Of a DNA stretch of 64,000 nt, positions 1 to 64,000 are shown piece after piece; the stretch's first letter is position 1, and every line of letters begins with the position of its first letter. The notes below the pieces were generated by a model. The model did not search any database and was not told the DNA's origin. It worked only from the letters and a program-made list of their open reading frames with translations. The stretch is taken from contig DASYRE010000042.1 of the NCBI GenBank assembly GCA_036004685.1, positions 1-64,000 of the forward strand, given 5' to 3'. This DNA is from Candidatus Polarisedimenticolia bacterium. GTDB lineage: Bacteria; Acidobacteriota; Polarisedimenticolia; Gp22-AA2; AA152. Position numbers and translations under genes: made by a program.

Positions 1-75
1 CAGAGCGTCGCGTACCCAAGGCGGTACGCAAGCGAGGCGCAACGCGGCGAGCCGGGATGGATCGGGGGCCGAATG

Positions 76-100
76 TAACATGATTTTTGAGACGCGACAC
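76..100 (-). mobile_element. Terminal-repeat-like end of a mobile element at the left window edge
   Basis: The sequence ending GAGACGCGACAC matches the right arm of the inverted repeat at 26910-26936 with only a few mismatches (shared TGATTT and GAGACGCGACAC blocks). It abuts the stop codon of the kinase gene, just as the other copy lies one base after a response-regulator stop. I infer that an insertion sequence or miniature element extends leftwards out of the window. No transposase is visible in bases 1-75, which hold only a short hairpin (GCGTACC at 10-16 with GGTACGC at 23-29). Confidence 0.4.
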
Positions 101-2961
101 TAGTGGAAGTCGGTGATCAGGACTACGTCCTGGTTCTCGGAGCCGAAGGTGAAGACGACGCTCTTGGAGTCGCGGGCCCAGCGGGAGATCGTGATCTCGC
201 CGGTCTTGAACTCGGTCAGCCGGGCGGGCGGCCCGACCGCCCCGGGATTCAGAAGCCATAAGCTGTCCTTCTGGCCGAGCCGGCGACGCAGCAGGAGCCT
301 CTTGCCGTCGGGCGACCATTCATGGCCACGGAGGCGACCTTCGGTGAAGCGCGTCAGCTGCGCGGCGTCGTCCTTCGCGATCGACCGGCGCATGAGGTTG
401 AAGCCGCTGGCGCGGTCGATGTAGGTCACGGCCTGCCCGTCGGGCGTCCACTGCAGGTCCTCGGCGCCAGGAGGAAGCAGGAAGGACGCAACGGGCTCCC
501 CGCCTTCGGCAGGAATGACGATACGCCGCGGATAGGCCCGGCCCTCGACTTCATCCCGCTTCGTGTATATCAGGAGGCGGCCATCGCGCGTGGTGGCCAC
601 CGTTCCTCTGAGCAACTCGGTGACGAGAAGCCGGGGCTCCCCTCCGGCTATGTCCACTGCCCATAGCGCCTGCGGTTCACCCACCTTGTTGAAAAACACC
701 GTCTTGCCGGACTCAGAGAGCGCCACGAAGAGTTCTCCCGGGCCGTCGGTCAGCTTCCGGAGACTGCCACCGTTGGGATCAATCCGCCACAGATGGAGGA
801 CTCCCCCCTTTTCCGCTTGGGTGAAGACGATGCCAGCGCCTTCGGCGAACGTCAGGTCGACGACATAGACCCCTTGGGTCGTAAGCTGTCTCCGGCCGGA
901 GCCGTCGCGCTCCATGCGCCAGACGAACATCGCATCCCCCTGGGGAGCCGTGAAGGCGATCGGGCCACCGCCCAATGGCGCGATGAATTCGACCGACGCG
1001 GCGCCTCCCGAAGCGAAGGTGAGCGGCTGCGCCTCCCTCCCGGGCTCCAGCGAAGCCACCCAGACATTGCGAATGCCGGTCCGGCGGATGGCGGCGATAG
1101 AATTCCCGTCGGAGGAGAGGGAAAGGCGCGTGTATCCATCCAGATCGGTCGTCATCTTGCGGGCCGCTCCCTCCGGGAAGGACAACCGGTAGATCTGGCT
1201 GCCGCGCGAGCCGAGGACGAAGGCGCTTACGAAGATGGCGCTGCCGTCTGGAAGCCAGCCGAGGCTGTCGGCATAGAGCCAGGTCTGCGAACCGACGTTT
1301 TTCCGCTCTCCGCTTTCCACGTCGATCGCGGCGATCCAAGTATGAAGTCCGCCCACCGCGCTGGCCATCGTCATTGCGATCCGCCTGCCATCCGGAGACC
1401 AAGCCGGTGAGGCGTGGAGGTTGAGCGGGTCGAAGGTCTCCGGACCCTTGATGCGGATCAGCTCGCGCTCCTTGCCCGTCTCCAGCTCCGCGATGACGAG
1501 GGAATCCCCCTCGCCGAGCAGGCCCCGCCGGAAGCAAATCCGCTTCCCGTCGGGGGAGAAGGTTAGGGCGGAGTCCACGTCGAAGGCGACTTTCCGCGGG
1601 GTACCTCCCAGCGACGCGACCTGGAATAGAGCGCTGTAGTTGGGAGACTGGGGGTCCCGGTTGAGGAAGTAGAGGTAGTCGCCGTCTGGGGAAAAGCTGA
1701 TCCCCCCGAACGCGAACTCCTGTGGCGGAAGGACCTGCGCGTCGCTTCCCGTGCGCACCTGGCGCACGTTGAGCGACGCACGATCGCCGACGGACGTGAC
1801 ATAGGCCAGGTAGCGGCCGTCGCCGGAAAGGACCGCCTCGTCGAGGTCGTTCCGGCTCATGAGGGTGGAGATCTTCATCTGCTGGGAGACCGGCGCGGAG
1901 GAGGGCTCCGATCCAGTCCGCCCGATGAGGCTGTAGAGTCCGACAGCGAGGCCGCCGAGCCCCAGGAGGGAGGCCGCGGCGATCCAAGCCGCGAGGCCCT
2001 TTCGCCGGGCGGGCGGCACACCGAGGGCGCCCGAGGTCACGGTGCCCGCGGAAGTGGCCGAGGCGGAGAGGGAGTCGTATTCGTCCACCACCTCGTGCAG
2101 ATCGATGGCCAGATCCTTCATCGACTGATAGCGCTGTTCAGAGCTCTTGGCCAGGCAGCGTCGGATCAGCCGACGGACCTCGGCGGGTACGTCTGGATTC
2201 AGCTCCTCCACTGGCGCCGGCCGCTCGCGGAGGATGCGCTGCATGGTCTCCACGTCGGTGTCGGCAACGAAAGGACGCGTCCGGGTGACGGCTTCGTAGA
2301 GAATGCAACCCATTGAAAAGATGTCGGACCGATAATCGACCGGCTTCCCCTGCACCTGCTCGGGGCTCATGTAGCCGACGGTGCCCAGCACGACTCCGCC
2401 ACCGGTAACCCCCTCCGTCGGCGCGCTTGTCAAACCCTCGCTCGAGTCCATTGGCCTGTCCGTGAGCTTGGCTAGACCGAAGTCCAGCACCTTGGCGAAG
2501 CCGTCCTTCGAGATCATGATGTTGGCGGGCTTGAGATCCCGGTGAACAATCCCGGCGGCATGGGCCTTGGCGATACCCTCGGCGGCCTGGCCGAGCCACC
2601 CGAGGAGGGTCTTCACGTCGGTCTTCTCGTGATGGATCTTCTGGCCGAGGGTTTCGCCGCTGACCAGCTCCATCGAGATGAAATGCACAGAGTCGGAGCC
2701 GGGCTTCACGACGCCCTTGCCGATCTCGTGGATGGTGACGATATTGGGATGGTTTAGCGAAGAGGCTGACTTGGCCTCCGTGACGAACCGCCGGAGGCGC
2801 TCCTCATTGCGGACGAGGTGTGGGGGAAGGATTTTCAGAGCAACGCTGCGCTCGAGCGTCTCGTCCTGCGCGATGTAGACCTCACCCATGCCGCCGGCGC
2901 CGAGGGGGCCGACGATGCGGTAGTGGGAGATCCGGTCCTCAGGCTGGAGGCTGCTGCTCAC
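100..2961 (-). CDS. Membrane Ser/Thr protein kinase with PD40/TolB-like beta-propeller
   Basis: A Hanks-type kinase fused to a WD40-like sensor, 953 aa. Residues about 14-290 hold the kinase, with the glycine-rich loop GPLGAGGMGEVY, catalytic loop HRDLKPANIM, DFGLAKL and GYMSPEQ. All catalytic residues are present, so it should phosphorylate Ser/Thr. One transmembrane helix lies near residues 325-345. Residues about 370-950 repeat SPDG-type blade motifs and are predicted to fold as a propeller outside the membrane. This fusion is known from Acidobacteriota and similar phyla; the signal and substrates cannot be read. The GTG start has GGGAGA eight bases upstream. The gene stands alone, with a mobile-element-like end beginning at its stop codon. 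Confidence 0.9.
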   Translation of the reverse strand: MSSSLQPEDRISHYRIVGPLGAGGMGEVYIAQDETLERSVALKILPPHLVRNEERLRRFVTEAKSASSLNHPNIVTIHEIGKGVVKPGSDSVHFISMELVSGETLGQKIHHEKTDVKTLLGWLGQAAEGIAKAHAAGIVHRDLKPANIMISKDGFAKVLDFGLAKLTDRPMDSSEGLTSAPTEGVTGGGVVLGTVGYMSPEQVQGKPVDYRSDIFSMGCILYEAVTRTRPFVADTDVETMQRILRERPAPVEELNPDVPAEVRRLIRRCLAKSSEQRYQSMKDLAIDLHEVVDEYDSLSASATSAGTVTSGALGVPPARRKGLAAWIAAASLLGLGGLAVGLYSLIGRTGSEPSSAPVSQQMKISTLMSRNDLDEAVLSGDGRYLAYVTSVGDRASLNVRQVRTGSDAQVLPPQEFAFGGISFSPDGDYLYFLNRDPQSPNYSALFQVASLGGTPRKVAFDVDSALTFSPDGKRICFRRGLLGEGDSLVIAELETGKERELIRIKGPETFDPLNLHASPAWSPDGRRIAMTMASAVGGLHTWIAAIDVESGERKNVGSQTWLYADSLGWLPDGSAIFVSAFVLGSRGSQIYRLSFPEGAARKMTTDLDGYTRLSLSSDGNSIAAIRRTGIRNVWVASLEPGREAQPLTFASGGAASVEFIAPLGGGPIAFTAPQGDAMFVWRMERDGSGRRQLTTQGVYVVDLTFAEGAGIVFTQAEKGGVLHLWRIDPNGGSLRKLTDGPGELFVALSESGKTVFFNKVGEPQALWAVDIAGGEPRLLVTELLRGTVATTRDGRLLIYTKRDEVEGRAYPRRIVIPAEGGEPVASFLLPPGAEDLQWTPDGQAVTYIDRASGFNLMRRSIAKDDAAQLTRFTEGRLRGHEWSPDGKRLLLRRRLGQKDSLWLLNPGAVGPPARLTEFKTGEITISRWARDSKSVVFTFGSENQDVVLITDFH

Positions 2962-3340
2962 CTTCGCGGTCTCCCGGGCTCCATCATTCCCGGTGGAGCT
3001 TCATGACGCCCCCGGCCTCATCGGGCTCCAGCGTCCACATTTCTAGTGTACACAAAAAACAGGACTTATTCCCAGAATCAGGTGCAGTGATCAGTGGCTT
3101 GTCCGCAGGGCCGTCGTCCGGGCTATTCGCCTCAACGTCCTGGCATTTACCCGCAGTCTCTTCGTGTTTCCCCCAACCCATGGGTCGTTCGTTTCCTCGC
3201 CTCCGCGACCGCTGGGACAGCTACCTGGCCGGGACGACCTTCCCGAGGCAGGACTCACTCCTGCTGGATCAGCGATAAGCATCGGGCAGAGCCGGGCGTC
3301 GCGGGGATCGTCGAGAAGGCTGTGCTAGAGTGTTCGCCGC
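2962..3340. other. Intergenic stretch, no gene seen
   Basis: This 379-base stretch separates the leftward kinase and the rightward methyltransferase. Open frames here are short and lack recognisable protein features. It should hold the divergent promoters, but I see no convincing -35/-10 pair or operator. Confidence 0.4.
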
Positions 3341-4141
3341 ATGATGGAATCGAGCGCCGGACGGACGGAAGAGGATCTCTTCGAGGCGAATCGCCGCTTC
3401 TACGACGCCATGTGGGCGGGAGCGCGACTCGTCACGGCCGAGCGCTTCAACACCTGGCCCCTGGTCCGCTCGCTGCTCACGCCGTCCTCCCGGCTGGAAG
3501 TGGGCCCCGGCCTCCGGCCCCGCCTGCCGATCGCCGGCACCCACTTCCTGGACGCCAGCGCTCCGGCCCTGGAGGTGCTGCGCGGGCTGCAAGGGCGGGT
3601 GGCGCTCGGGCGCATCACGGCGCTTCCCTATCCCGACGGCTGCTTCGATCCGGTCTGCGCGCTCGACATCATCGAGCACGTCGACGACGAGCACGGGGCA
3701 TTCGCGGAGCTGGTGCGGGTGACGGCCCCGGGCGGCTCGCTGCTGTTGTCCGTGCCGCTTCATCCGTCGCGCTGGACCACTTTCGATGATTTCGTGGGGC
3801 ACCGGCGGCGCTACGAGCCCGGACGCCTGCTGGAGACGCTCGACCGGCACGGATTGACGGTCGAGCGCAGCGCCGGGTACGGGATGCAGCCCAAATCCTC
3901 GCGCCTGCTCGATTTCGGGATGTGGTGGCTCCAGCATCGGAGGGATCGCGCCATGTGGTGGTACAACCACGTGATCATGAGGATCGGGCTGCGGTTTCAA
4001 AAGAAGCTGGCGGTCGTCCCCGGGATGATCGACATGGAGGAAGTGGACGAGATCCTGCTCGTCTGCCGGAAGAACGGAGCCCGCGGGCAGGGCGCCGGGG
4101 AACCAAAAGTTTCGGCAGGGATCACTGGCAGACGACCATGA
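3341..4141 (+). CDS. Class I SAM-dependent methyltransferase
   Basis: A soluble methyltransferase of the Methyltransf_11 type, 266 aa. The SAM-binding motif I region is LEVGPGLRPRLP (about residues 52-63). The motif following strand 4 is ALDIIEHVDDEHGAF (about 107-121), then GGSLLLSVPLH. These are the usual landmarks of small-molecule or lipid methyltransferases, but the substrate cannot be named. Two ATG codons occur in tandem (3341 and 3344) and neither has a strong ribosome site. The last 20 bases overlap the convergent secreted-protein gene ending at 4122, so there is no room for a terminator between them. Confidence 0.85.
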   Translation: MMESSAGRTEEDLFEANRRFYDAMWAGARLVTAERFNTWPLVRSLLTPSSRLEVGPGLRPRLPIAGTHFLDASAPALEVLRGLQGRVALGRITALPYPDGCFDPVCALDIIEHVDDEHGAFAELVRVTAPGGSLLLSVPLHPSRWTTFDDFVGHRRRYEPGRLLETLDRHGLTVERSAGYGMQPKSSRLLDFGMWWLQHRRDRAMWWYNHVIMRIGLRFQKKLAVVPGMIDMEEVDEILLVCRKNGARGQGAGEPKVSAGITGRRP

Positions 4142-6044
4142 GATCCACCGGAAAAGTGTCGGAGGCGACGAGATCCATGCTCTCGGGACTCTGGCACATG
4201 CCCCAGCCGTTGTGCCGCCGCAACTCCACGCGGATCCCGGTGATCCGGTAGGAGGGCCCCCATCCCGGCGCCGCCGCCGCGTCCCGGCAGAAGACGGCGT
4301 CGTAATGCCCCGAATAGACCGTGCCTCCAAGCTTTCCTCCCACCCACTCGAATCCGAGCCCATTGCTCTCCGGGACCACGGTGCCGCATTGGTTCTTCTC
4401 CAGGATCGGTTTCCCGCCCTCGCGCAGAAGGTAGCTGAAGAGCCGCATCGTCTCTCCCGCCTTCACCGAGCGGTAGATCGGATACTCCAGGTTGAACCGC
4501 CCGTAGTCGCAGTTGCAATCGGGGGAGGCGTGGAACGACATCGCGACCGTGAGCTTCCCCGCGGCGGGCTTCGGCGGCGCCGCCACGGCGATTTCGTTGC
4601 GATCCGTCCGGACGGGGGAGGAAGGACAGGTGAACAGAAGCGTCCGCGGCAGCTTGGCCACGCCGTTGAATATCTTGTCGCCCGCGGGATTGGTCACCGT
4701 GTACAGGACAGCCGGGACGCGGACGACTCCGGCCGAAGACTTCGGACAGGTGAGCGTCATGCGGCTCTGCGCAATTCCCTGAAGGCCTTCGAGCGTTCCG
4801 CTGGCCTCCCAGTAGTTGCGCGGCGAGATCTTGCCGTTCTCATCGAGGAGCGCGGGAAAGATCCGTCCCCCGGCCGGCTTCAGCAGTTTGTAGGCGAAGC
4901 TCACCGTGACGTATTTGCCCGCTTCGAACTTGGCCGAAAGCGGTCCCTGGATCACGCGGGCCGCCGTGTCGATTCCGGCGACCTTCACCACTCCCTGCGG
5001 GGCCGCCGCGCGGTCGGGTTCTCCGAAACGGATCTCGACCGGCGACGAAACGGGATAAGGAGCCTGCCGCACGGCGACGTAGCGACGGGGAGCGCCCTTG
5101 ACGGGATAGGCGCCCAGATCGATCTGGAACGTGCGCCATTCCTGCCCGGAAGCGGGCGGCTCGATCGACGCCTGGCACAGGAGCGGGGCGGTCTGGAAGC
5201 CGGCGGAGGGATTGCCGGCGCGCAGCTCCCAGAGGGCGGATCCGGCGCCGGAGCTCGCGGGCTTCCATCGCAGCTGCAGGACGCCCGCCTCGTCGACGGA
5301 AAGATGGTCCGTCCAGGATCCTTCCTGGGTGAGGACGTTCCAGCTCCAGGCTTCGATCCGCGGGGCCGCGAGGGCGACCGGGCCGGCGCCGCTCCCCGCG
5401 CCGGCGCTCCCGCCTGTTCCCCGTTTGACGAACGGCGGGGGCCGGCGCGGCGGTCGGCTCAGTGGCGCGCTCTGCTCCCGCCCTTCGGCGGCGGGCCGGA
5501 AGGCCGGGACGCGCCCCTCGGAACCCGTGGAAGGCGGGGCGGCGCGATTCGGAACGACCGGAGAGCGGCCCGCCGGAGGCGCGAGCCGGCGGATCACCCG
5601 ATCGCCGCGGAATCCTGGCTGGAATTCGAGCCAATCGCTCCAGGGACCCGGCGGATCGGCGCAGCGCGCCCGGAGCCGCCATCGTACGCTTCCGGGCGCG
5701 GCGGCGGAGAACCATCCTGCGTCGAGGCTCTCCTTGCCCTCCGGACCGGAAAGAGTTCGGCGCGCTTGCGGAGAAGGTTCCCTCCAGCGACGGGACGCCG
5801 CATCCCACGCGGACAGCTCCACCGCGTAGCGCCGGATGGTGGCGCCCCGTGGAGGATGGATGACGAGGTCCATCCGCCCCGAGGTGCCTCTCGGCATTTC
5901 GACCCGGGGAGGACCGGTGCCCTTCCGGGCTTCGCGCGAGACGGCTCGCCCGCCGGCGAACGCCCGCGAATCTCGTTGGGCGCCGAGACCGAGAGTCGCC
6001 GCGGCCAGCCAGGACCCCAGGACGAGCGCGATGCCGCGCCGCAT
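4122..6044 (-). CDS. Secreted hypothetical protein with Fn3-like N-terminal part
   Basis: About 640 aa. The open frame runs much further upstream, but the upstream part is arginine-rich frame shadow, and a signal peptide (GIALVLGSWLAAATLGLGA) starts at the ATG at 6044. A GTG four codons earlier (start 6056) is the alternative. After the signal, residues about 45-140 resemble a fibronectin-like module (WRLRARCADPPGPWSDW). A low-complexity Pro/Ala linker follows, and the C-terminal half has beta-rich sequence with paired cysteines (CNCDYG, CPKSS, CPSSP). No enzyme motif was recognised. The gene lies 47 bases after a second secreted protein with the same Fn3-like pattern, so the two are probably co-transcribed and exported together. 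Confidence 0.65.
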   Translation of the reverse strand: MRRGIALVLGSWLAAATLGLGAQRDSRAFAGGRAVSREARKGTGPPRVEMPRGTSGRMDLVIHPPRGATIRRYAVELSAWDAASRRWREPSPQARRTLSGPEGKESLDAGWFSAAAPGSVRWRLRARCADPPGPWSDWLEFQPGFRGDRVIRRLAPPAGRSPVVPNRAAPPSTGSEGRVPAFRPAAEGREQSAPLSRPPRRPPPFVKRGTGGSAGAGSGAGPVALAAPRIEAWSWNVLTQEGSWTDHLSVDEAGVLQLRWKPASSGAGSALWELRAGNPSAGFQTAPLLCQASIEPPASGQEWRTFQIDLGAYPVKGAPRRYVAVRQAPYPVSSPVEIRFGEPDRAAAPQGVVKVAGIDTAARVIQGPLSAKFEAGKYVTVSFAYKLLKPAGGRIFPALLDENGKISPRNYWEASGTLEGLQGIAQSRMTLTCPKSSAGVVRVPAVLYTVTNPAGDKIFNGVAKLPRTLLFTCPSSPVRTDRNEIAVAAPPKPAAGKLTVAMSFHASPDCNCDYGRFNLEYPIYRSVKAGETMRLFSYLLREGGKPILEKNQCGTVVPESNGLGFEWVGGKLGGTVYSGHYDAVFCRDAAAAPGWGPSYRITGIRVELRRHNGWGMCQSPESMDLVASDTFPVDLMVVCQ

Positions 6045-6091
6045 CCGGCCGGGCACTCTGCGTTTCGTCAAGAGGAGGCGCACCGCGGAGC

Positions 6092-7051
6092 CTAGGGAGA
6101 CGGCTTGCGGGTCGGGGCCGAGCGCAGCTGCCCTTCGGGCGGCTCCTTCGGAGCCGCGGCCAGCCTCCGGCCGAACATCTTCCATTCGCTCCACGGGGCT
6201 TCCAATCCGTCGATCTTGACACGCAGCCGCCAGCGGACTGCGGCGGGGGCCTGCTCGTCCAGCCATGAGCTTGGAAGCGTGGCGCTCAGCGAGCCGTCCG
6301 GGTCGGCCTCGATCGTCCGGGAGATCGCCTCCGACCAGTTCTGAGCGGCGCCGTCGTAGAACGACAATTCCAGGAGGTAGCCGGAAGGAAGGCCTCCGGA
6401 CGGAGGGAGGATCTGGATCGGGACGTCGGCTTCGTAGACCTTCCGCTCGGGATCCTTCACCGTGGGGGACAGCCCGGCGGCCCCCCCGCCGCGCGGCGCG
6501 GCTTTCGGGAGATGCAGCCGGCGGGCCGCTTCCGGTGACGAAGCTTCGGCGGGAGATGCTGCGCGGGGCGGGGCGGCCTCGGATCGGAAGCGGGCGTTGA
6601 ACACCCGCCAGGCGCTCCAGACGACCGGATCCCGGCTCGCTCGGGCGCGCAGGCGAAACCGCCGTGGGTCGGGGGAGGATTCCCCGAGCCATTCCACCGG
6701 CAGAACCCCGGCGACCCGTCCGTCCTCTCCGGCGGCGACGGACCGGACCTCCGGGGAGGCCCATCCCTGCGCCGCTCTATCCCACGACGAGATTTCGAGG
6801 ATGTACTCCGCCGGCAGGCCCCCTTTTTCCGACGCCGGGGGCGCGAGGCGCAGTGGCACCTCCTCCTCGTAAAGCTTCGCTTCCGGCTCCTCGATCGCCG
6901 GCGCGAACGCGGCGGCCGCGGCTTTCGTGAGGCTCCTGAGGGCCCGGCCGCCGCCGTCCCTGGTCTGAGCTTGGGCGGGAGCGGCCAGGACGGCCGCGAT
7001 CAGGACCCACTCGATCCGTCGCCCCCGCGATCCCGCAAGTCGTCTCGACAT
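6092..7051 (-). CDS. Secreted protein with two Fn3-like modules
   Basis: 319 aa. An N-terminal signal peptide (WVLIAAVLAAPAQAQ, about residues 14-28) is followed by two related modules, each opening with a '(K/V)YEx(E/D)VP(L/I)' strand, then LP(A/S)GY.LE(I/L)S, and ending in a (W/V)(R/W).AW/EWK segment. The two copies span about residues 58-160 and 200-300. The same strand order recurs in the first domain of the gene downstream at 4122-6044, which suggests a duplicated binding module. No catalytic signature is visible. The gene starts 60 bases after the stop of the glucan synthase gene, so it may be the third gene of a leftward operon with it. Confidence 0.7.
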   Translation of the reverse strand: MSRRLAGSRGRRIEWVLIAAVLAAPAQAQTRDGGGRALRSLTKAAAAAFAPAIEEPEAKLYEEEVPLRLAPPASEKGGLPAEYILEISSWDRAAQGWASPEVRSVAAGEDGRVAGVLPVEWLGESSPDPRRFRLRARASRDPVVWSAWRVFNARFRSEAAPPRAASPAEASSPEAARRLHLPKAAPRGGGAAGLSPTVKDPERKVYEADVPIQILPPSGGLPSGYLLELSFYDGAAQNWSEAISRTIEADPDGSLSATLPSSWLDEQAPAAVRWRLRVKIDGLEAPWSEWKMFGRRLAAAPKEPPEGQLRSAPTRKPSP

Positions 7052-7111
7052 GGCGATTCCTCCTTGGTCGTCACTCGATAAACACGGAATCGCCCCGGGG
7101 AAGGGGCCGCA

Positions 7112-10100
7112 TCACCCGAGGATTACCCGGACTTCGTGGGTGCGCCCGTCGTCGACCAGGGGAATCGAGGCTTCCGGGGGAAGAACCGACGCGTCGAGGC
7201 GGAGATCGACGACCCCGCGACAAACGGAGCGGGGGTTTTCCACGGTGATCCGGTAGCGCGCCGAGCCGTGGCGATAGACGATCTGGTAGCCCTTCCAGGC
7301 CCGCGGGATGCACGGATCGATGCGGAGCTCGGCGCCTCGCTTGCGAAATCCCAGAATCGACTCGATTCCGGCCCGGTAGAGCCAGCCCGCCGCCCCCGTG
7401 TACCAGGTCCAGCCGCCGCGCCCCGCATGGGGCGCCTCCGAGTAGATGTCGGCGGCGACCACGTAGGGTTCGACCTTGTAGCGGCCGGCATCGCCCATCC
7501 GGACGGCGTGGCGGATCGGACTGAGGAGGTCGAACAGATGGTAAGCCCGATCGCCGTCGCCGAGCTCGGTGAAGGCCACGACCGCCCAGGTCGCCGCGTG
7601 GGTGTACTGGCCGCCGTTCTCGCGAATCCCCGGCGGATATCCCTTGATGTAGCCGACGTCGAGCGGCGTCCGGTCGAAGGGAGGGGTCAGCAGGAGGAGC
7701 AGCCGATCCTCACGGCGCAGGAGACGGGACTCCAGCGAATCCATGGCGCGGCGCGCCTTCTCCGGGTCGGCCGCCCCGGAGAGGACTGCCCACGACTGGG
7801 AGATCGAATCGATGCGGCACTCTTCGTTGGCCGCCGATCCGAGCGGCGCTCCGTCGTCGAAGAAGGCGCGCCGGTACCAGTCTCCGTCCCAGCCCTCGCG
7901 GTCCAGGGAGGCCTCCAGGCCGGCGGCCGCCGCGCGCCATCGCGCGGCGCGCTCCTCGTCTCCCCGCCCTTCGGCGATGGGGACGAACTGCCTGAGATTG
8001 ACGAGCAGGAACCAGCCGAGCCACACACTTTCACCCCGGCCCTCCCGACCGACACGGTTCATTCCGTCGTTCCAGTCTCCGGTGCCGATCAACGGCAGGC
8101 CGTGCGCGCCCGTCTCGAGGCTCCGATCCAGCGCCCGGGCGCAATGCTCGTAGAAGGCCGAGCGCTCCCCCGACTCGCGGGGCGCGTAGTAGGCCTCCTG
8201 CTGGGAGGCTTCCAGGGGCGGCCCCTCGACCCAGCCGGCCTGCTCGCCGAGCAGCGCGTCGTCGCCGGTGGTGCGGAGGTAGTGCACGGCGGCATAGGGG
8301 AGCCAGAGGCGATCGTCCGAGATGCGCGTCCGGACCCCCCGTCCGGTGGGCGGGTGCCACCAGTGCTGCACGTCCCCTTCGGGAAACTGGCGGCCGGCGG
8401 CCCGCAGAAGCTGCGCGCGAGGGATGTCGGGACGCGCGATCGCCAGCGCCATCGCGTCCTGGAGCTGATCCCGGAAGCCGTACGCTCCTCCCGACTGGTA
8501 GAGCGCGGAACGGGACCAAAGGCGGCAGGAGAGGGTCTGATAGAGAAGCCACCGGTTGAGCAGGAGATTGGCGGAGGGATCCGGGGTCTGGACCTCGATC
8601 GCGCCCAGAACCTGGTCCCAGTGCTCGCGAACCTCCCGCAGGAGGAGGTCGAAGCCGATGCGGCGGTATCGCTTCACGAGGGAGCGCGCTTCTTCGCGGC
8701 TCTCTCCCTGGCCCAGAAGGAACAGGATCTCGGCGCGTTGGCCCGGCTCGAGCTCGAGGCCAGTCTGCAGGGCGGCGCACGGATCGAGTCCCGCTCCGAG
8801 GCTCCCCGAAAGCTCTCGCCCCCGCTCGAGCGAGGCGGGATGATCGAGCCCGGAATTCCGGCCCAGGAACTCGAGCCGATCCCCGGTCCAGGACGCCTGC
8901 AGGCCCCCGAGATCGGCGAAGGCGATCCGCTCGGCGAACTCCCCGTTCCAGGCGTTGGTCGCGAAGATCGCCCGGGTCTCGGGATCGAGCTCGGTGACGA
9001 CGTAAGGGGCGGAGTGCGCGCGGCCGACCCCGAGGACCCATTCCACGTACGCGGTCACCGAGAGCCTTCTCCGGCGCGAGCTGCGGTTCACGACGATCAG
9101 GCGGGAGATCTTGATCGGATCGCGAGGCGGCACGAGCTGCACCAGATCGAGGCCGATCCCGTGGGAGGCGTGCTCGAAGCGGCTGTAGCCCTGGCCGTGG
9201 CGGGCGACGTAGGGCGCGGAGTCCTGCCGGATCGGCAGGCAGGTCGGACTCCAGATGCGGCCGCTGTCGGCGTCCCGCACGAACAGGATCTCGCCGGGAG
9301 GGTCGCTGACCGGATCGTTCGACCAGGGAGTGAGACGGTTTTCGCGGCTGTTGACCGACCAGGTGAATCCGGAACCCGATTCGGAGACCTGGAATCCGAA
9401 GTCGGGATTGGCCACGACGTTGATCCAGGGGGCGGGGGTCCATTGCCCTTTGCCCAGGGCGACGACGTATTCGCGGCCGTCGCGCGTGAACCCGCCCAGG
9501 CCGTTGAAAAACAGAAGATCGGGAAGGTCGGCGCCGGCCGTCTCCTCCTTCTCGCGGTTCGAGCGCGGCGGCGAAGTCACGGGCTCCTGCCGCGAAAGCT
9601 CCAGGCGCGTCGTCTGCTCGAAGAGGGTGCCGCGCCGCGGCAGGATCACCACCCGCGCCGCGGAGCGGAGCAGAGTCCGATCCCGCGGAGCCAGAAGATC
9701 CTCCCGCAGGACGAAGACGCCGCCTCGCCGGATGCGGGCCTCATGCCCCGCCGCGAGCTGGCTGGCCCGGACCATCGCCTCGAGCGAATCCTGCAGGTCC
9801 TGGACGTAGGAGGGCCCTTTGGCGTTCAGCACGATCAAATCGGCGGCGATCCCCTTCAGGCGCCAGTACTCATGGGCCCGCAACATCTGCCTCACGACCT
9901 CCCGGTCTTCGTCCCGCTCGATGCGCACGAGCGCGATCGGCAAGTCTCCGGAGATCCCGTGGGCCCAGAGTCCCTCCACTCCCCCGCGGCTCGCGGCGAG
10001 GACCTGGGGCTCGGCGCGCAGGGTGCGGTCGGCGTACAGGAGACGGTTGGCCAGGCGCTGGAAGAGGTGGGCCTCGTCCCGGCCGATCTTGAGGTGATGC

Positions 10101-13100
10101 AGCTGAATCTGCGCCTGCGTCCAGGCGAGCGAGCTGGCGCGGTCGAACGTGGCCAGATGGCGGTATTTCTCGCCGATCTCGAGGGCCGCCTCGCGCGACT
10201 CCGCGACGAGCGTCGTGAAGACGAGGTGCAGCGTCCCCCGCGGCGGAAGGCTCACGCGCCGCCGCAGGCTGACGATCGGATCCAGGACCGTTCCCGCCGT
10301 GTTCGAGAGCGGCGCGCCGCTGGTCACCGCGATCGGGGCCCGGACGCCTCGGCCGCGCCCGAGGAACCGGGCGCGATCGCTTTCGAACTGGAGCGCGCCG
10401 CCCCCCTCCGTGTCCGCCGCGCAGACATGGGCGAGCCACAGCCGCGGGTCTTCTTCGGACCGGGGCCGGCGGCTCGCGAGCAGCGTCTCCTGCTCGGCGA
10501 CGAACTCCGTCTCCACGAAGAGATTGGAAAAAGCGGGATGGGCCTCGTCGGCCGCCTGGGGAGCCAGGACCACCTCGGCGTAGGACGTGAAGTCGATCTC
10601 GCGCCTCCGGCTCTCCAGGTTGATCACCGTGAGGCGGCGAAGCTCGGCGTCGTCCTCCGGGGAGACGACGAGCTCGAGGGCGATCGAAAGGGAGCGATCC
10701 TCGCGGGTGATCTTGGCGCGGTCCTCGGCATAGATGACCTCGTAGCGATCCGCTTCCGTGCCGCTCGGCTGGAACCCGGCCGACCAGATCTGCCCCGTCT
10801 GCGCGTCGCGGAGGAACAGGAACGTCCCCCAGTCGTCCCGGGTCGTGTCTTCGCGCCACCGGCTGATCGCCAGATCGTTCCAGCGGCTGAATCCGGAGCC
10901 CGCGGCGGTCACCATGACGGTGTAACGGCCGTTGGAAAGGACGTGGCTGCGAGGCGTGACGTCGTGCGGCGATTCGAGACGGCGCAGCGCCAGGGGGGCG
11001 AGCTCGCGAACGATGGCGGGGCCGCGAACCTCCTCGCCGCGCGGGCGAGTCACGGCGACCGCCCGGGGCGTGCGCTCCTGGAGGAGCAGCTCGGCCGCCT
11101 GGATCATGGGGTGCGAATGAAACCGCCTCGGGATGAGATGGTCGTGGACCACGTTTCCCAAGGAGACGATCGTCATCCCCTGATGATGCGCCATGTAGGC
11201 GTACACCACCGCCCTCCGGGCGCTCTCCGGGAGCCGGGAGCGGGTGTAATCGAGCGCGTCATAGAACCCATAGGAGCCGCGCGCGCCGGCCTTCTCGAGG
11301 CCCGCGAAATTGTCGAGCGCGCCTCGGGGATCCAGCATCGCGGCGAGGGCGGTGGCGTAAGGCGCCACCACCAGGTCCTCGCGCAGGCCTCGCTTGAGCC
11401 CCAGCCCCGGCACGCCGAACGCCGAATACTGGTAGGTCATCTCGGCATCGCGAACGCTGTAGGCCGACTCGGAGACTCCCCAGGGGACGCCGCGCTCCGC
11501 GCCGTATTGGATTTGGCGGCCTACGGCGAGCCGGCAGGTCAGATCCAGGAGGCTGCGCTCCGGCTGGCGCATCACGAGAAGCGGCATGAGGTATTCGAAC
11601 ATCGAGCCCGACCAGGAGACGAGCGCGGCGCCGCGACCCACCGGGGTGAGCGCGCGGCCGAGGAGGAACCAGTGCTGCGGCGGCACGTCCCCCTTGGCGA
11701 TGGCGACGAAGCTCGCGAGCCGGGCCTCGGAGGCCAGCAGATCGTACGTCGCGTCGTCGAGGATGCCGTCCGTCGCCCGGTAGCCGATCGAGAAGAGCTT
11801 GCGCGGCGCATCGAAGAGAAAGCTGAAATCCATCTCCTGGGCCATCGCTTCCGCCCGCGCGGCGATCGCCTCGAGCCGCGCGGCGGCGCCGTTCATCGCA
11901 TTCTCGGATGATGGGCCGGGCGCGCTGAAGGCGTCGCCGTCCTCCAGATCGCGGACATGACTGTGTATCGAATCGCGCAGCGCCCGGGCCCAGATCATGG
12001 TCTCGCCTCCGGCGGGGAGGGAGGCGCCGAGGGCGATCTCGAAGAGACCCCCAACTCGCGCCTCCAGCTCGCGCAGCCGCCGCCGCCGTTCGTCAAGCGA
12101 CCCGGGAGGGTCGGTCAAGAGAGCCGACATTCCTTCGGCGGCCCGGCGCAGGCCCGGGGGCGCATGATTTCCCGAAGCGAGCGCCTCGCGCTCCGGCAAC
12201 GAATCCAGGAGCAACCGGTGAGCGTCCTTGATGCCTTTGAACGCGGAGGAATCGAGGAGCGGGGCGCGAGCCAGCTCGCGGCACGATTGTGCGAGCGCGA
12301 TGAGGTTTCCGGCGAGATTGCCGCTGTCCACCGTCGAGACGTACATCGGCTCCAGGGGGCGGAGATCCCGCGTGTCGTACCAGTTGAAGAAGTGGCCGCG
12401 GAAGCGCCGCAGGCGATGCATGCTGTCGAGCGCCGCCTCGAGGCGCTCCGTCGCTTCCAGCCCTCCGATCCACCCGAAATCGCGGGCGGTCACCACGCTC
12501 AAGAGGTAAAGGCCGGCGTTCGTCGGGGAAATCCGGTGGGCCTCCACCGGCTTGGGATCCTCCTGGAAGTTGTCCGGCGGGAGGGCGTGATCGTCCGGGT
12601 CGACGAAGGCCTCGAAGAAGCGCCAGGTCTGGCGGGCGATCCGCCGCAACAACTGCGACTCGGCCCCGGAGAGCGCCTGGGACGCGGGCGCCTCCCGGGG
12701 GATGCTGAGGCGCCAGGCGACGAGAGGGGACATCGCCCAGAGCAGGAGGAACGGCGCGGCGGCCGGCAGGCCGGGCGCGTTGAAGGCGATGACCGGCAGG
12801 GCGGCGCCGGCGGCGAGCACCACGCCGTGGCGCAGCTCCCACGCGAAGGTCTTCAGGCTCAGCCCGGATCCCCGGCCGGCTTGGGCCGCAGTCTCCCACT
12901 CCAGGAGGTGGCGCTTGGTGAAGAAGAGGCGCCCCAGCGTTCGGACGATGGCATCGCCCATGAGCCAGCTCTGGTGGGCGAGCATGGCGATCGATAGAAA
13001 CGATTGCGACAGGGCGGTAACGGCGTCCCTTCCCACGGCCCGGAAGTAGCTGCGCTTGGAAAAACCCCGGCGCCGGAGAACGAGGCCGTCCAGGATGGGG

Positions 13101-15721
13101 ATGCAGAAAGGCAGGACCAAGGATCCGAAGGCGAGACCGCTCCACAGGAGGCAGGGAGCCGGGGGAAGGACCCAGGCGACCACGGCGAGGAGAAACGCCG
13201 ACGGCGCCAGGAGGCTGCGCCTCAGGTTGTCCACCATCTTCCAGCGGGCGTGGCCGGTCATGCGGATCTTCCGCGCCCGCTCCGACCCGCTCCTCGCGGT
13301 GCCCAGGATCCATGGCAGGAGCTGCCAGTCGCCCCTCACCCAGCGATGCAACCGGCGGGCGGCCACCAGGTAGCTTCGTGGGAATTCCTCGAAGAGATCC
13401 AGATCGGTCGCCAATCCGGCGCGGGCGAACGAGCCTTCGAAAAGGTCGTGGCTGAGCAGCGCGTTCTCGGGAGTCTTGCCCTGAAGCGCGGCTTCGAAGG
13501 CATCGACGTCGTAGATTCCCTTCCCCGTGTAGGAGCCCTCTCCGAAGAGATCTTGATACACGTCCGAGACCGCCGCGGCGTAAGGATCGACCCCGCCGGG
13601 TCCCGAAACGATGCGCTGGTAGGCGGTGCTGGACGGCCCGGTCGGCAGCGAGGGGGTGACGCGCGGCTGGAGAATCGCATAACCCTCCACGACCCGGCCC
13701 TTCCGGCGATCGTAGCGAGGGCGGTTCAAGGGGTGGGCCATCGTCCCGACCAGACGATGGGCGACTCCCTGGGGAAGCCGGGTGTCGGCGTCGAGGGTGA
13801 GCACATACTTCACCCCCTCGGGCGCCCAGGGCGGGCGGCCCTGGACCGGCATGAACGTCGTGTCGCGGGCGCCGCGCAGGAGCCGGTTCAGCTCATGGAG
13901 CTTGCCCCGTTTTCTCTCCCAGCCCATCCACTTTCCTTCCCGGTCGTTCCACAGGCGCCGCCGGTGCAGCAGGAGAAAAATCTCTCCGCCGGGACGGGTC
14001 CCGTGCCGACGGTTCAGGTCGCGTATCCCGTCGGCCGCCGCCGAGAGGAGCTCCTCGTCCTCCGGCATCCGCTCCTGGTCCGCGTCCGTCCAGTCGGTCA
14101 GGAGGGCGAAGTGAAGGTGACCCTTCGGGTTCGCCAGGAAATGCACTTCCAGCCGCTCGATCTCCTCCGCGACGTCGGCGCGGCTCGTCAGGAGCGTGGG
14201 GACGGCGACCAGGGTCCGCAGGGGGGCGGGCACGCCGTCGGTGAAATCGAGCTTAGGGAGCAGGCGAGGCGGGAGAAGCCAGGGAACGATGCGGTGCATC
14301 AGGGCGACCGCGACTTCGGAGATCGGCACCAGGCCGAGAGCGGCAAGCCCGACGAGCCAGGAGCCCGGCACGCCGGCCGCCCGGGTCCACGAGAGCAGCC
14401 CCCCAAGGGCCCCTCCGGCGAGCAGGAAGATTCCTCCGAGATAGGCGGCGAGGGCGCGCGCGCGATAGACGCGGCGCAGGCGGATGCGCCACGGGACGCG
14501 GAAGCCGATCCGTTTCTCGAACGCGCGGCGGCCCCCGGCGACGAGGTAATGGCCGACGTCCTCTTCGGCGCGCGCCGGCAGGCGATCGAGCGCCGCGACG
14601 CCCCCGCCCGCCTCGGCCGCCTTCTCCCCGGCGTCGCGCGCCAGCCGCGCCGCCTCGCGGGCCACCTCGATTTCCGGACGACCCGAGCGGCGGGAGAGCA
14701 GCTCGATGCGTGCCCGGTACTGATCGCGCGTCGCGAAATCCATGGCGGCGAAGCCGGGGGAGGACCGCAGCACGTCGTCCACCAGGCTCACGCTCTCGAA
14801 GAAAGCCTGCCATTCGATGGAGGACATCCATCGCATGCTCGTGATGATGTTCCGGACCGTCACGTTCGCCGCGGCCTGGGCCTGATGCTCCGAGGCGACC
14901 GCCTCCTCCGCCGAGGTCCCCTGGGCGCCCAGCTTCGCTTCGAGCCAGGCCATCGCCGGCTGGAGCGACGGGTCCTCGCCGCGAAGACGCTGGATCAGCT
15001 GCACGGCGAACGCCCGATCCAAAGACGCGTCGTCCAGCTCCGCCAGGGCGTCCTCCGGGCGCTCGGCGTCCCGGCCGAGCCCCAGCAGCCGGTCGGCGAG
15101 AGCGTCGGCGCGCGCCCGCCCGTGGCGCGAGCGGATGATCAGCACCGCGAGCCGGCGCAGATTTTCCACGAGCGCGACGCGCAGGTGGATGGCCACCGCC
15201 CAGAGCTCCCCGATGGTCAGAACCTGGACGCGTTGGTAGGCGCGGACGAACCGATGGAGCGTCTCCAGCTCGAACCGGCTGTCGGTATGGGCGACGTAGG
15301 CCCACGCGAGCCCGTAGACGCGCGGGTATCCGGCGAGGTGGCCGGAGGCGATTCTCGGCAGCAGCCGGTAGTAGCCTCCCGGAAGGTGATCCCGGATATC
15401 CCGGAGCTGCTGATCCACGACGTGAAAATTGTCGAGGATCCACTCCGCGGCGGGGGTGATCTCGCGCATCGCGAGAACCGTATCGGCGATGTTCCGGTAG
15501 GCGGCCAGGAGCAGGCGGCCGTTCTCCCGGACCCGGGGGAGAAGGTTTCTCTTGCGCGCGGGCGCTTCGGTCGTCAGGTGCGCCGAGGCGAGGCTCTCGG
15601 CATGCTGCTCGAGGCGCTCGATGCCGAATATCTCGGCGCGAACCGGCTCTTCGAGCCCCGAAGGGAGCGACAGGGCGTCCTTCTTCCAGGGGACTGCTGG
15701 TATGGTGAATCGCGTCTTCAC
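7112..15721 (-). CDS. ndvB: Cyclic beta-1,2-glucan synthase (NdvB/ChvB type)
   Basis: A 2869-aa inner-membrane enzyme, about the size of known Cgs/NdvB proteins (roughly 2830-2870 aa). It is expected to initiate, elongate and cyclise beta-1,2-glucan from UDP-glucose. The N-terminal soluble domain has WILDNFHVVDQQLRDIR. Transmembrane pairs lie near residues 425-480 and again about 810-1000. The GT84 domain between them has TLDADTRLPQG (near 640) and HRWVRGDWQ (near 790). A glycoamylase-like domain follows (NAGLYLLSVVTARDFGW), then two beta-sandwich repeats and a C-terminal GH94 domain with FRDQLQDAM, GTGDWNDGMNR (near 2550) and NGGQYTHAATW. The GTG start is preceded by GGAGAAGGGG. No NdvA exporter gene is in the window. 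The product would serve in periplasmic osmoadaptation or envelope function. Confidence 0.95.
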   Translation of the reverse strand: MKTRFTIPAVPWKKDALSLPSGLEEPVRAEIFGIERLEQHAESLASAHLTTEAPARKRNLLPRVRENGRLLLAAYRNIADTVLAMREITPAAEWILDNFHVVDQQLRDIRDHLPGGYYRLLPRIASGHLAGYPRVYGLAWAYVAHTDSRFELETLHRFVRAYQRVQVLTIGELWAVAIHLRVALVENLRRLAVLIIRSRHGRARADALADRLLGLGRDAERPEDALAELDDASLDRAFAVQLIQRLRGEDPSLQPAMAWLEAKLGAQGTSAEEAVASEHQAQAAANVTVRNIITSMRWMSSIEWQAFFESVSLVDDVLRSSPGFAAMDFATRDQYRARIELLSRRSGRPEIEVAREAARLARDAGEKAAEAGGGVAALDRLPARAEEDVGHYLVAGGRRAFEKRIGFRVPWRIRLRRVYRARALAAYLGGIFLLAGGALGGLLSWTRAAGVPGSWLVGLAALGLVPISEVAVALMHRIVPWLLPPRLLPKLDFTDGVPAPLRTLVAVPTLLTSRADVAEEIERLEVHFLANPKGHLHFALLTDWTDADQERMPEDEELLSAAADGIRDLNRRHGTRPGGEIFLLLHRRRLWNDREGKWMGWERKRGKLHELNRLLRGARDTTFMPVQGRPPWAPEGVKYVLTLDADTRLPQGVAHRLVGTMAHPLNRPRYDRRKGRVVEGYAILQPRVTPSLPTGPSSTAYQRIVSGPGGVDPYAAAVSDVYQDLFGEGSYTGKGIYDVDAFEAALQGKTPENALLSHDLFEGSFARAGLATDLDLFEEFPRSYLVAARRLHRWVRGDWQLLPWILGTARSGSERARKIRMTGHARWKMVDNLRRSLLAPSAFLLAVVAWVLPPAPCLLWSGLAFGSLVLPFCIPILDGLVLRRRGFSKRSYFRAVGRDAVTALSQSFLSIAMLAHQSWLMGDAIVRTLGRLFFTKRHLLEWETAAQAGRGSGLSLKTFAWELRHGVVLAAGAALPVIAFNAPGLPAAAPFLLLWAMSPLVAWRLSIPREAPASQALSGAESQLLRRIARQTWRFFEAFVDPDDHALPPDNFQEDPKPVEAHRISPTNAGLYLLSVVTARDFGWIGGLEATERLEAALDSMHRLRRFRGHFFNWYDTRDLRPLEPMYVSTVDSGNLAGNLIALAQSCRELARAPLLDSSAFKGIKDAHRLLLDSLPEREALASGNHAPPGLRRAAEGMSALLTDPPGSLDERRRRLRELEARVGGLFEIALGASLPAGGETMIWARALRDSIHSHVRDLEDGDAFSAPGPSSENAMNGAAARLEAIAARAEAMAQEMDFSFLFDAPRKLFSIGYRATDGILDDATYDLLASEARLASFVAIAKGDVPPQHWFLLGRALTPVGRGAALVSWSGSMFEYLMPLLVMRQPERSLLDLTCRLAVGRQIQYGAERGVPWGVSESAYSVRDAEMTYQYSAFGVPGLGLKRGLREDLVVAPYATALAAMLDPRGALDNFAGLEKAGARGSYGFYDALDYTRSRLPESARRAVVYAYMAHHQGMTIVSLGNVVHDHLIPRRFHSHPMIQAAELLLQERTPRAVAVTRPRGEEVRGPAIVRELAPLALRRLESPHDVTPRSHVLSNGRYTVMVTAAGSGFSRWNDLAISRWREDTTRDDWGTFLFLRDAQTGQIWSAGFQPSGTEADRYEVIYAEDRAKITREDRSLSIALELVVSPEDDAELRRLTVINLESRRREIDFTSYAEVVLAPQAADEAHPAFSNLFVETEFVAEQETLLASRRPRSEEDPRLWLAHVCAADTEGGGALQFESDRARFLGRGRGVRAPIAVTSGAPLSNTAGTVLDPIVSLRRRVSLPPRGTLHLVFTTLVAESREAALEIGEKYRHLATFDRASSLAWTQAQIQLHHLKIGRDEAHLFQRLANRLLYADRTLRAEPQVLAASRGGVEGLWAHGISGDLPIALVRIERDEDREVVRQMLRAHEYWRLKGIAADLIVLNAKGPSYVQDLQDSLEAMVRASQLAAGHEARIRRGGVFVLREDLLAPRDRTLLRSAARVVILPRRGTLFEQTTRLELSRQEPVTSPPRSNREKEETAGADLPDLLFFNGLGGFTRDGREYVVALGKGQWTPAPWINVVANPDFGFQVSESGSGFTWSVNSRENRLTPWSNDPVSDPPGEILFVRDADSGRIWSPTCLPIRQDSAPYVARHGQGYSRFEHASHGIGLDLVQLVPPRDPIKISRLIVVNRSSRRRRLSVTAYVEWVLGVGRAHSAPYVVTELDPETRAIFATNAWNGEFAERIAFADLGGLQASWTGDRLEFLGRNSGLDHPASLERGRELSGSLGAGLDPCAALQTGLELEPGQRAEILFLLGQGESREEARSLVKRYRRIGFDLLLREVREHWDQVLGAIEVQTPDPSANLLLNRWLLYQTLSCRLWSRSALYQSGGAYGFRDQLQDAMALAIARPDIPRAQLLRAAGRQFPEGDVQHWWHPPTGRGVRTRISDDRLWLPYAAVHYLRTTGDDALLGEQAGWVEGPPLEASQQEAYYAPRESGERSAFYEHCARALDRSLETGAHGLPLIGTGDWNDGMNRVGREGRGESVWLGWFLLVNLRQFVPIAEGRGDEERAARWRAAAAGLEASLDREGWDGDWYRRAFFDDGAPLGSAANEECRIDSISQSWAVLSGAADPEKARRAMDSLESRLLRREDRLLLLLTPPFDRTPLDVGYIKGYPPGIRENGGQYTHAATWAVVAFTELGDGDRAYHLFDLLSPIRHAVRMGDAGRYKVEPYVVAADIYSEAPHAGRGGWTWYTGAAGWLYRAGIESILGFRKRGAELRIDPCIPRAWKGYQIVYRHGSARYRITVENPRSVCRGVVDLRLDASVLPPEASIPLVDDGRTHEVRVILG

Positions 15722-15945
15722 TTCAGGCCCCTTCTCCGGCCGCGGCGAGCCCGCGAGCGGCGGTCGGCGCCTTTACACGCCGTTGACGTCGGACACAACT
15801 TTTTACCTTCCTTCCCGCGACATTTACATCCGTTCCGCGTACATTCCGGCGATCCTCATCCGGATCGAGAGGATCGCGACATAAGGCCGTTCGTGTCCAA
15901 GCCGACTTCAATCCCGTGCGCCCCTCATGGCAAAAAGGAACGCCG

Positions 15946-17253
15946 ATGATACGCCGTTTCACGACCCTGATTCTGGCCCTCGCCCTGGCCGCGACCGCCG
16001 CCGGCGCGCAAGCGACCTTCCATGGCGACGTCGCCCGCACCGGAGTGTTCGGATCTCCCGGCCCGAAGCGATTCGGCGGGGTCAAGTGGACCTTCAAGGC
16101 GGGAGGACCGATCGTCGCCTCACCGGTCGTCGCCGACGGTGTGGTGTACGTCGGCAGTCTCGACGGGCATCTTTACGCCATCGACCAGGAGAGCGGCAAG
16201 GAAAAATGGAATTTCAAGTCGCGGATGCCGATCGCCTCCACCGCGGCGGTCGCGGGCGACACCCTTTATTTCGTGTCGTCGGTCGGCTCCCTCGCGGCGC
16301 TCGAAACGGCGACGGGCAAGCCCAAGTGGGTGTTCGCGGCGGAGTTCGAGAAAAGGTTCGAAGCGAAGAACCTCCACGGGCTCCCCTCCGCCGCCCAGAC
16401 CATTCCCGACGCCTGGGATCTCTTCACGTCATCGCCCGCGGTCGCGAACGGCAAGGTCTACTTCGGCAGCGGCGATTCGAACGTCTACGCCGTCGACGCC
16501 GCCACCGGCTTGTTGCAATGGAAGTTCCAGACCGGAGACGTGGTGCACGCCTCGCCTGCGGTGGCCGACGGCACGGTCTACATCGGCAGCTGGGACAGCC
16601 GTCTGTATGCGCTCCGGGCCGAGACGGGGGAGCTTCGGTGGTCGTTCCAGGCGGGGGAAGATCCCTCCATCCACAACCAGGTCGGTTTTCAATCCTCCCC
16701 CGCCGTCGTGGATGGAGTGGTCTACGTCGGATGCCGCGACGCCCACGTCTATGCCCTCGACGCGGGCACCGGCCGGAAGAAATGGGATTATCCCACCAGC
16801 AAGTCCTGGGTCATCGGAACGCCGGCGGTCCGGAAAGGCACGGTCTACGTGGGAACGTCGGACAGCTCGCGCTTCATGGCCCTGGATGCGAAGACGGGGC
16901 GCCTGCGCTTCAACTTCGACGCCAAGGCGTACATGTTCTCATCGGCGGCCGTCGCGGGGGATCTCGCTTACGTGGGGGATCACAACGGCAGGCTCTACGC
17001 CATTGAAGCGGACACCGGCCGTCTGGCGTGGGAATTTCAAACCGAAGGGTCGAGGAAGGACCCGATGAAAGCCCTCAACCCCGATGGCCGCCTCAACCAG
17101 GAGGCCTTTAAGCCCTTGTTCGGAGACTTTCAGGACATGTACATCGATTACTACCGGTTCATCTCGATCGGCGCGGTGGTGTCCTCGCCTGCCGTGAGCC
17201 GCGGGGTGGTCTATTTCGGCAGCATGGACGGGACCCTCTATGCGCTGCAATGA
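15946..17253 (+). CDS. Secreted PQQ-like beta-propeller repeat protein
   Basis: 435 aa from the ATG at 15946, which has AAGGA six bases upstream; an upstream in-frame ATG at 15916 would give a non-signal extension. A signal peptide (FTTLILALALAATAAGAQA) precedes a run of propeller blades of the PQQ/quinoprotein type, with repeats such as VYVGSLDGHLYAIDQESGK, VYFGSGDSNVYAVDAATG, VYIGSWDSRLYALRAETG and VYVGCRDAHVYALDAGTG. The set suggests seven or eight blades. Catalytic dehydrogenase residues are not evident, so a binding or scaffold role (as in BamB-like proteins) is as likely as an enzyme. It is divergent from the glucan synthase gene across 224 bases, with no clear promoter read. Confidence 0.85.
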   Translation: MIRRFTTLILALALAATAAGAQATFHGDVARTGVFGSPGPKRFGGVKWTFKAGGPIVASPVVADGVVYVGSLDGHLYAIDQESGKEKWNFKSRMPIASTAAVAGDTLYFVSSVGSLAALETATGKPKWVFAAEFEKRFEAKNLHGLPSAAQTIPDAWDLFTSSPAVANGKVYFGSGDSNVYAVDAATGLLQWKFQTGDVVHASPAVADGTVYIGSWDSRLYALRAETGELRWSFQAGEDPSIHNQVGFQSSPAVVDGVVYVGCRDAHVYALDAGTGRKKWDYPTSKSWVIGTPAVRKGTVYVGTSDSSRFMALDAKTGRLRFNFDAKAYMFSSAAVAGDLAYVGDHNGRLYAIEADTGRLAWEFQTEGSRKDPMKALNPDGRLNQEAFKPLFGDFQDMYIDYYRFISIGAVVSSPAVSRGVVYFGSMDGTLYALQ

Positions 17254-17341
17254 GAGGTCGGTTGCGGTTCTCTCGCGCGCCTTCAGGGAGCAGGTGCCGG
17301 TGGGACGGTCGGGCGCAGGCCAGAGGGCTTAGGCGGTCGCG

Positions 17342-17728
17342 TCAGGGACAGTTCTGGTCGCAGCGATTTCCCTGAAGGTCGACGGAGATGATGACATGCG
17401 GATTGTCGGCCGTCGGCCAGGGCCAGGCCGAAAAACCGCCGAGCGGAGGGGCGGGCAGCAGCTGCGGATACGTAACGGGATCGAATCCCGTCGAAACCGT
17501 GGGCCCGGCCCCCGGATCCCCGATGTTCGGTCCGAACGGCAGCGGCGCCGCGGGGACCGATTTGGTGCATGGCTCAGCCTGGTTGCCTGGACCCGAGATA
17601 CAGATGCCCGGCCCCATCACGCGAACCGTCGCCTGAAAGTAATAATGCGACATCCTCTCCGGACCGCCGTGGCAGTCGGCGACCACACGGTCCCAGGTCC
17701 AAGCGGCGAGCAATAACGCCATCAGCAT
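17342..17728 (-). CDS. Small exported hypothetical protein
   Basis: 128 aa from the ATG at 17728, chosen because GGGAGG lies just upstream on the minus strand and because a hydrophobic segment (MLMALLLAAW) begins there. A longer frame to 17866 lacks such a site. The mature part is proline- and glycine-rich with spaced cysteines (ADCHGG, GICISG, EPCTK, CDQNCP). No family was recognised. It lies between the propeller gene (convergent) and the region upstream of a response regulator. Confidence 0.45.
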   Translation of the reverse strand: MLMALLLAAWTWDRVVADCHGGPERMSHYYFQATVRVMGPGICISGPGNQAEPCTKSVPAAPLPFGPNIGDPGAGPTVSTGFDPVTYPQLLPAPPLGGFSAWPWPTADNPHVIISVDLQGNRCDQNCP

Positions 17729-17866
17729 TCCGTCCTCCCGGCTCTCGAAGCATCGACAGGCCCCGGTGGAATCATCTCTTCCTTCACCGGCTGCCTCTCC
17801 AACAGATTCATGAGACATGCTTCGCCACACCGATGAGCAAGAATCCGACCAACTAGCCATCCTCAT

Positions 17867-18187
17867 GAATTACTTTGGATTACGCGCCAGTCCCTGGAAC
17901 GGAGCCCGGATCGCGGTGTTGCAAATCGTGTTTTTTCTGACGGAAATGTAACTCAGGGCTGTCGGCGGTCTCGCGAGCTCCGAGCCTCCGCCGGCCGGCG
18001 AGCTCGGGACTCCGAGAAGGAAGTAGAGAAAGCCGGAAGCCCCCCGAAGCGATGGTTCTGATATGATTTCGTTTACGACGTCAGCGGGGAGGGGCCCCAG
18101 ACCGGCTTTTACGGCTCTTCGGCTTGTCCGGCTGGGGTTCCGAGCTTAGACTTTGGTTTTCGCAGCGATCTCGGCAGGCGGTTGCCC
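17867..18187. other. Intergenic region upstream of response regulator
   Basis: A 321-base spacer between a leftward small gene and a rightward regulator gene. It contains a T-run followed by CTGACGG at 17931-17943 and GC-rich inverted segments near 17975-18010. No promoter can be called with confidence. Confidence 0.3.
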
Positions 18188-18865
18188 ATGAAGCGAATCA
18201 GCGTCTTGATTGCCGAAGATCACACCGTCGTGCGCGAAGGTCTTCGCGCCTTGCTGACGGCCGAGGACGACATTGAAGTGGTCGGCGAGGCGCGCAGCGG
18301 GCGGGAGGCGGTGCAGCTGATCGAGAAGCTGTTTCCCGACGTGGTCGTCATGGACATCGCCATGCCGCTGCTCAACGGCGTGGAAGCCACGCGGCAGATT
18401 CTCAAGATCGTCCCTTCGACGAAAATCCTCATTCTCTCGGCTCACAGCGAAGACGAGTACGTGGAGCAGGTCACGGAGGCCGGTGCGGCCGGTTATCTCC
18501 TCAAGCAAACTGCGGCGAACGTCCTGGTGCAGGCCATCCGGGAGGCCCATCTCGGCCGGACGTTCTTCAGCCCCTCCATCTCCAAGCGCATGAGCGACCT
18601 CCAGGAGAAGGCCATCGGCCGGGGGGGGCGTCCGCGGAAAGGGGCCTCGCGGCTGACTTCCCGCGAAGTGGAAGTGCTGCAGTTGATCGCCGAAGGGAAG
18701 GCCAACAAGGAAACGGCGGCCCAACTCGGGATCAGCATCAAGACCGTCGAGAAGCACCGCCAGCACCTCATGAGCAAACTCGGGATTCACGATACTGCCG
18801 GCCTGACGCGCTACGCCATCTCCGCCGGGATCATCGAGACGAGCGGACCTATCACCATCGAATAG
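18188..18865 (+). CDS. NarL/FixJ-type response regulator
   Basis: 225 aa from the ATG at 18188; a TTG two codons upstream is the alternative. The receiver domain (residues about 1-120) has the acidic pocket IAEDH, the phospho-acceptor region VVVMDIAMPLLNG and the conserved lysine in LLKQTA. A LuxR-type helix-turn-helix fills the C-terminus (about 160-220; TSREVEVLQLIAEGKANKE, then LGISIKTVEKHRQHLMSKL). It therefore works as a phosphorylation-controlled DNA-binding regulator. No kinase gene is adjacent, so it is an orphan here. The small YtxH gene 180 bases downstream on the same strand is a possible target or partner. Confidence 0.92.
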   Translation: MKRISVLIAEDHTVVREGLRALLTAEDDIEVVGEARSGREAVQLIEKLFPDVVVMDIAMPLLNGVEATRQILKIVPSTKILILSAHSEDEYVEQVTEAGAAGYLLKQTAANVLVQAIREAHLGRTFFSPSISKRMSDLQEKAIGRGGRPRKGASRLTSREVEVLQLIAEGKANKETAAQLGISIKTVEKHRQHLMSKLGIHDTAGLTRYAISAGIIETSGPITIE

Positions 18866-19045
18866 CGGCGCTTGGTAGCGGGCCTTTCCAGCGGAAGGCG
18901 CCGGGCGCCGCCTTTCCGGTGGGGCGATCACCCCATGGCCGCCGGTTTCCTCCCTCCTTATCATTGCTTCGCCGGTAATTTTCCTGAACGGCAAACGATG
19001 TCGCGGCCACCCGTGCGAGGAATTCGCCATTTCCTAGGAGGAACA

Positions 19046-19324
19046 ATGAGAGAGAGAGAAGATCTGACCACCCCCAACGGCAACGGCAACAGCAACATGA
19101 TGGGCATCCTGGTCGGCAGCCTGGTGGGCGCCGCCGTGGGTGCCAGTGTCGCTCTCCTGTACGCCCCGACCACCGGAAAAGAAGCGCGCGATTGGCTGGC
19201 GCGCCGGAGCCGCGAGCTGGGAGACAAGGCGGCCAGCTTGTTCGAGCAAGGCAAGGAAGCGGCCCGCCAGGAGGCCAAAAACGTGGCCGCCCAGGGCAAG
19301 GATTATCTGCACGATCTGCGCTAG
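19046..19324 (+). CDS. YtxH-domain small membrane-associated protein
   Basis: 92 aa. The start is fixed by AGGAGG at 19036-19041, four bases before the ATG. A glycine-rich hydrophobic segment (GILVGSLVGAAVGASVALLY, residues about 20-39) is followed by APTTGKEAR, the hallmark of the YtxH/gas-vesicle-like family, and an amphipathic Lys/Glu/Ala helix. Such proteins are usually stress-associated and sit at the membrane; no biochemical role is known. It ends just before a strong hairpin at 19342. Confidence 0.8.
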   Translation: MREREDLTTPNGNGNSNMMGILVGSLVGAAVGASVALLYAPTTGKEARDWLARRSRELGDKAASLFEQGKEAARQEAKNVAAQGKDYLHDLR

Positions 19325-19341
19325 TCGGTTCGTCCCCTGTG

Positions 19342-19383
19342 AATCAAAGAGCCGCCGAGATTTCCGGCGGCTCTTTGATTTTG
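19342..19383. terminator. Bidirectional rho-independent-type terminator
   Basis: A perfect 16-bp stem (left arm 19342-19357, AATCAAAGAGCCGCCG; right arm 19365-19380) with a 7-base loop. It is followed by T residues on the plus strand and flanked by A residues that serve the minus strand. It lies between the convergent YtxH gene and the gene ending at 19401, so it can stop transcription from both. Confidence 0.85.
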
Positions 19384-19400
19384 GCATCGGGAGGAGCGCT

Positions 19401-19907
19401 TTACTTGCTCGAGCTTCCGTGCGAGGAGACATTGGCCTCCGAGGCTCTCTTCAGGGTGAACTTTCCGAAGGCGAAACCGACGTCGACGCCGCGCCCCGAC
19501 CCCGAGAGGACCAGCGAAACCTCTCCCTTGGTCATCGCCTGCGCCGCCACCGATTTCCCGGCCCCGGCATGGGCCTCCGCCTGCGCGTAGGACCCGAACA
19601 GCTCGTTGATGTTCCGCGCTCCGCTGAACTTGCCGGTTCCGTTGATCACTTCCGATTTCCCGAACGTCAGGCCTCCGCCTTTGGCGACGATCCGGGCGTT
19701 CGCGCTCTGCCCGTTGTCGCAGCGGATCGTGGCGTCTCCCTTGCTGCTCTTGTAGAACGCCGACCAGCCCTTGAGATCGAACGTCATTTCGCAGGAGACC
19801 AGCGACTTGTCGGAGCCGGAATCGTGTTCCGCCCGGACGCCGCCCCAGCCCGCGGTGAGAACCAGCGCGCCCGCGAGCAGTGGTATGAACCGTCGTTTGA
19901 AACTCAT
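19401..19907 (-). CDS. Exported hypothetical protein, glycine-rich beta fold
   Basis: 168 aa. Two ATG codons occur in tandem; the second (19907) has AGGAGG at the better distance. A signal peptide (FIPLLAGALVLTAGWGGVRA) precedes a mature domain with CEMTFDLKGWSAFYKSS, IRCDNGQSANARI, GKFSGARNINELFGSYAQ and GRGVDVGFAFGKFTLK. The two cysteines could pair. I do not recognise a named family. The start codon overlaps the stop of a short cytochrome-like frame (TGATG), which suggests translational coupling to whatever remains of that frame. Confidence 0.7.
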   Translation of the reverse strand: MSFKRRFIPLLAGALVLTAGWGGVRAEHDSGSDKSLVSCEMTFDLKGWSAFYKSSKGDATIRCDNGQSANARIVAKGGGLTFGKSEVINGTGKFSGARNINELFGSYAQAEAHAGAGKSVAAQAMTKGEVSLVLSGSGRGVDVGFAFGKFTLKRASEANVSSHGSSSK

Positions 19908-20035
19908 CATTGCCTCCTCGTGCCGGCTCCCCGCTGCTCGGGGAGCGATTTGAGATACGCGACGATGTCTCTCCCCTCCCTCATTTCCTGCTCCGTGAGG
20001 CCCCAAAGGGCCCAGCGGGGGAGGAAGATGGGCAT
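19907..20035 (-). pseudogene. Cytochrome-c-like C-terminal fragment (42 codons)
   Basis: A short frame from an ATG at 20035 to a TGA that overlaps the next gene's ATG. Its product contains WGLTEQEM and then RDIVAYLKSLPEQ, which closely resembles the last helix of class I cytochrome c domains (MP.W..LT..E..DIVAYLKSL). No CxxCH motif or preceding domain exists: the M48 protease gene ends 18 bases upstream. I infer a leftover of a deleted cytochrome gene; a functional micro-protein is the less likely alternative. Confidence 0.4.
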
Positions 20036-20053
20036 TGTAGTGCCGTTCCCGGC

Positions 20054-21577
20054 TCAGGGATGCGCCGCCTCGTCGTTCACCTCGAGGCTCGAGATCATCC
20101 GGTCGAACGTCCTCCGCAGGGCGGCGTAGTCTTCGCCGGGGGCGATGAACAAGGCGTAGATGACGTCGTCGTCGGCAAGCTCGCGGGTGAACACGGTGAC
20201 CCGCTCCTCCGCGTGCGTCACCGGCGATCGGCCGGCGAGGACCAGGGAAAGGGCCGATGTGCCGCTGATGGTGTCGGTCCGCTGCGAGTTCGGGACGAGC
20301 CGCAGGTGCGGGTTGGTCCGGAGAATCTGCCCGATGAGATCGTTCGTCGCCTCGGCGAGATGGGTCCGGCTCACGATGCGGCCGCTGTGATCGACGAAAG
20401 CGTTGCCGTTGTCGTCGGGATCGGGATAGACGAACCGCTGGTTGGTCTCCGAATACATCGGGTCGTAATGGTTGACGATCACCCCGTAGACGAGGCTCCT
20501 GTCCTGGCTGCCCGTGTCGACGAACCCTCCGTCCGGGGCGAACGTCGCCCCGTAGCCGGTTGACGGCTCGTAGGCCCGCCAGTTCGCCGGATATTTGATG
20601 GTGAAGAACCCGGTTCGCTGCTCGAAGGTCCGGAAGCTCGTGGCGGGGGCGTCGATTCCCCGATAGACCCCGTCGGTACCCGCCGGGGAGGCGCCGCCGA
20701 CGGGGGTCTGCCCCTTGGCGAGCTGTTGCATGGTGGGCGCCGTGGGCATCCGCTGCAGGGCGTTCTTCACTTCAGAGAAGCCGCCGACTTCCGAGGTCTC
20801 ATTGATGCTCAGAGATCTTCTTTCCTTGCGGATGCGCGCGGCGCGGTCCTTCGGGGCCGGGTGGCTGCTGAAGAACTGCTGCACGCGGCCGGGGTCCCGG
20901 GAGCTCTGGCTGCGCAGGATCTCGAAAAAATCGATCATGTCGTTGGGGTCGTAGCCGGCGCGCGCCATCATCTGCGCGCCCACGACGTCCGCCTGCTCCT
21001 CGTCCGTCCGGCTGAATTTCAGGAAAAGGGCGTTCAGGCCGAACCCGCCGACGGCGTTGATGGTCTTCTGGGTGGAGCCGCTGTTTCTCCCGAGGAGGCC
21101 GCCCATGACTCCGAGGCCGGCCTGGCCCAGATAGGCCTTGGAGGCCTGATTGGTCCCATGGCGCAGGGCGACGTGGGAGATCTCGTGAGCCATCACGCCC
21201 GCGAGCTGTCCTTCGTTCTGAGCGGCCGCGATCAGGCCCCGGTTGAAATAGAGGTACCCCCCCGGAAGCGCGAACGCATTGATGTCCGAGACGTTCACCA
21301 CTTTGAACTGATAGGGGTACTTGGCGCCGGGCGCCACCGCCGCCAGCCGCTTACCGATGCTGGTGACGTACCGCTCGACGGCCCGGTTCTGCAGAACCGG
21401 CAGCTGTTTCTCCACTTCCAAGGCGGATTGGCGGCCTATCTCGACATCCTGCTGCGGGGAAAAGAGATTGAATCCGGGCTTCACCTGAGTCTGCGCGAAG
21501 GCGAGGCCCGCGGCAAGCACCGTCACAATCAGGAAAAGAGCGCCGGCAATCGGTTTCTTGTTCTTGGCGGGATTCAT
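20054..21577 (-). CDS. M48-family zinc metalloprotease, exported
   Basis: 507 aa. An N-terminal signal or anchor (AGALFLIVTVLAAGLAFA) is followed by a peptidase M48 domain (about residues 55-265) with NAFALPGGYLYFNRGLI, the zinc motif HEISHVALRH (near 133-142) and EEQADVVGAQMM supplying the third ligand region. It ends with SSHPAPKDRAARI, as in BepA/LoiP-type periplasmic proteases. The remaining C-terminal half (about 310-500) is an extra domain with no clear match. The likely role is envelope protein quality control. The upstream region to 21900 is unusually hairpin-rich. Confidence 0.9.
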   Translation of the reverse strand: MNPAKNKKPIAGALFLIVTVLAAGLAFAQTQVKPGFNLFSPQQDVEIGRQSALEVEKQLPVLQNRAVERYVTSIGKRLAAVAPGAKYPYQFKVVNVSDINAFALPGGYLYFNRGLIAAAQNEGQLAGVMAHEISHVALRHGTNQASKAYLGQAGLGVMGGLLGRNSGSTQKTINAVGGFGLNALFLKFSRTDEEQADVVGAQMMARAGYDPNDMIDFFEILRSQSSRDPGRVQQFFSSHPAPKDRAARIRKERRSLSINETSEVGGFSEVKNALQRMPTAPTMQQLAKGQTPVGGASPAGTDGVYRGIDAPATSFRTFEQRTGFFTIKYPANWRAYEPSTGYGATFAPDGGFVDTGSQDRSLVYGVIVNHYDPMYSETNQRFVYPDPDDNGNAFVDHSGRIVSRTHLAEATNDLIGQILRTNPHLRLVPNSQRTDTISGTSALSLVLAGRSPVTHAEERVTVFTRELADDDVIYALFIAPGEDYAALRRTFDRMISSLEVNDEAAHP

Positions 21578-22045
21578 TTCATCACCTCGATCTTGCGGGC
21601 GCCAATCGTGAAGGTCTACGTTCCACTTAGCCTTTCACGCCGTTCACTTTGGCGGCCGGAGTCCAAAGTCGTCCCAAAGTCGTCCACGACTTATTTGATG
21701 CTAGATGAATCGACGGCGCGGGAACATGGGGTAATAACCCCAGAGGGAGCGACGAAGTGCGAGAGGGGCCCCGTGTCGGGGCCCCTTGAGGAGGGGATAT
21801 TCAAAGAGGGGGGAGCCTCTTCGGAAGGAAGTAAGAAGCGTCAAACAGCAAGTCTTTGACAGTGGATTGCGGCCGCCAAAGACGCGTCTCTTACGCATTT
21901 TGACTTTACGGCCATTGAGCGCCCGGGGCAATTCATCATTTTTCTGAATCCCGCGTCAGGATCTTGCTGACAGTGCAGGAGCTCCAGGACGCCGGCCCCC
22001 CGCGTGGACTAGGATAGGCGCGGTCCATTTTCCGGAGGTTCGACC
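21578..22045. other. Hairpin-rich intergenic region with a candidate operator
   Basis: 468 bases between the divergent M48 protease and methyltransferase genes. It holds a TGGGG/CCCCA hairpin (about 21727-21742), a 10-bp stem AGGGGCCCCG (21764-21773) pairing with 21777-21786 over a TGT loop, and a candidate operator GTCAGG-N5-GCTGAC at 21955-21971. No protein-like frame was found. The stretch 21690-21900 could be a structured leader or small RNA, but it matches no riboswitch I know. Confidence 0.4.
21955..21971. promoter_or_regulatory. Candidate operator, site A (GTCAGG-N5-GCTGAC)
   Basis: One mismatch from the perfect palindrome GTCAGG-N5-CCTGAC found at 23549, with the same five-base spacer. 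It lies about 80 bases upstream of the methyltransferase start at 22046. The role is inferred from repetition near the neighbouring two-component genes. Confidence 0.4.
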
Positions 22046-22798
22046 ACGAGCACTCCGCTTCCCACACCCGAGACGGCGGCGACCCGGCCGGCGGGCGCGG
22101 GGCCGGCGCCGCCGCCCGAGCAGGCTCTCCGGCTGGCGTCCGCCCGCTACCGCGGGCTCCATCCCCGCTACCATTGGTACGCCTGGATCAAGTACCGCTT
22201 CGATCCCTGCTACCGCGCGCTCGGCGACCTCATCGGCCAGGGCTCGTTCACCGTGGATCTGGGAACCGGCCTCGGGATGCTTCCGGTGCTGCTCGGGGTT
22301 CTCGGGCGTCGCCAGGCTCTCGGCGTCGAATGGGACGCCGAAAAGGTGCGCGGGGCGCTGCACGCCGCCCGGGGGCTTCCCCACATCCGGGTGATCGAGG
22401 GCGATCTGCACCGCTGCGCGATTCCGCCGTGCGACGTCATCACCCTGATCGACGTGCTCCATTACTACGACGCCGATCGGCAGGAGGAGCTGCTCCGGCG
22501 GTGCCGGGCGGCGCTCCGGCCGGGCGGACGGCTCCTCATCCGCGACGTCGACGGGGCGCGGCGGGGGGGCGTCCGCTGGACGAAGTTCATCGAGCAGTGG
22601 GCGACGCGCAGGGGTTGGAACCGCGGTCCGGCCGTGGCGTTCCGACCGATTTCGGAGCTGTGCGCGACGCTCGCCGCGCTGGGCTTCCGCGTGGAAGGAG
22701 GGGAGGTCGCGAGCCGGCTGGCCCCGGGCAACGTGCTCCTGGTGGCCGAGCTCGATCCGACGGCGCCGGCCGCGACTCCGGCCGGGCATCCCGGGTGA
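22046..22798 (+). CDS. SAM-dependent methyltransferase with apparent ACG start
   Basis: About 250 aa. The SAM-binding motif is VDLGTGLGMLPVLLG, followed by GVEWDAEKVRGA, VIEGDLHRC, LIDVLHYYDADRQEELL and LRPGGRLLIRDVDG, so it is a class I methyltransferase of unknown substrate. The coding sequence clearly extends upstream of the first GTG (22253), through ARYRGLHPRYHWYAWIKYRF, but that part has no ATG, GTG or TTG before an in-frame TAG at 22010. GGAGG (22034-22038) sits seven bases before an ACG at 22046, whose following residues (STPLPTPETAATRPA) look like a normal N-terminus. Start codon: non-canonical ACG, or an ATG changed by mutation or sequencing error. Confidence 0.75.
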   Translation, partial: TSTPLPTPETAATRPAGAGPAPPPEQALRLASARYRGLHPRYHWYAWIKYRFDPCYRALGDLIGQGSFTVDLGTGLGMLPVLLGVLGRRQALGVEWDAEKVRGALHAARGLPHIRVIEGDLHRCAIPPCDVITLIDVLHYYDADRQEELLRRCRAALRPGGRLLIRDVDGARRGGVRWTKFIEQWATRRGWNRGPAVAFRPISELCATLAALGFRVEGGEVASRLAPGNVLLVAELDPTAPAATPAGHPG

Positions 22799-22821
22799 GG
22801 CGGAAGGCCGGGCGCGCCGTT

Positions 22822-23454
22822 TCACACATGGATAATCCCCATGCGGATGGCGTAACGCACGAGACCGGCGGTCTCGTGGATGTCGAGCTTGTCCATCAGC
22901 CGCATCCGATGCGTCTCGATCGTCTTGACGCTCACCCCGAGGATGGCGGCGATCTCCTTGATTTTCTTCCCTTCGGCGATGAGCTGCAGCACCTGGCGCT
23001 CGCGCCCGCTCAGGGGGTTTTCGCGGCCCCCCCCGGCTTCCGGCTGCAGCTGAAGGAGATCCCGGGAGAGCCCCTCCCCGAGGTAGATCGTTCCTTGCGA
23101 CACTTCCCGGATCGCCTGCATCAGGTCGGACGCCGCCTTCGTCTTCAAGAGATAGCCGCTCACCCCGGCCCGCATCGCCTCCCGGACGCATTGATCCTCG
23201 GAGTAGGTCGTCAGGATGATCGTCTTGGTCCCGGGGGCGGCCTTGCCGATCTCCCGGGCGGCATCGACGCCGTTGAGCAGGGGCATCGCCAGATCGAGGA
23301 TGGCGACGTCGGGCCGCTTCTCGGTGGCGAGTCGAACCGCTTCCCGCCCGTCGCCCGCCTCCCCGACGACCTCGAAGTCGGCGCGCTCGAGCAGACGCTT
23401 CAGACCCTGCAGGAACATCGGGTGATCGTCGGCCAGAATGATCCTCACGGACAT
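22822..23454 (-). CDS. NarL/FixJ-type response regulator (paralogue of 26228 gene)
   Basis: 210 aa from the ATG at 23454, which has AGGGAG six bases upstream; a TTG two codons earlier is less likely. The receiver domain has ILADDHPMF, the acceptor region VAILDLAMPLLNG and LLKTKAA. The C-terminal LuxR helix-turn-helix has SGRERQVLQLIAEGKKIKE and VSVKTIETHRMRLMDKL. The DNA-binding half is almost identical to that of the regulator at 26228, so both probably bind the same sites. Its own promoter region carries helically phased GTCAGG/CCTGAC half-sites, which suggests auto- or cross-regulation. No kinase gene is next to it. Confidence 0.92.
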   Translation of the reverse strand: MSVRIILADDHPMFLQGLKRLLERADFEVVGEAGDGREAVRLATEKRPDVAILDLAMPLLNGVDAAREIGKAAPGTKTIILTTYSEDQCVREAMRAGVSGYLLKTKAASDLMQAIREVSQGTIYLGEGLSRDLLQLQPEAGGGRENPLSGRERQVLQLIAEGKKIKEIAAILGVSVKTIETHRMRLMDKLDIHETAGLVRYAIRMGIIHV

Positions 23455-23504
23455 GATCAACTCCCTAACGGGATATATATAAAGGCAGATCCGGCCGGAA
23501 AACC

Positions 23505-23565
23505 GTCAGGCATTTCAAAACCCACCCTGAAAAAGATCCTGACAGGCTGTCAGGCTGTTCCTGAC
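23505..23565. promoter_or_regulatory. Phased half-site array including operator site B
   Basis: The sequence contains GTCAGG at 23505, CCTGAC at 23538, GTCAGG at 23549 and CCTGAC at 23560, with starts 33, 11 and 11 bases apart, that is, on one DNA face. The pair at 23549-23565 is the perfect palindrome GTCAGG-CTGTT-CCTGAC, and 23538-23554 is also a perfect palindrome (CCTGACAG-G-CTGTCAGG). It lies 50-110 bases upstream of the regulator start at 23454. An AT-rich stretch (TATATATA, about 23473-23480) between the array and the gene could be its -10 region. Confidence 0.55.
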
Positions 23566-23768
23566 GTAAAACGAGGGCGCCGCGCGGCGGCGAGGTGCCT
23601 CCACTGGGTGAACAGCCATTCCCAAGTCAGGAAAGCGAATCGGAGGGACTCGAGGCGAGCAGCTCCGCCCAGGAGGGGACGAGCTGCGGAAGCCCTCCCG
23701 TCGATCGTCTCGACCACGGCCGCCGGTCGCGCCGGTGCGTCGAGGCGGGCGAGTGACATCGGGGCCTT

Positions 23769-23987
23769 CTAGCTTTTCCGCGGTGCGAGCAGGAGCACCG
23801 CCCCCAGGACGATCGCGCCTACCCCTGCCCATACGGGGATATTGACCGTCTCCCGATCCTTGACCGACATCTCGAGCGGGCCGACCTTGAGGTCGTGCTG
23901 CTCCTTCGTGTAAGTGAAGCTTCCGTAGGCCAATCCTAGAATCCCACCGACGATCAGGAGGATGGCCAGGATCTTGATCGGGCTCAT
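23769..23987 (-). CDS. Small two-helix membrane protein (DUF3185-like)
   Basis: 72 aa, with AAGGAG six bases upstream of the ATG. Two hydrophobic helices (ILAILLIVGGILGLAYG, about residues 6-22, and VWAGVGAIVLGAVLLLA, about 52-68) flank a polar loop with KVGPLEMSV and RETVNIP. The pattern resembles the small DUF3185 membrane proteins, though I could not check this. Function is unknown. It lies upstream of the orphan regulator on the same strand but is separated from it by about 310 bases that include the operator array. Confidence 0.75.
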   Translation of the reverse strand: MSPIKILAILLIVGGILGLAYGSFTYTKEQHDLKVGPLEMSVKDRETVNIPVWAGVGAIVLGAVLLLAPRKS

Positions 23988-24654
23988 GTCGTCTCCTTTT
24001 GGAGAAGCGTCGAAGTCACTCCGTTTCCTCCTTCTCGGACAGTCCGTCCTCTCGAGACTTCCCCAAGGCCGGGTCCCAGCCCGGCCGCCGGACCGGCCAG
24101 CCCCGGGCCATCGCCAGCGCGGCGTGGCGCGCGAGGCGAAAGGATCGGTGGCGCCGGAGCCGTGGAACGAGCCGGAACTCGGCGAAGCAGAGGAGCCTGA
24201 TCCTGCTTCTTCCATCAGCGAGTGTCGCTGGTTTTCTCCAGACGGTCCTTCCCTTCGTCGACCTGCGCTTTGAGGAGGTTCCTTTCTCGTGAGTTGATCG
24301 TTAACCAGCTGCTTGGCTGCGGGTCCAAAGGACGTGCCATCGGGCGTCCTGCGACGCTCCGCCCGCCGCCGTTGCATCGATCGATCGGTCGGTCCCACCA
24401 GTTCATCGCGGTTTCCCTAGCCGTCTTGAACGTGTCCGGGGCGATCCTGGCGGCCGGATACGCCCGGCATCCGGCCGGGCTTCGCCCCCTTCGGCCCCTC
24501 TTCCTGTTCGTCTGGGCTCGAATCTGCTCGCCATCGGGAGTGCGCCGCCCAGCAACATCCAGTTCGCCTCGCACGCCTTATCTTTTACTCCCTATGGAGA
24601 GACCTGAACATTCGCGGATTCCTGAAAAGCCGCCGAGCAGATTCCGACAGGCGT

Positions 24655-24671
24655 GTCAGGAGTCTCCTGAT
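24655..24671. promoter_or_regulatory. Candidate operator, site C (GTCAGG-N5-CCTGAT)
   Basis: It has the same architecture and spacing as the perfect site at 23549-23565, with one changed base. Its centre is also a perfect 7-1-7 palindrome (TCAGGAGTCTCCTGA, 24656-24670). It lies upstream of the kinase-regulator genes at 25282-26860, within a cluster of further half-sites. Confidence 0.45.
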
Positions 24672-25021
24672 TCAATCCCAAAGGAGGGTGGTGGTTCGGG
24701 GGCGGATAGGCGGGACGGCGCCACCTCCCTTGTGTCAGGACTTTTCCCGGCCTGATTCAGCCGTCTCCTGATGGTCGTCCCCCCGATCTAATGGGAGGGT
24801 GGAGAGCGCGCAAGGGTTCGCCAAACAGAGAACCGATCCTTCCGCGCAGGAGTCTCGGGGCCCAAGATCGGTCCCCGAGGCATTCGCGAGCCGCACCGAC
24901 GCGCTTCGGAGTGGAGAGTTTCGCGCGGGCTCGAGGAGCGCCGCGAGTCAGAGACAAAAACCATGCATCTCTGGAACGCAGAGATCCTAAGTCTCCTGGA
25001 TAGTGGGTGATACTGTCGTGT

Positions 25022-25027
25022 TATAAT
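25022..25027 (+). promoter_or_regulatory. Candidate -10 box (TATAAT)
   Basis: A perfect TATAAT in GC-rich surroundings, about 250 bases upstream of the histidine kinase start. No good -35 hexamer is visible 16-18 bases upstream, so an activator may be needed. Confidence 0.35.
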
Positions 25028-25281
25028 TTGCCCGAGCCAAAGTGCCGACCCGGAATTGCCGAAGAGTCGTCTCCCCCGGCGGTGACTGAAGCCGGCGGCA
25101 TTCGCCAATCCCCCGCTTCGAGTTCGAAACCGGCACGCAGACAAGGCTCGCCGGGATCCGACGTTCGGATCGGCTACCGAAGAGATCAGGCAATCCGGGC
25201 ATGCAAAGCAGCCCCAAGAGATCGAATCTTCGCTCGCTTCATTCATGGCGCCCGCGGGCCCGCGCCGCGACGGGTGTCTCC

Positions 25282-26226
25282 ATGCCGGATCGCTTGGAAA
25301 AGACGGGGATCCCCAGCCGGCTGCAAACCCGATACGCGGCCGCCCTCCGCAAGCACCTCTCGCAGCCCAGCGAGCAGACCCTGCTGCGGGCGTCCGATCT
25401 GGGGCTCCAGGCCGCCCGCGCCGAGGCGGACGTCCTCGGAATGGTCTTCCTGCATCACGAAACCCTGGCCCGCATCCTCGGAACGCGACCGCCGCGCGAT
25501 CGGGTCGCGGCGCTGCGGCGCGCCGGCGAGTTCTTCGCGGAGAGCCTGGCCCCCTTCGGCAAGCGGCGGCGCTCCCGGGGCGGGGTCATCGCGGCGCTGC
25601 GGCACATGAACGATCGGCTGGAAGGAGACGTGAAGCAGGTCGCGCATGCGCTGCACAACGAGGCCGGCGGCATCCTGGCCTTGACCCACCTCGCCGTCGC
25701 CGACCTGGCGCGGGACCTCGCCTCGGGGGAGGCCGGCCGGCTCGCCCAGCTCCGCGAGCTCCTGGATCAGATGGATCAGCAGCTGCGGCGGCTTTCCCAC
25801 GAGCTCCGGCCGACGATCCTGGACGATCTGGGGCTGCTCCCGGCTCTCGAGTTCCTCGCCAAGGTCACGTCGAATCGATCGAAAATGCAGATCCTCGTCG
25901 AGAAGACGGCGGTGGGACGTCTCCCGCCGGCGGTGGAGACGGCGCTGTACCGGGGCGTCCAGGAGGGCCTCGGAAACGCGGTCCGGCACGCCCGGGCGGA
26001 GAAGATCCTGATCCAGGTCGTCCGGGAGCCGCGGGCGGTCCTGTGCGTGATTCGGGACGACGGAGCCGGTTTCGACGTCGCGAGGGTCCTGGCGGGCCAT
26101 CGCCGGCGGGCCCTGGGGCTGATCGGCCTCCGGGATCGGCTTGAGGCGCTGAGCGGATCGCTTCAGATCACCTCGGCGCCCGGACAAGGGACGGAATTGC
26201 TGATGAACGTCCCGCTGGGGGGGTGA
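25282..26226 (+). CDS. NarX-type sensor histidine kinase with RsbU_N-like domain
   Basis: 314 aa from the ATG at 25282; an in-frame ATG at 25201 would add 27 residues. There is no transmembrane segment, so it is cytosolic. The N-terminal part (YAAALRKHLSQPSEQTLLRA, then LGMVFLHHETLARIL) resembles the RsbU N-terminal dimerisation domain. A HisKA_3 domain follows, with the phospho-acceptor histidine in ALHNEAGGIL and then SHELRPTILDDLGL. The ATPase domain has VQEGLGNAVRHARA, RDDGAGFD and LGLIGLRDRLEAL. Its stop is one base before the response regulator start at 26228, so the two form a cognate pair. The RsbU-like domain hints at input from a stress-type partner protein. Confidence 0.9.
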   Translation: MPDRLEKTGIPSRLQTRYAAALRKHLSQPSEQTLLRASDLGLQAARAEADVLGMVFLHHETLARILGTRPPRDRVAALRRAGEFFAESLAPFGKRRRSRGGVIAALRHMNDRLEGDVKQVAHALHNEAGGILALTHLAVADLARDLASGEAGRLAQLRELLDQMDQQLRRLSHELRPTILDDLGLLPALEFLAKVTSNRSKMQILVEKTAVGRLPPAVETALYRGVQEGLGNAVRHARAEKILIQVVREPRAVLCVIRDDGAGFDVARVLAGHRRRALGLIGLRDRLEALSGSLQITSAPGQGTELLMNVPLGG

Positions 26227-26227
26227 G

Positions 26228-26860
26228 ATGCCGTTGCGTGTCCTGTTGGCCGATGATCACCGGATGTTCGTCCAAGGCCTGAAGGACATTCTCGAGAAGG
26301 AGAAGATGGAGGTGGTCGGCGAGGCCGCCGACGGCCGCGAGGCGGTGCGGCTCGCCAAGAAGCACCGGCCGGACGTGGCCGTCCTGGATCTGGCGATGCC
26401 CCTGATGAACGGCATCGACGCGGCGCGGGAGATCGAGAAGGTCTCGCCCGAGACCAAGCGGATTCTCCTCACCATGTACACGGAGGAGCAGTACATCCTC
26501 GACGCGTTGCGGGCCGGGGTGAACGGCTACCTCCTCAAGACGAAGGCGGCGACCGATCTGGTCCAGGCGATCCGGGAGGTCTCCCGCGGAACGCTCTACA
26601 TGAGCTCGGGCATCCCGCGGGACGCCATCCAGGCCTACCTCTCCAACAAGGAAAGGCGCTCCGATCCGCTCAGCCCGCGGGAGCGCGAGGTCCTGCAGCT
26701 GATCGCGGAGGGGAAAACCATCAAGGAGATCGCCGCGATTCTCGGCATCAGCGCCAAGACGATCGAGACCCACCGCATGCGGCTGATGGACAAGCTCGAC
26801 ATCCACGACACGGCCGGCCTCGTCCGCTACGCCATCCGCCGGGGCGTCATCCAACCCTGA
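26228..26860 (+). CDS. NarL/FixJ-type response regulator, cognate to the upstream kinase
   Basis: 210 aa. The receiver domain has LLADDHRMF, the acceptor region VAVLDLAMPLMNG and LLKTKAA. The C-terminal LuxR helix-turn-helix has SPREREVLQLIAEGKTIKE and ISAKTIETHRMRLMDKL. It follows the histidine kinase by one base and should be phosphorylated by it. It is closely similar to the orphan regulator at 22822-23454, especially in the recognition helix. A 75-base inverted-repeat element begins one base after its stop codon. Confidence 0.93.
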   Translation: MPLRVLLADDHRMFVQGLKDILEKEKMEVVGEAADGREAVRLAKKHRPDVAVLDLAMPLMNGIDAAREIEKVSPETKRILLTMYTEEQYILDALRAGVNGYLLKTKAATDLVQAIREVSRGTLYMSSGIPRDAIQAYLSNKERRSDPLSPREREVLQLIAEGKTIKEIAAILGISAKTIETHRMRLMDKLDIHDTAGLVRYAIRRGVIQP

Positions 26861-26861
26861 A

Positions 26862-26936
26862 GCGTGTCGCGTCTTCTCAATCACGTCACAGTCGACCGGG
26901 TCTTGGTGTTGACGTGATTTCGGAGACGCGACACGC
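26862..26936. mobile_element. 75-bp inverted-repeat element (MITE-like or IS-end scar)
   Basis: Two 27-base arms (26862-26888 and 26910-26936) pair in 24 of 27 positions around a 21-base centre. The left arm opens GCGTGTCGCGTCT and the right arm closes AGACGCGACACGC. A third copy of the arm is at 76-100, next to the kinase stop. The element interrupts the leftward AraC-type gene: host coding sequence stops at its right edge and the reading frame ends inside it. I infer a miniature inverted-repeat transposable element or the joined ends left after IS excision; it could also act as a terminator hairpin for the regulator gene. Confidence 0.55.
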
Positions 26937-27446
26937 GCAATGACCCGGAACGTCCAAGCGGCGCAGGAGGGATCGATGCCGGAGAAACGCGCCGTTCGGA
27001 CAAGGTCCCGCCGGTTTCGGGAAGGGTCCCGCGGCGGAGTCGCCCAAATCGGGCCGGCGTCGCGCGACGATCTCCCGCAGCACGTCCTCCCGCACGATCA
27101 TGGGGCTGCCATGATCCCCGCACCCGCAGGGGTGCCGGGTCCGGTAGGCCTCGAAAGGGTTGAGAAACGCGACCTTGATCGGATCGACCAGGACCGTCCC
27201 GCGCGGGGAAAGGAGCTCGTAGGCCCCGGCGTGGACGAATCCGATGACCCTCCAGAACTGCTGGCGCTCCCCCGTGAGCCCGGTCGCCGTCTCGCGGCAG
27301 TGCCAGCGGTTCAATCGGACGATGGAGCTCTCGAAAAGCCAGCGGAGGTCGATTCCGGCGACTTCCGGGCGGCCCGCGGCGGGATCGGGCGCCGCGCTGC
27401 GCTTCCCCGGGAGGAACGCGGCCCGGGCCCGCTTTAGAGGTTCCAT
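26886..27446 (-). pseudogene. Truncated AraC-family regulator (N-terminal domain only)
   Basis: A 186-codon frame. The central part (FVHAGAYELLSPRG, LVDPIKVAFLNPFEAYR, TRHPCGCGDHGSPMIVR, VLREIV) matches the ligand-binding N-terminal region of AraC-type regulators of the 'HPxGGGD' class. After FLRHRSLLRRLDVPGHC the sequence runs into the inverted-repeat element, which supplies the final residues and the stop. The helix-turn-helix domain of about 100 residues is absent. The protein therefore cannot bind DNA in the normal way. The missing half is not found downstream, so the insertion was probably accompanied by deletion. Confidence 0.6.
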
Positions 27447-27630
27447 CGATTCGGATCATACGCCGCGATGGTCCCCCGGGTTGCACGGCGAAGGCGCGGC
27501 GCGCCGATTTCGCGGCGGTCGTGCGGAGAAAAGTCCGCGCCCATCGCCCGAATCGCGCCGAAAACACGAAACTCTTTGCGCTCCTGCACGTTTCATCGAT
27601 GGAATCTCCGAGAGCGCTTGCGGGAGCGTC

Positions 27631-29286
27631 ATGAAACTTCGCACCGGTGCGATCCTCCTCGGCCTGGCCGCGTTTCTCGGGATCGCGTCCGGATGCGGAG
27701 TCGCCGCCCAGCGGCGCGACCGGCCCAAGCTGGTGGTGCTGATCGCCGTGGACCAGCTTCGCGCCGACCTCCTGGACCGCTACGACTCCCTGTTCACCGG
27801 CGGCTTCCGGCGCCTGAGGGACCGGGGGAGGCGGTACACCGGCGCGATGGTGGAACATGCCATCACCGTCTCCCATCCGGGACACGTCACGCTGGCGACG
27901 GGCATGACGCCGGCGCGGCACGGCATCGTCGACGCCGCCTTCTTCGAAGGTCCCGCGGGGGAGCGCCGGCTGGTGGACGCCCTGGAGGATCCGGCGGAGA
28001 AGATCCTCGGCGCTCCCGACCAGAAAGGCGTCTCGCCCGCGAAAATCCTCTCGAGCACGCTGCCGGAATGGTTCGTCGGCGCCGATCCCGCGGCGCGCGC
28101 CGTCGCCGTCGGCTCCGGGCAGTATTCCTCGCTTCTCCACGCCGGGCATTTCCGCGGCGACGTCTATTGGTACTCGATCGAAGCGGGGAGGTACGTCACC
28201 TCGACCTATTACCGCCGGGAGTATCCCGAGTGGGTCGAGCGCTTCAACCGCGAAGATCTGCCGGTTTTCCTGCAGGGATGTGAAACCTGGGACAATCTCG
28301 TGCCGGAGGCGGCGAGAGGCTTGGCGCGTCCCGATGCGTCGCCCTACGAAGGGGACCACGTGCACACGACCTTCCCGCACCGTATCCTCGACGTGGCCCC
28401 ACGGGAGAAGTTCACCGACGAAGGCTTCCGGCGGCGGGCGCGCGAGTATTGGATCGCCGTGACGCCGGCGCTGGACGATGCGACCCTGACCCTGGCGGAG
28501 AGATCGATCGAGTCGCTGGCGCTCGGCCGCCGAGAGGCGACCGACTACCTTTCCGTCACCCTGTCCCAGGTCGACGACATCGGCCATGCGTACGGGCCGC
28601 TCAGCCAGGAGCAGCTCGACAACCTGTTGCGCATCGACCAGCGCCTCGGAAGGTTCCTCTCCTTCCTGGATCGATCGGTCGGCCAGGGCCGCTACCTCGT
28701 CGCGCTGTCCGCCGATCACGGCGCGCCCGACATCCCGGAGCACCGGATCGCCGCGGGTGAGAAGGCGCGCCGGATCCGGGCCGGCGAGATCCAGGCCCTC
28801 CTCGACGCCGCCGGCGCCCTGGCGGCCAAGTCGGCGCAGCCTCCCGAGCGCCTGGCCGACGAGATCGCCGGGATGCTCCGGCGCAGCCCCTTCGTGGCCG
28901 ATGCCATGACCGTCGGCGAGCTTCTTGGGAGCAGCGCGGGCGCCGATCCCTTCCGGGGGCTGTATCGCAACAACGTTCGCGCCGATCGCGTCCCCCGGTT
29001 TCCGGTCTTCTCCTCCGATCATCCCGAGCAGGGGATTGGCCGCTACGGCGTTCTCGTCCGGCTCGAGGAGGGGGCGATGATCGACTTCGACGCCTCGGTC
29101 CACGGATCGCCCTACGAATACGATCGCCACGTTCCGATGATTTTTTTCGGACCGGGCGTGGCGCCGGGCTCCTCGGACGAACCGGTCGGGACGTTCGATC
29201 TCGCTCCCACCCTGGCGGCGCTTGCCGGGGTCCCCTTTCCCCGCGGTCTGGACGGTCATCCCTTGATGGGCTCGCCAGGAGCGTAG
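27631..29286 (+). CDS. PafA-like alkaline phosphatase/phosphodiesterase family protein
   Basis: 551 aa. The start at 27631 gives a signal peptide (GAILLGLAAFLGIASGCG); an upstream open frame is shadow. The mature protein belongs to the type I phosphodiesterase/alkaline phosphatase superfamily. LVVLIAVDQLRADLLDRYD gives the first metal-binding Asp, VSHPGHVTLATGMTPARHGI holds the nucleophile region, VDDIGHAYGP and SADHGAPDIPEH give further metal ligands, and a C-terminal GPGVAPG/GTFDLAPTLAALAG closes the domain. It should release phosphate from monoesters or diesters in the periplasm. The cysteine in the signal region is a poor lipobox. It stands alone, convergent with the Crp/Fnr gene. Confidence 0.88.
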   Translation: MKLRTGAILLGLAAFLGIASGCGVAAQRRDRPKLVVLIAVDQLRADLLDRYDSLFTGGFRRLRDRGRRYTGAMVEHAITVSHPGHVTLATGMTPARHGIVDAAFFEGPAGERRLVDALEDPAEKILGAPDQKGVSPAKILSSTLPEWFVGADPAARAVAVGSGQYSSLLHAGHFRGDVYWYSIEAGRYVTSTYYRREYPEWVERFNREDLPVFLQGCETWDNLVPEAARGLARPDASPYEGDHVHTTFPHRILDVAPREKFTDEGFRRRAREYWIAVTPALDDATLTLAERSIESLALGRREATDYLSVTLSQVDDIGHAYGPLSQEQLDNLLRIDQRLGRFLSFLDRSVGQGRYLVALSADHGAPDIPEHRIAAGEKARRIRAGEIQALLDAAGALAAKSAQPPERLADEIAGMLRRSPFVADAMTVGELLGSSAGADPFRGLYRNNVRADRVPRFPVFSSDHPEQGIGRYGVLVRLEEGAMIDFDASVHGSPYEYDRHVPMIFFGPGVAPGSSDEPVGTFDLAPTLAALAGVPFPRGLDGHPLMGSPGA

Positions 29287-29448
29287 CGTCGCGGCGGATG
29301 ACCCTCTCCACGAGTGCCGGCCGTGGCGCCCCGGAGCCCGCGGCGAACCGGTCCGGCTGGCGCGTGACCTCGGGCGACTCCAGGGGCTGGTTCAGGGAAG
29401 GGGAGGAAGGATTTTCGGGCGCCGGCCGAAGGTCTTATTGATTGCAAG

Positions 29449-29464
29449 TGTGACAAGAGTCACG
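29449..29464. promoter_or_regulatory. CRP/FNR-family-type binding box
   Basis: TGTGACAAGAGTCACG fits the CRP consensus TGTGA-N6-TCACA in nine of ten positions. It lies about 220 bases beyond the stop of the Crp/Fnr-type gene at 29683-30354, in a convergent spacer. The site is exact in the sequence; the link to that regulator is inference. Confidence 0.45.
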
Positions 29465-29641
29465 GAAACGAGGCGTGACGGCCGCCTAGGATGAGCCCAC
29501 CGGCGGCTGCCTCCACCCCACGACCATTCGAGGCGCCCACCGCTCCGCCCTCGGGCTCCGGCGAGCGCCGACGGCCGGCCCGGCGGTCTGGATCGGAAAT
29601 CCCCGAGACGTCTCGGGAGGCAGCCGTCCCCTGGAGAGGGG

Positions 29642-29671
29642 GCGGGGGGAAGTGTCGACACTTCCCCCCGC
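29642..29671. repeat. Perfect 30-bp palindrome
   Basis: The half-site GCGGGGGGAAGTGTC (29642-29656) is followed directly by its exact reverse complement, centred on GTCGAC. It begins 11 bases after the Crp/Fnr gene's stop on the minus strand. With no loop and no T-run it is not a standard terminator, so it may be a cruciform, an operator or a transcription roadblock. Confidence 0.7.
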
Positions 29672-29682
29672 TTACATTCTTC

Positions 29683-30354
29683 TCATCGATCGGTCGCGCG
29701 GTGGACTTCCGTGAGGGCCCGCCGGTTCAGGATCTCGATTCGTTTCCTTCCGAGCCTCAACAACCCCAGCTGCTGAAACGACTCGAGAATTCGGCTGACG
29801 ACCTCGCGCGTGGTGCCCAGCGAGTCGGCCAGCTTCTGGTGGGTCAGCGTGATCGGATCCTTGTGACCCAGGAGGTGGGAGGCGAGGCGCTGGTCCACGC
29901 GGCGGAAGGCCACGTCGTCGATCAACGCCATCAGGTGGGCCATCCGCCCCGACAGGGCCTGGAAGACGAAAGTCCGGAAGGGCTGCGATTTCAGGACCAT
30001 CTCGAGGAAGAGGTCGCGCGGCGCCCCCCCGAGGACCAGATCGGTCTCGGCCGCCCCCCGGGCCGGATAGATGGTCTCTCCCAGCAGCGCCACGACGGTG
30101 ATCACGCAGCTCTCGCCCGGGTTCAGATGATAGAGGAGAATCTCGTGCCCGTCGGGGCCGGACTTGGTGGCTCGAATCATTCCCTCGACGAGCAGGGGGT
30201 AGGCGGTGCAGGGACTCCCCTCGTGAAAAAGCTCCTGGCCCGAGGGGATCTTGACGAGCCGGACCTCCTGCTCGAGCCTCTGCTGGAGATCGGTGGGGAG
30301 CTCTTCCAGGACGGGGTACCGGATTCGCAGTCGTTCCCGGTCGGCATGGTTCAT
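29683..30354 (-). CDS. Crp/Fnr-family transcriptional regulator
   Basis: 223 aa. Residues about 20-135 form the cyclic-nucleotide-binding-like beta roll (VKIPSGQELFHEGSPCTAYP, IRATKSGPDGHEILLYHLNP). There is no FNR-type cysteine cluster near the N-terminus, so direct Fe-S oxygen sensing is unlikely. GESCVITVVALLGETIYPA is typical of a subgroup that senses unknown effectors. The C-terminal winged helix (about 165-215) has LTHQKLADSLGTTREVVSRI. It is transcribed divergently from the PLP-enzyme gene at 30495, across 140 bases. Confidence 0.9.
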   Translation of the reverse strand: MNHADRERLRIRYPVLEELPTDLQQRLEQEVRLVKIPSGQELFHEGSPCTAYPLLVEGMIRATKSGPDGHEILLYHLNPGESCVITVVALLGETIYPARGAAETDLVLGGAPRDLFLEMVLKSQPFRTFVFQALSGRMAHLMALIDDVAFRRVDQRLASHLLGHKDPITLTHQKLADSLGTTREVVSRILESFQQLGLLRLGRKRIEILNRRALTEVHRATDR

Positions 30355-30441
30355 GGGATCCTCGCCCGAAGCCTGGTTGGTGAATGCCTAGCACTTTAAG
30401 GTCGGCGCCCGCTTCGCGTCAAGCGATTTCCGCGGCCGGCC

Positions 30442-30476
30442 GCGGCCGCCGTCCACCACCTCAGCGGCCGCGCCGG
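30442..30476. repeat. 35-bp exact repeat, intergenic copy
   Basis: This segment is identical over 35 bases to 35672-35706 inside the sigma-54 activator gene. It begins and ends with NotI-like palindromes (GCGGCCGC) spaced by 14 bases. It sits 19 bases upstream of the PLP-enzyme start and fills much of the short promoter region. Confidence 0.75.
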
Positions 30477-30494
30477 TAGGATATACTCGGCCGC

Positions 30495-31541
30495 ATGGCC
30501 GGCCTGCGCGTGTGCGACAACATCTCCGAAGCCGTCGGGTGGACCCCTTTGGTGAGGCTACGGCGGAGCGTTCCGGGCTTCGCCGGCGAGGTCTTCGCCA
30601 AGATCGAATTCATGAATCCGATGGGCAGCGTGAAGGATCGCATCGCACGCTTCATGATCGAGAAGGCGCGACACGAAGACGCCGTGCGCCCCGGCGACGT
30701 GATCATCGAGAGCTCCTCCGGAAACACGGCGATGGGCCTCGCGATGATGGCGGTGCTCGAGGGGCTGCGCTGCAAGATGGTCGTCCGGCGTGAGACCAGC
30801 CGGGAGAAGCTCGACTGCCTGCGGGCCATGGGAGTCGAGCTCGTGCTCGTTGACGGCGGCCTGCCGCCCGAGGATCCCGAGAGCTACAATCGCAAGGCGC
30901 AGCGGCTCGCGGCCGAGACGCCGGGCGCCTACTTCACCGACCAGCACAACAACCGCGCCAACAACGAAGCCCATTATCGGACCACCGGCCCCGAGATCTG
31001 GAGCCAGATGGAGGGGCGGATCGACTACGTCGTGGCGGGGATCGGCACGGGAGGCACGCTGTGCGGCGTGGGCCGCTACCTCAAGGAGCAGGATCCCGGC
31101 GTCCGGATCGTGGCGGTCGATCCGGTCGGCTCCGTGTTTCACGATTTTTTCAAGACCGGGAAGCCCGGCCGACCCTCGCCGGGCCTGCTCGAGGGACTCG
31201 GGGACGAGGAGGTCATCGGGTGCCCCGAGTTCGAGCTGATCGACGAGATGCTCCAGGTCACGGATCGGGACGCTTTCCTGGCGGCGCGCGAGCTGGCGCG
31301 CTGCGAGGCGATCCTGGCGGGGGGCTCCAGCGGGGCCGCGCTATGGGGGGTCCGCGAGCTGGTGCGCCGTCTCGACGCTCCGGCCCGAGTCGTCACGTTG
31401 TTTCCCGATTCCGGCGGCCGCTATCTCAGCACCATTTTCAACGACGACTGGATGCGACGCCACGGATTCCTCGACGAAATCCGGGAAGGCGCTCAAGGAC
31501 TTTCGATTTCGGGCCTGGAGCCCGGGGAGAAGCGCGCATGA
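30495..31541 (+). CDS. PLP-dependent cysteine synthase / cystathionine beta-synthase-like
   Basis: 348 aa, fold-type II PLP enzyme. The lysine that binds PLP is in NPMGSVKDR (about residue 47). The substrate loop is ESSSGNTAMGLA, the phosphate-binding loop is GIGTGGTLCG, and a late GGSSGAALWG completes the site. The pattern fits O-acetylserine sulfhydrylase or the catalytic core of cystathionine beta-synthase, which I cannot separate by eye; no CBS domains follow. The length is slightly above CysK/CysM. It overlaps the ferritin gene start (ATGA), so both are translated from one message, linking sulfur amino-acid synthesis with iron storage. Confidence 0.88.
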   Translation: MAGLRVCDNISEAVGWTPLVRLRRSVPGFAGEVFAKIEFMNPMGSVKDRIARFMIEKARHEDAVRPGDVIIESSSGNTAMGLAMMAVLEGLRCKMVVRRETSREKLDCLRAMGVELVLVDGGLPPEDPESYNRKAQRLAAETPGAYFTDQHNNRANNEAHYRTTGPEIWSQMEGRIDYVVAGIGTGGTLCGVGRYLKEQDPGVRIVAVDPVGSVFHDFFKTGKPGRPSPGLLEGLGDEEVIGCPEFELIDEMLQVTDRDAFLAARELARCEAILAGGSSGAALWGVRELVRRLDAPARVVTLFPDSGGRYLSTIFNDDWMRRHGFLDEIREGAQGLSISGLEPGEKRA

Positions 31542-32056
31542 TGAGCAAGATCGTGTTGGATGCGATCAACGGCCAGATCCATTCCGAGCTGAGCGCCTCG
31601 TACACCTACCTGGCCATGTCGGCCTGGTGCGAGCGCAGCAACTTCACCGGCGCGGCCCGCTGGCTCCGGCTCCAGAGCCAGGAGGAATACGGCCACGCCA
31701 TGCGCCTCTTCGATTTCATGCTGGCCCGCAACACCAAGCCGGAGCTTCCGAACCTCGAGAAGCCGCGCAGCGAGTTCCAGTCGCTGGCGGAAGTCTTCGA
31801 GATCGCCTACGAGCAGGAGAAATCGGTGAGCTCCCAGATCGACTCGCTGTACGAGCTGGTCTTCAAGGAGAAAGCCTACCCGGCGGTGGTCCAGCTCGAA
31901 TGGTTCCTGAACGAGCAGGTGGAGGAGGAGAAGACGGCGCGCGAGGTCGCCGCCCGGCTTCAAATGGTCGGCGGCGACTCGGCGGGACTGCTGGAGATCG
32001 ATCGATGGCTGGGAATGCGGGCGCCGCAGGGCCAGCCGGCCGGCGCCGGGAAATAG
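31538..32056 (+). CDS. Ferritin (non-heme iron storage protein)
   Basis: 172 aa. The first ATG at 31538 overlaps the upstream stop. Ferroxidase ligands are visible: Glu in HSELSASYTYLAM (about residue 18), the EEYGHAM motif (about 51-57), and Glu/Gln in AYEQEKSVSSQID and WFLNEQVEEEKTA. This is the FtnA-type bacterial ferritin pattern, with no heme-ligand methionine evident as in bacterioferritin. It should form a 24-subunit cage that oxidises and stores iron. It is translationally coupled to the PLP-dependent synthase gene. Confidence 0.93.
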   Translation: MMSKIVLDAINGQIHSELSASYTYLAMSAWCERSNFTGAARWLRLQSQEEYGHAMRLFDFMLARNTKPELPNLEKPRSEFQSLAEVFEIAYEQEKSVSSQIDSLYELVFKEKAYPAVVQLEWFLNEQVEEEKTAREVAARLQMVGGDSAGLLEIDRWLGMRAPQGQPAGAGK

Positions 32057-32069
32057 CCGCGCTCTCCTC

Positions 32070-32657
32070 TCAGCCCTCCAGGGCGGCGCCGCAGCGAGGA
32101 CAGGAGGAATCGCCCGGGGAGACTTCGGCACCGCAGTCGGAGCAGAGCAGCGGCTCCAGGCTGCCGGCGAGGGCGAGCCCGCAATCGGGGCATTTGTCCG
32201 TTCCGGCGGCGAGACTCGCGGAGCAGGCGGGACAGCGGGCATAACCCCTTTCCGGGTCGAACGGCGCTTCGGGATTTTCCGAACCGCTCTCCGGCTCGGG
32301 GAAATCGGGCAGCTCCGCGAGGATCCGGCGCGCCGCCTCCCGCTCCTCGTCGCGCACGCTCAGATCGAACCGGCTGTGCGGGACGAGGGTCGTGGCGCGC
32401 TGCTCTTCGGAGGATTCGATGCGAAACGGGATGGCCGCGCGGGTCAGGGCCGCGGCCAGCGGCTCCAGGTCCTCGACCACGGAAGTGTAATAAAGAGATC
32501 GGTAGACCCCCGGGGGAGGCTCGGAAGCCGCCTCGATCTCACGCTCGGGATCGGTCTCCTCCTGCCGGATCTCCAGGTCGCCGCCGCAATCGGCGCAAGT
32601 CAGGATTTCGGGCCGGTAGTCGGCGTGACAGCGCGGGCAGTGCCGCACGAAGTCCAT
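32070..32657 (-). CDS. Zinc-ribbon protein with DUF2007-like central domain
   Basis: 195 aa, soluble. An N-terminal zinc ribbon (CPRCHADYRPEILTCADCGG) is followed by an acidic linker. A DUF2007-type domain comes next (LYYTSVVEDLEPLAAALTRA, then FDLSVRDEEREAARRIL). Two more ribbons end the protein (CPACSASLAAGTDKCPDCG and CSDCGAEVSPGDSSCPRCG). All twelve expected metal-binding cysteines are present. Such proteins may act as adaptors or regulators; no biochemical role is known. It converges with ferritin 13 bases away and diverges from the S9 peptidase. Confidence 0.75.
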   Translation of the reverse strand: MDFVRHCPRCHADYRPEILTCADCGGDLEIRQEETDPEREIEAASEPPPGVYRSLYYTSVVEDLEPLAAALTRAAIPFRIESSEEQRATTLVPHSRFDLSVRDEEREAARRILAELPDFPEPESGSENPEAPFDPERGYARCPACSASLAAGTDKCPDCGLALAGSLEPLLCSDCGAEVSPGDSSCPRCGAALEG

Positions 32658-32845
32658 GGCTCCTCCCTCTGCAAGACGGTCCGGGGAAAAGCGTCACCGC
32701 CCCCATCCTAGCGAGTTTCTCTCCGGCCCGCCATCGCCGCGAGCGGTTGACGCGGCGCGCCCGACCTGCCTATCCTTCCGGCGGCTCCACACAGAATGCG
32801 CCGGCCGCACCAATCCTTTTTCAACTCCCGGGAGGAGAGACCTTC

Positions 32846-34900
32846 ATGCGCCCCTGGCTCCCCAGCCTGACTTGCATCTTGATCTTCTCCGTGACGGCTC
32901 CGGCGGCGGTCCTGGCCGCCGGCGCGCACCCTTTCTCGGTCCACGACATGGTCGCCTTCGATCGGATCTCCGAGCCCCAGGTCTCCCCGGACGGCAAGTG
33001 GATCGTCTTCAGCGTCAGCGCCGTGGACCTCGAGGCCAACAAGCGGCGCTCCGATCTCTATCTGGTGAGAGCCGATGGAACCGGACTGCGGCGGCTCACG
33101 AGCCACGAGGCGGGTGACAGCGCGCCCCGCTGGTCCGCGGACGGCCGCCGGATCTGGTTTCTCTCGAGCCGATCCGGGACGTCCCAGGTCTGGAGGATCC
33201 CGGCCGACGGAGGGGAGGCGGAACAGGCGACGCACCTGCCGCTCGACGTGAACGCTTTCCTCCCGTCTCCGGACGGCTCGAGGCTCGCCGTCGCCCTGGA
33301 AGTGTTTCCCGATTGCGCCAGCCTGGAATGCACGACGAAACGTCTGGACGAGATCGCCGGCCGGAAAGCCACCGGGCAGATCTTCGACCGTCTCTTCATC
33401 CGGCATTGGGACGCTTGGAGCGACGGCCGGCGATCGCACCTGTTCGTCCTGCCCGCGGCGGGAGGGAGCCCCGTCGACGCCATGAAAGGGATGGACGCCG
33501 ACTCGCCCTCCAAGCCTTTCGGCGGGACCGAAGAGTTCACCTTCACGCCGGACGGGAAGGCGATTCTCTTCTCGGCCCGCGACGCGGGGCGTGAGGAGGC
33601 CTGGTCGACGAACTTCGATCTCTTCCTGTCGCCGGCCGACGGCTCGGCCCCGGCGAAGCGGATCACCGACAACCCGGCGTGGGACACGCAGCCCGCCTTC
33701 TCCCCCGACGGCAAGACGCTCGCCTATCTCGCCATGGCCCGGCCCGGCTACGAGGCGGACCGTTACGTGATCGTGCTGCGCTCCTGGCCCGGGGGGCGGG
33801 ACCGGAGGCTGACCGGAGACTGGGATCGCTCGCCCCAGAGCCTGATCTGGTCGGCGGACGGAAGGACGCTGTACACGACCGCGGAGAATCTCGGGCAAGC
33901 GTCGCTCTTCGCGGTGGACGCCTCCACCGGAAAGGTCCGGACGATCGTCAAGGAGGGCACCCTGTCGAATCCCTCGCCGGCCGGGTCGCGCCTCGTCTAC
34001 CTGGCCGACGATCTGAACCATCCGGCGGAGCTGTTCTCGGTCAACCCCGACGGGAGCAGCCTCCGGGTGGTGACCAGCATGAACGGGACCAAAGTGAGGG
34101 ATGCGCGCATGGGCAAGGCGGAGCAGTTCTCCTTCAAGGGGGCGAACGACGACCCCGTCTACGGTTACGTCGTGCAGCCGGCCGATTACCAGGAGGGCCG
34201 GAAGTATCCGGTGGCCTTCCTGATCCACGGCGGCCCGCAGGGATCGTTCGGCAACCACTTCCATTACCGCTGGAATCCGCAGGCGTACGCGGGCGCCGGC
34301 TACGCCTCGGTGATGATCGACTTCCACGGGTCGACCGGCTACGGGCAGGCCTTCAGCGACGCGATCGGGGGGGACTGGGGCGGCAAGCCGCTCGTCGACC
34401 TCCAGAAGGGCCTCGACGCGGCGCTGGCGCGCTATCCCTGGCTGGACGGGAATCGCGTCAGCGCCCTGGGCGCCTCCTACGGCGCCTACATGGTCAACTG
34501 GATCGAGGGCAATTGGCCGGACCGCTTCCGCTGCCTGGTGAGCCACGACGGCAATCTGGACGAGCGCATGGCCTATTTCGACACGGAGGAGCTCTGGTTC
34601 CCGGAATGGGATCACCGCGGCACGCCGTGGGACAACCCCGAAGGCTACGAGCGGCAGAACCCGACCAACTTCGTGAAGAATTGGAAGACCCCGATGCTGG
34701 TCGTCCATGGAGGGAAGGACTACCGCATCGTCTACAGCCAGGGGATCTCCGTCTTCACGGCCCTCCAGCGCCGCGGGATCCCGAGCAAGTTCCTTTATTT
34801 CCCCGACGAGAATCACTGGGTCCTCAAGCCGCAGAACAGCATCCTCTGGCACGACACGGTCCTCGCCTGGCTGGATCAGTGGACCAAGGCGCCGCATTGA
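32846..34900 (+). CDS. S9-family prolyl oligopeptidase, exported
   Basis: 684 aa. The ATG at 32846 has GGAGGAG nine bases upstream and opens a signal peptide (LTCILIFSVTAPAAVLAAG). An N-terminal seven-bladed PD40 propeller (residues about 35-420, e.g. ISEPQVSPDGKWIVFSV) gates a C-terminal alpha/beta hydrolase. The catalytic serine is in GASYGAYMVNW (near 544), the aspartate in HGGKDYRI and the histidine in DENHWVLKP; LIHGGPQGSFG precedes them. It is expected to trim short or proline-containing peptides in the periplasm. Confidence 0.93.
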   Translation: MRPWLPSLTCILIFSVTAPAAVLAAGAHPFSVHDMVAFDRISEPQVSPDGKWIVFSVSAVDLEANKRRSDLYLVRADGTGLRRLTSHEAGDSAPRWSADGRRIWFLSSRSGTSQVWRIPADGGEAEQATHLPLDVNAFLPSPDGSRLAVALEVFPDCASLECTTKRLDEIAGRKATGQIFDRLFIRHWDAWSDGRRSHLFVLPAAGGSPVDAMKGMDADSPSKPFGGTEEFTFTPDGKAILFSARDAGREEAWSTNFDLFLSPADGSAPAKRITDNPAWDTQPAFSPDGKTLAYLAMARPGYEADRYVIVLRSWPGGRDRRLTGDWDRSPQSLIWSADGRTLYTTAENLGQASLFAVDASTGKVRTIVKEGTLSNPSPAGSRLVYLADDLNHPAELFSVNPDGSSLRVVTSMNGTKVRDARMGKAEQFSFKGANDDPVYGYVVQPADYQEGRKYPVAFLIHGGPQGSFGNHFHYRWNPQAYAGAGYASVMIDFHGSTGYGQAFSDAIGGDWGGKPLVDLQKGLDAALARYPWLDGNRVSALGASYGAYMVNWIEGNWPDRFRCLVSHDGNLDERMAYFDTEELWFPEWDHRGTPWDNPEGYERQNPTNFVKNWKTPMLVVHGGKDYRIVYSQGISVFTALQRRGIPSKFLYFPDENHWVLKPQNSILWHDTVLAWLDQWTKAPH

Positions 34901-34975
34901 GTTTCGCCCGCGCGGGCGCTGGATTAGAATCTCCGCGTCCGCGTCCGCGGCGGCGCGCGGCGGGAGGCGGCGCCC

Positions 34976-36505
<1,530 letters not shown>

Positions 36506-36510
36506 CCGCC

Positions 36511-36556
36511 TCGTCATTAATGTCGAACCGTGGGAATTTCTCGACATTCATGTCGT
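36511..36556. promoter_or_regulatory. Upstream activator sites 1 and 2 (TCGACA-N4-TGTCGA)
   Basis: Site 1 (36511-36526) reads TCGTCATTAATGTCGA and site 2 (36541-36556) reads TCGACATTCATGTCGT. Each is one base off the palindrome TCGACA-N4-TGTCGA. Their starts are exactly 30 bases apart, about three helical turns. They begin five bases after the activator gene's stop. Binding by the neighbouring Fis-type activator is inferred from position and symmetry. Confidence 0.7.
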
Positions 36557-36681
36557 AAAGCCGCCCCGGCGCAGGGCTCCCACCCCGCCGCGCGCTGCTT
36601 CCTCCGAAACAGCTCAAGACCTCGGCCTTTTCCCACATCGGGTTCGTGCGATGGGACGACGCCGGGCGGCCTGAAGATTTA

Positions 36682-36727
36682 TCGACATCTTTGTAGAAAG
36701 AATTGGTCACATCGACAAATGTGTCGA
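36682..36727. promoter_or_regulatory. Upstream activator sites 3 and 4 (TCGACA-N4-TGTCGA)
   Basis: Site 3 (36682-36697) reads TCGACATCTTTGTAGA, one mismatch. Site 4 (36712-36727) reads TCGACAAATGTGTCGA, a perfect palindrome. Again the starts are 30 bases apart. Site 4 ends 100 bases before the -24 element of the sigma-54 promoter, a typical enhancer distance. Confidence 0.72.
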
Positions 36728-36827
36728 GACCTCGAGCCCGCGCGGGGCCTCCCGCCGTTTCGCGATCTCCACTGCTTTCATAGAGCTGCGAGCCGGAAAC
36801 CCGTAGCGCCGGCGAGGGGAAGGCAGG

Positions 36828-36843
36828 TGGTATGGGGATTGCC
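36828..36843 (+). promoter_or_regulatory. Sigma-54 (-24/-12) promoter
   Basis: TGGTATGGGGATTGCC matches the sigma-54 consensus TGGYRYR-N4-TTGCW in all but the last position, with the invariant GG (36829-36830) and GC (36841-36842) separated by ten bases. It lies 47 bases before the malate synthase ATG and downstream of four enhancer-like palindromes. Confidence 0.78.
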
Positions 36844-36890
36844 TTAAAAGAGACGCCGAACCAGCGGCAAACGGCGCAGACCAGAGGGCG

Positions 36891-38495
36891 ATGGAAAACG
36901 ACACGATGGGAAGCATGGCATCCACGGAGCTCGAAGCCGGCGAAGTCGCGACCCCCGCGACCCCCGAACTCCCCAACGGCTTCCTGGAGTTTCTCGCCGG
37001 TCTCCGAAGCCAGTTCGAGCCGCGGCGCACGGCCCTTCTGGAATCCCGCGCCCGGGTGCTCGCCGCCGCGCACGCAGGATCGCTTCCGGGCTACCTGCCC
37101 GTTTCGGAAGCCCGGACGGCCAGCTGGCGGATCGAGCTTCCCGATTGGTCCCTGGACCAGCGCAATCAGATTACCGGCCCGGCCGACAATCCCAAGCTCC
37201 TGATCGCCATGTGCAACACCGCCGACCCCGGCTGCATGCCCGACGGGGAAGACTCCATCACGACCCAATGGGACCACGTGCGGGCGGCCCAGGAGAACAC
37301 CGTCGCCGCCATCCGCGGCGAGCTGGCGTGGACCGACCCCGAGTCGGGAAGAATTCACGAGATTCGCTCCAGCCGCCAGCTCATGTTCTACCGCCCCCGG
37401 GGGCTGCACCTCGCGGAAGGCCGGGTGGTGCCGCACGAGGAGGTCTCCGCCTCGCTGTTCGATCTCGCCGTGGTCTTCTTCCGGACCGCCGCCGAGCGGC
37501 GGGCGGTCGCCAAGGACCCCTCCGCGCAACGCAAGCTCTGCTTCTATCTCCCCAAGACCGAATCGGCGGAGGAGGCGAGGTGGTGGAGCGACCTGATCGC
37601 GGCCATGGAGGAAGCGGTGGGCCTCCCGGTCGGGACCACGAAGGTGATGTTCCTGATCGAATCGCTCCCCGCGGCCTTGCAAATCGAGGAGATCCTCCAC
37701 GAGTCGCGCCGCCACGCGATCGGTCTGAACCTGGGGCGCTGGGACTACATGGCGAGCCTGCTCCATTACAAGCTGGCCGACCCGGAGTGGATTCTCCCGG
37801 ATCGAAACACGATTCCCCACGACATCCCTTTCTTCCAGAACGTCCGGCTCCGGCTGGTCGACGTGTGCCACCGCCGCGGGGCCCTCGCCATCGGCGGCAT
37901 GACCGCGCTCTTCCCGGATCGCAAGAACGCGGAGCTGAACCGGATCGCCCTGGAGCGCCTCGCTGTCGACAAGAGCAACGAAGCGGCGGCGGGGTTCGAC
38001 GGCGCCTGGACCGGACACCCCGACCAGCACGAAGGGGCGATCCGGCAGTTCCCGTCCCCCAACCAGATCGGCGTGACCCATCCGGAAGCTCCCGCCGAGC
38101 CCCAGTTGACGCCGAACCCCCGGGGCGTGGGGCACGTCAGCCTGGCCGGGACGCGCGACGCGGTGCGGACGGTGATCGAATACCGCTTCGGAGTGCTCTC
38201 GGGACTGGGAGCGCGGCTGATCCGCGGCTTCGACCATCACGGAAACCTGATCGGGGGGTTCATGGAGGATCTCGCCACCGATCGGATCTACCGGCTGATG
38301 ATCGCCCAGAGGATCCGGCACGGCGTGGCGACGGAGGAGGGAGCGGCGATCACGCTGGAGCTCGTCAGCCGGCTGTTCGACGAGGAGTTGGAGAAGATTC
38401 TCGCGTCCGCGGGCCCGGACGAGGCAGGCGTGGCGCGACGCTATCGCCGGGCGCGCGAGCTGTCGGAAGCGATGATTCGGCGGGGCGAATTCTAA
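36891..38495 (+). CDS. aceB: Malate synthase A
   Basis: 534 aa, the usual length for malate synthase A. It condenses glyoxylate with acetyl-CoA in the glyoxylate shunt. Landmarks include PADNPKLLIAMCNTADPGCM, MFYRPRGLHLAEGRVV, KVMFLIESLPAALQIEEIL (catalytic Glu region), GLNLGRWDYMASLLHYK and GGMTALFPDR. FDGAWTGHPDQ supplies the catalytic Asp region. The ATG at 36891 has a weak AGAGGG site; ATG 36906 is an alternative. It is followed after 35 bases by isocitrate lyase and is preceded by a sigma-54 promoter, so the pair should be made only when the upstream activator fires. Confidence 0.96.
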   Translation: MENDTMGSMASTELEAGEVATPATPELPNGFLEFLAGLRSQFEPRRTALLESRARVLAAAHAGSLPGYLPVSEARTASWRIELPDWSLDQRNQITGPADNPKLLIAMCNTADPGCMPDGEDSITTQWDHVRAAQENTVAAIRGELAWTDPESGRIHEIRSSRQLMFYRPRGLHLAEGRVVPHEEVSASLFDLAVVFFRTAAERRAVAKDPSAQRKLCFYLPKTESAEEARWWSDLIAAMEEAVGLPVGTTKVMFLIESLPAALQIEEILHESRRHAIGLNLGRWDYMASLLHYKLADPEWILPDRNTIPHDIPFFQNVRLRLVDVCHRRGALAIGGMTALFPDRKNAELNRIALERLAVDKSNEAAAGFDGAWTGHPDQHEGAIRQFPSPNQIGVTHPEAPAEPQLTPNPRGVGHVSLAGTRDAVRTVIEYRFGVLSGLGARLIRGFDHHGNLIGGFMEDLATDRIYRLMIAQRIRHGVATEEGAAITLELVSRLFDEELEKILASAGPDEAGVARRYRRARELSEAMIRRGEF

Positions 38496-38530
38496 CGGCT
38501 GGAATAAATCCAAAACCGGAGGTGAGGATC

Positions 38531-39730
38531 ATGGGACTGGAGGTGGAAGCGGCGGTGAGCGAAGCGGGGGTGGAAGTGGCGGTCGGCGCGGCGGAGGAAC
38601 GGACCTGGAGATATCCCGAGGAAGAGGTGGCGCGGCTCTTCGCGCCGCCGGAAGGGATCGACCCCTGCCTGAAGCTGCGCGCCATGCTGCGGGAGCGTTT
38701 CGAGAAGCGGCACTCGGATCCGCGCAACTCCTTCACGCACACCGCGGGCGCTTTCGACGCCCTGACCGCCTCGATGCTCACCCGGGTCGGGTTCGACGCC
38801 ATCTACGCGAGCGGCTGGCAGCTGGCCGTCGCCCACAGCATGTATCCCGACATCGGGATCTATCCCTCGCATTCGATGGTGGATCTCGTCCGCGAGCTGA
38901 TCCGCGGCGTCGAGGGGACCCGCGACACGCATTTCTACGACACCGGCGGCGAGATCCTCAACGTCCCTCCCATCTTCGCCGACATCGAGGCCGGGTTCGG
39001 AGGGCCCACCCAGACCTTCACCCTCACCCGGGAGCTGATCCGCGCCGGCGTCGCCGGGGTGCACCTGGAAGATCAGGACCCCGCGGAGCGCACTTGCGGC
39101 CACATCGTCGCCCATCACGGCAAGAAGCGGCCCAAAGTGCTGGTCGAGACGCGCCGCTGGATCGAGAAACTGATCGCCATCCGCGCGGCGGCCCAGGCCG
39201 CCGGCAAGGACGTCGTGATCATCGCCCGCACCGACGCGGTCGACGGCGCCGTCCCGGGGGGACGTGAGCCCGGGATCCGCAACGCCATCGAGCGCGGCCT
39301 CGAGGCCGCCTCGCTCGGCATCGTCGACGTGATCTGGCCGGAGTTCAACGACACGCTCCTGGACGGTCCCCGGCAGTTCGCCGAGGCGATCCACGAGCGC
39401 TATCCGAACCAGATGCTCGGCTTCAACCTCTCCCCGTCGTTGCACTGGGGCAAGGCGAAGCAGGGCGGAACGCTCCTGACCAACGCCGATCTCGGAAAGC
39501 TCGGCTACGCGCTGCAGTTCTGCACGCTGCTCGCCTTCCGGTCCAGCGGCATGGCGCTGGAGCGCGCCCTGAGGGCGTTCCGCACCAGCGGGCTGGAGGC
39601 GCTGGCCGACCTGCAGATCAGCGAGGTGGCGGAGCCCGGGCTGGAGCCCGTGACCCGGAAGCACCAGGCCTTCGCGGGGACCGATCGCTGGCTGACGTTC
39701 GAGAAGGTTGCGAAGGACGGCCGGAAGTAG
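38531..39730 (+). CDS. aceA: Isocitrate lyase (divergent active-site signature)
   Basis: 399 aa from the ATG at 38531 (GGAGGTGAGG upstream). It cleaves isocitrate to succinate and glyoxylate, feeding malate synthase. Family landmarks are SGWQLAVAHSMYPDIG, PIFADIEAGFGGP, GVHLEDQD, IIARTDAV, NLSPSLHWGK and LGYALQFCTLLAF. The signature normally read KKCGH is here RTCGH: cysteine, glycine and histidine are kept but both lysines are replaced. WCET of E. coli AceA corresponds to WPEF. This may be a separate isocitrate lyase subfamily or an enzyme for a related substrate (methylisocitrate), but pairing with malate synthase favours the isocitrate role. The first 35 residues are poorly conserved and Ala/Glu/Val-rich. 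Confidence 0.88.
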   Translation: MGLEVEAAVSEAGVEVAVGAAEERTWRYPEEEVARLFAPPEGIDPCLKLRAMLRERFEKRHSDPRNSFTHTAGAFDALTASMLTRVGFDAIYASGWQLAVAHSMYPDIGIYPSHSMVDLVRELIRGVEGTRDTHFYDTGGEILNVPPIFADIEAGFGGPTQTFTLTRELIRAGVAGVHLEDQDPAERTCGHIVAHHGKKRPKVLVETRRWIEKLIAIRAAAQAAGKDVVIIARTDAVDGAVPGGREPGIRNAIERGLEAASLGIVDVIWPEFNDTLLDGPRQFAEAIHERYPNQMLGFNLSPSLHWGKAKQGGTLLTNADLGKLGYALQFCTLLAFRSSGMALERALRAFRTSGLEALADLQISEVAEPGLEPVTRKHQAFAGTDRWLTFEKVAKDGRK

Positions 39731-40111
39731 CGGCCGGCTCGGGAGCCACCGCGGGATTCGCTCGGCAAGGCGGTAATCCCGCCGGCCGCGAGAAGCGCCC
39801 CGAGCCAAAGCGGCAGAGGAACGGTCTCGCGTCTCATCCTTACTACTACCCTGGTCACGCTACCAATCGCCGGCGGGTCCGCCCCGGATGGCGCCGCGGA
39901 TTGCGTCTCGACGCGTCCTCGCCGTCGCGGTCGCGCCGCAGGCGGCCGGCAATAAAGAGATAACCTTCGCCAACTCAACGGTCTCGACTCGCGCGGGCGG
40001 CGCCGGCCCGCCGCCGAGTTGACGGCTCCCCGATCACTTGCCTATCCTTCCCGGTCACGCTACCCTCGTCAGCCGAGGCTTGGCCCTGGCGTGCCAGGGC
40101 CCGAGGATCCG
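39731..40111. other. Intergenic region upstream of amidase operon
   Basis: 381 bases. A 12-base direct repeat GGTCACGCTACC occurs near 39853 and again near 40053. No gene was recognised: the small leftward frame from about 39836 is antisense to the end of aceA and reads through. The promoter of the cell-wall operon should be here but is not obvious. Confidence 0.35.
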
Positions 40112-41362
40112 TTGCCACATCCGATTCAGCTCCCTGTCCGGTCCGCGGCGGCGGCGTCCGCCCTCGCGATCCTGCTGGCTGCGCTCGCCGCGGGGGCGGC
40201 GGAGCTGGGCGAGGGCGAAGTCGGGGTGCGGATCCAGAATCTGCCGCTTGCGACCCGCGTCATCCTGGAGTTCCCGGCGCGCCCCGCCTACCAGATTCTC
40301 CGCCAGGCCGATCGCGTCACCCTGACTCTCCAGGGATCTTTCCGATCGATTCCCTTCAAGTCGAAGAGGCTGGACGATCCCGTGCTCGATCGCTTCAAGC
40401 TCGATCGCGGCTCGCGCCAGACCGATCTCCTTTTCTTCACCGGGCCCGAGTTCGGATCGGTGAGCTCCTTCGAGATGACCTCCCCCTTCCGCCTGGTCAT
40501 CGATTTTCAGCGGCGCGCCGGTGTCCCGGGCCCCTCGCCGCTCGGCGCGGGCGCGCGCGCCGCGCCGGGGGCGGAGCCGCCGCCGCGCCTACCCGAGCAG
40601 GAGCCGCCGGGGCGCGCGCCCGTCCCGGAGGGCCCGACGGCGCGGAGCATCCCGGTGCCGACGAAGAAGCCCGGGATCCAGGTGATCGTGGTCGACGCGG
40701 GCCACGGGGGAAGCGAGACCGGGGCGAAAGGCCCGACCGGCCTGCTCGAGAAGGACGTGACGCTCGACGTCGCCCGCCGGATCCAGGCCGGCCTGAGCCG
40801 CAAGCTCGGGGTGAACGTGATCCTCACGCGGGAAGGGGACAAGCAGGTGCCGCTCGACGAGCGCACCGCCATCGCCAATCACGAGCGCGCCGATCTCTTC
40901 CTGTCGATCCACGTCAACGCCTCGCGCGCGAAAGAGGCCCGCGGCGCCGAGACCTATTTCCTCTCCTACCAGGCGACGGACGACGAATCCCGCGCCCTGG
41001 CCGCGCTGGAGAACAACACCCTGGGCGTGGCGGCCCCCCCCGGCAATTCGAACCTCGGGATGGTGCTCTGGGATCTCGCGCAGTCGCAATTCCTTTCCGA
41101 GAGCAGCCAGCTGGCCGAGACGATCCAGCAGAACCTGAACGACGCGCTGCGCATCGAGAGCCGCGGCGTCAAGCAGGCGCCGTTCCGGGTGCTGATGGGG
41201 GCCACGATGCCCGCCGTCCTGGTGGAGATCGGGTTCATCACCAACGGCGAAGAAGAGGCGAGGCTCAAGGAAGGGGTCTACCGGGACCGCATCGCCGCGG
41301 CCATCGTCGATAGCGTCGCCGCCTTCAAGGAACGCTCCGAAAAACAGCTGGGACTGCGATGA
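40112..41362 (+). CDS. N-acetylmuramoyl-L-alanine amidase with AMIN domain
   Basis: About 416 aa from a TTG at 40112 (GAGGA upstream); the frame is open to 40019, so the start is uncertain. A signal peptide (SALAILLAALAAGAAE) is followed by an AMIN domain (about residues 40-140), which targets peptidoglycan or the septum. A Pro-rich linker leads to an Amidase_3 domain with the zinc ligands in VVDAGHGGSETGA, LSIHVNAS and the catalytic Glu in VLVEIGFITN. It cleaves the peptide stem from the glycan in the periplasm, as AmiC does. It overlaps the GerMN gene by four bases and heads a seven-gene rightward operon. Confidence 0.92.
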   Translation: MPHPIQLPVRSAAAASALAILLAALAAGAAELGEGEVGVRIQNLPLATRVILEFPARPAYQILRQADRVTLTLQGSFRSIPFKSKRLDDPVLDRFKLDRGSRQTDLLFFTGPEFGSVSSFEMTSPFRLVIDFQRRAGVPGPSPLGAGARAAPGAEPPPRLPEQEPPGRAPVPEGPTARSIPVPTKKPGIQVIVVDAGHGGSETGAKGPTGLLEKDVTLDVARRIQAGLSRKLGVNVILTREGDKQVPLDERTAIANHERADLFLSIHVNASRAKEARGAETYFLSYQATDDESRALAALENNTLGVAAPPGNSNLGMVLWDLAQSQFLSESSQLAETIQQNLNDALRIESRGVKQAPFRVLMGATMPAVLVEIGFITNGEEEARLKEGVYRDRIAAAIVDSVAAFKERSEKQLGLR

Positions 41363-41985
41363 AGCCCCGCGACAAGGCGTTCCTCCTGGGCGCGATGGTC
41401 CTCTCCGTCTCGCTGATCGCCGCAGCGATGCTCTGGAAGGTCGACTCGCGCAAGGCCGCGACGCCGGCTCCCGCGCCCACTCCGGAGCAGGCCGCGTCCC
41501 CCGAGACGCCGGCCCTGAGCCGCTCCCCGGTCGAAGGCTCCGAGCAAAACCAGCGGGAGGTCACGCTCTTCTTCCAGGCGCAGGGCGGAGTCGATCTGCA
41601 AGGCGAGAAGCGGAAGATCTTTCTGACCGACACCGTGACCGATCAAGCCCGCCAGACGATCAAGGAGCTGATCGACGGACCCCGGGAGTCGCTGCTGCCC
41701 ACGATCCCGTCCGCGGCGGAGCTGCGGGAGGTCTACCTGGCGGCCGACGGGACCGCCTACGTCGACTTCTCCCGGGCGTTCGTCGACGCGCATCCCGGCG
41801 GCTCCTCGGGAGAGATCGACACCGTCTTCTCGCTCGTCGACACCCTCACCTTCAATTTCCCGGAGATCAAGCGGGTCAAGATTCTCGTGGAAGGGGAGGA
41901 GCGCAGCACCCTGCGGGAGCACCTGGACCTGACCCGAGCCTATCTCCCCGACATGTCGATCGTCTCGCAGAAGGAGGGGCCCTGA
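41359..41985 (+). CDS. GerMN-domain membrane-anchored protein
   Basis: 208 aa. An N-terminal transmembrane anchor (FLLGAMVLSVSLIAAAML) and an Ala/Pro-rich linker precede a GerMN (sporulation/spore germination) domain (about residues 65-200): ELIDGPRESLLPTIPSAA, REVYLAADGTAYVDFS, FSLVDTLTFNFPEIKRVKIL. In non-sporulating bacteria such proteins accompany amidases and are thought to bind cell-wall material; no enzymatic role is known. The ATG overlaps the amidase stop, and murI starts one base after its own stop. Confidence 0.85.
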   Translation: MKPRDKAFLLGAMVLSVSLIAAAMLWKVDSRKAATPAPAPTPEQAASPETPALSRSPVEGSEQNQREVTLFFQAQGGVDLQGEKRKIFLTDTVTDQARQTIKELIDGPRESLLPTIPSAAELREVYLAADGTAYVDFSRAFVDAHPGGSSGEIDTVFSLVDTLTFNFPEIKRVKILVEGEERSTLREHLDLTRAYLPDMSIVSQKEGP

Positions 41986-41986
41986 G

Positions 41987-42799
41987 GTGGCCGATCCGCG
42001 GCCGATCGGCGTCTTCGATTCGGGGATCGGCGGGCTGACCGTCTTCCGGGCCTTGTCGGCGCGGCTGCGGGCGGAGAGCCTCCTCTATCTGGGGGACACG
42101 GCGCGCGTGCCCTACGGCACGAAGTCGGAGGAGACGGTGACCCGCTACACGCGGGAGTCGGCCCGCTTCCTCCTGCGGCGCGGGATCAAGGCGCTGGTCG
42201 TCGCCTGCAACACCGCCTCCGCCCTGGCGCTGCCGGCGCTGGCGGACGAGCTGCCGGTGCCGTCGCTCGGGGTGATCGATCCGGGGGCCCGCCGCGCCTG
42301 CCGCGCGAGCGCCACGGGGCGGATCGGCGTGATCGCCACGGAGGCCACGATTCGCAGCGCCGCCTATCCGGAGGCGATCCGGCGCGCCCGGCGCGAGGCG
42401 CGCGTGACGGCGGTGGCCTGCCCGCTCTTCGTCCCGCTCGCGGAGGAGGGGTGGGCCGAATCGGAAGTGGCGCTGCTCGTGGCCCGGAGCTACCTGTCGG
42501 CCTTCGACGAGCGCGGCATCGACGCCATGGTCCTGGGATGCACGCACTACCCGCTCCTGCGCGGGGTGATCGCGAAAGTGCTCGGCGACGCCATCACGCT
42601 CGTCGACTCCGCGGCGGCGGTGGCGGAGGAGACGGCGATGCTGCTCGCGGAGAAGGGCCTCCTCGCCGAAGGCAGGGAGAAGGGCTCGCACCATTTCTTC
42701 GTGACCGACTCTTCGCGGCGCTTCGAGGAGGTGGGCTCGAGGTTTCTGGGGATGCCGCTGGCGCGGCTCGAACAGGTCGACATCACGGGAGAGAGCTGA
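41987..42799 (+). CDS. murI: Glutamate racemase
   Basis: 270 aa with a GTG start. It converts L- to D-glutamate for peptidoglycan stems. The two catalytic cysteines lie in VVACNTASALALPAL and VLGCTHYPLLR. The N-terminal IGVFDSGIGGLTVFRAL binds substrate, and SLLYLGDTARVPYGTKS is typical of the family. Its stop overlaps the rph start codon. It sits directly after amidase and GerMN genes, so the operon opens with a cell-wall module. Confidence 0.96.
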   Translation: MADPRPIGVFDSGIGGLTVFRALSARLRAESLLYLGDTARVPYGTKSEETVTRYTRESARFLLRRGIKALVVACNTASALALPALADELPVPSLGVIDPGARRACRASATGRIGVIATEATIRSAAYPEAIRRARREARVTAVACPLFVPLAEEGWAESEVALLVARSYLSAFDERGIDAMVLGCTHYPLLRGVIAKVLGDAITLVDSAAAVAEETAMLLAEKGLLAEGREKGSHHFFVTDSSRRFEEVGSRFLGMPLARLEQVDITGES

Positions 42800-43539
42800 T
42801 GCTGCGGAAGGACGGACGGGGCCCGAACCAGATGCGCGAGATTCGAATCGAGCTGGGCGTGAACAAGTACGCGGAAGGCTCGGCCCAGATCGTCCTGGGC
42901 GACACGAAGGTGATCTGCACGGCGAGCCAGGAGGACCGCGTGCCCCAGTGGCTCCGCGGGCAGGGCCACGGATGGATCACCGCGGAGTACGGCATGCTGC
43001 CGCGCTCCACCGACGTGCGGACGCAGCGCGAGGCGTCGCGCGGCCGCCCCTCGGGGCGCACCCAGGAGATCCAGCGCCTGATCGGCCGCTCGCTGCGCGC
43101 CGTGACCCAGCTCTCCGCCATCGGCGAGCGGACGATCTGGATCGACTGCGACGTGATCCAGGCCGACGGGGGTACCCGGACCGCCTCGATCACCGGCGGA
43201 TTCGTCGCGCTGGCGCTGGCGTTCCGCAAGATGCGGGATCGCGACCAGCTCCTGAAGAAGCCTCTGAACGGGTTGGTAGCCGCCACCTCGGTCGGGATCC
43301 TGGAGGGGACGCCGAGCCTCGACCTGAGCTACGAGGAGGATTCGCGCGCCGACGTCGACATGAACATCGTCCGCACCTCCGCCCAGAAATACGTGGAAGT
43401 ACAGGGGACCGCCGAGAAGACGCCCTTCACGCCGGAGGAGATGCAGAAGATGCTCCAGCTGGCGAACGACGGCATCGACCGCCTGTTCGAACGCCAGCGG
43501 AGCCTGCTTTCCGATTTCCTGCCCTCGCTGCTCCAGTGA
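42799..43539 (+). CDS. rph: Ribonuclease PH
   Basis: 246 aa. The start ATG (42799) overlaps the murI stop. It trims tRNA 3' ends by phosphorolysis. Landmarks are GSAQIVLGDTKVICTAS, GWITAEYGMLPRST, TQEIQRLIGRSLRA, IDCDVIQADGGTRTASITG and DLSYEEDSRADVDMNIV. The length is typical. It is followed after 15 bases by rdgB, a pairing often seen in bacteria. Confidence 0.97.
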   Translation: MLRKDGRGPNQMREIRIELGVNKYAEGSAQIVLGDTKVICTASQEDRVPQWLRGQGHGWITAEYGMLPRSTDVRTQREASRGRPSGRTQEIQRLIGRSLRAVTQLSAIGERTIWIDCDVIQADGGTRTASITGGFVALALAFRKMRDRDQLLKKPLNGLVAATSVGILEGTPSLDLSYEEDSRADVDMNIVRTSAQKYVEVQGTAEKTPFTPEEMQKMLQLANDGIDRLFERQRSLLSDFLPSLLQ

Positions 43540-43554
43540 CGGAGGCTTCCCCCG

Positions 43555-44157
43555 GTGGAGCTTCTCATCGCGACCCGCAACCGAGGCAAGTTCGCCGAGA
43601 TCGCCGAAGCGCTCGTCCCGCTCCGCCTGACGCTGCGGGGCGCCTTCGATTTCCCCGACGTCCCCGACTGCCCGGAGGAGGAGACGTCGTACGAGGAGAA
43701 CGCGACCCGGAAGGCGCTCCATTACGGCGAAGCCACCGGCCTGCCCACCCTGTCGGATGATTCGGGGATCGAGGTGGCGGCGCTGGGAGGGGCGCCGGGC
43801 GTCCTCTCCGCCCGGTACGGGGGCGCGGGGCTGAGCGACCCGGAGCGGACGCGCAAGCTCCTCGAGGCGGTCGCGGCCGTCCCCGACGGGGAGCGGCGGG
43901 CGAAGTACGTGGCGGTCGTGGTCCTGGCGCTGCCGGGCAAGGTCGTCGGCACGTTTCGCGGCGAGTCGGAGGGGGTTCTCCTGCGCGAGCCGCGCGGGAC
44001 CGGCGGTTTCGGCTACGACCCGATCTTCTATTATCCGAGCCTGCACCTCACGTTCGCCCAGATGCTTCCGGCGGTGAAGCGGCAGGTGAGCCATCGCGGC
44101 CGCGCGCTGGCCCTGGCGGTCAACTCGCTGCGCCGGGACGCGGGCCTCCTCAAGTGA
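43555..44157 (+). CDS. rdgB: XTP/dITP diphosphatase (RdgB/HAM1 family)
   Basis: 200 aa from a GTG at 43555. It hydrolyses non-canonical purine triphosphates (XTP, dITP). Motifs: LIATRNRGKFAEI at the N-terminus, SYEENATRKALHYGEATG, LSDDSGIEVAALGGAPGV and GTGGFGYDPIFYYP. C-terminal SHRGRALALAV completes the fold. The stop overlaps the start of the STT3-type gene (GTGA), so the two are translationally coupled. Confidence 0.96.
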   Translation: MELLIATRNRGKFAEIAEALVPLRLTLRGAFDFPDVPDCPEEETSYEENATRKALHYGEATGLPTLSDDSGIEVAALGGAPGVLSARYGGAGLSDPERTRKLLEAVAAVPDGERRAKYVAVVVLALPGKVVGTFRGESEGVLLREPRGTGGFGYDPIFYYPSLHLTFAQMLPAVKRQVSHRGRALALAVNSLRRDAGLLK

Positions 44158-46421
44158 AAAAAGCCGGACTGCTCGGCCGGGCGCTGCTCGTCTACGGCGT
44201 GGCCCTGGCCCTGCGCCTGCGGAACGTCCGATCGGTGCTGGCGGGGGACCGCGTCCTCCTCGGGTTCGACGATCCCTACTATCACCTGCGGCGCGTCCTG
44301 CTCACCCTGACGCACTTCCCGCGCGTCCCCGTCTTCGACTTCTACACCAACTTCCCGCAGGGGGCCCGCATCACCTGGCCTCCCGGATTCGATCTCTTCG
44401 TCGCCGGGGTCTCCTGGATCGCCGGGCTCGGGCATCCGACCCGTCACCAGGTGGAAGTCACGGCGGCCTTGCTGATCCCGTTCGTCGGGGCGGTCACCGC
44501 CGTGCTCGTGCTGCTCCTGGCGGAGGAGATCCTCGGCCGCGCGCGGTGGGAGGCGCTCGCCGCCGCCCTGCTGTTCGCGTTCCTGCCGGCGCAGCAAGCG
44601 ATCTCCACGGTGGGGCGGCTCGATCATCACGTGGTCGAGATGATCTCCTTCGGCACGGCGGTCCTGTTCTTCCTCCGGGCGCTGCGCGACGATCCCGGCA
44701 GCCGCTTCTCGTTCTGGGGCGGGGTGGCCCTGGCCCTCGGGGTCTTCTGCTGGACCGGCTCGATCCTCTACGCCGGGTTCCTGGCGGTCTTCGCGGCGGG
44801 GCAGATGATCCTCGACCGCCTCCTCGGCCGGCCCGAATCGGCGGCCGGGCGCAGCGCGCTGCGAGTGATCTTCTGGGGGGCGCTCCTGCTGATCCCGCTG
44901 GTGCTCCTCTCGCCCCACGAAGGCCTCTCCCGATTCAGCTACCTTTTCCTTTCCTGGTACCAGGTGGCGATCCTCGGGACTGCCGCGCTGCTGATTCCAG
45001 CGCTCGCGGAAGTCATCTTCTCCCCCGGCCGCCGGCTCGGATGGCTGCGCGCCGCGGGAGGGGGACTCGTCGTCCTCTTCCTGCTCGGCCTCGGCGGCTG
45101 GATTCTGGTGCGCGGCAGCGGGGGACTCGATTTCCTGACGAGGAAGGATCGGGTCATCGCGCTGCTCGTGGAGTCGACCCCGGCCTGGAGGCTTCCGGAA
45201 GGTCAGCTCGTCGAGTATTTCTCTCCTCTTCTCTATATAGCGCCGCTGGCGTTCTTCCTCCTGGGGCGCGCGCTCGTGAAGAACCGGTTCGGCGACGTCC
45301 GGATGAACAGCCTGCTCGCCCTGTCGCTGTTCACCGCGATGCTCGGCGCCTCGCAGGCCCGGTTCCTGAACTACTTCGCCGTGCCTTACTGCATCGTCAT
45401 CCTCTGGGCGCTGCGCGCCGGCGTCGACGCGCTGCGGCGCCGCACCCGCAAGCGATCCCTGCGCTGGTCGATCGGCGGCGCCGGGGCGCTGGTGATCCTG
45501 CTGCCTCTCGCCCCCATCCTCCGGGAGTCGATCCACTCCCTCCCGGGGAACGTCTCGTCGACCCCGGCGCTCCCTCACCTCTATCCCTCCCTGGAGTGGA
45601 TGCGCGATCGCACGCCGAAAACCAGCCACCTGATGGAGCCCGACAAGCGCCCCGAATACGGCGTGCTCGCCGATTTCACGTTCGGCCACTGGGTCACCGT
45701 GATCGGCGAGCGCCCCAACTTCTGCAATCCTTTCAGCCTCGCGCCCTGGCACGAAAAGCCGATCTTCGAATCGGCGCGCCTCTTCCTGGCGGAGGACGAG
45801 GGGCCTCTGGTCGAGGAGCTCGATCGCCTGCGCCTGCGCTACGTCCTCCTCTACAATCAGGAAAACGCCATCCCCGACTACGCGCGGCTGTCGGGCAAGA
45901 GAGTCGACGACTACCTGGCGATCCAGCCCGGCAACCGGCGCGCTATCCCCAGCCCCCGGTTCTTTCGCACCTTCGGAGTCCGGCTGGCCCTGTTCGACGG
46001 GTCCGCCTACGAGGCGGCGGGGGAGAAGATCGCCGCGCTCTCTTCGTTCCGGCTGGTGCACGAGTCTCCGGAGACCCACCGGCGGAGGATCCCCGGCCTC
46101 GCCGCGCCGCTCGAAGCCTCGCGAGTGAAGATCTTCGAGCGCGTGAAGGGGGCCCGCATCGAGGGAAGAACCGATCCGGGCGAGGAGGTGACTTTGAAGA
46201 TCCGGATCGACTCCGACGCCGGGCGGCAGTTCACCTACAGCGCGACCACCACGGCGGCCCGCGACGGAGCGTTCGCGTTCGTCGTTCCCTATCCCACCGG
46301 TGTCTGGGGCGACACGTCCGGAGGGCCCGTCGTCATCTCGGCCTCGCACTGCCACGTAGAGACCAGCCTGTCGGAGGAGGAAGTGATCGCCGGCGCGCGC
46401 CGGCAGGCTCGATGCCACTGA
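44154..46421 (+). CDS. STT3/PglB-type oligosaccharyltransferase or GT66-like glycosyltransferase
   Basis: 755 aa from a GTG overlapping the rdgB stop. About eleven hydrophobic helices fill residues 1-470 and a soluble domain follows. The acidic motif in VLLGFDDPYYHLRRVLLT (near residues 36-53) and the later GRLDHHVVEMIS correspond to the metal-binding loops of STT3/AglB/PglB. FTFGHWVTVIGERPNF (near 510) stands where WWDYG-type acceptor motifs occur, though the WWD itself is lost. It may transfer a lipid-linked glycan to protein or to another acceptor. The 10-base overlap with the next secreted gene suggests the latter could be substrate or partner. Confidence 0.82.
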   Translation: MKKAGLLGRALLVYGVALALRLRNVRSVLAGDRVLLGFDDPYYHLRRVLLTLTHFPRVPVFDFYTNFPQGARITWPPGFDLFVAGVSWIAGLGHPTRHQVEVTAALLIPFVGAVTAVLVLLLAEEILGRARWEALAAALLFAFLPAQQAISTVGRLDHHVVEMISFGTAVLFFLRALRDDPGSRFSFWGGVALALGVFCWTGSILYAGFLAVFAAGQMILDRLLGRPESAAGRSALRVIFWGALLLIPLVLLSPHEGLSRFSYLFLSWYQVAILGTAALLIPALAEVIFSPGRRLGWLRAAGGGLVVLFLLGLGGWILVRGSGGLDFLTRKDRVIALLVESTPAWRLPEGQLVEYFSPLLYIAPLAFFLLGRALVKNRFGDVRMNSLLALSLFTAMLGASQARFLNYFAVPYCIVILWALRAGVDALRRRTRKRSLRWSIGGAGALVILLPLAPILRESIHSLPGNVSSTPALPHLYPSLEWMRDRTPKTSHLMEPDKRPEYGVLADFTFGHWVTVIGERPNFCNPFSLAPWHEKPIFESARLFLAEDEGPLVEELDRLRLRYVLLYNQENAIPDYARLSGKRVDDYLAIQPGNRRAIPSPRFFRTFGVRLALFDGSAYEAAGEKIAALSSFRLVHESPETHRRRIPGLAAPLEASRVKIFERVKGARIEGRTDPGEEVTLKIRIDSDAGRQFTYSATTTAARDGAFAFVVPYPTGVWGDTSGGPVVISASHCHVETSLSEEEVIAGARRQARCH

Positions 46422-48466
46422 GGCCCCGCCGCGTCCTTGGCCCGGTCCGTTGCCGCGCCAGAACCCTCGGCGCGGCCCTGCTTCTCGCCGTCCCCGCTCT
46501 CCTCGCCCCCGCGTCGTGCGCCGGCCGGAAACCGCCCCGATTCTCGCGGATCCCGCCGGCCCCCGCGCGTCTCAGCGGGCCGTCTCCTGCCGCCAATCTC
46601 GTCCTGAACGGCGGCTTCGAGGAGGGACCGGCCGATTCTCCGGCGGCTTGGGACATCGTGGGGAAGGCCGAGCCGGGCGCGAGGCTCCGGGCGGTGGCGA
46701 TTCCGGGGGCGCCGGAGGGGAAGCGCGTGGCGGAGGTCTCGCTCTCGCGCGCCGCCGGAAAGCCAAGCACCAACGTCTATTTCCATCAAGACGTCCGAGT
46801 GCGGCCCTGGACCACCTACGATCTCTCGGTCTGGGTCCGCGGCATCGATCTCGTGTCGGCCGTGGCGGAGCCGCGGGGCTACGGCCAAGGCTGCGGACTG
46901 TTCTTCTGGCTCTTGGGCCCCGACGCCGACTGGACGAAGCGCCTGTTTCCGTCGGGAGCTTCTCCGCGGCGCGACGGGACGACCCCCTGGGAGCTTCGCA
47001 AGATGCGCTTTACGACGCCGCCGGCCGACGTTTTCCCGCCGCCGGCGAACGGCAGCGACGGCCGGTTCAACCTCTTTCTCCAGGTCCGGCTGCACGGCAC
47101 CGGCACGGTTCAGCTCGACGATCTCCGGCTTGCCGCTTCGAGCGCGGCGCCCCCTCCGCCGCGCCGGGATCGGGGACGTCTGGCTCTCGTGCGCCGCGAC
47201 GGCCGTCCCTTCTTCGGGCTGGGAATCCACATGATTCCGAGCGATCTCACCTGGGCCGGCGTCGCCCGGCTGTCGATCTTCAACTTCACGACGTCGGGGG
47301 GGACGTTTCCGGAGAAGGCGTCCCTCGGCATCGAGTCGTTCGCCATGGCCGCCATGCTCGACCCGGCCTGCGGCGGCTGCGCCGGTCCCGCCGCCGCCGA
47401 ATGTCCCGCCTGCCGCGGCTGTCCCGACCACGCCGAGGCATGTGACGCGTACCACCCCGCCATCCACCGGATGCCGGGAATCCTGGGCGTCTGGCTCGAC
47501 GAGTCGAACTTCAATCCCCAGATCGGGGGCGATCTCGGCGAGCTGGAGCGCACGGCGCGCCGGATGAAGGAGAACGCCGCGCGCCTCTCGCTCTTCGGCC
47601 GCCAGCTGGAGCTCTACGGCAGCGACCTGCCGGCCGGCGTCTACTTCAACACCTACGGTTGGGACGACGTCGCCCGCTACCACGCCTCCGGAGCGTTCGA
47701 CATCGTGGCGACCCTGCGCCGCGGCGGCAACCCGAGGAAAGGCGCCGTGGGCGGGCTGATGTCGGAGTTCCCGGAGACTTCGATCAACGGCATTCGCCAG
47801 TCGGCGAGGCGGCTGGCCGACGACGTCACCGACGGCGCCGGGCGCCAGGGGAAGCCGGTCTGGATGGTGGTCAACGGAGGGAGCGGACGGATCGTGGAGG
47901 ACCCCGAGGATCCGTCGTATGCCGCGGCGCCGCACGACGCGGCCGCGCTGCTGGCGTCGCGCCCCGACCTTCACCAGCTGCGCTACATGCTCTATGCGGC
48001 GGTGCTGAACGGCGCCACCGGCCTCCATTTCTACCAGGACTACGCCGACACGCTCCTGACATCAGCCGACCCTTACTGGACCCGGGTCCTCGTCCCCGCC
48101 GCCGCCGAGCTCGCGACGCTGGAGCGCGAGACCGGCTTCCTGACGCGGGCCGATTACAACGATCTCCCCCATCGCCTGGAAGGGGGGGCCGAATCGATCG
48201 ACTCGATGCTCAAGCGGTCGGGCGACAGCTGGATCCTGGCGGTCGCCAACGCCTCCGAGCGCGAGGCACGCGGCGTGGAGCTCGTCCTGGAGAAAGGATG
48301 GAAGCTGGCGGGGCCGCCCGAGCGGCTGACGTACCGGCACGCGGAGCGCGCCGCGCAGCGGAAGCTCGAAGCCTCCCCCGCTGGGTCGGGGGAGCCGGAT
48401 CGCTTCCGGCTGGAGCTTCCCGGCTACGGCGTGGCACTGTACCGCTTCCGGGTCTCCCGGTTTTAG
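46412..48466 (+). CDS. Large secreted protein: carbohydrate-binding-like domain plus possible TIM barrel
   Basis: 684 aa. A signal peptide with a possible lipobox (LLAVPALLAPASC, cysteine near residue 36) is followed by a jelly-roll-like domain (NLVLNGGFEEGPADSPAAW, TYDLSVWVRGID, GTVQLDDLRLA), as in carbohydrate-binding modules. The rest (about 265-600) looks like a glycoside-hydrolase-type barrel (GRPFFGLGIHMIPSDLTWA, ILGVWLDESNF, VWMVVNGGSG, GATGLHFYQDY), with a small C-terminal beta domain. Cysteines cluster near 324-350 (CGGCAG, CPACRGCPDHAEAC). I cannot place it in a GH family. It overlaps the glycosyltransferase gene by ten bases and its stop overlaps the convergent GWxTD gene's stop. 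Confidence 0.72.
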   Translation: MPLRPRRVLGPVRCRARTLGAALLLAVPALLAPASCAGRKPPRFSRIPPAPARLSGPSPAANLVLNGGFEEGPADSPAAWDIVGKAEPGARLRAVAIPGAPEGKRVAEVSLSRAAGKPSTNVYFHQDVRVRPWTTYDLSVWVRGIDLVSAVAEPRGYGQGCGLFFWLLGPDADWTKRLFPSGASPRRDGTTPWELRKMRFTTPPADVFPPPANGSDGRFNLFLQVRLHGTGTVQLDDLRLAASSAAPPPPRRDRGRLALVRRDGRPFFGLGIHMIPSDLTWAGVARLSIFNFTTSGGTFPEKASLGIESFAMAAMLDPACGGCAGPAAAECPACRGCPDHAEACDAYHPAIHRMPGILGVWLDESNFNPQIGGDLGELERTARRMKENAARLSLFGRQLELYGSDLPAGVYFNTYGWDDVARYHASGAFDIVATLRRGGNPRKGAVGGLMSEFPETSINGIRQSARRLADDVTDGAGRQGKPVWMVVNGGSGRIVEDPEDPSYAAAPHDAAALLASRPDLHQLRYMLYAAVLNGATGLHFYQDYADTLLTSADPYWTRVLVPAAAELATLERETGFLTRADYNDLPHRLEGGAESIDSMLKRSGDSWILAVANASEREARGVELVLEKGWKLAGPPERLTYRHAERAAQRKLEASPAGSGEPDRFRLELPGYGVALYRFRVSRF

Positions 48467-50022
48467 GGCATCACGGAGAAGGAGATCTCTTCCGAGGCCT
48501 GGGTTCCGGCCAGCTTGTCGCTCACCGTCACCTTCAGCCGGTATTCGCCGGTCGGGAATCGATCGAGCGGCAGCGTGTAGGCCTGCGCCTGGGAGGCGGT
48601 GGGGCCGAGATGGATCCGTCCCAGGGAGACGTTGCCGTCGGGCTGGAAGGCGGAAACGTCGTAATCGATCTCGAGGCTGGCGCGTCCTTCGGGATCCTTC
48701 TTCACGTTGTAGATCTGATAGTAGAAGCTCAGCGCATCCGACGGCTTGAAGAGCGGCTCGGCCGCCTGCACGATCTCCAGCGATCCGAAGAGGAACGGCG
48801 ACGGCTTCTCGCCTTCGGCGCGGGCGTGCTGGGAGAGGCTCTTGGCCACCGTCAGGGTGCTGAGCATCAAGGAATCGTTCTTCGAGAGATCGGGGACGAC
48901 CAGCGGCTCCCGGTACGCGCCGGTCTTGCCCGCCACCCGATCCTCCGCCGCGAACACCGCCAGGTAGCGCCCCGGCGGCGCCGGCACGACCGCCTGGTAC
49001 AGGAGGTGATCGCCGATTCCCGCCTTGTCGTTCTGGGGAGCCGGGGCGAACGCCTCGCGCGAGGAGATCGGCACCTCCGCCCCCGGATGATCCTGGTCGA
49101 TCAGCTTGCCGAAGAGGCCCAGATCGGGCCGCTCCTTGCCGCCCTCCGAGCGGTACATCACCGAGGTCGTCTTGACGGCGATCGTGATGGCCACGAGCGT
49201 CTGCCCCGAATCGGTCTTGAAGAAGGAATAACGGCTCTTCAGCGGGAAGACCTCGAAGCTGCTGCGGGTGACCACGACGTCGTGGAGGATCGCCGCCTCC
49301 TTCGGCGGCAGGGTCTGCACGCGCGAATAGATGAAGCTTGTCTCGAAATCACTCTGGGAGTAGGGAACCCCCTGGGAAAGGAGCAGCGGGTCCTTGCCGT
49401 TGAAGATCGGCAGGTTGAAGTCGGGATCCCGCGGCTTGTCCCCCATGAACTGCAGCCCGTGGGCCACGTCGGAGTCGAAGGTGGGCTTGTTGCTCAGCTC
49501 GTACTCCCCCTGCACGTTCTTGGCGAAAGCGATGACGGTGTTCGGGGGGAGGTCGGGAAAGGGGGGATGCCGGTAGATCCAGAGCACCGTGCCGCGGTGC
49601 CCCCGGGCCACCCGGTCGCGGACCATCTCGTCGGGCGGCCCGACGAGGATGTAGATCTTCCCCATGTCGGTCAGCCATCCCGGGGTGGAGGTCTCGGAGT
49701 AGAGGCGGATCGAGTCGAGCGCCCGGTTCCGGATCTGCTCCTTGAATTCGTTGTATTCCGTCCTCGGCGTGGGGTCCCGGCGGCGCCAGAAGAGGTCGAT
49801 GAAGTTGGCCCGCTCCTGCTCCGTCTTCAGCATCTTGTAAGTCTTGTCCTCTTCCTTGGTGATGATGTAGCGGACGGGCCCTTCCCGCCATCCCGGCGTC
49901 GGCTTGTCGACGTTGATCTCGTACAGGCTCTCGCCCGCCCGGGCCGGGGGCGTCGCGAAACCCGCGGCCAGAGCCAGGAAAAGCGCCCCGAGCGCGGCGG
50001 ACGTAAGGTGATGGAGACGCAT
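48463..50022 (-). CDS. GWxTD-domain exported protein
   Basis: 519 aa from the ATG at 50022, which opens a signal peptide (ALGALFLALAAGFATPPARA). The N-terminal GWxTD domain is clear: FIDLFWRRRDPTPRTEYNEF and TPGWLTDMGKIYILVGPPDE. The remaining 350 residues are beta-rich, with Ig-like stretches (LSFYYQIYNVKKDPEGRASL; GEYRLKVTVSDKLAG). GWxTD proteins are characteristic of Acidobacteriota, Bacteroidota and allied phyla; the biochemical role is unknown. It converges with the gene at 46412 (stop codons overlap) and is divergent from pyrE across 67 bases. Confidence 0.88.
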   Translation of the reverse strand: MRLHHLTSAALGALFLALAAGFATPPARAGESLYEINVDKPTPGWREGPVRYIITKEEDKTYKMLKTEQERANFIDLFWRRRDPTPRTEYNEFKEQIRNRALDSIRLYSETSTPGWLTDMGKIYILVGPPDEMVRDRVARGHRGTVLWIYRHPPFPDLPPNTVIAFAKNVQGEYELSNKPTFDSDVAHGLQFMGDKPRDPDFNLPIFNGKDPLLLSQGVPYSQSDFETSFIYSRVQTLPPKEAAILHDVVVTRSSFEVFPLKSRYSFFKTDSGQTLVAITIAVKTTSVMYRSEGGKERPDLGLFGKLIDQDHPGAEVPISSREAFAPAPQNDKAGIGDHLLYQAVVPAPPGRYLAVFAAEDRVAGKTGAYREPLVVPDLSKNDSLMLSTLTVAKSLSQHARAEGEKPSPFLFGSLEIVQAAEPLFKPSDALSFYYQIYNVKKDPEGRASLEIDYDVSAFQPDGNVSLGRIHLGPTASQAQAYTLPLDRFPTGEYRLKVTVSDKLAGTQASEEISFSVMP

Positions 50023-50089
50023 AGCTTGTTGAAAGTATAGCACCGCCGCCTCGTTGTGGCCGACCGGCGTTCCGGCTATAGTACCGGGC

Positions 50090-50650
50090 ATGGAAACAGA
50101 GGGGGAAACGGCCGGAACGCGCCAGCGGCTCAAGAGCCTGATCCGGGAGCGCTGCCTGCTGCAAGGCGATTTCGTCCTCGCCTCGGGCGCCCGCTCCAGC
50201 GTCTATTTCGACTGCAAGCGCGTGACGCTCCACCCCGAGGGCGTCGCGCTCATCGGGGAGCTGCTTTGGGAGAGGATCGTCGCGCTTCCCGGCGAGGTGA
50301 GCGCGATCGGCGGCCCGACGATCGGCGCCGACCCGATCGTCGGACACCTGGCGGCGCTGTCGTGGCAGAAGGGGAAGCCGATGGCCGCCTTCCTCGTCCG
50401 CAAGGAAGGCAAGGCGCACGGCACCCGGCGGCTGATCGAGAATCCTCCCGCGGCCGGCAGCCGCGTCGTGGTCTTCGAGGACGTCGTCACCAGCGGCGGC
50501 TCCACGCTGGATGCGATCCGGGCCGTGGAGGAAGCCCGCCTGAAAGTGGCCGCCGTGTTCAGCCTGGTCGACCGCGAGCAGGGCGGCAAGCAGGCCCTGG
50601 CCGCCTACGACTACCAGCCTCTCTTCGTGAAGTCGGAGTTCGGGCTGTAA
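50090..50650 (+). CDS. pyrE: Orotate phosphoribosyltransferase
   Basis: 186 aa from the ATG at 50090; a longer frame lacks homology. It makes OMP from orotate and PRPP in pyrimidine synthesis. Motifs: LLQGDFVLASGARSSVYFDC, AIGGPTIGADPIVG, FLVRKEGKAHGTRRLIE and the PRPP-binding VVVFEDVVTSGGSTLDAI. It stands alone between divergent and convergent neighbours, so it has its own short promoter region. Confidence 0.96.
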   Translation: METEGETAGTRQRLKSLIRERCLLQGDFVLASGARSSVYFDCKRVTLHPEGVALIGELLWERIVALPGEVSAIGGPTIGADPIVGHLAALSWQKGKPMAAFLVRKEGKAHGTRRLIENPPAAGSRVVVFEDVVTSGGSTLDAIRAVEEARLKVAAVFSLVDREQGGKQALAAYDYQPLFVKSEFGL

Positions 50651-50668
50651 GCGCCCGCTCCTCGCCTC

Positions 50669-52609
50669 TCAGTTCGACAGCCTCGTCACCATCTCCCGCA
50701 GCGCGTCGACGGTGAACGGCTTCTCCAGGATCGGGCGCCCGGTCCGTTTGAGGAAGTCCGCCGACTCGGCGTTGGCGACGTCGCCCGTGGCGAAGACCAG
50801 CTTGTTCTCCAGCTCCGGCCGCTTCTCGCGGATGTACAGGAAGACGGCGCGCCCGTCGACGTCGGGCATGCGGATGTCGGCGAGGATCAGGTCGAAAGCG
50901 CGCCCGGAGGCGAGCCGCGCGATGCCGTCGCGCCCCCCCATCGCCGATTCGACCCGGATCGGCAGCCCCGCGAAAGCGTCTCCGACGAACTGCAGGACCG
51001 CCGGATCGTCGTCGATCACCAGGACCTGGCGGGCTCGCGCCGGGACCGCGGGCGCCCGGCCGGCCGGCGCCGCCGCGCCCGCTTCGGGGGAGTTGGCGGG
51101 GCGGGCGGCGATCGGGATCTTGAGTCGGAAGGTCGTTCCGCGGCCCGGCTCGCTTTCCACGTCCACCGATCCGCCGTGCGCCTCCACGATCCCGTAGCAG
51201 ATCGACAGCCCCAGCCCCGTCCCGCGCCCCACCGGCTTGGTCGTGAAGAAAGGCTCGAAGATCTTGCTGCGCAGGCCCGGCGGAATCCCGGGGCCGTCGT
51301 CCTCCACCTCGATCTCGATGCGTCCCTCGGCCTGCCGCGTCGCGATCCGGATCCGGCTCCCTTTGCCTGCGTCCTGAATCGCCTGCTCAGCGTTCACGAT
51401 CAGGTTCAGGACCACCTGCTGGAGCTGGCTCACGTCGGCCCAGGTCGCGGGCAGCCCCTTCACCAGATCGGTGACCACCTCGATGTTCTCGCCCCGGAGC
51501 TGGTAGGCCCGCAGCCCCACGGTCCGCGTGATGGCGTCGTTCACGTCGACCATGCCGCGCTCGTGCTTCTGCTTCCGGGCGAAGGTGAGGAGGTTCTGCA
51601 CGATCTTCTGGCAGCGCTCGGCCTCGCCGGCGAGCAGGTCGAGCTTCCGCTGCGTGGCGGCGTCGGCGGTCTGCTGCCGGAGCAGCCCGGCGTAGCCGAG
51701 GACCACCGTCAGCGGGTTGTTCAGCTCGTGCGCCACGCCCGCGACGAGCTGCCCCACCGCCTTCATCTTCTCCGAATGAAGCAGCGTCTCCTGGGCGCGC
51801 TGCAGCGCGGCGGTGCGCTCCTCCACCCGCCGCTCCAGCGCGGAGCGCTCCGCTTCCAGCTCCGAGCGCGTCACGTCGAGATCGGCCGCCATGCGGTTGA
51901 ACGCCACCCCCAGCTCGCCGATCTCGTCGGCCGTCGAGGGGGTGACCCGCACGGAGAGATCTCCTTGCGACACCCGGCGCGTCGCCGACACCAGCTCGCG
52001 CAGCGGCGTGCCGATGATCCGGACCACCCCGAAGCCGATCCCGACGCAGAGCAGCAGGAGCCCCGCGCCCGCGCCCGCGATCTGGGATTGCAGCCGCCGC
52101 GTCCGCGCCACCGTCCGATCGGTCGAAATCGTCAGCCGGACCCGGCCGATCGGCGTGCCGGGCTTGCCGCGCGGCTCGTCCAGGACGAACGCCGCCGAAT
52201 CGCCGCCGGCCGCGGGGCTGCCTTCCGTGCGGATGAGGGCGGTCAGGAAGATCGATCCCTTCTGCATCGTTCGCGGGACGGCACTTGAGGGCGCGCCGGC
52301 CGTGAACCGCGCCAGAGCGCGGCCTTCGGAGTCGAACACCGAGGCCTCGAGGAGGTCGGGATCGCGCCGGGCGCCTTCGAGCAGCGTGCGGAGAGCTTCG
52401 GAGTCCCGGGCGAGCAGCGGCAGCTCGGCATTGTAGGCGAGCGTCTCCGCCAGCAGGCTGGCGCGCTCGTTCAGCTCGCGCAGCCCTTCGGCCCGCACGG
52501 TGCGCCCGAGGAAGAACGTCGTCACTCCGAGGACCGCGATCAGCGCCACCGCGAAGGGCAGGACCATGCGGACGGTGAGCCGGTTGAAGAGGCGGAGGAG
52601 ACGCTTCAT
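50669..52609 (-). CDS. Hybrid sensor histidine kinase with HAMP and receiver domains
   Basis: 646 aa. TM1 (about residues 15-33, MVLPFAVALIAVLGVTTFF) and TM2 (about 175-195, AGLLLLCVGIGFGVVRIIG) bracket a periplasmic sensor. A HAMP domain (about 197-248), HisKA domain with AHELNNPLTVVLGYAGLL and HATPase (VLNLIVNAEQAIQDAG, VEDDGPGIPPGL, TGLGLSICYGIVEAHGG) follow. The C-terminal receiver (about 525-645) has LVIDDDPAV, ILADIRMPDVDG and ILEKPF. It is the third gene of an operon with the TonB receptor and a substrate-binding-like protein (start overlaps the previous stop), so it probably reports on what they capture. No separate output regulator is nearby. Confidence 0.93.
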   Translation of the reverse strand: MKRLLRLFNRLTVRMVLPFAVALIAVLGVTTFFLGRTVRAEGLRELNERASLLAETLAYNAELPLLARDSEALRTLLEGARRDPDLLEASVFDSEGRALARFTAGAPSSAVPRTMQKGSIFLTALIRTEGSPAAGGDSAAFVLDEPRGKPGTPIGRVRLTISTDRTVARTRRLQSQIAGAGAGLLLLCVGIGFGVVRIIGTPLRELVSATRRVSQGDLSVRVTPSTADEIGELGVAFNRMAADLDVTRSELEAERSALERRVEERTAALQRAQETLLHSEKMKAVGQLVAGVAHELNNPLTVVLGYAGLLRQQTADAATQRKLDLLAGEAERCQKIVQNLLTFARKQKHERGMVDVNDAITRTVGLRAYQLRGENIEVVTDLVKGLPATWADVSQLQQVVLNLIVNAEQAIQDAGKGSRIRIATRQAEGRIEIEVEDDGPGIPPGLRSKIFEPFFTTKPVGRGTGLGLSICYGIVEAHGGSVDVESEPGRGTTFRLKIPIAARPANSPEAGAAAPAGRAPAVPARARQVLVIDDDPAVLQFVGDAFAGLPIRVESAMGGRDGIARLASGRAFDLILADIRMPDVDGRAVFLYIREKRPELENKLVFATGDVANAESADFLKRTGRPILEKPFTVDALREMVTRLSN

Positions 52610-53559
52610 GGCTGGGGATAGATCGTCCGGGCCCGCAGGACGATGTCGCTCGGAAGGCTCACTCCGAGGTGCGCCGCGGTCGCGCGGTTCAGGAAGAGGG
52701 CGACGCTGGGCGGGCGCTCCGGACGAAGCCCCTTCGGCGACTTGCCGTCCAGCAGCGCGAGGCCCATCTGGGCGGCCCGCCGCCCCACTTCCTCCGGATC
52801 GGCGGCGAGCGCCGCCAGCGCGCCGCTGCGGACGAACCCTTCGGAGGCGGCGAAAAGCGGCTTCTTGGCGCGCAGCGCGAGGAGGATCAGGGCGCGCGCG
52901 TTGGCCGGCGTGAGAACCGTCGGATCAGCCAGGGCCCAGAACGCGTCCACTTCCCCCGACAGGAGCTGGGCCGCCCGCAGGACCTCGCCTTCCGAGCGGA
53001 CCGCCTGCGGCACGAGGACCAGGCCGTCGGCGCGCGCCACTTCGATGGCGCGGCGCACCGACTCGCCCGACACCGACGGATCGTAGATGACGCCGATCCG
53101 GCGCAGGCCCGGAACCATCTCGCGCATCAGATCGAACTGCCGGTCGGTCGTCACCTCCATCGTCACCCCGGTCACCTTGGCCCCGGGAGAATCACCGGGG
53201 CTCGGAAGCCCGACGGAAGCGGGATCGAGGACCATGGCGTACGACAGCGGCGCGCCGTCGAACATCTCCCGGGCGACCCGCGCGGCGCGCGAGCCGATGG
53301 CGATGATGAGCGACGGGCGCTGCTCCGGCTCGTTCTTGGCCCGGCCCCCGGCGCCGACCTGGAGACTCGTCACCTCGGCGCGCGGCGCCGACTTCATGAG
53401 CGCTTCGCGCGCCGCCGCCTCGGCCCGGCGGTAGGCGCTGTGCTCCCCTGAGACGAGGATCTTCACCCGCATCCCGGACGGATTGTCGGCAGGCGCCGCT
53501 CCGGCGGTGGCGATGAACAGCGTCAGCGCCATCGAAGTCTGCGAGATGAGTCGGATCAA
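52606..53559 (-). CDS. ABC-type substrate-binding-like protein (ABC_sub_bind/DUF534)
   Basis: 317 aa. A short signal peptide (SMALTLFIATAGAAPA) is followed by a periplasmic-binding fold of the ABC_sub_bind class: PSLIIAIGSRAARVAREMFD, PLSYAMVLDPASVGLP, VPGLRRIGVIYDPSVSG, DAFWALADPTVLTPANARAL and KKPLFAASEGFVRSGALAAL. No permease or ATPase gene is near, so it may act as a sensor accessory rather than in transport. Its start overlaps the TonB receptor's stop and its stop overlaps the kinase start (ATGA both times), a tightly coupled three-gene unit. Confidence 0.88.
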   Translation of the reverse strand: MIRLISQTSMALTLFIATAGAAPADNPSGMRVKILVSGEHSAYRRAEAAAREALMKSAPRAEVTSLQVGAGGRAKNEPEQRPSLIIAIGSRAARVAREMFDGAPLSYAMVLDPASVGLPSPGDSPGAKVTGVTMEVTTDRQFDLMREMVPGLRRIGVIYDPSVSGESVRRAIEVARADGLVLVPQAVRSEGEVLRAAQLLSGEVDAFWALADPTVLTPANARALILLALRAKKPLFAASEGFVRSGALAALAADPEEVGRRAAQMGLALLDGKSPKGLRPERPPSVALFLNRATAAHLGVSLPSDIVLRARTIYPQP

Positions 53560-55610
53560 AAGTCGCCCTTCAGCTCGAGCGCCACCACCCGGCCGCGCAG
53601 GGAAGTGTCGATGTCGTCATTGATCAGGGTCTCGCGCGGGTGCGCGTTCGTCGCGTTTCTCACCAGCAGCCCGCCGCTGAACCTTCCCTTGCCGGCGGCG
53701 AAGTGGTACCGGGCCGCGGCGTCGAACAATTCATAGGAAGGCTGGGGCCGCACCCCGAAGACGTCGGGCGAGGAGACGGTGTAGCCGCTCGAGTAGCTCC
53801 CCGCGAGGTCGAAGGTCCAGCGAGGGTGGGGACTCCACGCCGCCGTCAGGATGGCGCGGCTCCGCGGCGCGTACGCCGCCGCCCCGTCGTCGTGGTCGAG
53901 GCTCGAGCTCCGGAAGGCATAGGCCGCGGTGAGGTCGAGGTTTTTCAGCGGCCGGGAGAGGAGCGTGATCTCTCCGCCCCGCAGCGAGAATCCCGGGTCC
54001 CGGTTCTCGTAGCCGCGCCGGATCTCGTTCGGGACCCCCGGCGTGAAGACGCCGGGCCCGAGCTGGATGAAGTCATGAATCCGGTTGTAATAGCCGTCGA
54101 ACTTCAAGACCATCGGCTCCGCGGCGCGCCAGGAGACGCCGAATTCGAGCGTGTCGATCCGCTCGCGACCCAGTTGGGGATTCCCCTGGAAGACGAGGAT
54201 CAAGCCGGGCGCCAGCTCCTCGGGGAGGAAGCGCTGGCGGCGGTAGCGCTCGTTCCAGGTGGGAGCCCGGAAGGCGCGCGCCAGCGAGCCGCGCAGGATC
54301 AAGTTCTCGGTCGGCTCGGCCACCAGCGCGAAGCGCGGCGAGGTGGCCCCGCCCAGGAACTCGGCATAGTCCCGCCGCAGGCCCGACAGCAGGTGCAGCG
54401 ACCGGTCGCGGAAGTGCCATTGGTGCTGGACGAAAACGCCGCCGCTGTCCAGCCCCGCGGGCGCGCCGGCGATCTTGACGATGTCGCGGTGGACCGAGTC
54501 GTGGGAGGCCTCGAGGCCGACGTTGAGATCCTGGTGGTCGGTCAGCGTCCGGTCGGCGCGAAAGGCGACCCGCACGCGGCTGTCGGTCTCGCGCTCGTTG
54601 CCCACCTCCGACGTCGCCGCGTCGTCCGGCGGCCCCGTCTGGTTGTTGTGGCACACGGCGCACGTCGTGCCGCGGTAGCGGTTGAGCGTCGCCGATCCGT
54701 GCAGGACGAACTCCCCGGCCTTCTTCTCGTAATGCGTGTCGAGGATGTCGACGCTTTGCCGCGCCGTGCGCGTCGGCGTCCCTTCGAAATCGAAGGAGCC
54801 GTTGCGGTTCTGCTGGTGCAGCGCCGAGAAGGAGAACGCCCCCCGCCGCGCCGCTACGTAGGCGTCGGTGCGGCTGTGATCGGCGTCGCCGTTCAGCCGA
54901 ATCGGCGTGGCCCCGTCGGAGGTGCCCAGCTCGAAGGTGGAATCCCATTGCCCCTTCACCGCCGCCGCCCGGACCCTCCGGTCGAAGGTGTCGCGGCTCC
55001 CCACCAGCAGCGTCGCCCCCGACGAGACCCCTTCGATCTTGTCGGCGATCGTGTCGGCCGCCTGCTTCGAGACGATGTTGATCACCCCGCCGAAGGCGTT
55101 CGCCCCGTAGATGACCGAGATCGGCCCCTTGATGATTTCGATCCGCTCGATGCGATCGAGCGGGAAGAACCCGGTGTAGTTCGGATGCCCCGGGAACCCC
55201 CCCTTGTCGGGGCTGTTGTAAGGCGAGCCGTCGATCAGCATCAGGACCTCCTCGGTGAAGGGCGAGGCGCCCGTCGACCGGATCCCGATGTGCCCGCCCA
55301 TCGGCGTGTAGCGGATGTCGACCCCCGGCACCCGGCGCAGCAGCTCGAAGATGTTCGCCGCCGCCGAGCGCTCGATTTCCTCGGCGGTGATGACCGTCGT
55401 CGCCCCCGGCGCGTCGGTCAGCGGCAGCGCCAGAAGCGGCGTCGCCTCCGGCCCCAGCGCCGCCAGCTCGCGCTTGTCCGTCTCTTCGGTGAAGGCGAGC
55501 GGGGAAGCGGACGCCGCGAGCAAGGCGACGAGCGGGAAGGCCGCGAATGAAAGCGTGGCGAGAGTGTGGAGAAAACCACCTATTCGAAGAGGGTACCGAA
55601 GCAGCCGCAA
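53556..55610 (-). CDS. TonB-dependent outer-membrane receptor with a CxxCH motif
   Basis: 684 aa. A signal peptide (FAAFPLVALLAASASPLAF) precedes a plug domain (TVITAEEIERSAAANIFELL, VLMLIDGSPYN, IERIEIIKGPISVIYGANA, FGGVINIVS), followed by a beta barrel with many aromatic-ended strands. It imports a ligand across the outer membrane with TonB energy. Unusually, the barrel carries CAVCH (near residues 316-320), the heme-attachment motif of c-type cytochromes, with nearby acidic residues. If heme is attached this would be a rare receptor type; otherwise the pair of cysteines may form a disulfide. It heads the operon with 52606 and 50669. Confidence 0.92.
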   Translation of the reverse strand: MRLLRYPLRIGGFLHTLATLSFAAFPLVALLAASASPLAFTEETDKRELAALGPEATPLLALPLTDAPGATTVITAEEIERSAAANIFELLRRVPGVDIRYTPMGGHIGIRSTGASPFTEEVLMLIDGSPYNSPDKGGFPGHPNYTGFFPLDRIERIEIIKGPISVIYGANAFGGVINIVSKQAADTIADKIEGVSSGATLLVGSRDTFDRRVRAAAVKGQWDSTFELGTSDGATPIRLNGDADHSRTDAYVAARRGAFSFSALHQQNRNGSFDFEGTPTRTARQSVDILDTHYEKKAGEFVLHGSATLNRYRGTTCAVCHNNQTGPPDDAATSEVGNERETDSRVRVAFRADRTLTDHQDLNVGLEASHDSVHRDIVKIAGAPAGLDSGGVFVQHQWHFRDRSLHLLSGLRRDYAEFLGGATSPRFALVAEPTENLILRGSLARAFRAPTWNERYRRQRFLPEELAPGLILVFQGNPQLGRERIDTLEFGVSWRAAEPMVLKFDGYYNRIHDFIQLGPGVFTPGVPNEIRRGYENRDPGFSLRGGEITLLSRPLKNLDLTAAYAFRSSSLDHDDGAAAYAPRSRAILTAAWSPHPRWTFDLAGSYSSGYTVSSPDVFGVRPQPSYELFDAAARYHFAAGKGRFSGGLLVRNATNAHPRETLINDDIDTSLRGRVVALELKGDF

Positions 55611-56540
55611 GGTGATCTCCCGTGCGCCGTTGGATTTCAGCCCGCTTGGGCCCCCTCAAATATTGTCGCCGCAAGCGTTTGACGCAAGGAACGACCGCTC
55701 TTCCACCCTCCCTTCCGCGTGACCGGTCACAAAATCGTGATCCGGGCCTTTAACTCCCCTGGCGAGAACCCGGCGGTCCCGCAGGGAGCCCCGGACAGAG
55801 ATCGAGAGAATTGTCCCGCCCTCGGAGGTATTACTATGCTCTCTGGTTAACGGATCTGCGGCTCGGAGGAGGAGGGTCCTGGCGGCAGTAAACTCGCGTG
55901 GATTCTAGAGGAACGAGAGTCCTGACTGCGCTTGGTGACGGGACTCTTTTCATCCACGAAGAATGGGTGGGGAAGGTTTGGCTCCCCAGGTGGATCAGTA
56001 CTTCGAACTCAATTCAGACTTGGGACCGGGATCACCTCGGGGAGCAAGTGATCGGAGGTTCGAACTGAGGTAGGCTGAGATTGCACGTCCGGCCTTGTTC
56101 TTTCGTCGCCACCTCTTGGGCACAAGGTTACCTCCGGCTGTTGCTTGCAGGAACTTCGGGGACTGTGGCATCCTCCGGTCATGATCCGATGCCAACGCCC
56201 ACCGGCCTCAGGCCTAGCTTAACGGCGCCACCCCCGACGAGGTCTACCACGGCCGGTGTCGGGCAAACCGTCCGCCTCGCTTCGAACCCCGCTGCCGGTC
56301 GCCACGGCGATCTCCGTGCGCCGCGCCAGTCCGGGGCCAGGCAGGAGTCGGACTCGAAATGGAAGTCTGCTACCTGGCCGGGCGACGACATTTACCCCTC
56401 GTCGCCCTCAAGCGCGCCGCCTAAGGTCTCTCCTCCAGCCCCCGTCCCCGAAGTGGCCGATCGAGACAAGAATGGGCGCCAAATGTCGGTGGCCTACTTC
56501 AGCCCGTCAAATCTCGCTGGCCCACTTCACTGGCGACGGA
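55611..56540. other. Intergenic/accessory stretch upstream of the TonB operon
   Basis: 930 bases. The left part should hold the TonB operon promoter (minus strand) but no clear elements were read. A stem AGAGTCC (55916-55922) with GGACTCT (55941-55947) followed by TTT on the plus strand looks like a weak terminator. From about 56180 to 56424 lies a decayed transposase tail. No intact gene was found. Confidence 0.4.
56180..56424 (+). pseudogene. Decayed transposase C-terminus (integrase-core family), remnant 1
   Basis: Translation from 56224 gives GATPDEVYHG, then RFEPRCRSPRRSPCAAP and finally GRRHLPLVALKRAA before a TAA at 56422-56424. This parallels the tail of the remnant at 63297-63721 (GATPDEVYHR, PRWPRRSPCAAP, ERRHLPIVTLKRAA). 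Just upstream the aligned segment carries an in-frame TAG and drift, so the copy is dead. Only the last quarter of the protein is left. Confidence 0.7.
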
Positions 56541-57650
56541 TCAGGGACAGGGCGCTATTTCCTGGGCCTCGCAGGACCCGTCTCCAGGCGGACGCTCCAC
56601 GCAATTGCTGTCACGACCATAGGACCCCTCCCGCACGGCGTTCCGGGGAACCACTAGGTAGTAATTGCCGATGGCCGGAGCGCTGACGGAAAGCGGAGCG
56701 AACATGAGGCTCAGCGAACCGCCGCTGGTGCAGAACCTCGAAGCATGGCTGTAGAAGCCCTGAGCTCCAGTGGGCCCCATCATCGCGCTCTCATAAATCT
56801 CGTAATCGCTGTCGTCGGCCAGGCACGAGGCGTCCCAGGTCAGGGTAAGGTCCCCGGTGACCGGATCGCGGGTCACCGTCAACGCCACAGCTGCCGGGAG
56901 GCATCCGTCGTCAGCTACCCGGCCGGCTGGCGCGCTGGGAACGAAGCTGAAGTCCCGGAGTTGGGCGGAGGGGGGCCAGGCGGGATCCACGAGGAAGCTG
57001 CCGAAGGCGACTCCGTCCCACCTCACTAGTTGCCCGGGCAGGAACTCGGTCCCCCCCAGGTTCGTCGGCACGTCGAAGCTGACGACCGGGTCGCCCGCGG
57101 CATTCACGTCGGCGCCCACTACGTTGGCATAGGCGGGTACTCCCGCCGCATCGGCGTCCCAGAACAGCGCGAACGCGCCGGCTCCGGTACGGCTGACCAG
57201 GTCGGAGGGGCTGAAGGTCTCTACGCCGAAAGTCACCGGAGTGTCGAAGGAGAGGACGGGGTTGCCAGTGACCGGATCCACAAAGAGGGCGTCGATTCGG
57301 GCACCGGCGGGAATCCCCTCGGCGCTTCCGTCGAGGAACATGGCGAACGCGGTGCCGTCGTAAGAGACGAGGTCTCGGGGCTGGAAGTCGGTAGCGCCCA
57401 GGGTGACCGGCTGGGCCGGGGAGAAGAGGTAGCTGCCGTCGGCCCGGCGGTGCAGGGAGGCGATTTCGGTGCCCGCCGGCAGGGAGGCCTGCAACACGTA
57501 GACCGCGTCATCGCTACGCATGATCTGGTTGGTTGTGTAGTTGGTGCCTCCTAGGAGCGATGGCACGTCGGTGCTCAAGTAGTACGAAGTGCACCAATTG
57601 GGTGCCACCCCCAAGAGCAGCGCCGCAGCGAACGCTATGAAAGACCGCAT
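56541..57650 (-). CDS. Secreted protein with tandem ~58-residue repeats
   Basis: 369 aa from the ATG at 57650, which opens a signal peptide (SFIAFAAALLLGVAPNWC). Residues about 25-260 consist of four tandem units of roughly 58 residues, each containing a 'LG.T.F.P.DLV....G..FA.F.D' strand set, then 'GVPA.A.V.A..VD...G.PV.SFD'. Examples are LGATDFQPRDLVSYDGTAFA and GGTEFLPGQLVRWDGVAFG. The C-terminal third has Cys pairs (DGCLPAAVAL, ASCLADD, RFCTSG). No named family was recognised; a surface or extracellular role is likely. It follows the beta-helix gene on the same strand after 62 bases. Confidence 0.7.
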   Translation of the reverse strand: MRSFIAFAAALLLGVAPNWCTSYYLSTDVPSLLGGTNYTTNQIMRSDDAVYVLQASLPAGTEIASLHRRADGSYLFSPAQPVTLGATDFQPRDLVSYDGTAFAMFLDGSAEGIPAGARIDALFVDPVTGNPVLSFDTPVTFGVETFSPSDLVSRTGAGAFALFWDADAAGVPAYANVVGADVNAAGDPVVSFDVPTNLGGTEFLPGQLVRWDGVAFGSFLVDPAWPPSAQLRDFSFVPSAPAGRVADDGCLPAAVALTVTRDPVTGDLTLTWDASCLADDSDYEIYESAMMGPTGAQGFYSHASRFCTSGGSLSLMFAPLSVSAPAIGNYYLVVPRNAVREGSYGRDSNCVERPPGDGSCEAQEIAPCP

Positions 57651-57712
57651 TGCAAAAACTTGACTCTTACAACCATGGCTCGCTTGCATGGGCCCACCTT
57701 CCTCTCAGGAGG

Positions 57713-58807
57713 TTATGGCGCGGTGATGTTTCCGCCCGCATCCATATTTGTTCCGAGCCCACCACCGCATGCAGCTGCGGTGGGACCGACTATTGTATTC
57801 CCCCGTGTGTTGTTGTTGCGGTAAGTATGGGAATTGCCGTTCGTAAAGAAGATTCCACACGCGCCTGCCGCGAGATTCCGCTGAGCCTGGTTTTCCTCAA
57901 GATGGTTGAAAGCTCCCGTCGCTCCTAGGCCCACCTCGATGCCATGGCTGCCGTTCTGATTCGCCACATTCCGCTCCAGACGAGTTCCGTCGGCCAGGGA
58001 TCGGATTCCGCGGGAGCCGTTTCGAGTGACGACGTTCTCGATGAGCAAATTGTTGGGTGACGTGGTCGCGATAACGATTCCGCTATCATCTGTTCCCGAG
58101 GGTAGGGAACTGACGACATTCGCTGCCACGAGGTTACCCCCAGCATTGACGCCCGCCCCTTCGCTCACCTGGATGCCGTTCACTCCCCCCGCCACGGAGC
58201 CGAACTCTTTGAGGAAGTTGCCGCGAACCTCACCGGCCAGAAGGCCATTCAACGAGATACCGGCGTTTGTGATCCTTTCGAGCGTATTGCCTATGAACCG
58301 ACCTCCGAAGCTCGTTGCAGAGTTTGCCACGTTGATGCCAACCGCTCCAACATCGTGGACGTGACAACCGATCACCTCCACGTATCCTCCGTTGTTAATA
58401 ATGATCCCGTTTGATGACTGGCCGGCCACTTCGACCGATTCGATCCGAATGCTTACCGGGTCGAGCCCGCTACCAGAAATAATCCCGACGGCCCCGCCGA
58501 CGATCCTCCCATTGAGGACCGTTATCCCCTTTCTAGGAGCGGTAATACTGATGCCGGCGGCCCCTGCGGCAGGAGAAATTGTTCGGCCATTGAGATCCAC
58601 GCTCACGTTGTCCGCAGCAATGGTTATGACGTTAGCCGCAGGCGCAGCCGGATCAGGGATATCTCGCGTGAGGATATAGTGACCAGCCTGGCTAATGGTG
58701 ATGGTTCCGAAGATGGGAATCCGCCCCTCGTCGGCTAGTAGCTCTTGCACTCCCAGAGGGTAGAAAGCCACGGCGAACATTGCGGCGAGCATTCTGACTT
58801 TTTTCAT
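57713..58807 (-). CDS. Secreted right-handed parallel beta-helix protein
   Basis: 364 aa. A signal peptide (MLAAMFAVAFYPLGVQELLA) precedes a region rich in Gly/Asn/Ile/Val with regular 'G..I..N.....N.' turns: ITIAADNVSVDLNGRTIS, GITVLNGRIVGGAVGIISG, GIIINNGGYVEVIGCHVHD, GISLNGLLAGEVRGN and NLLIENVVTRNGSRGI. This is the pattern of pectate-lyase-like beta-helix (PbH1) proteins. Catalytic residues cannot be identified. The local base use is lower in GC than in the core genes. It is probably co-transcribed with the repeat protein at 56541. Confidence 0.82.
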   Translation of the reverse strand: MKKVRMLAAMFAVAFYPLGVQELLADEGRIPIFGTITISQAGHYILTRDIPDPAAPAANVITIAADNVSVDLNGRTISPAAGAAGISITAPRKGITVLNGRIVGGAVGIISGSGLDPVSIRIESVEVAGQSSNGIIINNGGYVEVIGCHVHDVGAVGINVANSATSFGGRFIGNTLERITNAGISLNGLLAGEVRGNFLKEFGSVAGGVNGIQVSEGAGVNAGGNLVAANVVSSLPSGTDDSGIVIATTSPNNLLIENVVTRNGSRGIRSLADGTRLERNVANQNGSHGIEVGLGATGAFNHLEENQAQRNLAAGACGIFFTNGNSHTYRNNNTRGNTIVGPTAAACGGGLGTNMDAGGNITAP

Positions 58808-59312
58808 ATTAGTGCTCCTCGGGTTTGTTCGTGCTCCACGCCCATCAACACGTCCATCAACCTATCCGGCACCGCATCCGAAGATCGCCCTCCTGGCCCT
58901 CTTCGAGTTCACGAGTTGTGACCAGGGACCCGGGAAGATTGGCGCGCAGCCTGAAGCACCTGGTCTCGGACTAGAGGACTCAGTTCTCCTCTCCGGGACG
59001 GAGTTTCGGCGGTGGTGTTCACGACGAGGGAGCACTCACCGCTTCGGGGCCGTTGACAAGTGCGCTAACCTCGCCGCCATTAAACGCTCCGTCCGGTCGC
59101 TAAGGTCCGAGTGCACCAGGAAGGTGATCCGCATCCAGGACCGTCCGACTCATTCCCGTGACCTTTTCCCTCCAACCGTGGCGATCGCCGCGTACACCCT
59201 GTCACCCAATACCTGACAAATATCGCTGGCCCCACTTCCCCGAGCCCGGCATGGCTTCGTTGCACACTCGTCTTTTCGATGGAGAAACTGTAGGTCCGGC
59301 TGACGGGGTTGT
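58808..59312. other. Accessory intergenic stretch with transposase remnant
   Basis: 505 bases between two leftward genes. It contains a transposase-core fragment at about 58980-59125 and otherwise no recognisable gene. The promoter for the beta-helix gene must be at its left end but cannot be read with confidence. Confidence 0.4.
58980..59125 (+). pseudogene. Decayed transposase core fragment, remnant 2
   Basis: The plus-strand frame gives FRRWCSRRGSTHRFGAV, then AAIKRSVRSLRSECTRK. This aligns with WCRRRGIQHRFGAL and AVIERSIRTVKTECTRR of the fragment at 63297-63721, a stretch near the last acidic residue of the integrase core. Neighbouring sequence on both sides has drifted away. It is one of four pieces of the same transposase family in this part of the window. 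Confidence 0.6.
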
Positions 59313-60086
59313 CTAGGTTCGATCTGGCCAAATCGCATGGCCAGATCGGTCACCCCCCGGGTTCGGGTCTTCTGAACGCCGGCGGAGCGACGCGGGGGAG
59401 ATCCCGAAGGTTCTCACGAAGGCCCGTACGAACGAGGTCCGATCGTGGTATCCCATCTCCCCAGCGATCGCCTCATGGGAGAGCGTCGTGGTCTTCATTC
59501 GATCCAGGGCTCCCTGCATTCGGAGGCGACGGAACTCCCTCGCCGGCGAGTCGAGTCCGGAGTCGCGGAACCTCCGGTTCATCTGCCGGACACTGGTCCC
59601 CAGGCTCCTAGCCAATCGATCCAATAGGGGCCCACGGAACTCCTGGGCCATCAAATTGAGGCAGGCCTTCTGAAGCCGGCCAGCCGAAGAGCCATCGCGG
59701 ACCTCGTCAGGGCGCGTATAGGCAGCGACATCGCTGCAAGGCGCGAGCTCCCGCCAGACACCCAGCGACCGGCAGACCTTTTCCTCCAGCACGGGCATCA
59801 GGACACCGCAACACTTTCGGTCCGTCCGGCAGCGGTCCAGAATGACGGGACACACCGGTTCTTCCCCGAGCGCCCCGAGGATTTGCAGGGGGCATTCAGA
59901 CACGAGGATATGGGACGTCGCATTTCTTAGGAGGACAGAAAGGTGGACTCCACTGAGACAGAGGAAGAAGACATTGCGAGGGTCGAGCACCGGAAAGTCG
60001 CGGCGCGCCCCGAACGGGCACCCCAACTCAGCCTTCATCTCCAGGCTGGCGGGAGGAAGAGGAACGCTCTTGGACGGGGAGGTCAT
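59313..60086 (-). CDS. AraC-family transcriptional regulator
   Basis: 257 aa, with GGAGGG four bases before the ATG. The C-terminal region (about residues 140-240) carries the double helix-turn-helix of AraC/XylS: LLDRLARSLGTSVRQMNRRF, then EFRRLRMQGALDRMK, AIAGEMGYHDRTSFVRAF and FGISPASLRRR. The N-terminal half is cysteine-rich (VSECPLQIL, VCPVILDRCRTDRKCCGVL) and unlike a cupin sensor; metal or redox sensing is possible but unproved. It lies isolated among transposase remnants. Confidence 0.82.
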   Translation of the reverse strand: MTSPSKSVPLPPASLEMKAELGCPFGARRDFPVLDPRNVFFLCLSGVHLSVLLRNATSHILVSECPLQILGALGEEPVCPVILDRCRTDRKCCGVLMPVLEEKVCRSLGVWRELAPCSDVAAYTRPDEVRDGSSAGRLQKACLNLMAQEFRGPLLDRLARSLGTSVRQMNRRFRDSGLDSPAREFRRLRMQGALDRMKTTTLSHEAIAGEMGYHDRTSFVRAFVRTFGISPASLRRRSEDPNPGGDRSGHAIWPDRT

Positions 60087-60558
60087 GCAACCCTCCGCGC
60101 TGCCCGACGGGCCACCCCCCTCGCTGGTTGGCTGCTGAACGAAACCGGCGGGACTTACGTTCCCTGGGACCCAGGGTCCTCAAACCTACGGCGCTTTCGA
60201 TCGGCAATGGATGGGAGTCAACTCATCTATACCACAAATCTTCTGGGGAGCAACAGCATAATTTGGGATCAATCCGGAAAGATGCGGGGATCAGGAGCAG
60301 GTCTCCACATATTAATACGTTAAGCTGACCGCCAACCCATTATCCTGGATTCCTTCGGGAGGATGGTCATGCCCCAACCCGCGCCGATCCATCCTCTTCC
60401 CCTGCCCCGTGGCTGGCCCCGTCGAGGTCCGCTCGACGGTAATCCAGTTCGTCTCCCTCGCCCAAACCTCCTTGGCGTTGGCCCGCGGCTGGGCCTGTCA
60501 AAATGGCCGCATGATTTCGATGCATGGCCCACTACACCACCGCTTAGCGAGCCTCGCA
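60087..60558. other. Accessory intergenic stretch with transposase N-terminal remnant
   Basis: 472 bases. Apart from a transposase N-terminal-like piece at 60421-60515, nothing recognisable is present. GC content falls between 60200 and 60320. Confidence 0.35.
60421..60515 (+). pseudogene. Transposase N-terminal remnant, remnant 3
   Basis: The plus-strand frame reads VRSTVIQFVSLAQTSLALA followed by RGWACQNGRM. From memory, this resembles the N-terminal helix of the integrase-core transposases whose C-termini are seen at 56224 and 63508. The match is short and rests on recall of the family, so it is tentative. Confidence 0.4.
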
Positions 60559-60960
60559 CTACCCATTTGACAGATCGTCCTCAGACTCTTTACCGATTTG
60601 TTCTATTGCTTCTTCGATCCACTCGCGCTTTTCAACGCTTGCAGTGTCCTTTATACGCTGCAAGGATGGAAGCGCGCATCTTCCCAGGATCACCAAGCCA
60701 TCCAGAGCAGATTTCCATATCTCACCATCTGAGTCGGCTAGCCTAGTCTCAAGAAACGAAAGCGTCGCCACGGACCTATACTCTGAAATGATCTGAATAA
60801 TTGATTTTCTGATATCTGTATTTGTCGTAGCCTCATACTGTTTTACTAAATACGGGAGAGCCTCCTCGCCGCACTCTCTCAGAATATGCCAGGCATCTTC
60901 AGCGTCGTTGCTTGCTAGGCTTTCGACCAAGCGTTTAATGTGCTTCTCGTAAATTATCAT
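60559..60960 (-). CDS. HEAT-repeat-like protein, possible immunity protein
   Basis: 133 aa, soluble, acidic, with lower GC than its surroundings. The sequence forms helical pairs of HEAT/Armadillo type: AWHILRECGEEALPYLVKQY, IRKSIIQIISEYRSVATLSF and ALDGLVILGRCALPSLQRI. Small HEAT-like proteins often serve as immunity proteins for polymorphic toxins. Here it follows, on the same strand and 15 bases later, a toxin-like C-terminal frame (60976-61254). Function as an antidote is inferred from that position. Confidence 0.65.
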   Translation of the reverse strand: MIIYEKHIKRLVESLASNDAEDAWHILRECGEEALPYLVKQYEATTNTDIRKSIIQIISEYRSVATLSFLETRLADSDGEIWKSALDGLVILGRCALPSLQRIKDTASVEKREWIEEAIEQIGKESEDDLSNG

Positions 60961-60975
60961 GATCTGGCTCGCATG

Positions 60976-61254
60976 CTATGCGCGTAGATCGAATCCGGTT
61001 AAAGGATCTACATAGCCTGGAGCTACGGAAGAGGGTGGCAATCTTTGCCATGGACTGTTATACCGCTCCCATGGATTGTAGTCCCAATGACCGTTCGGAA
61101 ACTCTGGATGATGTCCATAAGGATCTGCATCCCAATGCCTGTGATCCTCACGTAATTCGTCTCCACTTTCGAGCGGTAATCGGTGGAGTAATTCGCCTCC
61201 TTCGAACCAAAAGATAACCGCACTCGATGAGCGCGCGACTGATCGCGATCCGGT
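60976..61254 (-). pseudogene. Polymorphic-toxin-like C-terminal fragment
   Basis: A minus-strand frame without a proper start gives VIFWFEGGELLHRLPLESG, then DELREDHRHWDADPYGHH and NGHWDYNPWERYNSPWQRL before a TAG. The His/Trp/Asp/Pro-rich ending with HWD and NPW motifs is typical of toxin tails at the ends of Rhs or other secreted effectors. The frame is closed upstream by a TAG near 61255, and the overlapping upstream frame (61190-61585) is one base out of register, so the delivery part is lost or frameshifted. The HEAT-like gene just downstream would be the immunity partner. Confidence 0.5.
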
Positions 61255-61585
61255 CTAGAGACGCCTGGAGATGCGCAGGGTAGATCCCCCAGGCCGTGAT
61301 GCCTCTTCGAGCACACTCCTGTTCGTGATGGCGATTGTACGCCGTTTGGAACGCCTCCGACTCGCTTTCGCGGAGGGGTTCACGATTCCGCCACGCCTGC
61401 TCGCGCGTGGGGCCGTAACGTCCCCAAGGCCTTGCCGTCTGGTTGGCCTGGCGCGTCGCCGCGGCGAGATCGTCGCTGATCCATTGCCCCGGACGGTCGT
61501 AGCTCGTCGGTTCCATCGCTGATTTCCGTCTCCAGAACAGTACTCGCGTCAGGCTCTTGATGTGGCGTAGTATCCATCGTAACAA
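61190..61585 (-). CDS. Uncertain frame upstream of toxin-like fragment
   Basis: A minus-strand frame of roughly 130 residues with protein-like composition in its second half (ESEAFQTAYNRHHEQECARR, ITAWGIYPAHLQASLDRIA, ISRALIECGYLL). No domain was recognised. Its end overlaps the toxin-like frame in another register, so it may be the frameshifted upstream part of the same gene, or a separate small gene. The true stop could be slightly further downstream (61148). Confidence 0.3.
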
Positions 61586-61758
61586 GGAGGGGTCCTATGC
61601 CTTTGCACGCCGTTGCGTCGACTCAGGACTGAAATATCTCCAAGGCGATCTGTATCGCTACACTGGCGGCTCGGCCGGATCTTCCGGTTCCTGAGTTGAC
61701 GGGCGATATTCCTCGGGCGTAGGGTTGAGGCAAAGCTCACCCTCCAAGGAGTATCGCC

Positions 61759-62823
61759 ATGAGTACATCTCCATCGGGCCTCAGCGCCGGATCTTTTCGC
61801 CCGCCAAGAGCCGGCCTTTTCGCTCTGATCTTTTCCAGCCTCTTCCTGATCCCTTCCCTTGCAGTCGGTGAGTGCCCCGCTCCGGGGGACGTCGATTGCG
61901 ACGGCGTCCCCGACGGCTCCGACAACTGCCCCCAGGTTCCCAACCCGGCGCAGACGGACAGCGACTTCGACGGCCAGGGTGACGCCTGCGACGCCTGCCC
62001 CGAGGATCCCTGGAACGACTACGACCATGACGGAATTTGCGCCCCGCCCGACAACTGTCCCACCACCTACAACCCCCCCCAGGTCGACACCGACGGCGAA
62101 GGCCAGGGGGATGTCTGCGATTTCGACGACGGGCTGCTCTTCTTCGCGCTGAAGGATGCCACCCACGTGGCCTGGCAGGACGACTATCAGGTGTGCGACA
62201 GCTACAATCTATACCGGGGAGACCTCGCGACTCTGCGGGACACCGGCTTCTACACGCAGGACCCCGCCGCGGCCCCGCTGGCGATGCAGGCCTGCAACCA
62301 GGCGGTGACCAGCACGCTCGATACCTCCAGCCCCGCGACCGGCTCGGGAGTCTTCTTCGTGACGACCTGCACCCTCGGCGGAGTGGAAATGGGGTTGGGC
62401 AACGACGGCGCCGGGGTGCCTCGGCCGAACGACAATCCCTGCCCGCTTTGCGATCGCCCCTTCGCCACGATCTTCAAGACCGCGAATTCCGGCGTGGGCC
62501 CCGAGCAGTACCGGATCATCGACAACCTGGCCGACTGGTGCGCGTTCTGGCCCGCGAACTGCGGGACCACGGCCATCGACTTCTCCACGCACGTGGCGGT
62601 GGTCGCCGCCCTCGGGGGAAGGAGCGACAGCTGCTTCGATGTGACCATCACCTGCATCCGGAGCGACCCCGCATCCCCGGACATCCGGGTGTTCGTTACA
62701 GAGGGCACCCATGCCGGCTGCATCTGCTCCCCGGTGATCTCGTCGCCCCTCCACGTCGTGAGGTTGCTGCGGCCGGTCAGCGCGTCGATATTCTCAAAGA
62801 CCAGCGTGCCATTGTGCCCGTAG
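61759..62823 (+). CDS. Secreted thrombospondin type 3 repeat protein
   Basis: 354 aa; AAGGAG lies about ten bases before the ATG. A signal peptide (LFALIFSSLFLIPSLAVG) precedes three calcium-binding thrombospondin type 3 units (about residues 38-120): VDCDGVPDGSDNCPQVPNP, DSDFDGQGDACDACP and DHDGICAPPDNCP. The next part is Cys-rich (VTSTLDTSS, VTTCTLGGVE, NPCPLCDRPF), and the C-terminal domain contains IDFSTHVAVVAALGGRSDSC. It is likely an extracellular Ca-dependent protein with no enzyme motif seen. It lies among decayed mobile DNA but is itself intact. Confidence 0.8.
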   Translation: MSTSPSGLSAGSFRPPRAGLFALIFSSLFLIPSLAVGECPAPGDVDCDGVPDGSDNCPQVPNPAQTDSDFDGQGDACDACPEDPWNDYDHDGICAPPDNCPTTYNPPQVDTDGEGQGDVCDFDDGLLFFALKDATHVAWQDDYQVCDSYNLYRGDLATLRDTGFYTQDPAAAPLAMQACNQAVTSTLDTSSPATGSGVFFVTTCTLGGVEMGLGNDGAGVPRPNDNPCPLCDRPFATIFKTANSGVGPEQYRIIDNLADWCAFWPANCGTTAIDFSTHVAVVAALGGRSDSCFDVTITCIRSDPASPDIRVFVTEGTHAGCICSPVISSPLHVVRLLRPVSASIFSKTSVPLCP

Positions 62824-62945
62824 GAAAAGACCCGAGATCCTCGGGGATGAGGCGCGCCCGGCTGGAGAATTGAACTTCGATGATTGGCGCCGGCCGACAG
62901 CCTGGAAGTGGACGACCCGGATTGAGGATCGGCCTGGCCCGCGGC

Positions 62946-63296
62946 TCAGTCCTTGAGGAAATACTGGACGGTGGTGACGACGCGGATCTTCTTGAACTCG
63001 GGGGAGAAGGGGTCGCGGTCCTCGATGTTGAAGTAGCCCTGCTGGGCGTTGCGGATGGCGCCGACGCGGCTGCCGGAGTCGACGGCGAACTTCTCCGCGG
63101 CGACTAGGAGATTCGAGGGGTCGGTGATGGAGGCGGGATTGGTCGCCCGAAACACCTGGAAAGTCGGCTGGTTTCCGGTCCAGGAGAGGGCTACCTCGCC
63201 GGGGCTGGAGCCGGGATCGACGGTCAGGAGGATACCATCTGAGGCGTCCGCGCGGGCATTCCCCGCCATCCCCAAGAGGAGGACTCGCGAAGGGAT
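62946..63296 (-). pseudogene. Secreted protein gene cut at its 5' end by transposase DNA
   Basis: About 110 codons remain. The frame reads [12 protein letters not shown], the end of a signal peptide, then [39 protein letters not shown] and [13 protein letters not shown]. No start codon with a ribosome site exists: just beyond 63296 an in-frame stop and transposase-core sequence begin. The gene has thus lost its promoter and first codons. The remaining domain is Fn3-like ([17 protein letters not shown]). Confidence 0.6.
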
Positions 63297-63721
63297 TCAA
63301 GCGGTGGTGCCGACGACGGGGCATTCAGCATCGCTTCGGAGCGCTTGGGAAGCATGGGAGCCTGGCGGTGATCGAACGCAGTATCCGAACCGTCAAAACC
63401 GAGTGCACGCGGCGTCTGATGCTGGTCCCCTTCTGCCTCGCCGCCTTCCAGCACGAGCTGGCGCTCTACTTCTTCTGGTACAACGGCTACCGGCCTCATA
63501 GCCGGCTCGGAGGCGCCACGCCCGACGAGGTCTACCACCGACAGCGCCGTGCCTGCCGGGCTCCTCATCTTGAACCCCGCCCGCGATGGCCCCGCCGGTC
63601 TCCGTGCGCCGCGCCTCAGGCTCTTATCCGGGGTCAGCCCGGAGCCAAGCTCGATCTCTCCGTTCGCTTCCACGCCGAGCGGCGACATCTCCCGATCGTT
63701 ACGCTCAAGCGGGCTGCCTAA
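63297..63721 (+). pseudogene. Transposase fragment (integrase core, IS481/IS3-like), remnant 4
   Basis: The frame gives WCRRRGIQHRFGALGKHGS, then AVIERSIRTVKTECTRRL, ALYFFWYNGYRPHSRLGG, ATPDEVYHRQ and finally RRHLPIVTLKRAA, ending at 63719-63721. This is the C-terminal 40% of an rve-type DDE transposase, including the region of its final catalytic Glu. The N-terminal half, the start and both element ends are missing. It is the best preserved of four related remnants in the last 8 kb, and its left edge truncates the gene at 62946. Confidence 0.75.
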
Positions 63722-64000
63722 CCGTTCTCGGTTCGCACATCTTCCCATGCGACCGACCTACCCGTCTGCTCGTTTCCCCAACTTCCGATGCAGTCGGCGG
63801 CGCGGGGCCCTCCGACCCTCATGAAAGGCCCGCTTCTCCCAAATTCTTCTTCCCGACCTTCTATTTCCGAGTCCCGGAACCGGCCAAAACGCCGCACTCA
63901 ATTTCAGTGGCCTACTTCGGTACTTCAAACTCTTGTCAGGTTCGTGCTACGGGTGCACTTGGACCCCAGACAGATCGGAAGTACAAGTCCGTTTCCAATT
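63722..64000. other. Window end, no gene seen
   Basis: 279 bases after the transposase tail. The block GTGGCCTACTTC (about 63909-63920) also follows the remnant at 56224 (about 56490-56501), so it probably belongs to the 3' non-coding end of the same element. Nothing else was recognised. Confidence 0.35.

Follow-up and report, generated by a model that had tools for sequence, protein, structure and literature searches.

Sigma-54 enhancers with multiple activator sites are an already known kind of system, and a number of bacterial enhancer-binding proteins (bEBPs) illustrate the different forms they may take. NifA recognizes an upstream activator sequence (UAS) formed by TGT, a spacer of 10-12 bp, and ACA (PMC6615313). 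At glnA, NtrC acts through paired tandem palindromic sites located upstream of a sigma-54 promoter (PMC7408454), and the sites of DmpR, which forms a tetramer of two dimers, are found 100-200 bp upstream (PMC7264223). The GAF-controlled NorR has three sites at norVW, where the enhancer sites scaffold the hexamer (PMC2941729), and GcsR also has three sites, of 18 bp, with the arms TGTAACG-N4-CGTTCCG (PMC4894688). The glyoxylate genes of Pseudomonas, in turn, are controlled by RccR, a repressor from another family (PMC6922535), and the title of Hagins 2010, as cited in PMC3603453, reports an influence of RpoN on the isocitrate lyase of P. aeruginosa.

The window analyzed here (the whole 64,000-nucleotide stretch of DNA) contains a NifA-like activator gene, four 16-bp dyads arranged in two pairs, a predicted sigma-54 promoter, and aceB and aceA (Table 1). 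This arrangement resembles that of NifA in nitrogen-fixing bacteria in the GAF-AAA+-Fis layout of the activator, the sigma-54 promoter, and the upstream UAS, but differs in its dyad (ACA-N4-TGT), in its predicted target, which is the glyoxylate operon, and in the lack of a nifH match over the cut-off. The tandem palindromic pair upstream of a sigma-54 promoter is shared with NtrC and DmpR/XylR, although these have other site sequences and another sensor domain, whereas the loci analyzed here share an offset within the pairs that is constant across many families, with modules that are sometimes doubled. NorR is likewise a GAF-type bEBP with multiple enhancer sites, and GcsR has palindromic arms of a different sequence around a 4-bp spacer, but both have three sites, rather than the two, or two plus two, of the loci analyzed here. 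In the case of RccR and RpoN, the likeness lies in the transcriptional control of the same enzymes. A dedicated, linked NifA-like activator of the glyoxylate genes was not found in the literature searched, in which the family-wide fixed 30-bp pitch, the ACA-N4-TGT dyad, and their use at a glyoxylate operon appear to be new.

The activator gene, the four dyads, and the orthologous locus

Table 1. Features of the activator-aceBA locus. Mismatches are counted against TCGACA-N4-TGTCGA, and centers are given relative to the predicted +1.
Feature	Positions	Strand	Sequence or domains	Mismatches	Center	Conserved in L010 at
Activator gene, NifA-like bEBP, 509 aa	34976-36505	+	GAF, sigma-54 AAA+, Fis-type HTH			
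Site 1 (distal pair)	36511-36526	.	TCGTCATTAATGTCGA	1	-335.5	3043
Site 2 (distal pair)	36541-36556	.	TCGACATTCATGTCGT	1	-305.5	3073
Site 3 (proximal pair)	36682-36697	.	TCGACATCTTTGTAGA	1	-164.5	3212
Site 4 (proximal pair), perfect dyad	36712-36727	.	TCGACAAATGTGTCGA	0	-134.5	3242
Sigma-54 promoter, predicted	36828-36843	+	TGGTATGGGGATTGCC, 9/12 to TGGCACG-N4-TTGCW			
aceB, malate synthase A-like, first predicted target	36891-38495	+	Pfam MS_TIM-barrel			
aceA, isocitrate-lyase-like, second predicted target	38531-39730	+	Pfam ICL			

The activator matches the Pfam domains GAF, Sigma54_activat (234 bits), AAA_lid_14, and HTH_8, and has the GAFTGA loop (at 270), together with the Walker A (GESGTGKE, at 223) and Walker B (TIFLDE, at 290) motifs that identify the AAA+ domain of a bEBP, followed by the HTH at 475. 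The nearest solved chain is that of NifA (9qq6, E 6.7e-109), and the best NCBIfam model is nifA, at 515 bits, which is below the cut-off of 528.85. As the score falls below this curated cut-off, nifH has no match over the cut-off in the same genome (only matches far under it), and no exact TGT-N10-ACA is found near the promoter (the only ones in the window are at 28279 and 62056), these tests identify the activator as a NifA-like protein, rather than as NifA itself. The genome (G000) also encodes its own rpoN (PF04552, 211.7 bits, G000:C26).

The aceB product is a full-length match to the malate synthases 3cux/3cuz, although it scores below the NCBIfam equivalog cut-off, and the best solved matches of the aceA product, which is also below the NCBIfam cut-offs, are isocitrate lyases. 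The latter product has ERTCGH where the solved isocitrate lyases have EKKCGH or VKKCGH and, given this variant and the sub-cut-off scores of the two products, its substrate needs to be checked.

The 385-bp gap between the activator gene and aceB (36506-36890) contains exactly four dyads with the consensus TCGACA-N4-TGTCGA, the first of which begins 5 bp past the activator stop codon and is off at one position of its core ACA, which reads TCA. A recount agrees with the sequence-only reading that had drawn attention to these sites, both in their coordinates, N4 spacers, and maximum of one mismatch, and in the identical 30-bp offset of the two pairs, given that the start-to-start offsets are 30/141/30 bp. 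In 3000 dinucleotide shuffles of the gap, sites with no more than one mismatch appeared at a mean of 0.0003 (maximum of 1), in comparison with the four observed. The 3.84-Mb genome contains 16 such sites, that is, the four in the window and 12 singletons, and all the singletons in the sample whose context was examined are within open reading frames and lack a partner 30 bp away. Even with up to three mismatches, the paired pattern occurs only twice in this genome, both times in the gap. A distance of 30 bp corresponds to 2.86 turns at 10.5 bp per turn, so the description of the pairs as same-face dimers is valid only roughly, with the two sites lying about 50 degrees out of register. A recent tandem duplication of one pair was rejected as the source of the equal offset, since the two pairs have only 2/14 spacer bases in common in the window, and 6/14 in the relative described below, although an old duplication may underlie it.

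The predicted promoter, with its +1 at about 36854, is the only match of at least 9 to the -24/-12 consensus in the gap, and presents the GG-N10-GC of a sigma-54 promoter downstream of the sites, none of which overlaps it. Scores of 9/12 arise about 0.2 times per strand-kb, and it is through its conserved place alone that the candidate element at 36828 is convincing.

A search for orthologues among 120 relatives recovered one close match, 79-80% identical, in a genome of the same family, but another genus (G001), the next best being about 50% identical. At this locus (L010), the activator orthologue is followed by aceB and aceA, and the gap contains four sites with offsets of 30/139/30 bp, whose distances to the predicted +1 agree with those of the window within 1 bp; the promoter (TGGTACGCGCCTTGCC) is in the same place, 101 bp past site 4, versus 100 bp in the window. 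The arms of the sites are identical at 42 of the 48 positions, whereas the centers (5/16) are no more similar than shuffled sequence, the 14-bp spacer of pair 1 (9/14) is inside its shuffle range, and the other segments of the gap have 41-46% identity against a shuffled background of 42-47%. Random spacing in the relatives would have counted against the arrangement proposed originally, but the 30-bp offset has been kept while the sequence of the spacer has drifted. What can be read directly from the two genomes are the sites, with their spacing and conservation, and the position of the promoter. In a scan of 396 genomes from the phylum, tandem pairs with up to two mismatches were found only at these two aceBA loci, apart from a single two-mismatch match in G370.

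In G002, a congener of G001, the peptidase and amidase genes found on either side of activator-aceBA in the window adjoin one another. This apparent empty site (L176, G002:C134:1-9000, at about 7022-7056) was not counted as evidence of joint gain or loss, given that a run of N is found exactly at the junction.

The paired dyad in the activator family

A scan for the full TCGACA-N4-TGTCGA in the relatives that are 45-50% identical was near-empty, which had suggested a 30-bp rule limited to two genomes, but this view was reversed by the core, ACA-N4-TGT, which forms dyads that are likewise paired 30 bp apart in the flanks of these activators. A profile search recovered the activator family in 113 of the 396 genomes, and flanking sequence was gathered for 97 distinct loci. 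The pairs of exact dyads at these loci are 30 bp apart in 46 cases, 31 bp in 10, 29 bp in six, and 32 bp in two, with just one case each at 2 and 26 bp, and none at the remaining offsets below 56 bp. When one mismatch is permitted, the counts at 29/30/31 bp are 10/85/19, with no more than four at each of the remaining offsets between 16 and 60 bp, and the pair at 29-31 bp is present in 70 of the 97 loci and absent from 27. None of 18 control dyads formed a pair at 30 or 31 bp on the same flanks.

The exact-30 pair is found in 15 of 23 taxonomic families, and the 29-31 pair with exact cores in 17, and the 62 exact pairs at 29-31 bp fall into 52 clusters when grouped at 70% identity. At the level of whole genomes, 75 of the 113 with the family contain the exact 30-bp pair, versus 32 of the 283 without it (Fisher p 3e-27, a significance inflated by kinship), whereas the reversed control pattern did not differ between the two groups (7/113 and 11/283). 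The offset noted in the window, where both pairs are at exactly 30 bp, reappears among the 97 sampled loci of related activators, and the 30-bp pair looks like a family-wide enhancer module, a building rule rather than a coincidence.

Some exact 40-bp matches (in G217, G075, and G282) were rejected as enhancers because they resemble repeats or perfect hairpins. One consists of ACAGGAATGTCTGTCC... units repeated in tandem every 30 bp (L287, G217:C9:95181-95373), with no obvious link to an enhancer. Near-perfect 40-bp inverted repeats of the type ACATTCCTGTCCGC...GCGGACAAGAATGT were found at G075:C1:74882, C10:26506, and C16:71071, and at G282:C7:155339, G264:C5:205455, and G370:C126:4950. These repeats, which recur within one genome, look like the hairpins of repeat elements, and not activator sites.

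The distance from the pair to the nearest -24 element also follows a pattern in the family, with one cluster at 82-92 bp and a second at 100-104 bp. It is within 80-106 bp in 35 of the 55 cases, in comparison with a mean of 2.8 and a maximum of nine for random positions, and both the window (103 bp) and its relative (104 bp) are in the second cluster. The peaks, at 91 and about 102-104 bp, are one helical turn apart. An 11-bp rhythm, which hints at dependence on the face of the helix, is suggestive only, given that the Rayleigh values rise with the period and related loci dominate the data.

At least two pairs are found in one flank at 15 loci, with distances of about 30 to 530 bp between pairs. 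In two of these loci (L199 and L223), the order is the same as in the window, that is, activator stop, pair, pair, and a single -24/-12, although the gene that follows the promoter in L199 differs from the target genes of the window, and at a third locus (L205), two pairs follow the activator gene, with no -24/-12 match beyond the second. Several other loci have a single pair just past the activator stop codon, and in others the pair is upstream of the activator gene. Judging from these sequences, the unit is the pair, with its pitch constrained, and the number and spacing of the units free. A precise loop between pairs is not a rule of the family, even though it is conserved between the two aceBA loci (171 bp in the window versus 169 bp).

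The sampled neighbors of the family loci encode the ammonium transporter Amt, glutamine synthetase (GlnA), glutamate synthase (GltB/GltD), or an MFS transporter, whereas the activator of the window is next to aceB and aceA, with no adjoining gene for nitrogen assimilation. The recognition helix also differs between the aceBA activators and their 45-50% identical relatives, and the tree places the former on a long branch, either as the sister or as a divergent member of the nitrogen family; they may be sister to this family, rather than inside it. In Vibrio sp. HA2012 (L048, at 4631), a one-mismatch site, TCGATAATGCTGTCGA, is found 370 bp upstream of a NifA-like activator that is 39% identical.

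Probable assembly of the activator and alternative roles of the sites

It is very likely that the adjoining NifA-like bEBP uses the four sites as its upstream activator sequences, with the paired dyads seeding the AAA+ oligomer that drives aceB-aceA. Each 16-bp dyad would take one activator dimer through the Fis-type HTH, and two dyads 30 bp apart would form a rigid module, with two dimers side by side. These paired dimers may seed the assembly of the AAA+ oligomer, as the enhancer DNA of NorR does (PMC2941729), although a pair could accommodate a tetramer of two dimers, similar to that of DmpR (PMC7264223), just as well. To reach the sigma-54 polymerase at 36828-36843, the oligomer would then loop across some 100 bp. 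The proposal that paired sites seed oligomer assembly is consistent with rigid 30-bp pairs that could seat the dimers; the binding protein, the oligomer, the direction of regulation, and the inducing signal are what we infer from this arrangement.

The two modules would serve the single aceBA promoter. The proximal pair (-165/-135) is at the position typical of the family, and is probably the working enhancer, while the distal pair (-336/-306) most likely increases the local concentration of the activator and its occupancy. The distal pair might instead be a separate device, involved in autoregulation, in repression through a loop to the proximal pair, or in the control of a second promoter. 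It lies immediately after the activator stop codon, its distance from the proximal pair is kept to within 2 bp in the relative, and single pairs just past the stop codon, or upstream of the activator gene, are known from other loci of the family. This role is nevertheless rather unlikely, given that three other loci also have two successive pairs, with a single -24/-12 beyond them in two, and none in the third. The second, unseen promoter suggested by the sequence-only reading was not borne out, as neither strand has a -24/-12 match of at least 9 between the pairs, the weak matches of 7-8 found there are absent from the relative, and no gene is present.

The involvement of the linked bEBP is itself predicted from sequence, and as the recognition helix of the aceBA activators and the flanks of their sites differ from those of the family, the dyads might be bound by a different dimeric regulator, such as a repressor, encoded elsewhere, with the bEBP using other DNA. 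This is improbable, considering that the same core and 30-bp pairing are found beside bEBP members in 17 taxonomic families, at a fixed distance from the sigma-54 elements, and that the sites are clear of the promoter. The 6-bp arms and 4-nt loops could also fold as RNA hairpins, and the position of site 1, after the stop codon, would suit a terminator or attenuator. However, the sites lack a T-run terminator, none of the six differences in the arms between the two genomes is compensated, which favors recognition by a protein over RNA pairing, and a role in RNA leaves the 30-bp offset unexplained, all of which makes hairpins very improbable. A chance cluster within the 64-kb window would be a natural suspicion for sites picked by eye, with no other support, but it has practically no credibility in the face of the shuffled sequences, the conservation in the relative, and the recurrence throughout the family.

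A stackable enhancer module as a possible rule of the family

A broader interpretation, possible, but advanced here tentatively, is that these loci belong to a lineage of NifA-like activators with a fixed-pitch, stackable module (two ACA-N4-TGT dyads 30 bp apart, located some 91 or 102 bp from the -24 element), in which the pitch would be set by contact between dimers, and that a relative of the nitrogen activators was rewired to the glyoxylate operon through changes in the flanking letters of its sites. Under this interpretation, the pitch would be kept because the active AAA+ oligomer can be built only if the two dimers on the DNA make contact in a single, defined manner. If it is true, the flanking letters would confer specificity, while the pitch remains the same.

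The debate on the way in which DNA-bound bEBP dimers assemble into a functional ring rests on a few promoters (those of NtrC, NorR, and DmpR). The approximately 100 natural loci of this family, with a constant offset of 30 bp against a drift in the letters and in the spacing of the modules, offer a ready test of whether geometry dictates the assembly of the oligomer, and the ACA-N4-TGT pair provides a motif for the identification of the regulons of an unnamed family of activators. In the bacterium of the window, the arrangement points to a sigma-54 switch dedicated to the glyoxylate cycle.
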